IMG/VR virus record: IMGVR_UViG_3300037551_000020
Coordinates: 1-31,262 of that record
Length of the DNA stretch: 31,262 nucleotides
Strand: one strand, 5' to 3'
Source: a virus
The translations under genes were made by a program, and so were the position numbers. This document shows positions 1 to 31,262 of this stretch, in pieces (positions within the stretch are counted from its first letter, which is position 1; each line of letters opens with the position of its first letter). The notes below the pieces were generated by a model. The model made no database searches, was not told where the DNA came from, and saw only the letters and a list, made by a program, of their open reading frames with translations.

Positions 1-37
1 GGCAGCCAAGCCACCATCTGCCGGTAGCAAGGAGTAG
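1..37 (+). CDS. C-terminal tail of an upstream protein (partial)
   Basis: The second reading frame is open from the window edge and ends in TAG at 35-37, giving a short Ala/Pro/Lys/Ser tail. It stops just before the next gene, whose ribosome binding site (AAGGAG, 29-34) lies inside this tail. Another frame stops at 25-27, so the assignment is weak. Nothing can be said about function. Confidence 0.3.
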   Translation, partial: AAKPPSAGSKE

Positions 38-42
38 AGTCC

Positions 43-1260
43 TTGCTCGCCGGTCAGATCAAAGCAGCAGCCTTCGTAGACGAGTTGACTAAATTAGCCA
101 TCCCGTCAGTGGGGCAGCATGAGATGGGCTCTGCCCTGACAGGTTTGGTGGGTGCAGCAGATTTGTACAAGTATGGCCCCTGGGGTGAGGGTGGTAGGTC
201 TAGAGGGGAAGCAAAGGCACACAAAACTGTTCAAGAGCTAGAACAACAAGATCAAACGAACCCCCAGGTACAAGAAGCACTTAGAGGTGCCTTGTCTAAT
301 CAACTTGGTGCTGCACATGGAGCCGAGAGAGCTGGGGGGTTGTTGGGTGCAGCCGGTCTTAGCGGGGGTGCTCTGTATGCCAGAACTAAGCTGCTGAAGA
401 ATCCTCTAATCAAGAGTGAGCTGAACTCTCGCACAACCCCAGAAGAGCTGATAGCTCTGCACTCAGATTTGACTAAGCAAATGGGTCACGCAGTTCCTAC
501 TACCGGCTTACCAGAAGGCGGTATGCTGGATGCTTTGTCAGTACCGAAAGGTGGTTTCCTACCTAAGTTCTTGAGAGGGCACGAATCTAAGAAGTACGTA
601 CCAGCTTTTGCTAAGTCGAACATAGCAAAATTCAAGAGCTCTCTAGAGGAGATGCGTAGAGAAAATCCAGGTCTCTATGATGAGCCTGTAAGTGATGCTG
701 CCCTAGCTGGCGATGCCAACATATTGGCACAGTCTAAGAAAGATGCTTTGCATGCTCTGGAAACTGGTCATGTGATGGCACCCATGAAGGCAGGCCCTCA
801 TTTTACTGCCCACGAGTTTGGTCATGCGATGTTTGGCAACTCCACAATCGGAAAGTTGACCCATGCACTACGAGCACCTGCAGCCTATGCAGGGGGTATA
901 GCTGGTATGACTTCCGCGACGATGGCAGACCCCGATAGTAATGCTTCCAAGTTGTCTCCACTGATGGGGGCTGCTGGTGTGGCGCCTATCCTGGGAGAAG
1001 AAGCTATGGCTTCGATCAATGCGATCAAGTCTATGAAGCGTACTGGCCTCTTCTCTCCGCAACAGATGAGCCTGGCTAAAAGACAACTAGGTAAGGGCTT
1101 CGGTACATATGCTTTAGGTATGGGCTTGCCTGCTATAGCTGCACCATACTTGATTCGTAAGGTTAAACAGTACAATCAGTCTAGACGAGAGAGCCAAGGA
1201 CTAGAGAGCCCCGGCCAGTTACAACAGAGAATTCAGAGCCTACCACAAACAGGAGATTGA
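43..1260 (+). CDS. Virion-associated protein with HExxH metallopeptidase motif
   Basis: A 405-residue protein read from a TTG start at 43, supported by AAGGAG eight bases upstream (29-34). Near the N-terminus (residues 11-19) it has FVDELTKLA, a tag-like motif also seen in other proteins of this module. Residues 257-261 are HEFGH, matching the HExxH zinc site of gluzincin metallopeptidases. A Glu pair at 319-320 (GEEA) lies about 58 residues later in a helix-like context and could give the third zinc ligand, a spacing reminiscent of M48-type enzymes. Hydrophobic, Gly/Ala-rich stretches flank both motifs (about 280-318 and 355-375), suggesting membrane association. Its place at the head of the structural genes suggests a virion protein, perhaps acting at infection or assembly. 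The zinc site is seen directly; enzymatic activity and role are inferred. Confidence 0.75.
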   Translation: MLAGQIKAAAFVDELTKLAIPSVGQHEMGSALTGLVGAADLYKYGPWGEGGRSRGEAKAHKTVQELEQQDQTNPQVQEALRGALSNQLGAAHGAERAGGLLGAAGLSGGALYARTKLLKNPLIKSELNSRTTPEELIALHSDLTKQMGHAVPTTGLPEGGMLDALSVPKGGFLPKFLRGHESKKYVPAFAKSNIAKFKSSLEEMRRENPGLYDEPVSDAALAGDANILAQSKKDALHALETGHVMAPMKAGPHFTAHEFGHAMFGNSTIGKLTHALRAPAAYAGGIAGMTSATMADPDSNASKLSPLMGAAGVAPILGEEAMASINAIKSMKRTGLFSPQQMSLAKRQLGKGFGTYALGMGLPAIAAPYLIRKVKQYNQSRRESQGLESPGQLQQRIQSLPQTGD

Positions 1261-1264
1261 TCAA

Positions 1265-1957
1265 ATGGACTCATTCTTGAGCAACCTATACAAAGAGAGC
1301 ATGGAGAAGACGGCCGGTGCGGAACTGAAAGAGTTCTATGACTCCCTCTCCGTCGAGCAGTTGGAGCATGTTCTTGGTCTCACCAAAGTAGCAGCAGGAG
1401 AACCCGAGTTGCCTAATGATGGGCCGGTGAGAGAGTACCTAGATGCCACGGAAAAGGCAGTACCTAAGAAGACAACACCTCCAGAACTTCCTACTGAATC
1501 AACAATCGCGACATTGAATAACACGGCGGGGATAGAGTCAGGAAAGCGGCTTCTTCAGTCCTCTACTGGTAAGCCAGAACCTACTACACCCTTTGTGCCC
1601 CGTGAGATCAAAACTACAGATGACCCAGGTCTGGGTAGTAGAGATGCGGAGTCCAAGACTGCTGCAGTAACTAAACACCGTGATGGAGCTATTATTACTG
1701 GAGTACAAACACCAAAACACTTTACTCCTGAACAGGTAGCCATGTTTCATCGTGGTATGCGTGCTATTGTGGATGAGGAAGAGCGTAAGGGTACTGTAAT
1801 TGGTGGCAAAAAGAAGAGTTCTACCGCTTTCGATCAGTTGGAAGGGAAGACGGCAGAGAAGAGAGCAGAGTTTTTGATCACAGCTTTGAGAGCTATCAAG
1901 GATGCTCCAGAGCATGTGAAGCATGCAGCGGCCAAGTATATAGGTGAAAGACTCTGA
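1265..1957 (+). CDS. Unassigned structural-module protein
   Basis: A 230-residue protein. It starts at ATG 1265, four bases after the previous stop, with AGGAG at 1251-1255. I do not recognise a family. The N-terminus (first 45 residues) is helical and carries a Lys-Glu-Ser-Met-Glu-Lys-Thr-Ala segment related to the F-x-E-L-x-K-(I/T)-A tag of its neighbours, plus a second Leu-Thr-Lys-Val-Ala element. Residues about 50-130 are Pro/Thr/Ser/Glu-rich and probably disordered. The C-terminus (about 140-230) is charged and probably helical. The context is virion structural or tail assembly. Confidence 0.65.
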   Translation: MDSFLSNLYKESMEKTAGAELKEFYDSLSVEQLEHVLGLTKVAAGEPELPNDGPVREYLDATEKAVPKKTTPPELPTESTIATLNNTAGIESGKRLLQSSTGKPEPTTPFVPREIKTTDDPGLGSRDAESKTAAVTKHRDGAIITGVQTPKHFTPEQVAMFHRGMRAIVDEEERKGTVIGGKKKSSTAFDQLEGKTAEKRAEFLITALRAIKDAPEHVKHAAAKYIGERL

Positions 1958-2003
1958 TGATTTCTTCTGCTGAAACGATAGGAAAACAAGAAAGGGAAAC
2001 ATC

Positions 2004-2231
2004 ATGAACCAAGACGAAAAGTTACTCCAGATGTCCGAGCAAGAGCAAATCCTGCAATTCTTCGTTTGCGGGCACCTACCAGGCAACCTCAAGAATGTAT
2101 CGGCAGCGTTTGGCGCGTTGGCGCTCGACACGATCATGGCAACGTTGCCGCGCAATCCAGAGCGGACAGTCGCGCTTCGCAAGCTCCTGGAATCTAAAGA
2201 CGCTGCCGTTCGCGCAGCGCTGGCCAAGTAG
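2004..2231 (+). CDS. Acb2/Tad1-like small helical protein (putative cyclic-oligonucleotide sponge)
   Basis: A 75-residue protein with AAAGGG upstream of its ATG. The C-terminal half reads LPRNPERTVALRKLLESKDA followed by Val-Arg-Ala-Ala. This resembles the second helix of Acb2-family phage proteins, which typically read LCPDSREKSLALTKLEEAV. The preceding His-Leu-Pro and hydrophobic helix correspond to the family's H-P-P segment and first helix, and the length fits. Acb2 proteins bind the cyclic nucleotide signals of CBASS (and gcADPR of Thoeris) and so block those defences. The gene sits between virion genes. Its sequence is visibly richer in G+C and CpG than its neighbours, with many GCG/CGC codons, as expected for recent acquisition. 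Family assignment is from memory of sequence patterns and was not searched. Confidence 0.6.
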   Translation: MNQDEKLLQMSEQEQILQFFVCGHLPGNLKNVSAAFGALALDTIMATLPRNPERTVALRKLLESKDAAVRAALAK

Positions 2232-2245
2232 GTAGGCATAAAATA

Positions 2246-3157
2246 GTGCCTCAGAACCTAACATTCGTGAATACCAAAGTCCGGAGCTTCTCTCTGGACT
2301 TTTTGGAGGTCCTCTGGGAGATCAAAGAGACCGAGCTTGACCCTATGGACTTCTCGTTCTATGTCCTCCGCTCTGAATCTCCTATGGGCCCGTTTGATAC
2401 CATCGCCGGCCCGTTTGATGACCACTACCGCTTCGTAGACAACAAAGTCAACCTGCTCCACCGCTGGAGACAGATATACTATAAGATCAAAAGCGTACAG
2501 AAGGTAGATAGCACCAACGTAGAAGAGTCTGATGCCTTCACCTTCGCTAATGAACCTGACCTAATCGCGGAAGAAGTACAAAGACTAGAACGACTACTCT
2601 GGAATGAGTATGCAGGTACTAAATGCTTTGTCTTTCCCATCCGCACCTTTGGTAAGCGTTGCCAGAACTGTTATGACGGCCCGGAAAAGGGTAAAGGATT
2701 CACTAGCCAAAAGCGCCGATCTAATTGCGCTACCTGCTTCGATTCTACGTTTGTTCGTGGCTACTACTCACCCATAGAAATCTATATGCAGATAGACCCG
2801 TCATCTACTTCCGTCCAGAACTTGCCCATCGCAGAGCGCGGTCAAAGAGATACTACTGCCAGGATGCCTAACTTCCCCATCATGAAGCCTAGGGACATCA
2901 TAGTGGAGATGACCAATAAGAGGTGGCGGGTAGTGAAAGTAACACCGACGGAAAGATTGAGGGCAGTAGTACATCAAGAGATGGTGTTGCACGAGATTAT
3001 CAAGGGTGATGTGGAGTACCAGCTTCCCATACGTATAGAGAATCTGAGAGACTTTGAGCCTAGCCCCATCCGCAACTTCTTGAATCCCCAGGACCTACAA
3101 GCTTTCGAGACTCAAGCTATCAACGATATCTTCGCTGTCTATGGACCCTTTCCATGA
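2246..3157 (+). CDS. Neck or tail-completion candidate with FN3-like and zinc-ribbon parts
   Basis: A 303-residue protein from a GTG start at 2246, 14 bases after the previous stop and preceded by a weak AGGTAGG. Residues about 10-90 follow the pattern of a fibronectin type III domain: W-E-I, then a Y-V-L-R-S-E-S-P-x-G-P-F stretch, then an I-Y-Y-K-I strand. A four-cysteine cluster follows (C139, C142, C161, C164; two CxxC pairs), consistent with a structural zinc ribbon. The C-terminal half is beta-rich with an I-V-E-M-T-N-K-R-W segment. The next gene overlaps it by four bases (ATGA). Its place upstream of the sheath suggests a connector, neck or tail-completion protein; this is inference from order. 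Confidence 0.65.
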   Translation: MPQNLTFVNTKVRSFSLDFLEVLWEIKETELDPMDFSFYVLRSESPMGPFDTIAGPFDDHYRFVDNKVNLLHRWRQIYYKIKSVQKVDSTNVEESDAFTFANEPDLIAEEVQRLERLLWNEYAGTKCFVFPIRTFGKRCQNCYDGPEKGKGFTSQKRRSNCATCFDSTFVRGYYSPIEIYMQIDPSSTSVQNLPIAERGQRDTTARMPNFPIMKPRDIIVEMTNKRWRVVKVTPTERLRAVVHQEMVLHEIIKGDVEYQLPIRIENLRDFEPSPIRNFLNPQDLQAFETQAINDIFAVYGPFP

Positions 3158-3483
3158 TCTACACTAGCTCATTCTTTGATGAACTGGAGAAGATAGGAGA
3201 CTCTGCTCCTAAGCAAGAGCCCGGCGAAGGTCCAGGTGGCCCGTTCGTGACCAAGGATAGATTGAAGAGACTTATGCATGTAGCTCTAGTTGGTGCGGCT
3301 GGTGCTGGCTTAGGTACAGGAGCAGGTTATGCAGCCAGAAAGTACTTGATACAGAATCATCCAGGCATTGTATCCAAGTATGCACCTGCAGCTTCTGCTG
3401 TGTTGGGTGGTGCTCTTGGTATGCTTCATAGTATGCATAGGCCACACGTAGATCAGTATGTCAGGTACGGCAAACATGAGTAA
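3154..3483 (+). CDS. Small membrane protein with FxDELxKI tag
   Basis: A 109-residue protein whose ATG overlaps the previous stop (ATGA). Residues 7-13 read FFDELEKI, the clearest copy of the module's N-terminal tag. A Gly/Pro-rich linker follows, then two Gly/Ala-rich hydrophobic segments (about residues 42-62 and 78-93) that look membrane-spanning or like glycine-zipper helices. Its small size, tag and position suggest a minor virion component or assembly protein carried with the particle. No known family is recognised. Confidence 0.65.
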   Translation: MIYTSSFFDELEKIGDSAPKQEPGEGPGGPFVTKDRLKRLMHVALVGAAGAGLGTGAGYAARKYLIQNHPGIVSKYAPAASAVLGGALGMLHSMHRPHVDQYVRYGKHE

Positions 3484-4279
3484 CTCTCCAGATTCCAGCA
3501 GCCGTATCTATGCCTCTTCGGAGCTTACATCTTCGTGGGGAAATGACCCACTGAACTATCTGGTCAGAGTGTTCGTGGCCTTCCTACAAACTGTCTGGGA
3601 AACAGCCCCAAAAGGAAGCTTCCATTGGACCCCCCTTTCGGAGGAAACTGAACTAGTCATCACCGAGGAAAACCCTGTGCACGTCGAGACAATGGAAAAA
3701 CGCCCAGCCCTGGCAGTCGCCCTTGGACCTACACGGTTCAATGGTAGCTCGCTGGATGACCGCGTCATGGTCAATGTAAGAAATGCTGCGGAGAAGCACA
3801 CAGACCTTCTACCCACCAACATCACTATCAATTGTCTGTCCAGAGTACAGTCTGAGGCTCGATTCTTAGCATGGCAGAATGCCCGTATGATCTGGTCACT
3901 CCGCAAGCTCTTCATCGCGGAGAAGGGTATCCAAGAATGCGGCCGGAGAAATGAAATAGGTTCTGTTACTCCAGCTGGAGCTCTAGTGACCGGAGATACA
4001 GAGGCGGAATGGGTTGTGTGCCCTGTAACTGTACCTGTGTACTTGCAATATACAGATTTGGTTACACCCTTGAAAAACGAGTTTGATGGGCATCCAATCT
4101 ATACGCTTCAACATATCTCTACTGTCTTCAAATCGCGGGCAGAGGAAATCAGATCTAAAATGCATTTGCCGGAGACACAAGATCAAGTCCCCGTGATGAG
4201 AGATAGAGGATTAGATACAATGAGGGGCGGACCACGTCAGCCACTTAGAGGACAATCGATTCAGGAACATAAGATCTAG
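3476..4279 (+). CDS. Tail-completion/neck candidate upstream of sheath
   Basis: I chose ATG 3476 (267 residues) over the in-frame ATG at 3458. Only 3476 has an AGG-containing ribosome site at usable spacing, and it overlaps the previous stop by a few bases. The protein is soluble-looking. It has a W-G-N-D-P-L-N-Y-L-V-R-V-F-V-A-F-L-Q-T-V start region, a central mixed alpha/beta part and a disordered Arg/Gln-rich tail. No catalytic motif is visible. It lies 16 bases before the sheath gene, where myoviruses often keep tail-terminator or neck proteins. The role is inferred from position only. Confidence 0.6.
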   Translation: MSNSPDSSSRIYASSELTSSWGNDPLNYLVRVFVAFLQTVWETAPKGSFHWTPLSEETELVITEENPVHVETMEKRPALAVALGPTRFNGSSLDDRVMVNVRNAAEKHTDLLPTNITINCLSRVQSEARFLAWQNARMIWSLRKLFIAEKGIQECGRRNEIGSVTPAGALVTGDTEAEWVVCPVTVPVYLQYTDLVTPLKNEFDGHPIYTLQHISTVFKSRAEEIRSKMHLPETQDQVPVMRDRGLDTMRGGPRQPLRGQSIQEHKI

Positions 4280-4295
4280 ACCAAGGAGATCAATA

Positions 4296-7200
4296 ATGGC
4301 TACTCAGTTGCCACAACCTGGCGTTTCCGTCATTCAAGAGTTTCGTGCTGTCAGCCCAACCATAGTGACCCCTACCTTGGTTCCGTGCGCTATTGCCCCC
4401 GGATTCCAAGTAGTTCCCGCTATGATGGTCAATGCCACCGGTAACCAGGTGCTGAACCCACAAGCTATTGCCTCTGTGCCGGCTATCTTGGTTGCTGGAC
4501 TTCCAGCCCCATATACGGCTATGGATAGGCTTGTATTAGATGTGAGCATCAACAACGGCCCAATCCAAGCATTCACATTTACTGCTCCCGCAGGTGCGGA
4601 GCTGGATGCGGGGCAAGTAGTTGATCAGATTGAGGCTCAATCTCCACAAGGCTTTGGCGCATACGTGGTTGATTTGGACGGCAGTATGTTCGTACAGCTA
4701 CGCACTACTGCAACTGGTGATGGCCAGAGCTTGAGAGTCTTGAATGGTTCCGCCAATGCTAGGCTAGGCTTCGCGGATGATTACCAAGCATTTGGGGTGA
4801 CCAGCTACAACCAGACGGCCATACGTCTGGAACAGCTGAACTTCCCTGACCCCCGTGGCATCATTGATGAGCTGGTTGTAGACGACGCCAGCATTCGTGT
4901 ATTCGTAAACACAGGAAAGACTCTGCTTGAGCTACTTCGTACTCAGACTTTCTTGCGGAAGGGAAGAGCAGCGCAGTACACGTCTACGGCTGACATCAGT
5001 GTTATTCCGGCTCTGGTGTCTGGTCTGAAATTCTCTTTCCAGCAAGGGTTGCAGGGAGTCGCCGAGACTTACACATTCACCACTAACCCAACTACTGTGT
5101 CTGATGTAGCTGATGCTATGCAGACTTTGATAACTGCACATGGATCGAAAGCAGTTGTTGCTGTTTCAGCTTCAGACGCACTCAAGATTCAGATCGAAAG
5201 CCCTGCTGGCTACATTAAGATCGTAGCTCCTACTACGAATACTGCTCACGACTTCCTGCACTTCCACGACACTGATGTAGCTTACACGTTGGCAGTAGCC
5301 GATGATGGTGATGGGGACGCGACCAGCCCACTGCTTGTAGCTGCACAAGACAACTTCCCAGCACCAGCTGGTTCAGCCACGGTTACGGGCTCTGTAGCTA
5401 TCGCGGGAAAGCTGGCCATACACAACAAGACTTTCCAGGTAGGGTTGAATGGGGGTCCAGAGCAAGACTTGACTATTGATGCAGGCCCAATCTTTGGTGT
5501 TCCTGACCTGGTAACTACAGGTTTGGATGGGAAGACTTTTGCATTCACCGTGAATGGGTCTGGTAAGACGGTTACGTTTGTTACACCAGCTGATATTGCG
5601 CATGTGGCAAGTCAGATCAATGGGGCTGCAGGCACTATCGTTTGCTACCGTTCTGATGCTAATGGTGTCTATAACCCAGCAGGATTGAAGCTATCATTCC
5701 AGGTGGGTGGTCATGTAGCAGTGGCAGGTGGTGTAATCTCGTTGACTTACAGTGGTTCTGCCAGCGATGACACCGTATTCGGAGCTCTCGGTTTCACAAG
5801 CTATGTCACTACGCCCACTCCATCAGTAGTATCTCAAACTATCAGTCTTGCTAATCTCAAAGTAAAGCTCAATGCTACCATGGGTGCGAGTTTTGCATCC
5901 GACGATGGTTCTAACCATCTAGTATTGAGTTCTTTGATCAGTGGTTCAGAGTCTGAGATTCGGATTGGTCTTGGGACTGCGAACTCGGACCTAGGATTCA
6001 CGGACAATTACGTGACGAATGGTAGTCCATTTGCACCAAAGGTTGGAGACCAAGTCTTTGCTGATGGCGTTTTCATCGGTAACATCGCAGCCGTAGCTCC
6101 TGGCGCACAACAAACACAACTCAAGCTGGATAGAGAACTCCCGTTGGACTTCACAGCACAAGCCTTCTATATCGAAGCAATGAACATTCCAGCAACATTG
6201 CCATCTGATAGACCTACACCAGATTTGGTTATTGACCCATCTGGTGCTGCTCTCATCAAGGCAAATGTGCTCCGGGATACAGAAGGATTCCCACTCACTA
6301 ACGTTCGGGGAGCCTTGGTGGTGGCATACAATGCCCTTCGATTGGATGTGTCCCCACAGTCTAAGAAACCGTCCCTGCTTACCTTCGGCGATATCACTGT
6401 ACTGGAAGATACACTAGCCCCGTTGGATATAACGAATCCACTGGGACTCATGTTCTACTTCATGATGGTCAATGCTCCAGGTATCTCGGTCACGGGTATT
6501 GGAGTTAGCGCTGTAGACGCCAACGACCCTGATGGTACCCCAGCAGCTTATACTGAGGCTTTTGGATTCTTGGAAGCTCAGGAAGTCTATGCCCTTGCTC
6601 CAGCTTCACAGAACCCACTCGTGCATCAGGCGGGTATGGCTCACGTGTTGGCTATGTCTGACCCTGATGCCTGCGGAGAAAGAGTGATCTTAATTAACCC
6701 CAAGATGCCAAGTGAAGGCTTGCCTGCCTTGGTCGCTAGCGGAGAAGGAGATACATTATCAACAGCTCCTTCCGGCTATTGGTTCGATACCAAAGTGGCT
6801 AGCCTAGCTTCCGACTTGCAAGCAAATCAGATCAATCCTACTGGTACTATTCCGGTATCAGCTGGTCTGTACCTGCAAGTTGCAACCAGTGCTGAGCACT
6901 ATAACATTGCTCAGATTTCAGGAACTCGTGTCTTGGTCCGAGTAGCCTTTGCCCCCGGCCAGAATGATGACAGGTTCTATTCCCAAGATACTCCTCCCTT
7001 CTCGGAGCAGTTGATAGGAGTGGGATTCACTGTCTATGTTCGCGGGTCAAAGTTGGTAACACCAACAGGGTTGCCAGACTATGCCAGAATCTCAGAGGCT
7101 TATCAGAAGCTAGGTCAGAGTTACGGCAACCGCCGTGTGCTCATGACTGCTCCTGAGAAAACTGCTTCGGTCATAGGTGGTGTAGAACAAGAAATCGCTG

Positions 7201-7718
7201 GTTACTATATCAATGCGGCTATCGCGGGTATGGTAGGGCAACTACCGCCTCAACAGGGTTTCACTAACTACCCAATCGCGGGATTTACAAGAGTCCTGGG
7301 TTCTAATGATGTCTTCAGCCGGACACAAATGAATGTGGGTGCTGCTGGAGGTACTTACTGGGTAGTACAGGAAACCAAGGGAGCACCTCTTACTACTCGT
7401 ATGCAGGTAACAACGGACCTAACGAGTATCGAGACTCGCGAGTTCTCGGTCACAAGAATCGTGGACTTCGTGGCGAAGTTCATCAGAGTCGGATTGAGGA
7501 ATTTCATCGGTAGGTTCAATATCACGCACTCATTCCTCGATACTTTGTCCACAGTAGTTCAAGGACAACTGGGATTCCTTCGTGAGGCTGGTGTCTTGAT
7601 CGGCGGAGATTTGAATAACATCATCCAGGATGCGGATGCACCCGATAGTGTTTTGGTGGACATAGTCCTTGACACCCCCCTGCCCGTGAATTATATTCGT
7701 GTCACATTGATTATTTAA
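4296..7718 (+). CDS. Contractile tail sheath protein, unusually large
   Basis: A 1140-residue protein with AAGGAG seven bases before ATG. The N-terminus reads QPGVSVIQEF followed by a conserved-looking T-I-V-T-P-T-L-V-P segment, typical of phage sheath proteins. The C-terminal part (about 930-1140) has the sheath signature: Y-Y-I-N-A-A-I-A-G-M-V-G-Q-L-P-P-Q, then a long segment with TRMQVTTDLTSIETREFSV and a final F-L-R-E-A-G-V-L region. The middle (about 85-640) is an insertion of repeated beta-rich modules. A T/S-A-N-x-x-L-G-F-x-D-x-Y motif occurs at about 152-163 and 561-572, with related versions near 320 and 498. Usual sheath proteins are roughly 400-700 residues, so the surplus lies in these surface modules. 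This gene sets the phage type as myovirus. Confidence 0.92.
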   Translation: MATQLPQPGVSVIQEFRAVSPTIVTPTLVPCAIAPGFQVVPAMMVNATGNQVLNPQAIASVPAILVAGLPAPYTAMDRLVLDVSINNGPIQAFTFTAPAGAELDAGQVVDQIEAQSPQGFGAYVVDLDGSMFVQLRTTATGDGQSLRVLNGSANARLGFADDYQAFGVTSYNQTAIRLEQLNFPDPRGIIDELVVDDASIRVFVNTGKTLLELLRTQTFLRKGRAAQYTSTADISVIPALVSGLKFSFQQGLQGVAETYTFTTNPTTVSDVADAMQTLITAHGSKAVVAVSASDALKIQIESPAGYIKIVAPTTNTAHDFLHFHDTDVAYTLAVADDGDGDATSPLLVAAQDNFPAPAGSATVTGSVAIAGKLAIHNKTFQVGLNGGPEQDLTIDAGPIFGVPDLVTTGLDGKTFAFTVNGSGKTVTFVTPADIAHVASQINGAAGTIVCYRSDANGVYNPAGLKLSFQVGGHVAVAGGVISLTYSGSASDDTVFGALGFTSYVTTPTPSVVSQTISLANLKVKLNATMGASFASDDGSNHLVLSSLISGSESEIRIGLGTANSDLGFTDNYVTNGSPFAPKVGDQVFADGVFIGNIAAVAPGAQQTQLKLDRELPLDFTAQAFYIEAMNIPATLPSDRPTPDLVIDPSGAALIKANVLRDTEGFPLTNVRGALVVAYNALRLDVSPQSKKPSLLTFGDITVLEDTLAPLDITNPLGLMFYFMMVNAPGISVTGIGVSAVDANDPDGTPAAYTEAFGFLEAQEVYALAPASQNPLVHQAGMAHVLAMSDPDACGERVILINPKMPSEGLPALVASGEGDTLSTAPSGYWFDTKVASLASDLQANQINPTGTIPVSAGLYLQVATSAEHYNIAQISGTRVLVRVAFAPGQNDDRFYSQDTPPFSEQLIGVGFTVYVRGSKLVTPTGLPDYARISEAYQKLGQSYGNRRVLMTAPEKTASVIGGVEQEIAGYYINAAIAGMVGQLPPQQGFTNYPIAGFTRVLGSNDVFSRTQMNVGAAGGTYWVVQETKGAPLTTRMQVTTDLTSIETREFSVTRIVDFVAKFIRVGLRNFIGRFNITHSFLDTLSTVVQGQLGFLREAGVLIGGDLNNIIQDADAPDSVLVDIVLDTPLPVNYIRVTLII

Positions 7719-7739
7719 TCCAATGTTAACATAAATTGT

Positions 7740-7747
7740 GGTATAAG
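7740..7747 (+). promoter_or_regulatory. GGTATAAG promoter-like box upstream of the HNH gene
   Basis: GGTATAAG followed by TATCTC lies in the 52-base gap after the sheath gene. It is the only + strand copy of the box that precedes several - strand units. It would allow the endonuclease gene to be transcribed independently of the sheath. A transcription start 6-8 bases downstream would fall inside the RBS hairpin at 7745-7766, so the transcript from this box might lack the hairpin. Activity is inferred. Confidence 0.4.
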
Positions 7748-7766
7748 TATCTCACAGGAGATACTT
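7745..7766 (+). promoter_or_regulatory. Hairpin overlapping the ribosome binding site of the HNH gene
   Basis: AAGTATCTC (7745-7753) and GAGATACTT (7758-7766) form a perfect 9-bp stem with the loop ACAG. The AGGAG ribosome site of the endonuclease (7756-7760) lies in the loop and 3' arm, five bases from the end of the stem and ten from ATG 7771. In read-through mRNA the stem would hide the ribosome site. Such sequestration is known for phage homing endonucleases such as T4 I-TevI. Confidence 0.65.
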
Positions 7767-7770
7767 AACC

Positions 7771-8607
7771 ATGAACAAGAGACACCCAGGAAGACCCAAG
7801 AAAACAGATTACGGATCATGCAAAGTTATTGGTTGCATCAATACGACCGAGAATGGTTCATTTGGCCTTTGTCGAATGCACTATATGGCCAATCGTCGTG
7901 GTCAGATAGATCGCGAGGGGAAGTCTCTGTACGAGCCCAAGCGTATTCGAAGTTACGGGCCCGGGGCAAGATGCACAGTTTCTGGCTGCGGAAGCAGACC
8001 CATTGGCAGGGGTCTGTGCCCAAAGCATTATCAGCAGTGGGAAGCTGGAGTAGACCTGGGAATAGAGATTCCAGATCGAGGCCACGAAAAAGCAACTGCG
8101 ACGTACGGGCAAGCAACTTGTTGTGTCGCCGGCTGTCTGAAACGTCCGGTAAATCGTTGGATGTGCAGCAAGCACGCGCAACAACGAAATACAGGAATAA
8201 TAGACGAGCAGGGGAATCAGCTGCGAGATTTGCTGTCAAATGGCAAGAAACGGGAACGAGAGAGATGGGTGGGGAGCAGCCGAGATGGGTACGTGCTTCG
8301 AGCAGCTCCAGAAGGGCATCCTCATGCTCGCGCAGACGGTACTATTTTCGAACATCGTTTGGTGATGGAACAGCAATTGGGAAGGTACTTGGAGGAGTGG
8401 GAGTTGGTACATCACAAGAACGGCATTCGAGCAGACAACAGACCAGAGAATCTGGAGCTACTAGATGGCAGAGCCAAGAGAGAAGGACCTGGGCATCATC
8501 CAGGGCACGAATTCGATCTTGCAACTGCAGCTCAAGTGCTTCTGCAACAAGATTTACCAGAACAGTTGGCTCAGGGAATAGCCAACTGGTTGAAGGAAAG
8601 AAATTGA
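7771..8607 (+). CDS. Free-standing HNH homing endonuclease with three zinc fingers
   Basis: A 278-residue protein. Three tandem C-x4-C-x(9-11)-C-x2-H modules are seen: C17/C22/C34/H37, C68/C73/C83/H86 and C117/C122/C132/H135. A basic linker follows, then an HNH nuclease domain of the HNH_3 type: EHRLVME at 194-200, LVHHKNG at 212-218, and N223/N227 in a D-N-R-P-E-N-L-E-L segment. The zinc fingers probably bind the target site and the HNH domain cuts DNA. The gene sits between the sheath and tube genes, a typical homing-endonuclease location at an intergenic target next to essential genes. Its A/G-rich codon use differs somewhat from the flanking structural genes. The RBS is inside a hairpin (7745-7766). 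Confidence 0.88.
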   Translation: MNKRHPGRPKKTDYGSCKVIGCINTTENGSFGLCRMHYMANRRGQIDREGKSLYEPKRIRSYGPGARCTVSGCGSRPIGRGLCPKHYQQWEAGVDLGIEIPDRGHEKATATYGQATCCVAGCLKRPVNRWMCSKHAQQRNTGIIDEQGNQLRDLLSNGKKRERERWVGSSRDGYVLRAAPEGHPHARADGTIFEHRLVMEQQLGRYLEEWELVHHKNGIRADNRPENLELLDGRAKREGPGHHPGHEFDLATAAQVLLQQDLPEQLAQGIANWLKERN

Positions 8608-8617
8608 TCATGGGAAA

Positions 8618-8647
8618 CGGGGTTAGCCTCGTTTCTTTAGCCCCGTA
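8618..8647 (+). terminator. Hairpin after the HNH gene, weak terminator or processing site
   Basis: ACGGGGTTA and TAGCCCCGT pair as a 9-bp stem (one G-T pair) around a 12-base loop in the gap between the endonuclease and tube genes. No U-run follows, so it may be an RNA-processing or stability element rather than a full terminator. Confidence 0.35.
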
Positions 8648-8679
8648 ACCATAAAGTCTATAGATCAAGGAGACATAAG

Positions 8680-9420
8680 ATGTCTGATTTTTCAACTTGG
8701 AGTCCCTACGAAAAGTACGTGCAAGATGGTATGGTGGACGGGAAATTCCTGAATGCAGGATTTACTCTTCTTTGCGCCGGCCCTCCACGATTAGCAGCTT
8801 TGGGTGGTGGTAGCACTGCTACTGGTACAGCTGCACTAGGGACAGCGCTGACTGCAGGTGGTGGGGCCGCCGCAGATCAGTTGGTCTACCCAATCGGCGT
8901 CATCCAAAATGTCAACCTGTCTCATAACCGACAGTTCAATCGGATTTTTGAAGTGGGCTCCGAAAGATCTTACTTCATCTCCGGCCGTACTATCGGTCAA
9001 CTGGCCATCAGCCGTATCCTGTACCACGGACCTAGCTTGCTCCGGGTACTGATGGCCTATTACTCGGATAAGATTGGTGCAACTACCCTCCCAGCTCTAT
9101 TCCCAAATGCTGGCGTAGAAGCCCTAGCAAATCCACATGATGTTGTCATTCCACCAGGATACGACTACCTGTTCTTGAACCTGGCCTCGGACTTGTTCAA
9201 CCAACCGATGGGGCTGCTCATGTACGTACGTGACTCCAACCAGGAGACCTACGGCGCAGTCTACTTGGAAGGTTGCTACATCCCGAACCATACGTGGGCT
9301 ACAGATGCTCAGGGTGTTTTGATCCAAGAGTCTGCTGCTATACAGTTTGAACGAGCAGTACCCGTATCAGTCACCAACCTGACCATCGTTGGAGGAGCTG
9401 GCGGAGTATTGACTACCTAG
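8680..9420 (+). CDS. Probable tail tube protein
   Basis: A 246-residue protein with AAGGAG seven bases before ATG. It follows the sheath gene, separated only by the HNH gene, which is the usual sheath-tube order of myoviruses. The sequence has an N-terminal Gly/Ala-rich loop (about 37-65), then V-I-Q-N-V-N-L-S-H-N-R-Q, then R-S-Y-F-I-S-G-R-T-I-G-Q, then I-S-R-I-L-Y-H-G. This arrangement of a membrane-free beta-barrel core with an R-I-L-Y segment resembles tube proteins of large myoviruses. No catalytic motif is present. The call rests on order and general pattern. Confidence 0.72.
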   Translation: MSDFSTWSPYEKYVQDGMVDGKFLNAGFTLLCAGPPRLAALGGGSTATGTAALGTALTAGGGAAADQLVYPIGVIQNVNLSHNRQFNRIFEVGSERSYFISGRTIGQLAISRILYHGPSLLRVLMAYYSDKIGATTLPALFPNAGVEALANPHDVVIPPGYDYLFLNLASDLFNQPMGLLMYVRDSNQETYGAVYLEGCYIPNHTWATDAQGVLIQESAAIQFERAVPVSVTNLTIVGGAGGVLTT

Positions 9421-10148
9421 TGAGTGGTATGTTTCTTCTTCAGCCGGCCGATCTACTTGAGAAGACTGCAGCTCTACAAGCTGCTGATGCCGCAGGTAAG
9501 ATTCTAGCCCGTAAGTTCAGTAAGGTCTCTGCAGATGACTCTGGTAAAGAGCCAGCTCGTAGAGACCTTGCTGGCATCATGGCTCGTAAGTGGCAGGACC
9601 ATATACCTGGTGGATTGGCGGAAGGAAAGAAGCCTTCAGACTTTCCAGCTGCAGATTTGATCTTAGGTATGACAGTAGAAATGGAACATACCTCAGACCC
9701 ATCTGTAGCCTGTGAAATCGCTATGGACCACTTGACGGAGAAACCTGACTACTACCGTAAAGGTGACATGGCTAAAGAAGTAGCGGAGAGCTTGGGTAAG
9801 GTTGAGGACGGATCAATCACCTTGGCTAAGCAGGCGGGGGTACTAATGGCTTGTATGTCCAAGGAAGCTTGGAACCCTTTAGGAGCCATGAAGAAGTTGG
9901 TTACTCCAGCTCTAGGTAGTCTTGCTAGACCAGCTGTAAAGCGTTTTGGGTGGGGTGAGGCTCTTGCGGCAGGTGGTATAGGAGCCGGGGCCTACGGAGC
10001 TGCTAAGGCTATTCCATGGGCTGCCCGGCAAGTGGAGCAAACCAGTGCTATGCCGCTTGCGTATGGGGGTGGCTGGTCTCCAACTCCTTATGGGTATGGG
10101 TACTCTCCATATGGGTCTGGCGTACAAACCATGGGCCCAGGGGCTTAG
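9420..10148 (+). CDS. DUF5661-containing virion-module protein with LLEKTA tag
   Basis: A 242-residue protein whose GTG start overlaps the previous stop (TAGTGA); ATG 9429 is an alternative. Residues 11-17 read DLLEKTA, a variant of the N-terminal tag of this module. Residues about 62-113 match the DUF5661 pattern: GGLAEGKKPSDF, then V-E-M-E-H-T-S-D-P, then E-I-A-M-D-H-L-T-E and Y-Y. DUF5661 is of unknown function and is found in phages and bacteria. The C-terminal part has hydrophobic Gly/Ala segments (about 180-200) and ends in a Tyr/Gly/Pro-rich low-complexity tail. It lies just after the tube gene, and a terminator follows, so it closes one transcription unit. Confidence 0.72.
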   Translation: MSGMFLLQPADLLEKTAALQAADAAGKILARKFSKVSADDSGKEPARRDLAGIMARKWQDHIPGGLAEGKKPSDFPAADLILGMTVEMEHTSDPSVACEIAMDHLTEKPDYYRKGDMAKEVAESLGKVEDGSITLAKQAGVLMACMSKEAWNPLGAMKKLVTPALGSLARPAVKRFGWGEALAAGGIGAGAYGAAKAIPWAARQVEQTSAMPLAYGGGWSPTPYGYGYSPYGSGVQTMGPGA

Positions 10149-10151
10149 ATT

Positions 10152-10202
10152 CCTTCTTGGGTGTGCCTCCCGTACTCAGCCACGGGAGAGAAGTCAAGAA
10201 GG
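10152..10202 (+). repeat. Two-tier inverted repeat in intergenic leader
   Basis: An outer stem CCTTCTTG/CAAGAAGG (10152-10159, 10195-10202) encloses an inner stem CTCCCGT/ACGGGAG (10167-10173, 10182-10188). The structure lies directly before the intrinsic terminator at 10207-10246. It could be an RNA-processing site, an anti-terminator-like element or part of a tandem terminator. Confidence 0.5.
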
Positions 10203-10206
10203 CCAT

Positions 10207-10246
10207 CCCCACACCAGGACTCGGCCTCTTGGTGTGGGGGTTTCTT
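10207..10246 (+). terminator. Intrinsic terminator after the DUF5661 gene
   Basis: CCCCACACCA (10207-10216) pairs perfectly with TGGTGTGGGG (10230-10239), and GTTTCTT follows. The 10-bp GC-rich stem and short U-rich tail fit a rho-independent terminator on the + strand, ending the tail-gene unit 14 bases before the next ATG. Confidence 0.7.
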
Positions 10247-10259
10247 ACGTAGGTGATTC

Positions 10260-10802
10260 ATGAAGAAGCAAGCCAACCCATTGTTGATGCACATGATGTC
10301 TAATCCTGTGGAGGCAGCTGGTATGGTAGCTGCCGGGAAGATCATGGCTAGCAATGCTCTTCATAGATTTGGAGCGAATATTGCTCCATTCAGGTGGCTG
10401 GGAAAAGAGATAGCAGGGGTAGGTGCAAGAACTGGCATGCAAGGAAAGCCAATGCTATCTAAACCTTTCCGCAATCTAGCCGCGGTCGGTTTAGATCCTC
10501 AGCTCACATCGTTGTATGAGAACGCTCATAAAGCCGGAAGACTTATGGGTCCTGAAGCTGGTGCCCAGCTTCCTTCTATAGTCGGTCAGTTACAACATAA
10601 CCCAGCAGCACTAGAAATGCTGGGAGCCAAGAATTTACGGTTGCTACATGATGTCCCTTTGCAATCTATTGGTATCAGGAAAGCCATAGACTATGGCTTC
10701 ACTCCCGTTTCTCAGGTAGCTTCTGACATTCGTCATGGAGTAGGCAGGCTATTACTTCGGCATGTAGAAGCACCAGGGCAACTGTTGCCGGCTCATTCAT
10801 GA
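10260..10802 (+). CDS. Unassigned protein at the end of the virion module
   Basis: A 180-residue protein starting at ATG 10260, with AGGTG upstream. The N-terminus is Met-rich with an Ala/Gly-rich hydrophobic segment (about residues 16-32: P-V-E-A-A-G-M-V-A-A-G-K-I-M), then basic helical regions. There is no recognised domain. It is the last sizeable + strand gene before the strand switch. The terminator just upstream suggests it is expressed by read-through or separately. Confidence 0.6.
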   Translation: MKKQANPLLMHMMSNPVEAAGMVAAGKIMASNALHRFGANIAPFRWLGKEIAGVGARTGMQGKPMLSKPFRNLAAVGLDPQLTSLYENAHKAGRLMGPEAGAQLPSIVGQLQHNPAALEMLGAKNLRLLHDVPLQSIGIRKAIDYGFTPVSQVASDIRHGVGRLLLRHVEAPGQLLPAHS

Positions 10803-10861
10803 TTTTCTTTATCCTTGTACCATTAGCTTTGGGTATTGTGATCTGGTTGTCTGTGCGCTAA
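10799..10861 (+). CDS. 20-residue single-pass membrane peptide
   Basis: The ATG overlaps the previous TGA (ATGA). The peptide reads MIFFILVPLALGIVIWLSVR and ends in TAA. It is one uninterrupted hydrophobic helix with a terminal Arg, as in very small phage membrane peptides. The overlap supports translational coupling. Function is unknown; possibilities are a lysis or membrane accessory peptide. Confidence 0.5.
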   Translation: MIFFILVPLALGIVIWLSVR

Positions 10862-10899
10862 AGAAAAGCTCGGTAGACCACTTATTAAGTGGTCTACCG
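10862..10899 (-). terminator. Strong terminator at the strand-switch point
   Basis: CGGTAGACCACTTA (10871-10884) pairs perfectly with TAAGTGGTCTACCG (10886-10899) around one base. Read on the - strand, AGCTTTTCTTTAG follows, giving a U-rich tail that fits termination of leftward transcripts. On the + strand no U-run follows, though the hairpin may also end + transcripts at this convergent point. Confidence 0.72.
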
Positions 10900-11207
10900 G
10901 CATCTAGAGCTAGTCAATCCCTAGAATGCTTTGCACCTCATAACCTTCTTAAAGACTGGTTATGATTGGCCTCGTGCTGAGAGTTGCACTCACATTTCTG
11001 CCCCTGGTATAGGCTATCACGAGGTGGGAGAGAAACCTTTGGGTTTCTCGAATAGTAATGGCTTCAGCACGTCTTTGCATACGTCTTATGCAAAGCTGGC
11101 GATACCGTGCCGGGCCAATTTTTTACCTTGTTGGACATCTGATCTCACTGCAGTGAGTACCGTCCATCGATGCCAACAAAGTACCAAGTTTTTCTCTTGG
11201 CAATATT

Positions 11208-11215
11208 CTTATAGC
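11208..11215 (-). promoter_or_regulatory. GCTATAAG promoter-like box (variant)
   Basis: On the - strand GTGCTATAAGAATATT lies 22 bases beyond the end of the 11237-11491 gene. It differs by one base (C for G at position two) from the GGTATAAG box found upstream of other leftward units. It would drive the structured region at 10862-11207. Confidence 0.4.
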
Positions 11216-11236
11216 ACAATCAGTGGCAGTTTTTCA

Positions 11237-11491
11237 CTAGTTGAGCTTTGCCGCTATTTCCGCCCCTGTTTGCAGCCAGATCACAAACTCCGGCAAGGGC
11301 ATTAGGCCCTTATGGTCGTCGCCGCACGGGCATTTGATCTCGAACCCGACACATACTTCTTGCAGCCTTTTGTGTACTCCGACCTTGACTACTTTGATAG
11401 TAGTGCCGGGAAGAGAGATGGTATGTCCTGCCATCTGTCTCCAATCCCGCCACTCTCCATCATAGAGATACGTGAAGCATGGTTCTTTCAT
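11237..11491 (-). CDS. Small protein with Cys/His cluster
   Basis: An 84-residue protein whose ATG overlaps the upstream stop (ATGA), so it is translated with its neighbour. It has Y-L-Y-D-G-E-W-R-D-W near the N-terminus, a beta-rich middle, and KCPCGDDHKG (about residues 53-62), a plausible metal site. The C-terminal helix reads L-P-E-F-V-I-W-L-Q. No family is recognised. It is the last protein gene of the leftward accessory block. Confidence 0.65.
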   Translation of the reverse strand: MKEPCFTYLYDGEWRDWRQMAGHTISLPGTTIKVVKVGVHKRLQEVCVGFEIKCPCGDDHKGLMPLPEFVIWLQTGAEIAAKLN

Positions 11492-11817
11492 GACTGCTCC
11501 AATGTATCATGTTTACCGGTGCAGTAGGTAGTATGATCATGGAGTATAACAGGTCTGCCACACTTATGGCAGTTGCTCACGTGCGTGATTGAGCAGTAGT
11601 TACCAAGATCTTTGTAGACTGGTCCTGACATGTGCTTTCTGGCACGCTGGATAGCTTCTCGCAGGTTGTCGTAGCCCTCCACCCAGGTCATACGTTGGTA
11701 CTTGATGTATGCCTTTCCGAACTTGATGAGGGCTTTGCCGAAGTCATCTCCGGCATCAAACAAGTGGTCTAGTGACTCCATGAATTCGTTCATGGTCTTG
11801 ATACTATTAGGTCGCAT
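11488..11817 (-). CDS. Small zinc-binding accessory protein
   Basis: I chose ATG 11817 (109 residues) because AAGGAG lies six bases upstream; an in-frame TTG at 11841 lacks a site. The N-terminal two thirds is helical with F-G-K-A-L-I-K-F-G-K-A-Y. The C-terminus carries CSITHVSNCHKCGRP and then H-x-H...Y-C, a Cys/His-rich zinc finger. A GGTATAAG box stands 54 bases upstream, so this is the first gene of a two-gene unit. Confidence 0.7.
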   Translation of the reverse strand: MRPNSIKTMNEFMESLDHLFDAGDDFGKALIKFGKAYIKYQRMTWVEGYDNLREAIQRARKHMSGPVYKDLGNYCSITHVSNCHKCGRPVILHDHTTYCTGKHDTLEQS

Positions 11818-11870
11818 GGGGTTCTCCTTGTTGGGGTTCAATCGGGGTTAACACTTCCCTGATCAGTATC

Positions 11871-11878
11871 CTTATACC
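11871..11878 (-). promoter_or_regulatory. GGTATAAG promoter box
   Basis: The - strand reads CGGGTATAAGGATACTGATC. The box lies between the end of the 11902 gene and the start of the 11817 gene, in one of the few gaps of this block. No TTGACA-like -35 is seen at 16-18 bases, suggesting an extended -10 type or a phage-specific factor. Confidence 0.6.
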
Positions 11879-11901
11879 CGTTTAGGAGTCTAACTTGCGA
11901 T

Positions 11902-12405
11902 CTAAGGAAGCCCATTTTCAGGTACTGCACTATGCCGAAATCCGTCTTTTTGTGTCCAAGTTACTAGTAGCACTGCATCTGGGTAGAGGAAGAAGAATCC
12001 ATAAGGCAGCGGTTTTCGTGTTTTCCACATTCTTAAAAATTTTCCACGTGTGCCCCGTATACGCTTATAGAAACTCTTGAAGTGCATAAGATGCTGGCTT
12101 CTTGGTTTGTATGGTTGAGTTGTGATTGACGTCACTTTCGTTAAATCTAAGTGACGAACCGGCGACGGTTGTTTAGTTAGATCAGCCTCATCAGCTAATT
12201 GCTGTCTGAGTGCTTTAAGTGGATCGTAGAAGTCAGTATGTCCAGTACTAATGCTTACCATCCACCGACCATTAACTTTTTCAACATCTCGTAGTGCAAA
12301 ACGATGTGGACGTAGCACTTTTCCAAGTTTGCGCACTTTTTTGATATCTGACCTGGCCGAAGAGCTGTTAGATCTTTTCACTGTTTGCATGATCAGTTCT
12401 TTCAA
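11902..12405 (-). CDS. Basic unassigned protein
   Basis: A 167-residue protein. A TTG start at 12405 overlaps the upstream stop as TTGA, matching the coupling style of the region; ATG 12390 (162 residues) is an alternative with a weak GAAAG site. The N-terminal 35 residues are Ser/Lys/Arg-rich. The middle has G-R-W-M-V-S-I-S and D-F-Y-D-P-L-K-A-L. The C-terminus is strongly basic, then hydrophobic (G-F-F-F-L-Y-P-D-A-V-L-L-V-T). It may bind nucleic acid, but no fold is recognised. Confidence 0.6.
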   Translation of the reverse strand: MKELIMQTVKRSNSSSARSDIKKVRKLGKVLRPHRFALRDVEKVNGRWMVSISTGHTDFYDPLKALRQQLADEADLTKQPSPVRHLDLTKVTSITTQPYKPRSQHLMHFKSFYKRIRGTRGKFLRMWKTRKPLPYGFFFLYPDAVLLVTWTQKDGFRHSAVPENGLP

Positions 12406-12899
12406 GAGTGGTTCACAGAGCTGTAGAAATCTTCAGCATCCGTGTTCTCGAGCGTCCGCTTTTCTTCCGGATATAGACCATCTTCCATCTCATCTTGAGT
12501 CCGCACAAAGGACGGTCTTGTATCTCCCCGGCCACTCTTCTGGGCCTTAGGCTTTGCTGTGCCACCGGCAGCTAGATGGTGAGCCATATGATCTAACATC
12601 ATCTTGTCATCTCTATCTAGCGCGTTGAACGTCTTGGTACCTATCAAAAGCTCAGTGGCTAGAACTCTCTCATCTGGTGTGAGCTTCTCGTCTTCCATCA
12701 ACTCCCCAAGTGCATTCTCATCATGCCCGTACAGGTCTTCGAAGAGTGTGCGGGAAACTAGATCAGATTTTTCCTTCACCAGCTCCTCCGGAGATTGAGG
12801 AGCTGGTGCCATAGCAGCTAGGTAGTCCTTGGTGGTGCCGAAGAGTGGGCATTTCTGCCAGGAGTGACCTGGGGTGGAACATAGTAGGCATCTAATCAT
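12402..12899 (-). CDS. Protein with N-terminal CCHC zinc knuckle
   Basis: A 165-residue protein. Residues 4-17 read CLLCSTPGHSWQKC, an exact C-x2-C-x4-H-x4-C zinc knuckle (C4, C7, H12, C17), the type that binds single-stranded RNA or DNA in retroviral nucleocapsids. A Pro/Ala linker is followed by acidic, helical sequence (about 40-115) and a polar disordered tail (about 118-165). The ATG overlaps the end of the upstream gene by eight bases. A role in binding single-stranded nucleic acid is inferred from the knuckle. Confidence 0.75.
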   Translation of the reverse strand: MIRCLLCSTPGHSWQKCPLFGTTKDYLAAMAPAPQSPEELVKEKSDLVSRTLFEDLYGHDENALGELMEDEKLTPDERVLATELLIGTKTFNALDRDDKMMLDHMAHHLAAGGTAKPKAQKSGRGDTRPSFVRTQDEMEDGLYPEEKRTLENTDAEDFYSSVNHS

Positions 12900-13134
12900 C
12901 GGGGTTTACCAATAGTCCTATGGTACGCTTTTCATAGTAAGATGTCACTAAGGCACGGATGATGTCTTGCGCGTTGACTCTCCTGGCGCCTGCTTTGATC
13001 TGACGCTTTTTATCCGTGAGGCGTCTAGCTTCCATATCTAGGAAGTGTCGCATTTGCGGGGATAGAAAAGTTGCGAATGCTCTGTTTATACGTTCTATCC
13101 GCTCTTCTTCGGACCTATGCGTTTTGCGGGGCAT
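12892..13134 (-). CDS. Small basic helical protein, possibly DNA-binding
   Basis: An 80-residue protein, N-terminally charged (R-S-E-E-E-R-I-E-R-I-N-R). It has a basic middle and a final helix, V-N-A-Q-D-I-I-R-A-L-V-T-S-Y-Y-E. The shape recalls small ribbon-helix-helix or other helical DNA-binding proteins, but no motif is decisive. It overlaps the 13675 gene by 20 bases at its start and the zinc-knuckle gene by eight at its end, so the three are translated together. Confidence 0.6.
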   Translation of the reverse strand: MPRKTHRSEEERIERINRAFATFLSPQMRHFLDMEARRLTDKKRQIKAGARRVNAQDIIRALVTSYYEKRTIGLLVNPDD

Positions 13135-13675
13135 TTGAGGAATCCCCTAGAATGGTGTTGGCTATAGCACCTATTTTGATACCGTTTTCGTACAAGATTA
13201 GCCAGTTCTTTTCAGTACCAGTAGCGTATAGCTTGACTGATATATCGCCGCTGCATGCTTCAGTAAGTATCTGCCAATACGAAACATGGTATGCGAAGCG
13301 GTTGCCATCGACACTAAAGATCATACAGGGACAAGGATGTTTCTTGTCTTCAAACATCATGTCTCGCTCTTCGTCCGTAGGGTCTACTTCTTCAGCATCC
13401 AGGTACCTAGTCTTGTCTGGTGCTAAGATCTTAGACCACGCTCCCTCTTCAAACTTCTTTATGATGCTAGGACTTTCCAGCCTGTTCCGATTGATCATTT
13501 TTCTAACTTCGTTGCTATCTAAGTCGGCTAATTCTAAAGGCCAAGCAATTAAGAAATGTCTGTTGGTCAATATCAACAGCGTGTCTTTTTTGACTGCATA
13601 TGGAATCTTAACTGTTGGGCTTTGCTCACATAGCCGCTCTATACGCCTTGCTTGTCCCTCATCTAGTCTTCTCAT
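13115..13675 (-). CDS. Unassigned protein, first gene of its unit
   Basis: A 186-residue protein with GGAGG just before ATG 13675. The N-terminal region reads A-R-R-I-E-R-L-C-E-Q; a beta segment follows (T-L-L-I-L-T-N-R-H-F-L-I-A-W), then an acidic middle with CPCM near 114-117, then a C-terminal beta-rich part (N-W-L-I-L-Y-E-N-G-I-K-I-G-A). No family is recognised. It is the first gene after a terminator (13750-13783) and a promoter-like box inside an inverted repeat (13696-13726). Confidence 0.6.
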   Translation of the reverse strand: MRRLDEGQARRIERLCEQSPTVKIPYAVKKDTLLILTNRHFLIAWPLELADLDSNEVRKMINRNRLESPSIIKKFEEGAWSKILAPDKTRYLDAEEVDPTDEERDMMFEDKKHPCPCMIFSVDGNRFAYHVSYWQILTEACSGDISVKLYATGTEKNWLILYENGIKIGAIANTILGDSSNAPQNA

Positions 13676-13695
13676 GCTCCTCCATGTTATTGGTT

Positions 13696-13726
13696 AAGTA
13701 CCATCGGTTAACATGGTACTTATGCC
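13696..13726 (-). promoter_or_regulatory. Promoter-like GGCATAAG box abutting an inverted-repeat operator
   Basis: AAGTACCAT (13696-13704) and ATGGTACTT (13713-13721) are perfect 9-bp arms around CGGTTAAC. The outer arm overlaps GGCATAAG on the - strand (13726-13719), a one-base variant of the leftward promoter box. The placement, right after an intrinsic terminator and 45 bases before a start codon, fits a regulated promoter with a repressor site over the start point. It could instead be a 5' mRNA hairpin. Confidence 0.5.
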
Positions 13727-13749
13727 TTGTTTTCGAGCATTTTTGTACG

Positions 13750-13783
13750 GCAAAAGAAAAGGGCCTGGCAATGCGCCAGGCCC
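13750..13783 (-). terminator. Intrinsic terminator
   Basis: GGGCCTGGC (13761-13769) and GCCAGGCCC (13775-13783) form a perfect 9-bp GC-rich stem with a five-base loop. On the - strand TTTTCTTTTGCC follows directly. This is a textbook rho-independent terminator, 19 bases after the stop of the 13802 gene. Confidence 0.88.
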
Positions 13784-13801
13784 TCTCTTGATCAACTACA
13801 G

Positions 13802-14080
13802 CTAGGAGGCTTTCTCTGCCTGCTGTCGTCGTTTAGCAGCTCGGCAATCCTTGCATCTCCTTGGGGTCTTGTAATCCTTTCCGATCTTCTCGGAAAAGAA
13901 CTCATGATCTGCGGATGTGAAATTGAAATCATTTCCGCAGTCAGCACACCTGATGATCAGGTCCTTGAAATCAGATGTTGGTGCTGTTGCAGGTTCTGGA
14001 GGAAACTTGGGGTCTGGAAATCTCTCGTTATCCCACGGTTCATCAAATTCTCTTGACTTTCTTCGCTCGCGTTCAGACAT
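13802..14080 (-). CDS. Zinc-ribbon protein (zf-trcl-like)
   Basis: I chose ATG 14080 (92 residues) because GAGG lies six bases upstream. ATG 14167 overlaps the preceding stop as ATGA but would add an atypical hydrophobic leader. The C-terminal half has RCADCGNDFNFTS, then F-F-S-E-K, then TPRRCKDCRAAKR. This is the C-x2-C-G...F-T...P-x-R-C-x2-C-R pattern of the probable zinc-ribbon family zf-trcl. The N-terminus is charged and Pro-rich. Function of the family is unknown; a role in binding nucleic acid or protein is plausible. It is the last gene before a strong terminator. Confidence 0.72.
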   Translation of the reverse strand: MSERERRKSREFDEPWDNERFPDPKFPPEPATAPTSDFKDLIIRCADCGNDFNFTSADHEFFSEKIGKDYKTPRRCKDCRAAKRRQQAEKAS

Positions 14081-14163
14081 TAGTACCTCGGATGTATGTT
14101 GAAAGACTTGAATGGTGTGTTGGAGTATGACTGGAATAAGTCTTCCAGAGAATCTAGTCATCC

Positions 14164-15270
14164 TCATGTTGTTGGCAATGGTAGCAGACTTGTGAACTCT
14201 TTGTCACGTGCTGTCGGACCAAAAGATTTGATCCATACTCTGGGGCCTATGACAAGATGCTCGATAGTTCCTAGTACGTTGTATATCGAGGCGTTGTCTA
14301 TGTCCTTGTAGTGTGGTGTGTAGCGCTCAAGTACTTTTGCCCGCATGGATGTGTCTACTAGCCTTAGCTGGCGTGATAGCATTTGCAGATCTTTTGAGTA
14401 GTTACCTGCTTGGTACTCATCTGAATATGTCCACACACCTCCTCGATCTATTTGATCTAGATGGGTGATGGCCAACCCATCTATGGGAAGATCTTCGGAG
14501 CATGCATCTAGCGCGTACCTGCAGAGGCTCATGTCGAAGAACCCCGTACGGAGTGCACCCTGCCATCTGTTCGTAGGATTGTATTTGTCAGGAAATGCAG
14601 CGGTCCTGCCACCACTGAAAGTAGGAAATGGCCCACGTCCATGTCTTGTTGGGTAGGCGTCGAGCCACAGAGCAAGGCGATGTCTTTGACCTTCCGTGGT
14701 CAACCCACTGCACGGTTCATTCGTGGACCCCGTGCAGAGGCCTTGGTCCCAAGTCGTATCACCCCCGGCAATGAGTTTGGGAAGATACTTCATGAAGTGG
14801 TCTGCATCAGGTGCTTCAGCTAGCTTCCTGAGTACAGTAGCTTCGTTCTTGATGAGGTCAGAGTCTCCTGCATCGCTCGCTATCTTGAGTACTACCTTCT
14901 TGCCGTCAAGTCGGCCTGTGTACAAGTCAGCAATGTCTCCCCTTGTCAGGGGCTCCAGCTCTTCGATGGTCCTGTTTGTTTTGCGGTCCTTGAAGGTGAC
15001 AGTAGCTAGGCTCTTGCCGAATGTACCGTCAGCTATTTTCCTTTCCGCATCCTCATGAAGTATGTTGAGGGCGGCTAGTACAAGATTGGCTTCTTCTACT
15101 CCAGGATTATGATCTGGGTGTACCAACTTGGCCATACCCTGATACCTCTTCTTCAGCATCCTTTCTTGCGTGGCTTTGGTTGTGCCAATGCCGATGAAGA
15201 AGTCTTCGGCTCTCCTGGCCTCTTTGATTTTGTTGATGAACGGTTGCTTCGCTTCGGTCCATTTTGCCAT
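14164..15270 (-). CDS. Chimera: J domain, kinase N-lobe-like segment and C-terminal half of PurA/PurZ
   Basis: A 368-residue protein in three parts. Residues about 18-80 form a J domain with HPD at 51-53. Residues about 108-168 look like a protein-kinase N-lobe: G-D-I-A-D-L-Y-T-G-R, VVLKIA with K129, and NEATVL with E143. No kinase catalytic loop follows. From about 177 the sequence follows adenylosuccinate synthetase: T-G-S-T-N (179-183), AYPTRHGRGPFPTF (205-218), then RTGFFDMSLCRYA (241-253), IDGLAITHLD (263-272), and near the end FGPTARDK (350-357), comparable to the family's closing G-P-x-R segment. The synthetase N-terminus, with the GDEGKG nucleotide loop, is absent from the window, so synthetase activity is unlikely. 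An in-frame deletion that fused two genes is the simplest reading. Confidence 0.75.
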   Translation of the reverse strand: MAKWTEAKQPFINKIKEARRAEDFFIGIGTTKATQERMLKKRYQGMAKLVHPDHNPGVEEANLVLAALNILHEDAERKIADGTFGKSLATVTFKDRKTNRTIEELEPLTRGDIADLYTGRLDGKKVVLKIASDAGDSDLIKNEATVLRKLAEAPDADHFMKYLPKLIAGGDTTWDQGLCTGSTNEPCSGLTTEGQRHRLALWLDAYPTRHGRGPFPTFSGGRTAAFPDKYNPTNRWQGALRTGFFDMSLCRYALDACSEDLPIDGLAITHLDQIDRGGVWTYSDEYQAGNYSKDLQMLSRQLRLVDTSMRAKVLERYTPHYKDIDNASIYNVLGTIEHLVIGPRVWIKSFGPTARDKEFTSLLPLPTT

Positions 15271-15701
15271 TTCTTGTTTTGCCTTTCATGTATTTGATCT
15301 GCTTTCCACGCCTCAGATCTTAGTGGAACCAATACTGCGGAGTCCTTAAAATCGTAAGATGGTCGTAGTCTCTTTGTAAAACGAGCATCTTTCCACATGT
15401 ATGGAAAGGCAAACCTGTGGTGGTACTGCCTGGCTGTGAAGTCTATGACAATACCTTCTGCTATAGCTACCCAGTGGGCTGTAACTCCCACCCCCGCACA
15501 GTATTTCCTGTAGCGTCTGTGGCTACCTGCGGCTGCTACACCAGCTCTGATTCCTACACTGCAGGCAAGTTGGGCAAACTTACGTGAGATGTCCCAACAT
15601 TCTCCGGCAGCATAGTATTGCTCTTCTAGGTTGTTGTGGTCTTTGGCAAATTGCTTGATGAGCCGGCGGAGCTTGAGAGGTAGTACTGCCTTCAGTAACA
15701 T
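15153..15701 (-). CDS. Transglutaminase-like/papain-fold protein with Cys-His-Asp triad
   Basis: A 182-residue protein. C35 in GECWDIS, H76 in TAHWVAI and D87 in VIDFTARQY are spaced as in transglutaminase-like or papain-like folds, where they form the catalytic triad. Such proteins occur in phages as putative peptidases or amidases. The last 40 residues are basic and low complexity and are encoded entirely in the 118-base overlap with the J-domain gene. An overlap this long is unusual here and may reflect loss of an earlier stop. The enzymatic class is inferred from the triad pattern. Confidence 0.65.
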   Translation of the reverse strand: MLLKAVLPLKLRRLIKQFAKDHNNLEEQYYAAGECWDISRKFAQLACSVGIRAGVAAAGSHRRYRKYCAGVGVTAHWVAIAEGIVIDFTARQYHHRFAFPYMWKDARFTKRLRPSYDFKDSAVLVPLRSEAWKADQIHERQNKKWQNGPKRSNRSSTKSKRPGEPKTSSSALAQPKPRKKGC

Positions 15702-15935
15702 TTAGTCTTCTTCCACCTCGCGTTCCTTCTGTTGAGCAATCCATTTGGTGACTATCATCTTGCCCTCTTCTCCTATCTTGCTGTCATCCCAAATTTCGGA
15801 GTCTTCGTGAATTTGACTGAATGGCCACCATTCTTCTTTTCCGTCTTCTTCTCTAGCAAGTAGAGCCTTGGGCCCCTTTGCTATTACTTTCACGACACCT
15901 AGTTCATGCCCAGGTTTTTCGGGTATTGGGCTCAT
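15702..15935 (-). CDS. Small acidic protein with SH3-like N-terminus
   Basis: A 77-residue protein that abuts the next gene with no gap. The first half (L-G-V-V-K-V-I-A-K-G-P-K-A-L-L-A-R, then W-W-P-F-S-Q-I) looks like a small beta-barrel of the SH3/KOW kind. The C-terminus is highly acidic. There is no known family. Confidence 0.55.
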   Translation of the reverse strand: MSPIPEKPGHELGVVKVIAKGPKALLAREEDGKEEWWPFSQIHEDSEIWDDSKIGEEGKMIVTKWIAQQKEREVEED

Positions 15936-16198
15936 TGAACCTTCTCCAGTAGATCGTTGGAAGTGTAGTAGTTAGTAGCAACTTCAGGAATAATAGGCGT
16001 GGACACACCATCAACAAGTATGTGAGCAACTGATAGAACATTATGTTCTATGTGCAGGTCTTCCACTGCCAAGAAGTAGAGATCTTTCTTTTGTTTCCGG
16101 CTGTAGAGTTTTACTACTATTAGGTTGTCGGTCTTCACAGCTTCGACTATTTGTCTGTATACTTGTTTGACAAAGTCGGGTACTTGTCTATCACTCAT
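15932..16198 (-). CDS. Small unassigned protein
   Basis: I chose ATG 16198 (88 residues), which overlaps the upstream stop as ATGA and has GAAGG close upstream; an earlier in-frame start lies inside the previous gene. It has alternating hydrophobic strands (L-I-V-V-K-L-Y-S-R, L-Y-F-L-A-V) with an E-H-N-V-L-S-V-A-H-I-L-V-D-G segment. No motif is recognised. Confidence 0.6.
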   Translation of the reverse strand: MSDRQVPDFVKQVYRQIVEAVKTDNLIVVKLYSRKQKKDLYFLAVEDLHIEHNVLSVAHILVDGVSTPIIPEVATNYYTSNDLLEKVQ

Positions 16199-16386
16199 TG
16201 TCCTTCTGCCTTTGCTTTGAGCCAATCTGACAATGCTTTGCCTTGCAAGCTTAGTGAGCGGTCATAAGCATCTTGATATGCTTCCTGGTGCCCCCGTATA
16301 AGGGCCCTATTGGATGCACCAGCAAAATCCATATTGCAAGATGGGCATATGATTGTGCCGTGTTTACAGCGTTGGATTATGCACAT
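16195..16386 (-). CDS. Small zinc-binding protein
   Basis: ATG 16386 (63 residues) is preferred: AAGGA precedes it by nine bases, while an upstream in-frame GTG has no site. The N-terminus carries CKHGTIICPSCNMDF, a C-x7-C-x2-C cluster likely to bind zinc. The rest is a charged helix (G-H-Q-E-A-Y-Q-D-A-Y). Function is unknown. Confidence 0.6.
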   Translation of the reverse strand: MCIIQRCKHGTIICPSCNMDFAGASNRALIRGHQEAYQDAYDRSLSLQGKALSDWLKAKAEGQ

Positions 16387-16400
16387 ATTGATTGTTCCTT

Positions 16401-16619
16401 CTAGAGGGTGTGTCGCCACACTGATTGGCGGTCAGCAAAGTCAATAGCCTTCTTGCCGGAAAAGTAGCGAGACTCAACAAATTCGCCACAATCCAGGCAA
16501 TGCATCTTCTCTGTGGTGCCTGAAGCATCATCCACGTATGTTCTGTTTACCCTACGATGTTGGCAACTCTTGTTGAGGTTATGATCTAATATGGGTACCT
16601 GCTGATGGGTGAGATTCAT
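16401..16619 (-). CDS. Small zinc-ribbon-like protein
   Basis: The start is ATG 16619 (72 residues), overlapping the upstream stop as ATGA. Cysteines in SCQHRR and MHCLDCGEF give a C-x-H plus C-x2-C-G arrangement typical of a short zinc ribbon. The C-terminus includes F-S-G-K-K-A-I-D-F. No family is recognised. Confidence 0.6.
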   Translation of the reverse strand: MNLTHQQVPILDHNLNKSCQHRRVNRTYVDDASGTTEKMHCLDCGEFVESRYFSGKKAIDFADRQSVWRHTL

Positions 16620-16849
16620 TTCCAAACACCGGCCCTAGTCTTGAGGTTGTTATTGCTGAATTTGATCACACTACGTGCTACGTTTAGTCGTTCTTCATCA
16701 TTGTCTAAACACATACTGGAGAGCTCCTCACGAAAGTGGGCAACCAATGCCGTATCGAAGTTAGGTGCTATGCGAGTTAATTTAGCTAACCTTCTAGCTC
16801 TGATAACCTGAGGTAGTGGTTCCTCTGATATAGTTTCTTTGATCTTCAT
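16616..16849 (-). CDS. Small basic helical protein
   Basis: A 77-residue protein, mostly helical and basic (R-A-R-R-L-A-K-L-T-R), ending in S-N-N-N-L-K-T-R. It has one Cys and no visible motif. It is coupled to the following gene by an ATGA overlap. Confidence 0.55.
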   Translation of the reverse strand: MKIKETISEEPLPQVIRARRLAKLTRIAPNFDTALVAHFREELSSMCLDNDEERLNVARSVIKFSNNNLKTRAGVWK

Positions 16850-16858
16850 GGTTTGGTC

Positions 16859-17077
16859 TCACTGTCGGTGGATGTTGTCTCCGTCTTTAACGAATAGTGT
16901 CTGCAGTTTAATACCTCGGACTCCATGTATGGGGAATCTGACCATATGCCGTTTTTCGTATCTGGCCCATCCATAGTACTTTCCTGAGTACCAGTTTTCT
17001 TTACGCCAGCGCACATTTACCATCTCGCCTATCTTGAACTTCTTGTGATCTACTTTTTTAGTTTTCATTGTGCTCAT
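16859..17077 (-). CDS. Small beta-barrel-like protein
   Basis: A 72-residue protein (ATG 17077; ATG 17068 also possible). The sequence F-K-I-G-E-M-V-N-V-R-W-R, then W-Y-S-G-K-Y-Y-G-W and H-M-V-R-F-P resembles an SH3/Tudor-like barrel. It overlaps the upstream gene by 20 bases. The role is unknown; nucleic-acid or protein binding is possible. Confidence 0.55.
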   Translation of the reverse strand: MSTMKTKKVDHKKFKIGEMVNVRWRKENWYSGKYYGWARYEKRHMVRFPIHGVRGIKLQTLFVKDGDNIHRQ

Positions 17078-17309
17078 CCTTGTCTGGTATTGTTAGTGGG
17101 ATTAACATTTCGTATGGGCTACCGTCGAATAGCTGTGCTAGTGGCACAAGCTCCATCTTGTCATCTGGTCCCACACCGTTGACTGCTGCTATTACGTATG
17201 CAGGTTTGCCTGTCGTCTTGTCTGTGCATTCGACTAAGGCCAAGTCTTCATTTTTAGCTGCTTTGAGCAGTGTTTGGAAGTTGGCTTTGTAGCCTTCTGG
17301 GATGGCCAT
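17058..17309 (-). CDS. DUF6117-like protein
   Basis: An 83-residue protein reading MAIPEGYKANFQTLLKAA at the start, then LALVECTDKTTGKPAYVIAA, then P-L-A-Q-L-F-D-G-S-P-Y-E. This follows the DUF6117 pattern (A-I-P..N-F-x-T-L-L-x-A-A...L-A-L-x-E-C-T-D...G-x-P-x-Y-V...L-x-D-G-N-P-x). The family is small, of unknown function, and found in phages and proteobacteria. It directly abuts the next gene. Confidence 0.7.
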   Translation of the reverse strand: MAIPEGYKANFQTLLKAAKNEDLALVECTDKTTGKPAYVIAAVNGVGPDDKMELVPLAQLFDGSPYEMLIPLTIPDKDEHNEN

Positions 17310-17546
17310 TTATGGCACTCCTTTGATCAACAAATCCTCTTCTTTAGATACAACATCTATCGTCATTGCTAGCCACATGTCCTTGGCTTCCTCAGTAAGC
17401 TTGTTTGGTACATCAGCGCCGCGAAACAGTTTTACTGCAGCAGCGGCATTATTGATACAATCCTCCACGGTGCAGTTTTTACTGCTCTTCAAAACATTTG
17501 AATATGTTGCTGCAAAGATCATCTTTTCTCCGTTACTCATCTTCAT
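17310..17546 (-). CDS. Small unassigned helical protein
   Basis: ATG 17546 (78 residues) is preferred because AAGG lies about nine bases upstream; it overlaps the 17533 gene slightly. The sequence is helical with N-C-T-V-E-D-C-I-N-N-A-A-A-A-V and a C-terminal M-W-L-A-M-T-I segment. This resembles the general pattern of small phage proteins with repeated Ala helices. No function is assigned. Confidence 0.6.
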   Translation of the reverse strand: MKMSNGEKMIFAATYSNVLKSSKNCTVEDCINNAAAAVKLFRGADVPNKLTEEAKDMWLAMTIDVVSKEEDLLIKGVP

Positions 17547-17892
17547 TGGATGGATACCTTCCTGTTTTTGCGAACTTCTCAAGCTGGTACATGAATCCGT
17601 GTAGTAGTGTCTTGGCTGGGAACTCTAGCTTCAGTAGTGGTATGAGAGTTCTCAGCCCTTCCTGTACCCACACATAAATTTGTTTCCGGCCCTCTACTAT
17701 GCCTTCGGCTACTCCCCTTTGGTAAGCTTCGAATGGGTCTTGTTTAGGAGGACCGTTTGGACCGGGCCAACCTCCCGGTCCAAACACGGCCTCTGAAGCT
17801 GTTGTTGGTACTAGGGGCATAGGTGCACTGTATCTGAGAGTCATGATTTGATCGTCCTCCGGTAATGATGGTCTTCCGCAAATGTCACACAT
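17533..17892 (-). CDS. Unassigned protein with N-terminal CxxC
   Basis: A 119-residue protein starting MCDICGRPSLPEDD, a single CxxC that resembles the tip of a zinc ribbon. A Pro/Gly-rich linker follows (F-G-P-G-G-W-P-G-P-N-G-P-P), then a helical C-terminal half with L-R-T-L-I-P-L-L-K-L-E-F. No family is recognised. Confidence 0.6.
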   Translation of the reverse strand: MCDICGRPSLPEDDQIMTLRYSAPMPLVPTTASEAVFGPGGWPGPNGPPKQDPFEAYQRGVAEGIVEGRKQIYVWVQEGLRTLIPLLKLEFPAKTLLHGFMYQLEKFAKTGRYPSNEDE

Positions 17893-17901
17893 GTCTGCTT
17901 C

Positions 17902-18141
17902 CTATTCGAGTACCGACCATTCTTCTTCTACTCTGAATATTAGATCGGCGGGTGGAGGACCTAAGGTCTCTTGCAGTTTGAACAGTTTTTCTGTGCCGGC
18001 GCTGACTAGGTCTCCGCGCAATGAGTAAGCATCCGGAGGTTCGTGCCCTGACTTCTCGTTTTGGAAGTCCCAGCGTGCATCTTTCTTGCGGCTGACTGTT
18101 ACTGTTGCTCGTAACGCTTTGAAGTTGATGTGCTTTGCCAT
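17902..18141 (-). CDS. Small unassigned protein
   Basis: A 79-residue protein with a strong AGGAGG site five bases from ATG 18141. The beginning is basic (N-F-K-A-L-R-A-T-V-T-V-S-R-K-K) and the end acidic (L-I-F-R-V-E-E-E-W-S-V-L-E). A longer frame on the same strand across this region is a shadow, since it lacks a ribosome site and runs through the upstream gap. Function is unknown. Confidence 0.6.
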   Translation of the reverse strand: MAKHINFKALRATVTVSRKKDARWDFQNEKSGHEPPDAYSLRGDLVSAGTEKLFKLQETLGPPPADLIFRVEEEWSVLE

Positions 18142-18195
18142 AAGCCCTCCTGTATTTTGTTCCCCAAGGCCCCTGGGAGCCCCTGAGCAGTGCGT

Positions 18196-19044
18196 TTAGT
18201 CCTCTTCTGGCCCTCCGGCCCATGCCGGTAGCTCCCTCTCATTGAGGCGTACCTGCACACCCCTGATGTAGCCCGGCATGTAGGTCTTGGCTAACGCTTT
18301 GCGTGGCCCATCTGGGTATGCTCCAGTCAAGCCACTCATGAAGCCTGTTGCGTATGGAAGCACATCTCCTGGTGTTTCTTTCCACACCTCATGTCCATCT
18401 TCCACCACTATGCTAGAAGACCCTCCACAGATTTCGATCAGTCTTTTGTTACCCAGCTTCATTTGTAGCTGTACTGGGTGAATAGGTTGACCTTTAGCTT
18501 GATCAATCTCTTCTTGCTTAGCTCCGTACATCTTGGCAAAGATACATGCCTTCGTGTCACCTTTGCTCACGCCTCTAGCGACTGCGGAGAGGGTATCACC
18601 TTGCATGTACTCGAGTCTGGTATTACCTATGCCGTTGCAGATACCCATCATGATCTCATGATGCTCAGCTGGATCATCTAACCTGATGCTCTCTTTGGCA
18701 CATAGCCTGTAGGCATCTCGTTTCACATTTGTAGAAACGGAGAAGAGAGGAGCTTTGGTTCCATATTCCCAGCATCTATCTGCTAGTTCTGCAGGTTCTA
18801 GTGGTGCATCTGTACCAGGAGTCCAACCACATGACTCCAGAGCTCGATTCTTTTGCTTCTGTGTGATGAGGTCCAGGTCTACCTCACACAATTCACCTAC
18901 GTACCTGGGATGCCCTTTGTTGTCCTTTCCGCAAGCCGCAACCATATCAATGACCTGGATGAAGTGGAATCTATCTACTCCCTTCTCCGGCTGTCTTACG
19001 TATAGCTGATTCTCGTCTTCATACAGGAGCTTGAATCTTTTCAT
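18196..19044 (-). CDS. Large unassigned accessory protein
   Basis: A 282-residue protein, the longest unassigned one in its block. The N-terminal part is beta-rich (R-F-K-L-L-Y-E-D-E-N-Q-L-Y-V). The middle is rich in conserved-looking Cys and Gly (C-W-E-Y-G-T-K-A-P, R-L-C-A-K-E-S-I-R, M-M-G-I-C-N-G-I-G-N-T). The C-terminus has I-E-I-C-G-G-S-S-S and a P-Y-A-T-G-F-M-S-G-L-T-G-A-Y segment. Cysteines are not in paired CxxC form, so a zinc ribbon is unlikely. I do not recognise a fold; an enzyme is possible given the size and glycine-rich turns. Confidence 0.6.
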   Translation of the reverse strand: MKRFKLLYEDENQLYVRQPEKGVDRFHFIQVIDMVAACGKDNKGHPRYVGELCEVDLDLITQKQKNRALESCGWTPGTDAPLEPAELADRCWEYGTKAPLFSVSTNVKRDAYRLCAKESIRLDDPAEHHEIMMGICNGIGNTRLEYMQGDTLSAVARGVSKGDTKACIFAKMYGAKQEEIDQAKGQPIHPVQLQMKLGNKRLIEICGGSSSIVVEDGHEVWKETPGDVLPYATGFMSGLTGAYPDGPRKALAKTYMPGYIRGVQVRLNERELPAWAGGPEED

Positions 19045-19045
19045 T

Positions 19046-19270
19046 TCAATCCTCGATTAATTCCATCTCTTGGATTATAAGATTGTAGGGTGCATAGCCT
19101 CGCGTTTCAATAGTCACCATGCTGTGATTGGTGAATTGAGCAGCCGTCTCTTCTGCAAAGTGTTTTGATACCGCTCCGCTATCTGCCAAACTACGTATTA
19201 GAGCGGCCAAAGTAGCAAACACACCATCTACTGTGTTGCGCCCACTTACTCGTGTTACGTATACTTTCAT
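19046..19270 (-). CDS. Small unassigned protein
   Basis: ATG 19270 (74 residues) is chosen for a GAGG site eight bases upstream. It has beta strands at both ends (V-Y-V-T-R-V-S-G-R and Y-N-L-I-I-Q-E-M-E) and a central helix (V-F-A-T-L-A-A-L-I-R-S-L-A). It stops one base before the ATG of the 19044 gene. Function is unknown. Confidence 0.58.
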   Translation of the reverse strand: MKVYVTRVSGRNTVDGVFATLAALIRSLADSGAVSKHFAEETAAQFTNHSMVTIETRGYAPYNLIIQEMELIED

Positions 19271-19294
19271 TGCTAACACCTCGGGTATTGAGAG

Positions 19295-19723
19295 TTATTT
19301 GAAGCTGGTCTTTACCCTATCTATGGTTTCTTTCCACGCTTTGGTCTTGCTCTTATCACACAGAGGACAACCATCACTCGTTGCTCCATCGCATCCGCAG
19401 CTACCACGAAAGCCGAAACTCGTTATCAGCAGATCATACTCTTCCTGAGTCATCAGCACGTTATGGTAGACAACACTACGCTTATCATGCTCATCAATGA
19501 TGAGAAGAGACTGTACTCTCCAATCAAAGTGTTCCATGTGCTTGGGGATGTTGAGGATGGCATTAAGGTCACGAAATTTCTCATTCTCTCTAGGCACGCA
19601 CAGAAATCGTTTATCAGAGTCTATATGTTGCCCTAGACGAAACAATCTATCTAATACATCTAGTTGGCTTACTGTTGTTTCTAGTGTGCCTGCTGCTGTG
19701 ATTTCTACAGTTACCTTAGCCAT
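19295..19723 (-). CDS. Unassigned protein with Cys-rich C-terminus
   Basis: A 142-residue protein whose ATG overlaps the upstream stop by one base. The body is helical and charged with a D-W-R-V-Q-S-L-L-I-I-D-E-H-D segment. Near the C-terminus GSCGCDGATSDGCPLC brings four cysteines together (C-x-C and C-x2-C), a probable zinc site. Confidence 0.6.
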   Translation of the reverse strand: MAKVTVEITAAGTLETTVSQLDVLDRLFRLGQHIDSDKRFLCVPRENEKFRDLNAILNIPKHMEHFDWRVQSLLIIDEHDKRSVVYHNVLMTQEEYDLLITSFGFRGSCGCDGATSDGCPLCDKSKTKAWKETIDRVKTSFK

Positions 19724-20259
19724 CAGAACGGCTCCTTAGTGTCCGTCCTACGGACTATGACAGTTTCTGGTTCGATGACTACCCTAGCTCCAGGAGTGTC
19801 TATGATTACTCTTTCCGCACCGGGCATCAATTTGTATACTTGTGGTTCAGTGTGCTTAAGAGCAGGCGTTATCCAATCGACGGTAGGATAGATTTCCTCT
19901 ACCTTTATTCCGTCGAATAGATACCTCCATACACAAAAGTCCTCACCTTCAAATTCCAAGTAACTCCCCTCATCCACAAATGGAGCAATAGCATCTAGTG
20001 TATCTTCCACTTCATCTGTTAGATGTTCGCGGTCAAAGTAGAGACCTACAATGTCTCCAGCACCTGGAGTCTTTCTCTTCTTGCCCTTCTTCTGTTCGAT
20101 TACATCAGTTGCCCAGCCCAGCTCCTCCAGAGCATCCTCAAGTGTTGTGGTACCTCCGTTCACAGGAACACCTGACTTCTTCAGTGCACCAAATGCAGCA
20201 GCTTTTCTGGCGGCTGTAATCCGAAACTGCTGCCCTCTTGTGGAAATGTCGTAGCTCAT
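19723..20259 (-). CDS. Conserved phage protein of unknown function
   Basis: A 178-residue protein. It has T-T-L-E-D-A-L-E-E-L-G-W, then I-V-G-L-Y-F-D-R-E, then A-I-A-P-F-V-D-E-G-S-Y-L-E-F-E-G-E-D and W-R-Y-L-F-D-G. This arrangement (L-E-E-x-G-W ... A-P-F-V-x-x-G-S-Y ... E-D ... W-R-x-x-F-D-G) recurs in small hypothetical proteins of phages and some bacteria. The C-terminal 45 residues are an extra beta-rich extension. Role is unknown. Confidence 0.62.
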   Translation of the reverse strand: MSYDISTRGQQFRITAARKAAAFGALKKSGVPVNGGTTTLEDALEELGWATDVIEQKKGKKRKTPGAGDIVGLYFDREHLTDEVEDTLDAIAPFVDEGSYLEFEGEDFCVWRYLFDGIKVEEIYPTVDWITPALKHTEPQVYKLMPGAERVIIDTPGARVVIEPETVIVRRTDTKEPF

Positions 20260-20271
20260 GTCAGCGCCCTC

Positions 20272-20577
20272 CTATGCGGTTGTTCGTAGTCTCTCATCCC
20301 AGCAACAGGGCCCTACCCACTTTCCTTGATGAAGATGTGCATCGTTGGTAGGTACTTGGTTATGGCAGAAGATGCAAGTAACTCGGGCCAATGTACCTAA
20401 TTGATACTGCTGGGCATGTTCTATGATCTGAGTGAGTGCAGCCATTCTTCGAGCTTTCAACTCTGTGCACTCCTTGCATTGTGGCCGGAGACAGGGGTTG
20501 TCTCTTGTGGTGCCCTTCTCCCACAAAGCATCTAACTCTTCAGCTGTTGGTTGGTACAGGTTTTCATTTGCCATCAT
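20272..20577 (-). CDS. Zinc-binding protein with several Cys/His sites
   Basis: About 101 residues from ATG 20577 (ATG 20574 equally possible). It contains CLRPQCKEC (C-x5-C-x2-C), then CIFCHNQ with nearby His residues (DAHLHQG), then G-P-C-C-W-D. Two metal sites are likely. It overlaps the upstream gene by 14 bases. No family is recognised; the pattern fits the zinc-rich theme of this block. Confidence 0.6.
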   Translation of the reverse strand: MMANENLYQPTAEELDALWEKGTTRDNPCLRPQCKECTELKARRMAALTQIIEHAQQYQLGTLARVTCIFCHNQVPTNDAHLHQGKWVGPCCWDERLRTTA

Positions 20578-20782
20578 CAAACCTTGGTTTGCGCCCTAGT
20601 TTCTCTCTAAGCATGTCGATTTTGTCTAGGTAACTACAGCGACGTCTTACTGTATAATCTAAGACTCTATTTAGTCGCCTGATTGTTAGCCCAATAGCGC
20701 GTGCAACCTTTGTACTCCCTGCAGACTTCTCCTTCAATTCTACCAATTCTTTAGCTAGCTTAGATTTTTGTGCTTTTGTCAT
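20564..20782 (-). CDS. Small basic helix-turn-helix-like protein
   Basis: A 72-residue, very basic protein. The central part S-T-K-V-A-R-A-I-G-L-T-I-R-R-L-N-R-V has the spacing of a helix-turn-helix (V-A-R-A-I-G-L-T...L-N-R-V), and the flanks are Lys/Arg-rich helices. A DNA-binding or regulatory role is plausible. It overlaps its upstream neighbour by 23 bases. Confidence 0.55.
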   Translation of the reverse strand: MTKAQKSKLAKELVELKEKSAGSTKVARAIGLTIRRLNRVLDYTVRRRCSYLDKIDMLREKLGRKPRFDDGK

Positions 20783-21182
20783 TTTTCACATCTCCTCGTG
20801 GTAGACCAATTTTATCCCACGCTTCATCGGTTATGAATGCAACTCTCACTCGTAGTGTTTGTTCCACCAACTCCTTGCTGCCCCCCCCCAATGCCTGTTT
20901 AACCAACTCTTCTTTGACCACACACCAACCACCAGACCTGTAAGGGTTCTTGTGGTCTGCACTCTTAGATTCATCAACGGAGATGAGGATGATACCCTTT
21001 GCCATAAAGCCTTTGCATTCATCACATGGGCGCATATCCCATACTGCGTTTCTGGGAGCCTCCATGTCGTTCTTCATTTTGCCGGGTAGAATGATTTCAT
21101 TCTTTGGTTTCAAGCAGAAGAAGCATAGTGGAATAGCTGGGTTCACTCCGTGTTTCTCGGATAGTCTGATACTACCGCTCAT
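20760..21182 (-). CDS. Conserved phage zinc-binding protein
   Basis: A 140-residue protein with AAGGA seven bases before ATG 21182. It reads SIRLSEKHGVNPAIPLCFFC, then G-K-M-K-N-D-M-E-A-P-R, then M-R-P-C-D-E-C. This K-H-G-V-N-P...C-F-x-C...A-P-x...P-C-x-x-C pattern is common in hypothetical proteins of many phages, with CxxC pairs likely binding zinc. The middle of the coding region holds a run of nine G (C on +, 20881-20889) coding Gly-Gly-Gly, prone to slippage. It is the first gene after a promoter box and terminator. Confidence 0.7.
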   Translation of the reverse strand: MSGSIRLSEKHGVNPAIPLCFFCLKPKNEIILPGKMKNDMEAPRNAVWDMRPCDECKGFMAKGIILISVDESKSADHKNPYRSGGWCVVKEELVKQALGGGSKELVEQTLRVRVAFITDEAWDKIGLPRGDVKNDKSTKI

Positions 21183-21226
21183 GTTTGATCCTTTGTGTTA
21201 AAGCAACATTCTGGGGTGACGTATTT

Positions 21227-21255
21227 CTTATACCCGCAATACACACAGTATTGCG
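21227..21255 (-). promoter_or_regulatory. GGTATAAG promoter box with adjacent inverted repeat
   Basis: On the - strand GCGGGTATAAGAAATACG lies 45 bases before ATG 21182. CGCAATAC (21235-21242) and GTATTGCG (21248-21255) are perfect 8-bp arms around ACACA and touch the box on its upstream side, where an activator or repressor could bind. A terminator for the preceding unit ends just upstream. Confidence 0.6.
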
Positions 21256-21269
21256 CAATCGATTTGCGG

Positions 21270-21296
21270 CTAAAGAAAGAGGGCTGTCCCTCTTTC
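21270..21296 (-). terminator. Intrinsic terminator of the right-hand unit
   Basis: GAAAGAGGG (21275-21283) and CCCTCTTTC (21288-21296) form a perfect 9-bp stem with a four-base loop. On the - strand TTTAG follows, a short U-rich tail. It lies 34 bases after the stop of the 21330 gene and before the next promoter box. Confidence 0.7.
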
Positions 21297-21329
21297 AATC
21301 TAACCTGTGCTCTAGAAGAGTAGTGCTAC

Positions 21330-21602
21330 CTAGCCTTCTACCTCTTCTTCTTCTTCTTCTACTCCCGGCTGTGCAAAATGACACTCATCCAATTGTTCCT
21401 GGGTAGGTGGCTTCCAATTCAGTATCTTCCCGGTGGCTAGTTCAATCTCCAGTATGATGTAGTCCCCATAGTGTTCGCCGGGGAAGAAGTCAGGAACATA
21501 TCCACGGTATTCGCCAAGGCTGTGCCCTTCTGAATCGTACAGAATCGCGGAGAAGAGGTCGGCAGTCTTCCCAGATATGCTGATAGTTGCTGCTTTTGCC
21601 AT
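21330..21602 (-). CDS. Conserved small phage protein with poly-Glu tail
   Basis: A 90-residue protein reading E-Y-R-G-Y-V-P-D-F-F-P-G-E-H-Y-G-D-Y, then L-E-I-E-L-A-T-G-K-I-L-N-W. This G-Y-V-P-x-F-x-P-G-E-H-Y-G-D-Y block recurs in small hypothetical proteins of phages. The C-terminus is a run of Glu encoded by a CTT/TTC-type trinucleotide repeat (about 21340-21360). Function is unknown. It is the last gene before the terminator. Confidence 0.65.
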   Translation of the reverse strand: MAKAATISISGKTADLFSAILYDSEGHSLGEYRGYVPDFFPGEHYGDYIILEIELATGKILNWKPPTQEQLDECHFAQPGVEEEEEEVEG

Positions 21603-21614
21603 TGGTCCATTTCC

Positions 21615-21857
21615 TCACTTGTGACTGATTGGATTGAACATGGAGTAGCCTAAGAAGTATATTGGCGCTACTATTGTTTCTATTAGCATTACGCTCCAGA
21701 AGATGTTTCCCCAAGAAGGCTCATATATGATGTTAGGGTCTTTGTATTTGTCCGAGTTGAGTAAACCATAAGTCTCGTAGCACTTGAGATTGATGACTTT
21801 CGGAGAGCCACAGCCTGCTAGCATGGCTGCCAAGACAAGAACACATATGTATTTCAT
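21615..21857 (-). CDS. Small lipoprotein with membrane segment
   Basis: An 80-residue protein. A lipoprotein signal peptide is clear: charged start, hydrophobic VLVLAAM, and a lipobox L13-A14-G15-C16 with predicted lipidation of C16. The mature part has W-G-N-I-F-W-S-V-M-L-I-E-T-I-V-A-P-I-Y-F, a hydrophobic segment. The pattern is shared with small bacterial envelope lipoproteins. A phage lipoprotein might alter the host surface, for example in superinfection exclusion; this is inference. Confidence 0.75.
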   Translation of the reverse strand: MKYICVLVLAAMLAGCGSPKVINLKCYETYGLLNSDKYKDPNIIYEPSWGNIFWSVMLIETIVAPIYFLGYSMFNPISHK

Positions 21858-22085
21858 CTACGTACCTCCCGTCACTTTTTCTCTGAGTGGGCTTGAAGTT
21901 ATTGCCAGTGCTTCGTCACCCACCTGAACTAGGTAAGGCATATTGTTCATATCAATCCCGTGGGCTAGAACATTTGCCAGCCCGCTTGTCAGCTTAATGC
22001 GAAGCAGGCTATCGTAAGCTGCCGATTGAAGCTCCAGTGAGATTGTCTTCCCATTCTTGTACAGAATGCTAACTAGTAGGTTCAT
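21858..22085 (-). CDS. Small unassigned protein
   Basis: A 75-residue protein that directly precedes the lipoprotein gene with no gap. It alternates strands and helices (L-L-V-S-I-L-Y-K-N-G-K-T, Y-D-S-L-L-R-I-K-L). There are no cysteines, unlike most neighbours. Function is unknown. Confidence 0.58.
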   Translation of the reverse strand: MNLLVSILYKNGKTISLELQSAAYDSLLRIKLTSGLANVLAHGIDMNNMPYLVQVGDEALAITSSPLREKVTGGT

Positions 22086-22096
22086 TTAGCTCCTTT

Positions 22097-22462
22097 CTAT
22101 GTTGAATATATCTTCCCGTCATCACCTACATAGAACCATACCTCACCCATCGCATGTGCAGCATCAGTGAGTATCTTCTCGTTGGCTTCTGTGGTGTACT
22201 TCTGATCTCGGTCCCAATAGCCAGTTCCATGGTTGCAGCGGGTCAAGAACAAATCATGCCCAGCTTGTGAGTCTGAATAGCCTTCAAGAGCGGTTGCATT
22301 CTCCTCCCTGAACTTCTTGCAGTCCCTTATAGCAGCTTTTATGGTGCTGGATGCTATGTCACTGATGGTGTAGTTTTGATCTAGGGGCACCCCAGCATCA
22401 GTACTAGCATCATTAGTAGCCCACAGAGCACACGTCAGGTATGCCCGCACAAATTTGTCCAT
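22097..22462 (-). CDS. Conserved phage protein of unknown function
   Basis: A 121-residue protein with AAAGGAG before ATG 22462. It reads VRAYLTCALWATND, then I-S-D-I-A, then A-G-H-D-L-F-L-T-R-C-N-H-G-T-G-Y-W-D, then V-G-D-D-G-K-I-Y. The A-G-H-D-x-x-L-T-R-x-x-H-G-x-G-x-W-D and G-D-D-G-x-x-Y blocks are widespread in small hypothetical proteins of phages and bacteria. The H and D residues could be functional, but no activity is established. Confidence 0.65.
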   Translation of the reverse strand: MDKFVRAYLTCALWATNDASTDAGVPLDQNYTISDIASSTIKAAIRDCKKFREENATALEGYSDSQAGHDLFLTRCNHGTGYWDRDQKYTTEANEKILTDAAHAMGEVWFYVGDDGKIYST

Positions 22463-22487
22463 AGATCTTATGCTCCTTTTGACACAC

Positions 22488-22512
22488 CTGTACTAGACTG
22501 AGTCTAGTACAG
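22488..22512 (-). repeat. Perfect 25-base palindrome in an intergenic gap
   Basis: CTGTACTAGACT (22488-22499) and AGTCTAGTACAG (22501-22512) are perfect 12-bp arms around one base, ten bases after the stop of the 22522 gene. No U-run follows, so it is not a standard terminator. It could be a dimeric protein-binding site or an RNA-processing hairpin. Confidence 0.65.
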
Positions 22513-22521
22513 CCGCATCAT

Positions 22522-22872
22522 TTAACCAATACGTTGAAGCACGTATTGATCTAGAACCGCAAGCTTGTATGCGCAAACAGCATCCAATATCAAAGCATTT
22601 AGCTCCTCATCACTGTGAGCTATAGCTTTGATGTTACTAACAACAGTCAACATGTCTTCCTCAGTGTTTGCTTCATGTATTCCCGATGCTTTGAGTAAAG
22701 CATTTAGCTTGTGTTCTAAGCCTGCACGCCTTGCTTTATCTCTGAATGCCAATATAGCCTTCCGACGCTCCAAACTCTCGGCATAGAGGTAAGCTTCTGC
22801 CAAATCCTCATCGCGGAAGATTTTGATGGTAGTGGTACTACCGTCTGGTTCTTTTCTTGCCAGCTCGAACAT
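22522..22872 (-). CDS. Unassigned helical protein
   Basis: A 116-residue protein, beta-like at the start (T-T-T-I-K-I-F-R-D-E-D-L-A-E-A-Y) and helical afterwards with many Ala/Leu/Glu/Lys. No motif is recognised. It overlaps the upstream gene by 35 bases. Confidence 0.6.
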   Translation of the reverse strand: MFELARKEPDGSTTTIKIFRDEDLAEAYLYAESLERRKAILAFRDKARRAGLEHKLNALLKASGIHEANTEEDMLTVVSNIKAIAHSDEELNALILDAVCAYKLAVLDQYVLQRIG

Positions 22873-23191
22873 TGTTATTCTCGAGTTCTTCGTCCCATTT
22901 TCGTACCTTTCTTTGCCATGTTATCTCCTGTTCTTCGTCTGGGTGACAATCTTCACAATGTGGCGGAGAATCAGAAGGCAGTAGTAATCCACCACATGCT
23001 ACACAGCTTTGCATGTCTATGATTCGCTGCTCAAGCTCCTTTACCCGTTTTTGTAGTTGCCTGTATTCGTAGTAGATAACTACAGCAGCCGCTGCACCCT
23101 CTTCTGAGATACGCTCTCCTTCATGCATGCAGCCTACATCATGAAGCGTGTCTAGAGCTCTGGGCCTATCTTTCAGTGTTAGGTGGCTCAT
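22838..23191 (-). CDS. Zinc-ribbon protein with coiled coil
   Basis: A 117-residue protein. A helical coiled-coil-like part (L-Q-K-R-V-K-E-L-E-Q-R-I) precedes CVACGGLLLPSDSPPHCEDC, two CxxC pairs that form a compact zinc ribbon. The C-terminus is basic (R-A-G-K-K-R-T-R-R). Nucleic-acid binding is plausible. It is separated by two bases from the upstream stop. Confidence 0.65.
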   Translation of the reverse strand: MSHLTLKDRPRALDTLHDVGCMHEGERISEEGAAAAVVIYYEYRQLQKRVKELEQRIIDMQSCVACGGLLLPSDSPPHCEDCHPDEEQEITWQRKVRKWDEELENNNVRAGKKRTRR

Positions 23192-23193
23192 TA

Positions 23194-23652
23194 CTACTTC
23201 TTGCTCCTTCTCACCACTAGGTTTGATAACGCTTCGAAGCTCAGACTTGCTGATTCTATTTGGATACTGTTATGGTGCTCATATGACATCCAAGATATGT
23301 CGGAACTTGCTTTTTGTTTTGTAGGTCGTATGCACATCTGATCACAGTCAGTGCGTATATTAGTGCCTGGCGGAAGAATAGAACCTTCACCCAGCACTAT
23401 GATGTCATCCAACATTCTGAACACGCACTCGCGCTTGATCTCACTTAGCCGATTTTCATTGATGTCGTGGAAGGTGACATCGGACCAGAAGTACATTTTC
23501 ACAAGGTTGGTGTACATTCTTCTGTTTTTGCAAGCTGCACTGACCAACTTATCTATGTACTTCAGTTCCTTACTATCTATGTGCACGATAGCATAGTTAC
23601 AGCCATCGAAGTGTTCAACGGGGCTTGAAGTGGGTAACAATAATGTGGTCAT
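23194..23652 (-). CDS. Unassigned phage protein
   Basis: A 152-residue protein. The N-terminal part reads H-F-D-G-C-N-Y-A-I-V-H-I-D-S-K-E-L, similar in pattern to phage proteins with a C-x-Y-A-L-V-x-I start. Then come M-Y-F-W-S-D-V-T-F-H and a long mixed C-terminus ending in a basic tail. Function is unknown. It overlaps the upstream gene by four bases. Confidence 0.6.
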   Translation of the reverse strand: MTTLLLPTSSPVEHFDGCNYAIVHIDSKELKYIDKLVSAACKNRRMYTNLVKMYFWSDVTFHDINENRLSEIKRECVFRMLDDIIVLGEGSILPPGTNIRTDCDQMCIRPTKQKASSDISWMSYEHHNSIQIESASLSFEALSNLVVRRSKK

Positions 23653-24167
23653 TTACGCTCACCTCGTTTGAACTTGTGAATCGTCAGGTCGATGCTACTG
23701 AAGCTGACCTTTGTATCTTTGGTATGCCCTCTTGCAAGTGCTTCGTAAATGTTGTGTGCGATACCGCCAGTGCTGATGATGTCGTGGGCAGTTATGACCC
23801 ACTCTTGCCCGCCGAATTCATCTGCTCGCATTTTGCTACAGGTGTATGCCACCCCAAAGGTGACAATCTCTTTGGGCCGGAAGTTAAACAAGAAAGCGTG
23901 CACGAAGGCTGCGACATTTACTTCATTGCCACTCTCCGTTGCATAAATGCGGATTGTATCCTTTTCCAGCTCCCATTCAAATTCAGGCCAATATTCTAAT
24001 TCTCCTGCTGGCCTGTTGATTTTCGTGCTCAATAGCTTTGCTAGCTCTTTGAAAGTTCTGTAATCACCTGGGTCGAAACAAAGCGATAGTACTTTCTTGA
24101 TCCACTTGATCTCAGCCTTTGTGAGATCATAGAGGTTGAATGAGAATTGGGTATAGTTATCAGCCAT
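23649..24167 (-). CDS. Unassigned phage protein
   Basis: A 172-residue protein: a helical N-terminus (L-T-K-A-E-I-K-W-I-K-K-V-L), an acidic aromatic region (E-L-E-Y-W-P-E-F-E-W-E-L), then V-A-A-F-V-H-A-F-L-F-N-F-R and a block D-E-F-G-G-Q-E-W-V-I-T-A-H. The last pattern is shared by hypothetical proteins of other phages as far as I recall. No catalytic motif is convincing. It overlaps both neighbours, indicating coupled translation. Confidence 0.6.
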   Translation of the reverse strand: MADNYTQFSFNLYDLTKAEIKWIKKVLSLCFDPGDYRTFKELAKLLSTKINRPAGELEYWPEFEWELEKDTIRIYATESGNEVNVAAFVHAFLFNFRPKEIVTFGVAYTCSKMRADEFGGQEWVITAHDIISTGGIAHNIYEALARGHTKDTKVSFSSIDLTIHKFKRGERK

Positions 24168-24363
24168 TGTTCTTCTCCGATTTTGCCAGTCTTTTCTGCT
24201 CTTTGTTCCAGGACTTTACTGCTAGAACTAAGTTCATCTCTGTGCTGCTGTTGATCTTCATGCACTTAGGATCTCCACACCCCACGTATATGGCCTTACC
24301 GTAGGGTATTTGCTCTGCTCTGTGGCCACAGTAGAAACAAGGTACAGCACTACTCATGGGCAT
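24160..24363 (-). CDS. Lar-like zinc protein (restriction-alleviation family pattern)
   Basis: A 67-residue protein with GGAG five bases before ATG 24363. C9 and C12 (PCFYCG), C29 and C34 (V-G-C-G-D-P-K-C), and a closing A-V-K-S-W-N-K (W52, N53) match the Lar pattern of two zinc pairs followed by x-W-N. Lar of the Rac prophage reduces type I restriction; most relatives are untested. The neighbouring macro-domain gene supports an anti-defence setting. The match is by motif spacing only. Confidence 0.6.
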   Translation of the reverse strand: MPMSSAVPCFYCGHRAEQIPYGKAIYVGCGDPKCMKINSSTEMNLVLAVKSWNKEQKRLAKSEKNNG

Positions 24364-24376
24364 GTGTACTCCAATC

Positions 24377-24871
24377 TCATTCCTCAGACAAATCGCCTAC
24401 GGGCTCATCTGAGGGTCTGTAAAGGTCCACTATGATGTCTCTCCTTGCCGCGAATCTATCTCTGATGAGCTTCTCTACGTCTTCCCACTTGAGCCCGCCT
24501 AGCCCACACCCAAGTGGTGGTATTGCTACACTCTCAATTCGGTGATTGGTGAGACACTCTACTAAGGAATCAAGACCTGCCTCAATGTAGATTAGCTTGC
24601 TCTTGTCCCGCCAATCATCCTTGGTGGGGAAGTTTATGATCCATTTGGGATTACCTAGTCTACCTGTGGGGAAGATGTGAAGCTTCCCTGGTCGTAATAG
24701 ACCAGCCTTACAAATATTCGTGTAAGTGTAGAAGTTAGATGGCCATGCTCGGCGGAATAGAAGATCGAGACCTCTTCTAGCTACACCCACACAGTTTACA
24801 GGATTGACCAAAGCCTGAACATTGGCTTTGAGTATGTTGCCTATGCGCTCAATTATCACACTAGCCTCCAT
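24377..24871 (-). CDS. Macro domain protein, DarG/TARG1 type
   Basis: A 164-residue protein covering one macro domain. NPVNCVGVARRGLDLLF (23-39) is the nucleotide-binding start, INFPTKDDWR (79-88) holds K84 in the position of the catalytic lysine of DarG/TARG1 enzymes, and PPLGCGLGGLKW (118-129) is the second phosphate-binding loop. Such domains remove ADP-ribose from DNA or protein. DarG reverses DNA ADP-ribosylation by the toxin DarT, an anti-phage system. Usual relatives read V-G-V-M-G-K-G; here A-R-R-G replaces it. A phage copy without a DarT gene nearby suggests a counter-defence role or NAD-derivative processing. The family is confident; the role is inferred. Confidence 0.85.
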   Translation of the reverse strand: MEASVIIERIGNILKANVQALVNPVNCVGVARRGLDLLFRRAWPSNFYTYTNICKAGLLRPGKLHIFPTGRLGNPKWIINFPTKDDWRDKSKLIYIEAGLDSLVECLTNHRIESVAIPPLGCGLGGLKWEDVEKLIRDRFAARRDIIVDLYRPSDEPVGDLSEE

Positions 24872-25526
24872 TTCCCATCAGTAATCCGCGGGGAAGAACG
24901 GGATTCCACATTGGTAGTTCTCCTGCACCTTCACACTTCGTGCATGTATGGCACTCGATGTACCTGCCCGCTATAAACATGAGCCCATGGCATGTCTGGC
25001 ATCTATTCGTCCAAGTTTTCTCTACATGCCAACCTGCGCCCTTGCATGGGTAGCACACTCCTATCTTCTTACCATTCTTTGAGAACTCCCCCGTACCACC
25101 ACACTTGCGGCATCTGTACTCGTATCTACCACCTATGCGGGCGTGATGAAAGAGACCAGAGAACCCAAAGTTGGTTCGGCAATCAGGGCAAGGCTTATCT
25201 AGCTGATGAATGGTGCTGTACCCAACACCATGGCACACAGTACAAGTAGTACCGTTGGTTGTAGGTCCAAGCCCGGTGCCCAATGATGAGATATCATCTC
25301 CTTCTACTGTGTGGGTGACTGTTACTATCTCTTGCTCAAGGATGGTGTTATCATCCTTGAGTAGTAGATAAGCCTCGTTCACCCTAGCAAAACGTTCCTT
25401 GGCTTGGGGATGCTTGCTCAAGTCTGGATGTTCAAGCTTAGAGAGGCGGCGGTAAGAAGTCTTCAGGGCGTTAGCTGTTGTGGGTGTTGTCAGTTGTAGG
25501 AGTTTCAATGCTTCCGCTACTATCAT
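24861..25526 (-). CDS. DnaJ-like co-chaperone with six CxxC motifs
   Basis: A 221-residue protein with AAGGA upstream of ATG 25526. An N-terminal J domain has HPD at 33-35 and F-A-R-V-N-E-A-Y. A cysteine-rich region follows with pairs at C95/C98 (CTVCHGVG), C113/C116, C139/C142 (CRKCGGTG), C158/C161 (CYPCKGAG), C176/C179 and C195/C198 (CTKCEGAG). Bacterial DnaJ has four such repeats; six is more than usual. The C-terminal substrate domains of DnaJ are missing. It may recruit the host Hsp70 (DnaK) for phage assembly or replication. It overlaps the macro-domain gene by 11 bases. Confidence 0.85.
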   Translation of the reverse strand: MIVAEALKLLQLTTPTTANALKTSYRRLSKLEHPDLSKHPQAKERFARVNEAYLLLKDDNTILEQEIVTVTHTVEGDDISSLGTGLGPTTNGTTCTVCHGVGYSTIHQLDKPCPDCRTNFGFSGLFHHARIGGRYEYRCRKCGGTGEFSKNGKKIGVCYPCKGAGWHVEKTWTNRCQTCHGLMFIAGRYIECHTCTKCEGAGELPMWNPVLPRGLLMGNGG

Positions 25527-25740
25527 GTTTTTCCTTGTGTGCTTCTATGATGGCGGAAAGAGTAGAAGAGTCTGTAACCCATTGACCATACTCTTCCCAG
25601 GTCATACCTAGATGATCGTGTAATTCCAAGGGGATGCAAACCGTGTTAGCGTCATGCCAAGCAGCTACCCAAGTATCTATGTCCTCTGGCTTGGCCTTTC
25701 CCTCTACGCACAACTGGATGAAGCTTTTAAGCTTAACCAT
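25471..25740 (-). CDS. Small unassigned protein
   Basis: ATG 25740 (89 residues) is chosen for GGAGG six bases upstream. It reads F-I-Q-L-C-V-E-G-K-A-K-P-E-D-I-D-T-W-V-A-A-W-H, a short helical domain also seen in phage proteins that pair a D-x-W-V-x-x-W-H segment with a G-M-T-W-E-E-Y block. A disordered Ser/Thr tail overlaps the DnaJ-like gene by 56 bases. Function is unknown. Confidence 0.62.
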   Translation of the reverse strand: MVKLKSFIQLCVEGKAKPEDIDTWVAAWHDANTVCIPLELHDHLGMTWEEYGQWVTDSSTLSAIIEAHKEKHDSSGSIETPTTDNTHNS

Positions 25741-25753
25741 CTGTATCCTCCGG

Positions 25754-26026
25754 TTAGCCTCCTGTTGGTCCTGATGGACCAACGGATTCATCTCGTACAA
25801 CGGCGGAAGCAATGAAGTCACCAGCTAGTCTAAGTAGCTTGTTTGACATCTCCATAGCTGCTACACGTTTGTCTGCCCCAGATCTAGAGGAAGGCAGTGG
25901 TAGCGTTTTAGTGATACTCATACTCGCTGTGACATTTTCGTGGTGTACTGATAGCACACCCAACATTACACCTTCTGGTGTGATTGTGATCTCAGTAGAA
26001 AACGTGTACTTGATGTCTTTGTCCAT
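25754..26026 (-). CDS. Small unassigned protein
   Basis: A 90-residue protein with beta strands in the first half (Y-T-F-S-T-E-I-T-I-T, V-M-L-G-V-L-S-V-H) and a helix afterwards (A-A-M-E-M-S-N-K-L-L-R-L-A). There are no cysteines. It lies 13 bases from the next gene. Confidence 0.58.
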   Translation of the reverse strand: MDKDIKYTFSTEITITPEGVMLGVLSVHHENVTASMSITKTLPLPSSRSGADKRVAAMEMSNKLLRLAGDFIASAVVRDESVGPSGPTGG

Positions 26027-26038
26027 GGTGTACTCCTA

Positions 26039-26917
26039 TTAAGGATGAAGTTCTTCTTCAACCATCTTCCAGACAGCGGGCATTAGCTCCTTGGTTGATA
26101 TGAAGTGAGATATGAAGTTGCTAGTCAGCATAGATTTAACCATCGCACTGTCTACGATAGTTTTGTCTACCACTACGTTCCATCTTGGGTCGAGAAAGGA
26201 TGTAGATAGTTCCCCAGCCTTCTGCAGTCGTTGTACTAGATAGTTGATGGGTGTTTGGTCCGTTCCTACTTTGCCGTTCATCACATTCAGGAATTCGGAA
26301 GATTTGGTAAGTGCGAATTCGATAAACCTAGAAGCTAGTACAGGACTGTTCAATACTATTACTCCCGTATTGAAGTACATGGATTTATCAAAGTCAACAT
26401 CGGGAAACCGTGGAGAGAAAGCCTTGCAGCTATCTTCTCTCCACATATTCCACGCTCTGTTTCCGGTTAGGTTTACACTAGCCGTATGTTGCTCAGTGAA
26501 TATAGATGGAGCGCCAGGCGATACAATGGTGTCTGCATCTATCAACGCTACGCTGGTGTCATGCCCATACTTTTGGAATGCCGCTATTGGAAGGAGCCAT
26601 CTTTGTATAGTTGGCGGGAATAGAAGAAGCTTCTCTATGTCCGCTCTTGAGCATCCGCAATCTTTTGGATTTGGTATCTCTCTCACTACCTCTAAGCGTA
26701 TGCCATTTATTGAGGACCATTCGACCCAAGAGCAGATGCTGGCTTCTACAAATGGCATTTCTCCTCTAGCGTGTTTGCTCCATGCGTCTACTCGGTAAGT
26801 TCCAAAACCTAGATATGGAGTCGGTGATGTAGTGGGTAATAAAGGCAGCAGCACTATGTTTGTCACGGTTTGCAGTGGCAGCTGGTCGGTGCTTGTGGTT
26901 TGATCATGCTCTTTCAT
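26039..26917 (-). CDS. GT-A glycosyltransferase, GT8-like
   Basis: ATG 26917 (292 residues) is chosen for AGGAG six bases upstream; an earlier in-frame start lacks a site. It has a D-x-D metal site in VALIDADTIVS (D127, D129), the MYFNTGVIVLN block (180-190) and D-Q-T-P-I-N-Y-L, all in the order expected for GT8-like enzymes that use nucleotide sugars. The target is unknown; phage enzymes of this class may decorate DNA bases, virion proteins or host surface glycans. It overlaps the methyltransferase gene by 14 bases, suggesting joint action. Confidence 0.78.
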   Translation of the reverse strand: MKEHDQTTSTDQLPLQTVTNIVLLPLLPTTSPTPYLGFGTYRVDAWSKHARGEMPFVEASICSWVEWSSINGIRLEVVREIPNPKDCGCSRADIEKLLLFPPTIQRWLLPIAAFQKYGHDTSVALIDADTIVSPGAPSIFTEQHTASVNLTGNRAWNMWREDSCKAFSPRFPDVDFDKSMYFNTGVIVLNSPVLASRFIEFALTKSSEFLNVMNGKVGTDQTPINYLVQRLQKAGELSTSFLDPRWNVVVDKTIVDSAMVKSMLTSNFISHFISTKELMPAVWKMVEEELHP

Positions 26918-27521
26918 TGTATCTCCTGCATTCAGTTTGCCAATCACCCATCCAGCCTTTGGGTGATAGCATTGGTTGGTAGTGTTCACGTAGTTGGTCT
27001 ACTTCACTCCCGGTGTTGCCACCTGCATTTGGCCAGATGTCCATGTAGATGGTGTTGAACTTGGGGTCACGCACACGCTTCACCCATGCAAATACGCTAG
27101 TATTTAACACTGTCATGCGTGGGTCAGCCCATGGCCGGAGCCAAGGAGTGATAAGGTTGATGACGTCCAAGTTGATCTCAAGAATAGTCAGACTGTGTAT
27201 CTTTGGCCTCTTGGCCAGTAGCGCAAATACTACCATCCCAAGCCCTAACCCACCTACTAGTACGTGCCCTCTGGCTTGCTTGATCAACTCGAGATTTGTA
27301 GCACGTTCCATGTCCGTGTCAGTCATCATCACTCCACCGTGAATGAGTAGCCTGGCATACCTGCCCGGACTGATGAACTCACTAGCACGGTGGTTGAGTA
27401 AGGCTCGAAGTCTACAGAATGTGGACTGCTCTTCTGTGATGGTGAAATGTTCTATTTGTGCAGAGCCGAATTTTCCTTCTGGCATCTTCTCAATCATTCG
27501 CGGGAATAGATCAGATGTCAT
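26904..27521 (-). CDS. SAM-binding methyltransferase-like protein (spermidine-synthase fold)
   Basis: A 205-residue protein. GHVLVGGLGLGMV (85-97) is the glycine-rich SAM loop, and LTILEINLDVINL (111-123) gives the acidic E115 that usually binds the ribose. F-N-T-I-Y-M-D-I-W-P is the following strand with a D-x-W end. This layout matches Rossmann methyltransferases of the spermidine-synthase type. Phage relatives are of unknown substrate. It overlaps genes on both sides, placing it with the glycosyltransferase. Confidence 0.75.
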   Translation of the reverse strand: MTSDLFPRMIEKMPEGKFGSAQIEHFTITEEQSTFCRLRALLNHRASEFISPGRYARLLIHGGVMMTDTDMERATNLELIKQARGHVLVGGLGLGMVVFALLAKRPKIHSLTILEINLDVINLITPWLRPWADPRMTVLNTSVFAWVKRVRDPKFNTIYMDIWPNAGGNTGSEVDQLREHYQPMLSPKGWMGDWQTECRRYNERA

Positions 27522-27984
27522 GGATCTTCACCCTGATGGTAAATGGGCCTATGGTCATGATGGGATATGCCTCCGTCTTGTAGCTGCACCTTGCACACTT
27601 CTCTCGCCTGTAGGTAGGATTGTAACCCTCATCTATTTGGTATAGCTTGTGTCCTATGCACTTACAGATCAAAAACCACAACAGCTGCATGTGCACTCCT
27701 TTGCTAGTCTTCTGCTTACACCCGCAGCTAATGGCTTGCCCGTCACATGCTGGGCAGCGCTCTACATCACATCCGGGCACATGATACTCACCCTTGACGA
27801 CTGAGCAGTCATAGCATTTATGCTTGTCTGCTCCCCAATCTTGTTTCTCATCGCCATACTTGATCTTGTGATGTTCTATTCCAAATACAGTGATGGTTGT
27901 GAGCTTTTGTGCTGCTGCTATTCTCTCTGGCCAACCTGGTAATACTTGGCCTCCCCTGAATTCTACAAACCTTTGTTCGGGCAT
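27511..27984 (-). CDS. Fused zinc-finger protein (phage zinc module plus DUF1660-like end)
   Basis: A 157-residue protein with GGAGAG upstream of ATG 27984. The middle reads HKCYDC (C57, C60), then G-E-Y-H-V-P-G-C-D-V-E-R-C-P-A-C (C72, C77, C80), then ISCGC (C87, C89), a pattern known from small zinc proteins of phages and actinobacteria. The end (about 104-157) has CKCIGHK and EKCARC, resembling the small prophage DUF1660 family. The two modules may have fused. Likely a zinc-stabilised binding protein; no enzyme motif is present. Confidence 0.68.
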   Translation of the reverse strand: MPEQRFVEFRGGQVLPGWPERIAAAQKLTTITVFGIEHHKIKYGDEKQDWGADKHKCYDCSVVKGEYHVPGCDVERCPACDGQAISCGCKQKTSKGVHMQLLWFLICKCIGHKLYQIDEGYNPTYRREKCARCSYKTEAYPIMTIGPFTIRVKIHDI

Positions 27985-28027
27985 TGGTTCTCTCCTAGTA
28001 ATACAATCGCGGAAAAGGGGTCAGAGA

Positions 28028-28579
28028 TCATTTCTGTGCTTCACACAGTTTGACCAGTTGCTCTATGCACTCCCTTTGCCTGGTGATGCTTATGTGGGTG
28101 GTGCATCGTAGGATGCGGTAAGCCCGGCACCAACCAAGTCTTACGTAGTCGATTACTTCTTGTTGGAGACTTTGAACTGCGACAGTATACCCCACGGCTT
28201 CTAGTACCTTGTACTTGTCACCCTTTCCGGTTTTGAGGTATTGAAGGAGTTCTTTGGGCGCACCCGCCCATTTCTTCTTCAATACCTTCAGTAGCTCTGA
28301 TGAGACGAATTTGAGTACGGTCTGTACCTTCAAGCCAGAGGCATGGATAAGGACCCACATTCGATCTTCCGGCCTTACACGCTTACCCATGCATACCTTA
28401 CACTGGCCTCCTTCTAGACCCTTACACATCGTTGTCCTGCTGCCAAGCCTCAGGTCGCCTACCATCCTGGGCGTAATGACTTCTACACCAAGCTTGCGGA
28501 AGAGCGATTCAACTTGAGCTTGATTGTAGCAAAGAGGGTGTGCGTTCATGATACTGCTGACCGTAGCTTTGCACTTCAT
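28028..28579 (-). CDS. Unassigned basic protein
   Basis: A 183-residue protein with AAGGA eight bases before ATG 28579. It has cysteines in MCKGLEGGQCKVCMGKRVRP (about 51-70), a possible C-x7-C-x2-C zinc site, then long basic helices (L-L-K-V-L-K-K-K-W). The C-terminal part has C-R-A-Y-R-I-L-R-C-T-T-H. No family is recognised; nucleic-acid binding would fit the charge. Confidence 0.62.
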   Translation of the reverse strand: MKCKATVSSIMNAHPLCYNQAQVESLFRKLGVEVITPRMVGDLRLGSRTTMCKGLEGGQCKVCMGKRVRPEDRMWVLIHASGLKVQTVLKFVSSELLKVLKKKWAGAPKELLQYLKTGKGDKYKVLEAVGYTVAVQSLQQEVIDYVRLGWCRAYRILRCTTHISITRQRECIEQLVKLCEAQK

Positions 28580-28599
28580 AGTTGCTTTCCTTGTGTCTG

Positions 28600-28839
28600 T
28601 TAGTTCTCTAGAAACAGCCCCTTCGCTAGCCGCTCATCGCGTTGTGGGTTGCTTTTGATATTGAGCGTGGTGGACTCACCGAAACATCTCACTCCACACG
28701 CAGGGCTCTCACCACCGTAGATTCTAATGAGGCCGGCTGAGGTTATTTTCCCCATGTTCTTGAATTGAGAGTGTGACATAGTGGGCGGAAATATGATCAT
28801 GTCATCGCTCACCACAACGTACTTCCAGTAGTCTTGCAT
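28600..28839 (-). CDS. Conserved small phage protein
   Basis: A 79-residue protein with AAAGGA upstream. It reads W-K-Y-V-V-V-S-D-D-M-I-I-F-P-P-T-M-S-H, then K-I-T-S-A-G-L-I-R-I-Y, then C-F-G-E-S-T-T-L-N-I-K-S. The blocks Y-V-V-V-x-D-x-x-I-I-F-P, T-S-A-G-x-x-R and C-x-G-x-S-x-x-L-x-I-x-S recur in small hypothetical phage proteins. Function is unknown. Confidence 0.63.
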   Translation of the reverse strand: MQDYWKYVVVSDDMIIFPPTMSHSQFKNMGKITSAGLIRIYGGESPACGVRCFGESTTLNIKSNPQRDERLAKGLFLEN

Positions 28840-28880
28840 GTTGGCTTTCCTTTTGTTTATCTCTTAGATCGGCGGAAGAG

Positions 28881-29126
28881 TTAAGGGTTCAAGTTTTTCC
28901 AGTCAGCAGCTTTCCATAGCTCCTTGAGTGACTTGAACAATTCATAGATGAGGAATACCTCCCATGTTGGAGATAGTAGAGCCGCTCTTGCTCCTCGCCG
29001 TCTAACCGAGCTGGGCCATCGGGTGGCCTGGTCTTCTAGTGCGCAGCTGGAAGACCCTTGTGCCATTAGACCCACAACAAAGATCATAATGGCTACGATT
29101 ACGTGTGCCCAAATGTATGGTCGCAT
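28881..29126 (-). CDS. Small membrane or exported protein
   Basis: An 81-residue protein with AAGGAG five bases before ATG 29126. The N-terminus I-W-A-H-V-I-V-A-I-M-I-F-V-V-G-L-M-A is a signal anchor or signal peptide. A Ser/Arg-rich loop follows, then a second weakly hydrophobic helix (W-E-V-F-L-I-Y-E-L-F-K-S-L). A membrane role is likely; lysis or envelope functions are possible but unsupported. Confidence 0.6.
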   Translation of the reverse strand: MRPYIWAHVIVAIMIFVVGLMAQGSSSCALEDQATRWPSSVRRRGARAALLSPTWEVFLIYELFKSLKELWKAADWKNLNP

Positions 29127-29128
29127 GT

Positions 29129-29470
29129 CTACTCCTTGATCGTAGTTAGTATTACTTCCCCCGATTGAGCAGCGTAGTCCACATGTCCTGCTTCCAGCTT
29201 GCCCAGGAGAACTCCCTGTCGCTCTTTTGCAAGTAAGTTACAGAGCGAGTCATAACGTTCTTTGTCAGTCATACCCAGTAGTAACCCCTTATCGAAGTAA
29301 TAGGTGCTCAGCTCTACCTTGTGATGGGCAGTTTTGACTATGTACCTGCAATCGCGCCGTGCCTTGTTGCTCTCTCGTAAGTCTCTGATGCTGACTTCTT
29401 CTCCGACCTTCGGCAGCTCCCCTTCCGTCTCACAGATGTTCTCGCCTTTTGCAAACCATAAAATGCGCAT
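29129..29470 (-). CDS. Unassigned protein under its own promoter
   Basis: ATG 29470 (113 residues) is chosen for AGGAG seven bases upstream; an extended in-frame start would run through the inverted repeat in the leader. It has I-L-W-F-A-K-G-E-N-I at the start and K-V-G-E-E-V-S-I-R-D-L after it, a beta-barrel-like beginning, then Y-I-V-K-T-A-H-H-K-V-E-L. A GGTATAAG box and a 16-bp inverted repeat precede it. Function is unknown. Confidence 0.62.
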   Translation of the reverse strand: MRILWFAKGENICETEGELPKVGEEVSIRDLRESNKARRDCRYIVKTAHHKVELSTYYFDKGLLLGMTDKERYDSLCNLLAKERQGVLLGKLEAGHVDYAAQSGEVILTTIKE

Positions 29471-29502
29471 TGTTGTTCTCCTAATGAGTGGCCGGAAACT
29501 AA

Positions 29503-29569
29503 AAGGAGTGGTGTTGTACCTTGGAGATATATTGGGCCCAAGGATTGACCAGTTACAACACCACTCCTT
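29503..29569 (-). repeat. 16-bp perfect inverted repeat in the mRNA leader
   Basis: AAGGAGTGGTGTTGTA (29503-29518) pairs with TACAACACCACTCCTT (29554-29569). An inner CCTTGG/CCAAGG stem sits within the 35-base spacer. The promoter box at 29577-29584 would start transcription at about 29570, so the hairpin would form the very 5' end of the mRNA. The 3' arm is followed by TTTTAG, so it may instead act as an attenuator. Confidence 0.7.
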
Positions 29570-29576
29570 CACTATC

Positions 29577-29584
29577 CTTATACC
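29577..29584 (-). promoter_or_regulatory. GGTATAAG promoter box
   Basis: The - strand reads ACAGGTATAAGGATAGTG. It overlaps the last codons of the 29578 gene and stands just before the long inverted repeat and the 29470 gene. It shares GGTATAAGGA and the following A-G-T-G with the box at 30458-30465. Confidence 0.6.
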
Positions 29585-29766
29585 TGTTCTACTTCTACTT
29601 CTACTCTTTCTCTTACGATACTCCAGACAAGCCCCAGGATGAGGTTAGAGAACTCTAGAGTGGCTGGGTTCTTCCCCCATATGTCGACAAGATTCTTGAT
29701 CTCTCTGATTTTGTCTTGAGTCATGTCAATCTCTCCTATCGGCGAGCCTTGCAGGCAGCTAGTCAT
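29578..29766 (-). CDS. Small acidic-tailed protein
   Basis: A 62-residue protein whose ATG overlaps the preceding reading frame's TGA (ATGA). It is helical with I-L-G-L-V-W-S-I-V in the middle and a Val-Glu repeat tail (V-E-V-E-V-E) encoded by a hexanucleotide repeat, which also contains the promoter box of the next gene. Function is unknown. Confidence 0.55.
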   Translation of the reverse strand: MTSCLQGSPIGEIDMTQDKIREIKNLVDIWGKNPATLEFSNLILGLVWSIVRERVEVEVEQV

Positions 29767-29940
29767 CTTTCATAATCGGTGGTCATCGTGCCAAAGGCCG
29801 ACGCCTCGTTATCGGTAAGCCACCTTGCCAACTCTTCGGGTGTTGCCAATCTTTTGGAACCATTCGTACTTCGCGTCCCATGTTGATTTTACGAGGCGTT
29901 CTATGCCACCGTCGAGCCTCTCACTCGACAGTGGGAACAA
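29763..29940 (-). pseudogene. Small gene split by a one-base frameshift
   Basis: From TTG 29940, 43 codons read coherently to D-A-K-Y-E-W-F-Q-K-I-G-N-T and then turn to an unlikely sequence that stops at 29809. Skipping one C there continues as E-E-L-A-R-W-L-T-D-N-E-A-S-A-F-G and ends with a TGA that overlaps the next ATG, as elsewhere in this block. The joined protein resembles small phage proteins with a Y-x-W-F-x-K-I...E-E-L-A-x-W-L pattern. The stretch is GC-richer than its surroundings. Either a recent frameshift or a programmed +1 shift at ACC CGA. Confidence 0.55.
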
Positions 29941-29946
29941 CGTCTC

Positions 29947-30003
29947 CTAGAAGAGAAGGCAGGCTATTCCGAAAGCTATAGCTAGGATGTCTAGAAACTT
30001 CAT
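29947..30003 (-). CDS. 18-residue membrane peptide
   Basis: MKFLDILAIAFGIACLLF, with GAGG five bases before ATG 30003, which lies two bases after the upstream stop. It is a single hydrophobic helix. The spacing and ribosome site support translation. Its role is unknown. Confidence 0.5.
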   Translation of the reverse strand: MKFLDILAIAFGIACLLF

Positions 30004-30005
30004 GT

Positions 30006-30332
30006 CTACCTCAGCTTTGCTATGATCCTACTATACTCTTCTTCAGTGAAGTGAATGTTCTTGATCATGTATTTGCAATCCGTGCAATCCGTGCAACCCT
30101 TGCAATCCATGCAACGAGTGCAATCCGTGCAACGAGTGCAATCCGTGCAACGAATGCAATCCGTGCAATCCGTGCAATCCGTGCAATCCGTGCAACCCGT
30201 GCAACCCGTGCAACCCGTGCAATCCGTGCAACCCGTGCAATCCGTGCAATCCGTGCAACGAGTGTTTTCAAGATTCAAAAGGATCTTGAGTTCTTCTGGA
30301 CTTGCGTTAAGTATCTGTTCTTTTGTCACCAT
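30006..30332 (-). CDS. Cys-x-x triplet-repeat protein
   Basis: A 108-residue protein with AGGAG eight bases before ATG 30332. A helical N-terminus of about 24 residues ([12 protein letters not shown]) leads into 21 cysteines spaced exactly every third residue (C-T-D, C-T-G, C-T-R and similar). A polar C-terminus follows, including E-E-E-Y-S-R-I. Strict Cys-x-x spacing over about 60 residues suggests a regular triangular coil holding metal clusters or disulphides, or a metal-storage or redox-buffer peptide. No known fold is assigned. The encoding DNA is a 9-bp tandem repeat that can change copy number. Confidence 0.75.
30074..30262. repeat. 21 tandem 9-bp units inside the Cys-x-x gene
   Basis: TGCAATCCG alternates with near variants (TGCAACCCG, TGCAACGAG, TGCAACGAA) for 21 units in frame. 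Units differ mainly in the third amino acid (Asp, Gly, Arg). Substitutions show that the array has diverged by point changes as well as duplication. Confidence 0.9.
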
Positions 30333-30343
30333 GGGGCATTCTC

Positions 30344-30439
30344 CTAACGTATGGTCTTTAGCTTCTTTATTAGACTCTCCTTCGATACAGGCACGGATAC
30401 AAGGATTTGATTGATAACATCAAGTGGGCCTCTGGGCAT
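30344..30439 (-). CDS. 31-residue leader peptide or small protein
   Basis: ATG 30439 has GGAGG seven bases upstream, the best ribosome site in this part, and the first in-frame stop is at 30344-30346. It lies between the promoter box and the Cys-x-x gene. The peptide starts MPRGPLDVI and ends with Lys/Arg. It may be a small protein in its own right or a leader that couples translation. Confidence 0.5.
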   Translation of the reverse strand: MPRGPLDVINQILVSVPVSKESLIKKLKTIR

Positions 30440-30457
30440 GTCTATACCTCCACTTTC

Positions 30458-30465
30458 CTTATACC
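30458..30465 (-). promoter_or_regulatory. GGTATAAG promoter box at the head of the leftward block
   Basis: The - strand reads GCAGGTATAAGGAAAGTGG. It stands about 20 bases before the strong ribosome site of the 30439 frame and at the edge of the divergent intergenic region, as expected for the first promoter of the leftward accessory block. Confidence 0.62.
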
Positions 30466-30783
30466 TGCTTGCCTACCTTTCTTGCCCTTTCCCAAAACAA
30501 AACGGCCGGCAAAAGAAGGGAGGCTTAGTCTTCAGTAACCCTATGTCCAAGTAATAGGAGATGTAGGGGCTTTACTTCAGGAGTATTGATTGCATGGGTT
30601 TGTGTGGTGCAAGGTAAGACCTTGTGGGTCGAGTTTGATCTGTTTTTAGAGATCAAGCTAATTCCTTAATGATATCATAGAGTTACATGATGAGGTTGAG
30701 TCGATAGACCCCGATGGTATACAAGTATGTAAAAGAACTTGCATTTTAGGGGGACTTGGTCAATTGTTAGATCTTAGGACTGG
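30466..30783. other. Divergent intergenic region
   Basis: There is no gene on either strand; all frames are short. It holds a small stem TTGATCT/AGATCAA (30635-30656), an AAGGT/ACCTT stem, and TTGAGT with a 16-base spacer before TATACA (30696-30723), a possible sigma70-type promoter for the rightward gene. The region separates leftward and rightward units. Confidence 0.5.
30696..30723 (+). promoter_or_regulatory. Weak sigma70-like promoter
   Basis: TTGAGT (30696-30701), 16 bases, TATACA (30718-30723). Four of six bases match each consensus element. Transcription would start about 30730 and include the hexanucleotide repeat in the leader of the 30892 gene. Confidence 0.35.
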
Positions 30784-30855
30784 CAGGAACAGGAACAGGA
30801 ACAGGAACAGGAACAGGAACAGGAACAGGAACAGGAACAGGAACAGGAACAGGAA
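30784..30855 (+). repeat. (CAGGAA)12 perfect hexanucleotide repeat
   Basis: Twelve identical CAGGAA copies end 36 bases before ATG 30892. No mismatch is present, so the array is young or actively maintained. Each unit contains AGGA, an imperfect ribosome-site core. The in-frame readings on the - strand are a Ser/Cys repeat without ribosome site, so the array is taken as non-coding. Confidence 0.92.
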
Positions 30856-30891
30856 CCAAGACAGGGTAACGAGTAATCAAGGAGCCTTAAA

Positions 30892-31122
30892 ATGTATAGA
30901 GAATTAACACAACGCATGGTGAAACCAGTAGAAGATGTGTGCCCACGTTGTACTGGAGAGCTTGATGTTGCCCTTCCCGGCTTCTTGGATATAGAGCGTG
31001 TATCCATTTGCCGTGCTTGTGCTGCCGTGGTCACCTATGCGGATATAGATGTGGCCGGCATGAATGAAGAGCAGGCTCTATATTCAGTTCCCCTATCCCA
31101 CCGGCTACCAGCTATAGCCTGA
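30892..31122 (+). CDS. Small zinc-ribbon protein
   Basis: A 76-residue protein with AAGGAG (30879-30884) upstream of ATG 30892. CPRC (17-20) and CRAC (about 40-43) form a C-x2-C...C-x2-C zinc ribbon. The C-terminal half is acidic with G-M-N-E-E-Q-A-L-Y-S-V. It is transcribed away from the leftward block and has the perfect hexanucleotide repeat in its leader. Function is unknown; a regulator is possible. Confidence 0.7.
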   Translation: MYRELTQRMVKPVEDVCPRCTGELDVALPGFLDIERVSICRACAAVVTYADIDVAGMNEEQALYSVPLSHRLPAIA

Positions 31123-31237
31123 GCTGAATGCTGCCTCTTCTCTACCCGCGAACTCCTATAGATGAGGCCGGTAAAGAGAGTAGAACAAAGTCTTGCCCAG
31201 CCAGTTAGCTATAGCTTTTGAAATGCTAGCCGTCATG

Positions 31238-31250
31238 CGACCCTGGGTCG
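31238..31250. repeat. Small GC-rich palindrome near the right edge
   Basis: CGACCC and GGGTCG flank one base. It lies in the 140-base stretch after the last gene, where no reading frame with a ribosome site is seen. It may be part of a terminator hairpin, but no U-run follows inside the window. Confidence 0.35.
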
Positions 31251-31262
31251 TGCATATGGTAT

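Follow-up and report, generated by a model that had tools for sequence, protein, structure and literature searches.

It is very probable that the virus record analysed here (the window, 31 kb or 31,262 nucleotides in full) holds a real RNA gene: from the signals described below, a probability of about 85% is given to a stand-alone non-coding RNA (ncRNA) gene of a large uncultured phage, whose predicted product would be read leftwards from a clade-specific promoter to an intrinsic terminator (Table 1). An initial annotation had described this strand switch as a gene-free stretch rich in perfect stems, and the observation of a structured locus is confirmed, on stronger grounds than that annotation could show. 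The sequence evidence for the promoter and terminator signals is strong, and the transcript itself is predicted.

In the 340-nt stretch from 11201 to 10862 on the minus strand, ten perfect Watson-Crick stems of at least 7 bp (span up to 170) were counted, some of them mutually exclusive, where at least six of 7-9 bp had been noted before; 200 dinucleotide shuffles yielded a mean of 1.7 and a maximum of 6, in agreement with the earlier expectation that so many stems would seldom arise by chance. After removal of the terminator, nine perfect stems were left as compared to 1.6 in the shuffles. None of the 200 shuffles was as stable as the predicted fold (-126.8 kcal/mol, z -6.7), the z-score being -7.2 for 10859-11215 and -4.7 for the RNA without its terminator, and when 182 tiles across the window were compared, both of the lowest-z tiles overlapped the locus. 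The structure is derived from the thermodynamics of one sequence, and the plus strand of the same 340 nt folds nearly as well (z -6.8), a normal property of inverted repeats, so that folding alone leaves the strand unfixed.

The promoter had been called promoter-like, and it proved to be more than that. The word GGTATAAG is several-fold enriched in genomes of the clade (13 copies versus 2.7 expected in G002, and 28 versus 7.8 in G005), and its intergenic copies in relatives have in common a G-N-A-A-A element and, close to the start, a TTG; from these sites a consensus was derived consisting of GNAAA, a gap of 16-17 nt, TATAAG and TTG, without a TTGACA -35 box. A position weight matrix (PWM) was trained on 36 intergenic GGTATAAG sites of clade genomes, and the minus-strand site at 11215-11208 lies outside this training set by construction, because it reads GCTATAAG and not GGTATAAG. 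This site fits the two-part promoter and scored 24.1 bits, or 22.9 bits with a second training set, as compared to a best score of 13.6 bits in 20 shuffled windows. It ranks fourth among the promoter sites of the window, its -10 element is preceded by GC where GG is the norm in the clade, and transcription is predicted to start from it at G11201. The other clade-promoter sites in the window are located at 21234, 11878, 30465, 13726, 7740 and 29584, and the high-scoring ones are all on the minus strand except that at 7740, upstream of an HNH endonuclease gene, while the promoter is absent ahead of most of the structural operon. Given the minus-strand location of nearly all sites, the predicted RNA shares its promoter type with leftward, mostly uncharacterized genes. 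This promoter type may depend on a sigma factor of the phage or on modification of the polymerase.

At the other end of the locus, the 14-bp hairpin with a U-rich tail described by the initial annotation was recovered as a predicted intrinsic terminator, in which the stem CGGTAGACCACTTA is followed, counting from the last stem base, by the spacer GAGC and then by UUUUCUUU, placing the 3' end of the transcript near 10860-10862. The UUCUUUAGC tail is typical of the clade and recurs after hairpins in relatives; it occurs five times in the window versus 0.24 expected, and two of the five copies stand behind a hairpin, the second being 3' of the terminator hairpin at 21277. It has also been considered that the structured stretch is a long 3' untranslated region of the leftward operon 11841-11237 instead of a separate gene, as a promoter of its own stands ahead of this operon at 11878 and the interval from its last stop (11237) to the RNA yielded no terminator. 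Such an arrangement is improbable in view of the strong separate promoter placed exactly at the stop codon of the operon, although both could contribute to transcription of the locus.

Table 1. Positions of the predicted RNA gene, its parts and neighbours in the window, and of two further candidate RNAs in related genomes.
Feature	Position	Strand	Details
Promoter of RNA gene	11208..11235	-	GAAAAA (11235-11230) and TATAAG (11213-11208)
Predicted ncRNA, ~340 nt, leftward	10862..11201	-	Start G11201; z -6.7; 10 stems; no credible ORF; no Rfam family
P1, 5'-terminal hairpin GCCAAG/CUUGGU	11183..11201	-	Pair probability 0.78
P2, long bulged hairpin UACUUUGUUGG/CCAACAAGGUA	11124..11183	-	Main-stem pair probabilities 0.91-0.99
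Central domain, 155 nt	10965..11119	-	Closed by AUUGGCC (11119-11113)/GGCCAAU (10971-10965); z -4.5
Central-domain hairpins	11095-11073, 11049-11030	-	
Central-domain helix CGUGCUGA/UCAGCACG	11071-11064/10980-10973	-	Pair probability 0.54
Competing pairing CCUCGUG/CACGAGG	11024-11018/10976-10970	-	Pair probability 0.42
Competing pairing CGGCACG/CGUGCUG	11112-11106/11071-11065	-	Pair probability 0.38
Hairpin UCAUAACC/GGUUAUGA	10938..10965	-	Pair probability 0.96
Hairpin UCUAGGG/CUCUAGA	10903..10925	-	Pair probability 0.93
Intrinsic terminator	10860..10899	-	14-bp hairpin 10899-10871, short spacer, UUUUCUUU 10867-10860
Convergent 180-aa gene, left of RNA	10260..10802	+	No known family; one distant relative found (45%, L079)
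84-aa gene	11237..11491	-	ORF; stop codon abuts RNA promoter
RNA-B	L262 = G005:64990-65125 (minus); G002 near 17242-17487; G006 near 72023-72208; G040 near 134615-134893		
RNA-C	L073:9985-10133 (G005); L065:12146-12286 (G002); L223:10300-10480 (G040)	minus	

The predicted architecture opens with two hairpins, P1 and P2 (z -4.9 for both together), the latter containing the inner stems CAUC/GAUG and CUCAC/GUGAG. P1 had suggested the idea that every transcript of the clade carries a 5' hairpin, which was tested on 102 promoters and rejected. In the central domain two near-equal folds compete, with base-pair probabilities of 0.48-0.54 versus 0.38-0.42, and this competition may represent either a switch or folding ambiguity, as a single sequence fits both.

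Regarding coding potential, the description of the stretch as gene-free is essentially upheld. A mechanically called ORF of 124 aa with a TTG start (10931-11305, plus strand) crosses the locus and a small minus-strand ORF of 43 aa (10949-11080) lies within it, and it is because both frames are open that a protein-coding locus has to be weighed. The former, however, is antisense to the RNA promoter, overlaps the 84-aa gene and lacks relatives in the four genomes of the clade used for comparison, the start codon of the latter falls inside a 9-bp stem, and neither has a Pfam match, all of which makes a coding function scarcely probable. The next minus-strand ORF lies about 9 kb downstream of the RNA, for which reason it is not regarded as a leader. 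The locus thus combines its own promoter and terminator with no credible ORF and no downstream gene on the same strand, as expected for a stand-alone phage ncRNA gene.

The putative RNA gene sits in a hypervariable stretch between the conserved genes 9420-10148 and 12402-12899, the genes in between not being common to relatives, and such stretches are the usual setting for accessory functions. To its left, the 180-aa gene is missing from the closest long relative (G002), and to its right the 84-aa gene belongs to no known family and lacks relatives among the genomes of the clade used for comparison. Elsewhere in the window, the HNH endonuclease gene (7771-8607, plus strand) lies between the tail sheath and tube genes and is 100% identical in the closest contig (G001) with no match in G002, and it is therefore considered a mobile insertion. 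The minus-strand gene at 14164-15270 shows an N-terminal DnaJ-like match and a weak C-terminal match to phage adenylosuccinate/2-aminoadenylosuccinate synthetase, below Pfam cut-offs.

Relatives were collected with the 246-aa gene at 8680-9420, presumably the tail tube gene since it follows the tail sheath gene, as query; this retrieved first 38 and later 80 related records, many of which measure 130-200 kb. When the RNA was used as a DNA query, no homologue was found in phage and plasmid collections or in 37 clade records, and covariance models of the central domain (R1) and of P1 plus P2 (R2) matched the window alone among 87 clade records. Two DNA-pattern scans of IMG/VR also returned no homologue: the 16-mer pattern gave four loci and the 15-mer pattern 47, with no similarity outside the pattern, the former being rejected because they resemble coding sequence and the latter because they have no relatives of the window proteins nearby. 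Likewise, the proteins 11902-12405, 10260-10802 and 12402-12899 used as baits led to no locus with the RNA. The closest contig (98% in the tube gene) stops short of the RNA locus, while G002 has different genes between the flanking conserved genes; in the latter genome, 34 tRNA genes are also gathered in a stretch of about 14 kb (about 94-108 kb; L063, L064).

It could be argued from these searches that the locus is a functionless 3' end, where a spurious transcript meets a bidirectional terminator at the strand switch and the stems are due to chance or to reasons at the DNA level, because no relative keeps the RNA and the gaps of the closest relatives at the corresponding strand switch are short or unstructured. 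On the other hand, the locus has a complete clade promoter that serves no other gene, its ten perfect stems exceed the maximum of six in shuffles and its z-score remains -4.7 once the terminator is removed, all of which makes such an origin quite unlikely.

No Rfam family was matched at gathering score and none credibly at E<=10 (701 bases). The models of group I intron, RNase P RNA, 6S, GOLLD, ROOL and tmRNA were unmatched even at that threshold, and ARAGORN found no tRNA or tmRNA in the window; the Rfam search called for by the initial annotation thus gave no confident match to a known class, and its failure to find tmRNA, RNase P RNA, 6S RNA and group I intron motifs by eye is borne out. 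That the RNA is a diverged member of one of these classes might be proposed from its size, which is within the range of several of them, and from one weak match, to the tymovirus tRNA-like family (E 0.08, half the gathering score), yet with none of their models matched this is very improbable. The earlier proposal therefore stands as regards a structured ncRNA of about 340 nt that is read leftwards and falls into no Rfam family, given its fold, promoter, terminator and lack of a credible ORF, but not as regards a new class, the RNA being a single copy in everything searched, for which reason no conserved structure can be claimed.

Screening clade promoters without an ORF behind them revealed two further unnamed candidate ncRNAs, RNA-B and RNA-C, neither of which has an Rfam family. 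RNA-B occupies a single fixed position, past the end of a conserved 177-aa gene, in seven genomes (G002, G005, G006, G008, G009, G011 and G040); at a distance of 120-285 nt from that end stands a promoter of the clade type (18-30 bits) that is directed towards it. RNA-B measures about 120-220 nt, has a GCCGGC-type terminal hairpin, followed in most copies by a UUAGCC-like tail, and retains z-scores of about -2 to -8.5 despite strong divergence of its sequence and hairpins. RNA-C (about 145 nt) is alignable in three genomes (G002, G005 and G040), carries a T-arm-like GGGTTGAAATCCC hairpin and has strong clade-type promoters in G005 and G002 and a weaker one (13 bits) in G040. These loci suggest that the GNAAA/TATAAG promoter serves ncRNA genes in this clade, and the proposal of an ncRNA gene in the window gains credibility from this. 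Like RNA-B, the window RNA is predicted to be stand-alone with a clade promoter, a terminator and no Rfam match, and as in most RNA-B copies a 5' hairpin is followed by a long bulged hairpin; unlike RNA-B, it sits elsewhere, has an extra central domain and ends in a different terminator stem (CGGTAGACCACTTA and not the GCCGGC type). The possibility that it is a copy of RNA-B was rejected because its position, its terminator and the model search all speak against it: R2 does not pick up RNA-B, and the 177-aa neighbour protein has no homologue in the window. RNA-B and RNA-C are not homologues of the window RNA.

Two other structured gaps were encountered in relatives. A 260-nt strand-switch gap downstream of tail genes (L015:8964-9223, z about -8) contains terminator-like hairpins and a branched element, with no clade promoter of at least 12 bits among the sites listed. 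The gap L018:11382-11850 (z -9.7) has a long inverted repeat (TTTTAAAAGAGGACCCC arms, A/T-rich stems) and more hairpins and looks like an inserted element; it was rejected as a relative of the RNA because paired inverted repeats, long and A/T-rich, account for part of it.

Taken as a whole, the locus is best explained, with moderate confidence, by a promoter-driven stand-alone RNA that would act in trans and may engage a protein. According to this model, RNA polymerase would recognize the promoter at 11235-11208, start at about G11201 and stop at the intrinsic terminator 10899-10860, so that a free transcript of about 340 nt would result, composed of a 5' hairpin, a bulged hairpin, a branched two-fold central domain, two hairpins and the terminator stem. 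This RNA would be made during infection alongside the leftward accessory genes with which it shares its promoter type, and action in trans is proposed because no gene lies downstream. An alternative is a base-pairing regulator, which would pair with phage or host mRNAs, or would itself be titrated by a perfect antisense partner arising from late rightward read-through of the tail operon. The RNA is convergent with this operon and ends directly next to the stop codon of a small ORF on the plus strand (10799-10861), read-through is plausible as the 10871-10899 hairpin has no T-run on the plus strand, and host mRNAs have been proposed as targets of small ncRNAs of phage K (PMC9241854). However, no perfect complement longer than 12 nt occurs elsewhere in the window and base-pair probabilities leave few open seeds in a mostly paired RNA, so that base pairing appears somewhat unlikely. 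A protein partner is preferred over an mRNA because the RNA is largely paired, has no long complement in the window and lies in an accessory-gene setting; that the stand-alone RNA engages a host or phage protein, in host takeover or counter-defence, is put forward tentatively, in preference to a role as leader, as intron or as antisense to one of the neighbouring genes.

It is conceivable, if unlikely, that the window RNA, RNA-B and RNA-C belong to a set of promoter-driven, structured ncRNAs in a single clade of large uncultured phages, and that in this set folding would be kept and sequence similarity quickly lost because the RNAs work against the host, one example being a decoy role towards RNA-binding defence proteins, the window RNA being a larger, two-state member. 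For the window RNA, promoter, both transcript ends and domain layout are predicted precisely enough for testing, and the clade appears to carry at least two further unnamed ncRNA families, of which RNA-B, at its fixed site in seven genomes, is a good candidate for a covariation study.

Large and elaborately folded phage RNAs whose function is unknown have been described, such as GOLLD and ROOL, which measure about 660 to over 800 nt, are widely conserved, are present in Rfam and often lie near tRNA islands (PMC12286853); the window RNA differs in its length of about 340 nt, in matching no Rfam family and in having no tRNA in the window. Closer likenesses are found among stand-alone ncRNAs of unknown role, namely lnc001 of phage K, which is transcribed from the minus strand by its own early promoter (PMC9241854), and an ICP1 transcript of about 800 nt (PMC7567579), the latter work indicating that such RNAs can belong to the transcripts that lytic phages make in greatest abundance. 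The window RNA resembles both in being intergenic and non-coding, and lnc001 also in its minus strand and own promoter, while it is shorter than the ICP1 transcript; lnc001 and the ICP1 RNA are observed transcripts, whereas the window RNA is predicted and is likened to them by description and not by sequence. In conclusion, it is an orphan RNA within an already known kind, the stand-alone ncRNAs of phages.

Follow-up and report, generated by a model that had tools for sequence, protein, structure and literature searches.

How a single phage reading frame came to begin as a J-domain protein and to end as an adenylosuccinate synthetase is the question raised by the locus at 14164-15270 of the virus record IMGVR_UViG_3300037551_000020, positions 1 to 31,262 of which (31,262 bp, hereafter the window) were analysed. 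The open reading frame proposed in the initial annotation is confirmed as real and lies on the minus strand, with an ATG at 15270, 368 codons between 14167 and 15270, and a stop codon at 14164-14166. Comparison with L002 (IMGVR_UViG_3300031712_000052), a related 133.5 kb phage contig found by search of viral contigs, divides the frame into three segments, all on the minus strand: residues 1-167 of a J-domain kinase-like protein (J-kinase), comprising the J domain and kinase elements β1-β3 and αC (14769-15270, by homology to L002); a 110 bp junction filler that is read through in frame (14659-14768, 37 codons); and the C-terminal 164 residues of an adenylosuccinate synthetase (14167-14658, by homology to L002 and family models). 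The start of the fused frame is overlapped by an upstream minus-strand frame (15153-15701), a diverged homologue of an L002 gene (44.6% over 101 aa), and downstream lies a minus-strand gene for a treble-clef zinc protein (PF13451; 13802-14167), in the same order as in L002.

The membership of the C-terminal segment in the PurA/PurZ family, which had been proposed from its motifs, is borne out by several comparisons. Residues 205-357 of the fusion match PHROG_1211 (E 2e-6) and the segment also matches Pfam PF00709 (E 5.8e-4, below cut-off); tblastn finds matches in 190 mycobacteriophage records at about 33% identity, the intact L002 synthetase aligns with 64.8% identity over 162 residues (E 9e-68), and the fusion, when modelled with AlphaFold, matches solved structures of adenylosuccinate synthetases (E 1e-7). 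The model is confident between residues ~200 and 360 (pLDDT mostly 75-90) and mostly below 50 in the filler, and the J-domain half is modelled poorly because only two sequences represent it. The C-terminal motifs typical of PurA (TRxGxGPFPT, RxGxxD, TxLD and GPT) are retained as TRHGRGPFPT, RTGFFD, THLD and GPTARD, and the N-terminal elements of the active enzyme (GDEGKG, the catalytic Asp13 and His41) are absent from the fusion and present in the L002 synthetase. Loss of the GDEGKG part had been correctly noted, but the remainder is not a C-terminal half: it begins at residue 302 of 467, so that the parent has lost its first 301 residues and 35% of it is left.

At the other end of the protein, the J domain that had been placed at the start of the frame is supported by a match to Pfam DnaJ (E 4.6e-5, below the curated cut-off) and by an HPD motif at residues 51-53, the hallmark of J-domain proteins when it lies within a helical J domain. 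Scores below cut-off for both Pfam families are expected of fragments of diverged proteins. The DNA of 14769-15270 is 88.4% identical to L002 10001-10502, and the protein identity of 89% extends over residues 1-167 only. The kinase is identified through its intact L002 homologue (phrog_3043 kinase, E 4e-32; Pkinase, E 1.6e-5), and the alignment indicates that β1-β3 and the αC helix are all that remain; the earlier description of a kinase-like N-lobe without its C-lobe is therefore right about the kinase, but less than a full N-lobe is present. The catalytic loop with HRD and the DFG region, by which a protein kinase is recognized, are both deleted. Elsewhere in the window, the minus-strand gene at 24861-25526 encodes another J-domain protein, which also has a Cys-rich zinc domain of DnaJ type (PF00226, PF00684). 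Two further minus-strand genes were observed: one for a macro-domain protein close to DarG (24377-24871; PADLOC E 4e-61, Pfam Macro E 1e-20), a possible phage counter to the DNA-modifying toxin DarT, and one at 30006-30332 in which a 9-bp repeat, present about 20 times, encodes TDC/TGC triplets and hence a very Cys-rich protein.

In L002 the two parents are separate and intact genes in this position, as the initial annotation had predicted for a relative. They are a J-kinase of 361 aa (10001-11086), a MIDAS-motif protein of 326 aa (phrog_2971; 11281-12261), a small open reading frame of 175 aa (12375-12902), and an adenylosuccinate synthetase of 467 aa (12899-14302). The window is collinear with L002 from 8.7 to 23.0 kb, with flanks that remain so over more than 14 kb. 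Window 14769-15270 aligns with L002 10502-10001 and window 12411-14658 with L002 16051-13802 (74%), and the 3,299 bp between them in L002 (10503-13801) are missing, with 110 bp standing in their place. Only the ends of the first and third genes of the J-kinase/MIDAS-protein/PurA-like cassette are left, and no trace of the kinase C-terminal part, the second gene, the N-terminal part of the synthetase or other lost genes was found elsewhere in the window. The homology and position of both parts, the intact order in the relative and the absence of 3.3 kb from the record are direct observations. The window record is a fragment, and an intact synthetase may be present elsewhere in the same phage. 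The two phages also differ markedly in the length of the gene at 9420-10148 (plus strand), with 242 aa in the window and 502 aa in the L002 homologue.

We consider it probable, at roughly 0.78, that the fused frame is the recent, non-enzymatic remnant of a collinear phage cassette that collapsed by deletion or illegitimate recombination. The ancestral order would have been a J-domain kinase-like gene, the gene for the MIDAS-motif protein, a small open reading frame (in L002), and a PurA-type synthetase gene. A deletion in this lineage, or illegitimate recombination between two related phages, would then have removed the span from inside the first gene, just after the kinase αC, to inside the last, at synthetase residue 302; 110 bp of unrelated DNA would have been left or inserted, with the frame staying open by chance, and the product would be a recent remnant that is neither synthetase nor kinase. 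This interpretation draws on the intact, separate genes in the same place in L002 with collinear flanks, on the recurrence of this gene order in Bixzunaviruses and at most of the 84 loci described below, on the lack of any trace of the lost parts elsewhere in the window, and on the finding that 36 of the 46 residues invariant among the intact synthetases of the clade fall within the deleted part. Against it, the join is present in one record, the simplest deletion would not leave a 110-bp insert flanked by two in-frame arms, and a fully open reading frame with low dN/dS in both arms also fits a selected protein.

The junction bears out only in part the proposal of an in-frame deletion joining two genes directly at about 14740-14770. 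The junction region and the deletion fusion both hold, but the joining was not a clean one: homology to L002 ends at 14769 on the N-terminal side and starts at 14658 on the synthetase side, and the 110 bp between are unmatched. The G+C content of this filler, ~61% compared to 48% for the window, ranks within the top 0.6% among stretches of 111 bp, and an 8-bp inverted repeat, CTGCACGG...CCGTGCAG, lies within it. The filler has no coding-like periodicity in codon-position G+C, and no detectable homology to the L002 sequences into which either arm should have continued. No match was obtained in L002, other parts of the window, phages, viral contigs or Rfam, plasmids gave matches only at E about 4, and exact-word searches of viral contigs and bacterial genomes were negative; derivation from a known RNA or from the DNA of phages, plasmids or bacteria was thus set aside. 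Decayed synthetase or kinase sequence, frameshifted or not, was also rejected: a TTW match with roughly the expected spacing seemed suggestive, but was supported neither by anchored alignments, nor by local alignments compared with shuffles, nor by an HMM test.

The fused protein is not expected to catalyze either parental reaction. Lacking the P-loop-like motif, Asp13, His41 and most of the substrate site, it would not be a synthetase, and lacking the kinase catalytic loop and DFG region it would not be a kinase. Because the HPD motif is intact, J-domain function is possible, and judging from the sequence this domain could at most still contact the host DnaK. Relative to L002, dN/dS is 0.11 for the N-terminal part and 0.20 for the C-terminal part, within the range of neighbouring genes; the latter breaks none of the 14 columns that at least 90% of the intact relatives conserve, and fits the synthetase family no worse than the intact L002 protein does. 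There is therefore no sign of relaxed selection on the C-terminal part since the deletion, a test in which recent deletion and retained function look alike. With no conserved column broken, any neutral decay has been short; if evolution has been neutral, fewer than ~0.09 substitutions per site have accumulated since the deletion (95% bound, hand calculation on 14 codons), and the event would be recent, a pattern that retained function would equally produce. The synonymous difference from L002 is 0.35 in the N-terminal part, below the 0.62-0.73 of the C-terminal part and the 0.45-0.75 of most neighbours, which suggests an exchange of the left arm with an L002-like phage and a possible location of the fusion at a mosaic recombination join.

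These data also bear on two other explanations. The cassette could be intact in the virus, its ends having been wrongly joined during assembly or amplification through a short foreign read. The fusion is indeed known from a single record among the viral contigs searched, where only L002 matched, with its genes intact, and no second copy of the junction sequence was found; the foreign-looking G+C content of the filler and its lack of coding periodicity are in keeping with such a read. However, collinearity with L002 over more than 14 kb, a filler lacking detectable homology to the expected continuation of either arm, and a frame held over the entire open reading frame make an artefact unlikely. 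Less likely again is a functional new chimera, expressed and selected, in which for example the J domain delivers the synthetase C-terminal domain as a binding module. The open in-frame reading frame and the low dN/dS of both arms are compatible with this, as are the intact HPD motif, the preservation of all strongly conserved residues in what remains of the synthetase, and the confidently predicted fold of that part; but a recent deletion would show equal conservation, a coding signature is missing from the filler, the synthetase has lost its nucleotide-binding half, and no other example was found in the viral contigs.

One residue bears directly on the suggestion that the parent was PurZ and that an ancestor had 2-aminoadenine (Z) DNA. 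PurA keeps Asp13 (99%), and all 147 phage PurZ proteins have Ser (PMC12884076). This position is deleted in the fusion, but the corresponding motifs are GDSGKG in L002 and GDAGKG in the mycobacteriophage Tonenili, both with Asp13 kept, and the other phage relatives of readable sequence also have Asp (the Ser that seemed present in L072 came from a match lying outside the gene, and the L104 sequence is truncated); intact relatives of the clade keep both Asp13 and His41. By contrast, Ser occupies this position in S-2L PurZ and in five further PurZ/PurZ0 proteins, which form a separate clade (support 100/99). The L002 synthetase scores 154 bits with a PurA model versus 51 with the NCBIfam PurZ model, whose cut-off is 300 bits. 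Neither DpoZ nor a family A DNA polymerase was found in Tonenili or in the 133.5 kb record of L002, which may be incomplete, and YfbR-like and DUF550 proteins gave no match in the same two genomes (no positive control accompanied the search for DUF550, and DatZ may lie outside the reach of PF12917). None of the partner genes datZ, mazZ and dpoZ was detected in either of them, and the genome behind the window is represented by a fragment. The PurZ parent and the Z-DNA ancestor are both unsupported, and descent of the C-terminal part from a Z-genome phage is very improbable, in spite of the frequent annotation of phage PurA-like genes as '2-aminooxy adenylosuccinate synthetase' (PHROG_1211). Because the phage clade keeps Asp13, genes so annotated are not by themselves evidence of Z-DNA.

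The cassette whose collapse we favour recurs in many phages. We gathered 84 loci through the synthetase from viral contigs and Bixzunaviruses, a few contigs being near-duplicates (L002 10001-14302; L028, L038, L039; L005-L026; L040-L119). The order J-kinase, MIDAS-motif protein, synthetase is common among them: the middle gene is present in 79 of the 84 and the J-kinase in 56, with median starts 1.1 kb and 2.2 kb upstream of the synthetase, respectively, and the next most frequent sense-strand families are found at only 11 loci. At 11 of the 84, for example L077 1106-2644, a nicotinamide phosphoribosyltransferase-like family (TDSYKFSH, identified by eye) lies upstream of the synthetase. The groups of annotated phages that have the middle gene are also those that have the synthetase, namely phages of Mycobacterium, Rhizobium and Vibrio, and a search for close relatives of the middle gene in bacteria found none. 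An invariant DxTGS motif of MIDAS type (DVTGS conserved) marks the middle protein; naming it a vWA protein was rejected, since Pfam and PDB searches gave no confirmation beyond that motif. In the Bixzunaviruses ErnieJ and Nappy this gene carries an intein-like insert (L038 4164-5981; L039 6146-7924) that starts with CNTPDAPVW, ends with ...ASSNC, and is absent from Tonenili and L002. The J-kinase family, annotated in mycobacteriophages as 'serine/threonine kinase', was compared in 54 members (L028 3847-4917, L002 10001-11083 and 52 others): the β3 Lys is kept in 50 and the DFG-type Asp in 45, with a DW[CS] motif also kept, but Ala replaces the HRD Asp in 46 (HGA), so that the family may be one of pseudokinases.

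No description of the cassette was found in a limited search of open papers, and it is apparently undescribed so far. Tentatively, and with considerable doubt, the J-kinase-like protein without its HRD Asp, the MIDAS protein and the PurA-type synthetase might form a widespread joint system that perhaps makes an aspartylated nucleotide or modifies a chaperone-held target; the window would then record its loss, perhaps as a natural loss-of-function allele with a J domain that is possibly still active. Fusion of genes by deletion is an ordinary event in phage evolution, and here an intact relative documents the ancestral order. The locus also corrects a tempting inference of Z-DNA from phage PurA-like genes, and points to a three-gene cassette that diverse phages carry. 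Among these are cultured mycobacteriophages, which make the cassette accessible to testing.

Comparison with known systems places the locus closest to the Bixzunaviruses (Bxz1-like, cluster C1 mycobacteriophages), where Tonenili gp106-gp104 comprise the same three families in the same order and strand as in L002. Their kinase, like the N-terminal part encoded in the window, has an N-terminal J domain with HPD, and their synthetase keeps Asp13; they differ from the window in that the genes are intact and separate, with protein identities to L002 of ~30-38%. PurA shares its C-terminal fold and motifs with the fusion, and the phage clade is a branch distinct from E. coli PurA (100/99). The PurZ/PurZ0 enzymes of Z-genome phages (S-2L and phiVC8 type) belong to the same PF00709 superfamily as the phage clade, but are set apart from it by different gene neighbours as well as by their Ser and separate clade. 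J-kinase fusions of the DNAJB1-PRKACA type bear a superficial likeness, with a J domain beside a kinase domain, but are unrelated, the phage J-kinase being a native architecture and not a fusion product.

What the first reader, a model, noticed from the sequence alone, without database searches (positions are those of the whole stretch)
30006..30332. Protein with a cysteine at every third residue, from a 9-bp tandem array
Twenty-one consecutive Cys-x-x units with Thr-Asp, Thr-Gly or Thr-Arg fill most of the protein, between conventional N- and C-terminal ends and behind a good ribosome site. Strict period three is unlike zinc ribbons and suggests a repeat coil with metal or disulphide ladders. 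The array can expand or contract, giving length variants.
Basis: partly seen in the sequence, partly recalled or inferred. Interest (0 to 1): 0.72.

Follow-up and report, generated by a model that had tools for sequence, protein, structure and literature searches.

The report
Phage protein with cysteine-cored coil repeats
A small phage gene encodes a real protein in which every third residue is cysteine; it belongs to a widespread, unnamed virus family whose middle part is probably a narrow coiled rod lined with cysteines that grows and shrinks quickly between related viruses, while its job is still unknown.

Summary
A 108-aa ORF on the MINUS strand (30332 to 30006) has an AGGAG site 8 nt upstream and 21 uninterrupted Cys-x-x units (17 are CTD, CTG or CTR) between non-repetitive ends. 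It matches PHROG_15341 (unknown function) and no Pfam or NCBIfam family. Viral contigs hold well over 100 relatives with 8-85 units, plus Campylobacter, Vibrio and Flavobacterium phages. Searches using only a C-terminal cap, blind to the array, found Cys arrays in all 23 proteins whose upstream part was readable. In 22 of these, 568 of 568 core positions are Cys, while units differ freely at other codons. Other members tolerate only about 2% replacements, nearly all Ser or Leu, suggesting a buried core. C-caps of relatives are shared with pentapeptide- and hexapeptide-repeat solenoid proteins. Strict period-3 inward spacing is that of the 12-residue coil of beetle antifreeze protein, and units correlate best four apart. 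AlphaFold2 gives a regular bridge every third residue, at low confidence. Best reading: a narrow beta-solenoid with four inward Cys per turn. Metal binding, disulphides and biological role are untested. Expansion/contraction is supported: two relatives with DNA-identical C-caps carry different 32-unit orders; a third has 22.

The parts
30341..30345 (-). Shine-Dalgarno-like AGGAG, 8 nt before the ATG
   Evidence: sequence
30006..30332 (-). complete 108-aa ORF with N-cap, 21 Cys-x-x units and C-cap, stop included
   Evidence: ORF listing; PHROG_15341 E=6.4e-13
30258..30332 (-). N-terminal cap, residues 1-25 ([25 protein letters not shown]), predicted two short helices
   Evidence: AF2 block means 83, 77 and 39 for residues 1-10, 11-20 and 21-30; resembles MLTKEQILTATKAEI.. 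of L306/L316 and MKKEEILKLG.. of L304/L305
30069..30257 (-). array of 21 Cys-x-x units, residues 26-88
   Evidence: TRF 30074-30258; unit table; AF2 one bridge every third residue, block means 49-60
30009..30068 (-). C-terminal cap, residues 89-108 ([20 protein letters not shown]), predicted short strands plus helix; Cys86-Lys87-Tyr88 leads into it
   Evidence: AF2 block means 75-76 for residues 91-108; conserved as RYMIKNIQFTEAEY in L305 and RYAILGIEFTKDEY in L306

Best explanation
The gene makes a cap-solenoid-cap protein. The Cys-x-x array most likely winds into a very narrow beta-solenoid of about 12 residues (four units) per turn with every Cys pointing into the core, the geometry of beetle antifreeze protein TmAFP but with all four inward positions Cys. 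The x-x residues face outward and can vary freely, so units can be duplicated or deleted without breaking the fold, and length and surface change quickly. Shown here: a translated, conserved family; strong constraint on Cys; rapid array remodelling; C-caps of relatives shared with pentapeptide and hexapeptide solenoid proteins. Inferred: the solenoid, its 12-residue turn and the inward Cys. Speculative: that the thiol-lined core binds soft metal ions (my first choice, because Cys is kept more strictly than a mere small core residue would need) and that the protein is a non-structural accessory protein acting by surface binding, like other phage solenoids.
For: 1) Cap-only queries: all 6 proteins with the GSRN cap and all 17 readable proteins of 18 loci with the HCRAGW cap carry arrays. 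In 22 of these, 568/568 core positions are Cys; adjacent units never differ at Cys bases 1-2 (0/546), differ 6.4% at the Cys wobble base and 49-60% at bases 7-8. 2) In a wider set, 51 of 2770 in-register core positions are not Cys: S 20, L 17, F 4, G 3, T 3, Y 2, R 1, V 1, with no D/E/K/N/Q/H, and a Ser-then-Leu couplet recurs in unrelated phages: a buried-core spectrum. 3) The C-cap of L066 matches PHROG_7964/20532, as does hexapeptide-repeat protein L295; the C-cap of L067 matches PHROG_14105, as does the pentapeptide protein of phage CRP-811. Structure search of the L155 model hits phage proteins named beta solenoid, hexapeptide and pentapeptide repeat. 4) The TmAFP coil TCTxSxNCxxAx has inward residues 2, 5, 8, 11 (PMC8038014). 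5) Unit identity over 157 arrays is highest at lag 4 = 12 residues (z 3.4-4.0). 6) AF2 of the window shows a bridge every third residue; weak resemblance to quadrilateral helices including MfpA (Z 3.7).
Against: AF2 confidence in the array is low (block means 49-60 for the window; under 50 for residues 44-104 of the longer relative). All PDB alignments have Z under 4 for the window model, and TmAFP was not among them. The sequence match to TmAFP is compositional (domain i-Evalue 0.29). The lag-4 signal weakens in the most diverse arrays (z 1.5-2.4), there is no lag-8 echo, and block duplication could produce it. Ser-Leu couplets in L020 recur 4-5 units apart, not strictly 4 (my count). No metal or redox data. 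No conserved gene neighbour suggests a function.
Confidence: 0.58

Rival explanations
1. Metallothionein-like protein: the array is a flexible thiolate polymer that wraps Zn, Cu or Fe-S clusters, with no solenoid. It would buffer metals or supply them to phage enzymes.
For: 8-85 Cys-x-x units per protein, Cys kept almost absolutely; CxxCxxC is a known Fe-S and zinc ligand spacing (general knowledge).
Against: Metallothioneins tolerate spacing changes (general knowledge), but 2740 of 2800 Cys spacings here are exactly 3; replacements are Ser and Leu, not random; C-caps of relatives are those of solenoid proteins.
Confidence: 0.2
2. Precursor of a thiazole-containing peptide (RiPP), like heterocycloanthracin, in which Cys residues are cyclised.
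For: Heterocycloanthracin is the closest published precedent of Cys-Xaa-Xaa arrays, strain-variable (PMC2674419); TIGR03601 aligns weakly to the array.
Against: 11.3 bits against a cut-off of 35; no YcaO or nitroreductase family in 20 phage records (some are fragments); the array is internal, followed by a conserved C-cap, whereas the precursor has it at the C-terminus.
Confidence: 0.05
3. Array is mostly a passive spacer or selfish 9-bp repeat; Cys is incidental and caps do the work.
For: Array length and order change fast between close relatives.
Against: 568/568 Cys core positions and no changes at Cys bases 1-2 in arrays not selected for Cys; unit-sharing alone would not spare just these two bases.
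Confidence: 0.08
4. Ice-binding (antifreeze) protein, as annotated in Vibrio phage 1.238.A.
For: Annotated 'insect antifreeze protein' by InterPro; period-3 inward pattern as in TmAFP.
Against: The ice-binding T-C-T motif is absent: Thr precedes Cys in only 0.2% of units; no Pfam match to the family.
Confidence: 0.02

Closest known systems
PHROG_15341 (e.g. CP21_165/166 of Campylobacter phage CP21, NVP1238A_68 of Vibrio phage 1.238.A)
   Same: Cys at every third residue between short caps; the window matches at E=6.4e-13
   Different: Window caps belong to another cap subtype (KEQIL... / ...IHFTEEEY); the PHROG has no function
Beetle antifreeze protein TmAFP (1EZG, TCTxSxNCxxAx)
   Same: Every third residue would point inward; Cys and Ser in core; tandem variable copy number
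   Different: Only 2 of 4 inward positions are Cys, oxidised, secreted, TCT ice face; no demonstrable homology
Phage pentapeptide (PF01469-type) and hexapeptide (YdcK-type) solenoid proteins
   Same: Homologous C-terminal caps behind the repeats in relatives of the window protein
   Different: Repeat unit 5 or 6 residues without obligatory Cys
Heterocycloanthracin TIGR03601
   Same: Strain-variable Cys-Xaa-Xaa arrays
   Different: RiPP precursor with maturation enzymes, array at C-terminus, no C-cap; the window scores far below its cut-off

Membership tests
PHROG_15341 | profile match over the Cys-x-x region | tested here: met
   E=6.4e-13, 49.7 bits, residues 26-89
TmAFP-type insect antifreeze | TCT ice-binding motif in each 12-residue coil | tested here: not met
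   Thr precedes Cys in 0.2% of 2588 units; no Pfam hit
TmAFP-type insect antifreeze | inward residue at every third position of a right-handed coil | tested here: inconclusive
   sequence period and lag 4 fit; AF2 low confidence
Pentapeptide repeat | A(D/N)LXX or NTGNX five-residue unit | tested here: not met
   unit is three residues; no Pfam match. Some relatives share the C-cap of such proteins
Hexapeptide left-handed beta-helix | six-residue aliphatic repeat | tested here: not met
   no Pfam match; only the C-cap is shared in relatives
Heterocycloanthracin TIGR03601 | profile score over cut-off | tested here: not met
   11.3 bits, cut-off 35, E=0.42
Heterocycloanthracin TIGR03601 | cyclodehydratase/dehydrogenase in the genome | tested here: inconclusive
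   no YcaO or nitroreductase in 20 phage records; some records are fragments, a host enzyme could serve, and the ThiF-type cyclodehydratase was not searched
Metallothionein | metal-thiolate clusters in the purified protein | not testable with these tools
   needs expression and metal analysis

The most novel reading that the evidence does not exclude
A virus-borne beta-solenoid whose core is a continuous ladder of four cysteines per turn, coordinating a linear column of soft metal ions, so that phages carry a length-tunable metal-thiolate rod or sink; the fold would be a new all-cysteine solenoid class.
Probability: 0.22. Interest if true: 0.85.

Novelty: new variant of a known kind. Interest (0 to 1): 0.62.

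Why it matters
If correct, phages use a third, all-cysteine solenoid that can be swapped with pentapeptide and hexapeptide solenoids behind common caps. The family is widespread, missed or mis-called by annotation (wrong-frame ORF in phage FL-1, 'insect antifreeze' in a Vibrio phage), and makes two things testable: whether a protein core can consist of nothing but stacked thiols, and what phages do with fast-changing solenoid accessory proteins. It also offers a simple designable repeat unit with possible metal chemistry.

Tried and rejected
In 299 Bacillota genomes there were 7 hits to PHROG_15341, again low-diversity arrays, so no convincing bacterial member was seen in that sample. The profile A1 could not be used for a collection scan. 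PDB Z-scores are all low, and TmAFP is absent from the rows listed. Gene neighbours show no conserved partner, only replication/recombination and assorted phage genes. Raw invariance of Cys bases in arrays found by Cys patterns is circular, so the argument rests on the cap-selected set. Searches for an earlier description of the phage family found none in the open-access library; closed journals and preprints are not covered.

Full report
WHAT IS THERE. The window is a 31,262-base virus record with a tail-sheath-like protein. The finding is a complete minus-strand ORF, 30332 to 30006, 108 aa. It reads [25 protein letters not shown], then 21 Cys-x-x units, then [25 protein letters not shown] lies 8 nt before the ATG. 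The DNA array is period 9, 20.6 copies. All 21 Cys codons are TGC, and all variation lies in bases 5-9 of the unit. Because a 9-bp array leaves long open frames on both strands, the frame had to be judged from relatives.

RELATIVES. The protein matches PHROG_15341 (E=6.4e-13, unknown function) and nothing in Pfam; in NCBIfam only a sub-threshold TIGR03601 match appears. Named members: Campylobacter phage CP21 genes 165 and 166, Vibrio phage 1.238.A gene 68, annotated 'insect antifreeze protein', and Flavobacterium phage FL-1, where the annotators called an overlapping wrong-frame ORF. Genomes often carry several copies; one 41-kb phage record gives ten matches. In bacteria, 7 of 299 Bacillota genomes gave hits, all low-diversity arrays, and none of 14 control genomes.

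THE WINDOW'S OWN SUBTYPE. Relatives with the same kind of caps are L305 (MKKEEILKLG... / ...RYMIKNIQFTEAEY), L306 and L316 (MLTKEQILTATKAEI... / ...RYAILGIEFTKDEY), L304 and L055/L162. Their arrays range from a handful of units to 44 and have diverged, yet both caps stay in the Cys frame. This is the direct argument that the window array is translated.

CONSTRAINT ON CYS. Arrays found with Cys patterns cannot be used to show that Cys is conserved. I therefore searched with C-terminal caps alone. The GSRN-type cap found 6 loci, all with arrays. The HCRAGW-type cap found 18 loci; all 17 with readable upstream sequence carry arrays of 10-46 units. In 22 of these proteins 568 of 568 in-register core positions are Cys. 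Adjacent units never differ at Cys bases 1-2 (0 of 546 pairs), differ 6.4% at the Cys wobble base and 49-60% at bases 7-8. In the wider set 51 of 2770 core positions are not Cys: Ser 20 and Leu 17 lead, with no Asp, Glu, Lys, Asn, Gln or His. Leu is two base changes from Cys, and Ser-then-Leu couplets recur in unrelated phages. This looks like a buried core with near-absolute preference for thiols.

CAPS AND MODULARITY. The C-cap of L066 matches PHROG_7964 and 20532, which also match L295, a hexapeptide (YdcK-type) solenoid protein in a Bacillota genome. The C-cap of L067 matches PHROG_14105, as does the pentapeptide-repeat protein of Roseobacter phage CRP-811. The AF2 model of L155 retrieves viral proteins named beta-solenoid, hexapeptide and pentapeptide repeat. 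L398 joins the HCRAGW C-cap to a different N-cap. So the Cys array occupies the slot that other solenoids occupy. This was shown for relatives, not for the window's own short caps.

FOLD. TmAFP, whose coil is TCTxSxNCxxAx, points residues 2, 5, 8 and 11 inward, i.e. every third residue, in a 12-residue right-handed coil (PMC8038014). An all-Cys version of that coil fits the strict spacing of three (2740 of 2800 spacings). Over 157 non-redundant arrays, unit identity is highest at lag 4, which is 12 residues (z 3.4-4.0 for unit, x1 and x2); in diverse arrays it is only 1.5-2.4. AlphaFold2 of the window shows a bridge at every third residue but with block means of 49-60, and the longer relative's array is below 50 over residues 44-104. 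PDB matches are weak (best Z 3.8; includes pentapeptide protein MfpA at 3.7). I regard the solenoid as likely, not shown.

REMODELLING. L159 and L160 have C-caps identical in DNA (225/225) and N-caps at 105/114, yet different orders of 32 units; L158 is 220/225 identical to L160 in the C-cap but has 22 units.

KNOWN PRECEDENTS. Heterocycloanthracin is a published strain-variable Cys-Xaa-Xaa protein thought to be a thiazole-peptide precursor (PMC2674419). The window scores 11.3 bits against its cut-off of 35, has a C-cap behind the array, and 20 phage records lack YcaO and nitroreductase families. The antifreeze function is unlikely, because the TCT face is missing.

FUNCTION. Neighbours of family members are replication, recombination and assorted phage genes with no constant partner. 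I infer a non-structural accessory protein. Metal binding is my preferred use of the thiols only because Cys is kept more strictly than a small core residue needs to be; it is untested.

Noticed in passing
window 30784-30856 (+): Perfect (CAGGAA)12 hexamer array in the leader of a small + strand ORF (30892-31122) with CPRC/CRAC pairs; a possible length-variable leader.
   Followed up: no
window 24380-25526 (-): A Macro-domain protein (Pfam E=1.3e-20) directly beside a J-domain/DnaJ-zinc-centre protein.
   Followed up: partly
window 14167-15270 (-): ORF with a J-domain-like start and an adenylosuccinate-synthetase-like C-terminal half (PHROG_1211, 2-aminooxy adenylosuccinate synthetase, E=2e-6); fusion or frameshift not settled.
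   Followed up: no
L040 (record G008): One 41-kb phage record gives ten PHROG_15341 matches scattered over it, an unusual paralogue load.
   Followed up: no
L154 2045-2786 (Flavobacterium phage FL-1): Annotated ORF APZ82901.1 is a wrong-frame reading of the Cys array; the true frame has N-cap and array, and its C-cap appears frameshifted.
   Followed up: partly
structure-library hit A0A5B8IEK9: A giant-virus protein (Mimiviridae sp. ChoanoV1, named TNFR-Cys) matches the window model at E=5e-5; a Cys-x-x array in a eukaryotic virus or its prey would be notable.
   Followed up: no
record W01 (Campylobacter phage CP21) 140101-141838: A third PHROG_15341 match (one stop inside) lies about 1 kb from a radical-SAM gene; the phage has eleven radical-SAM matches.
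   Followed up: no
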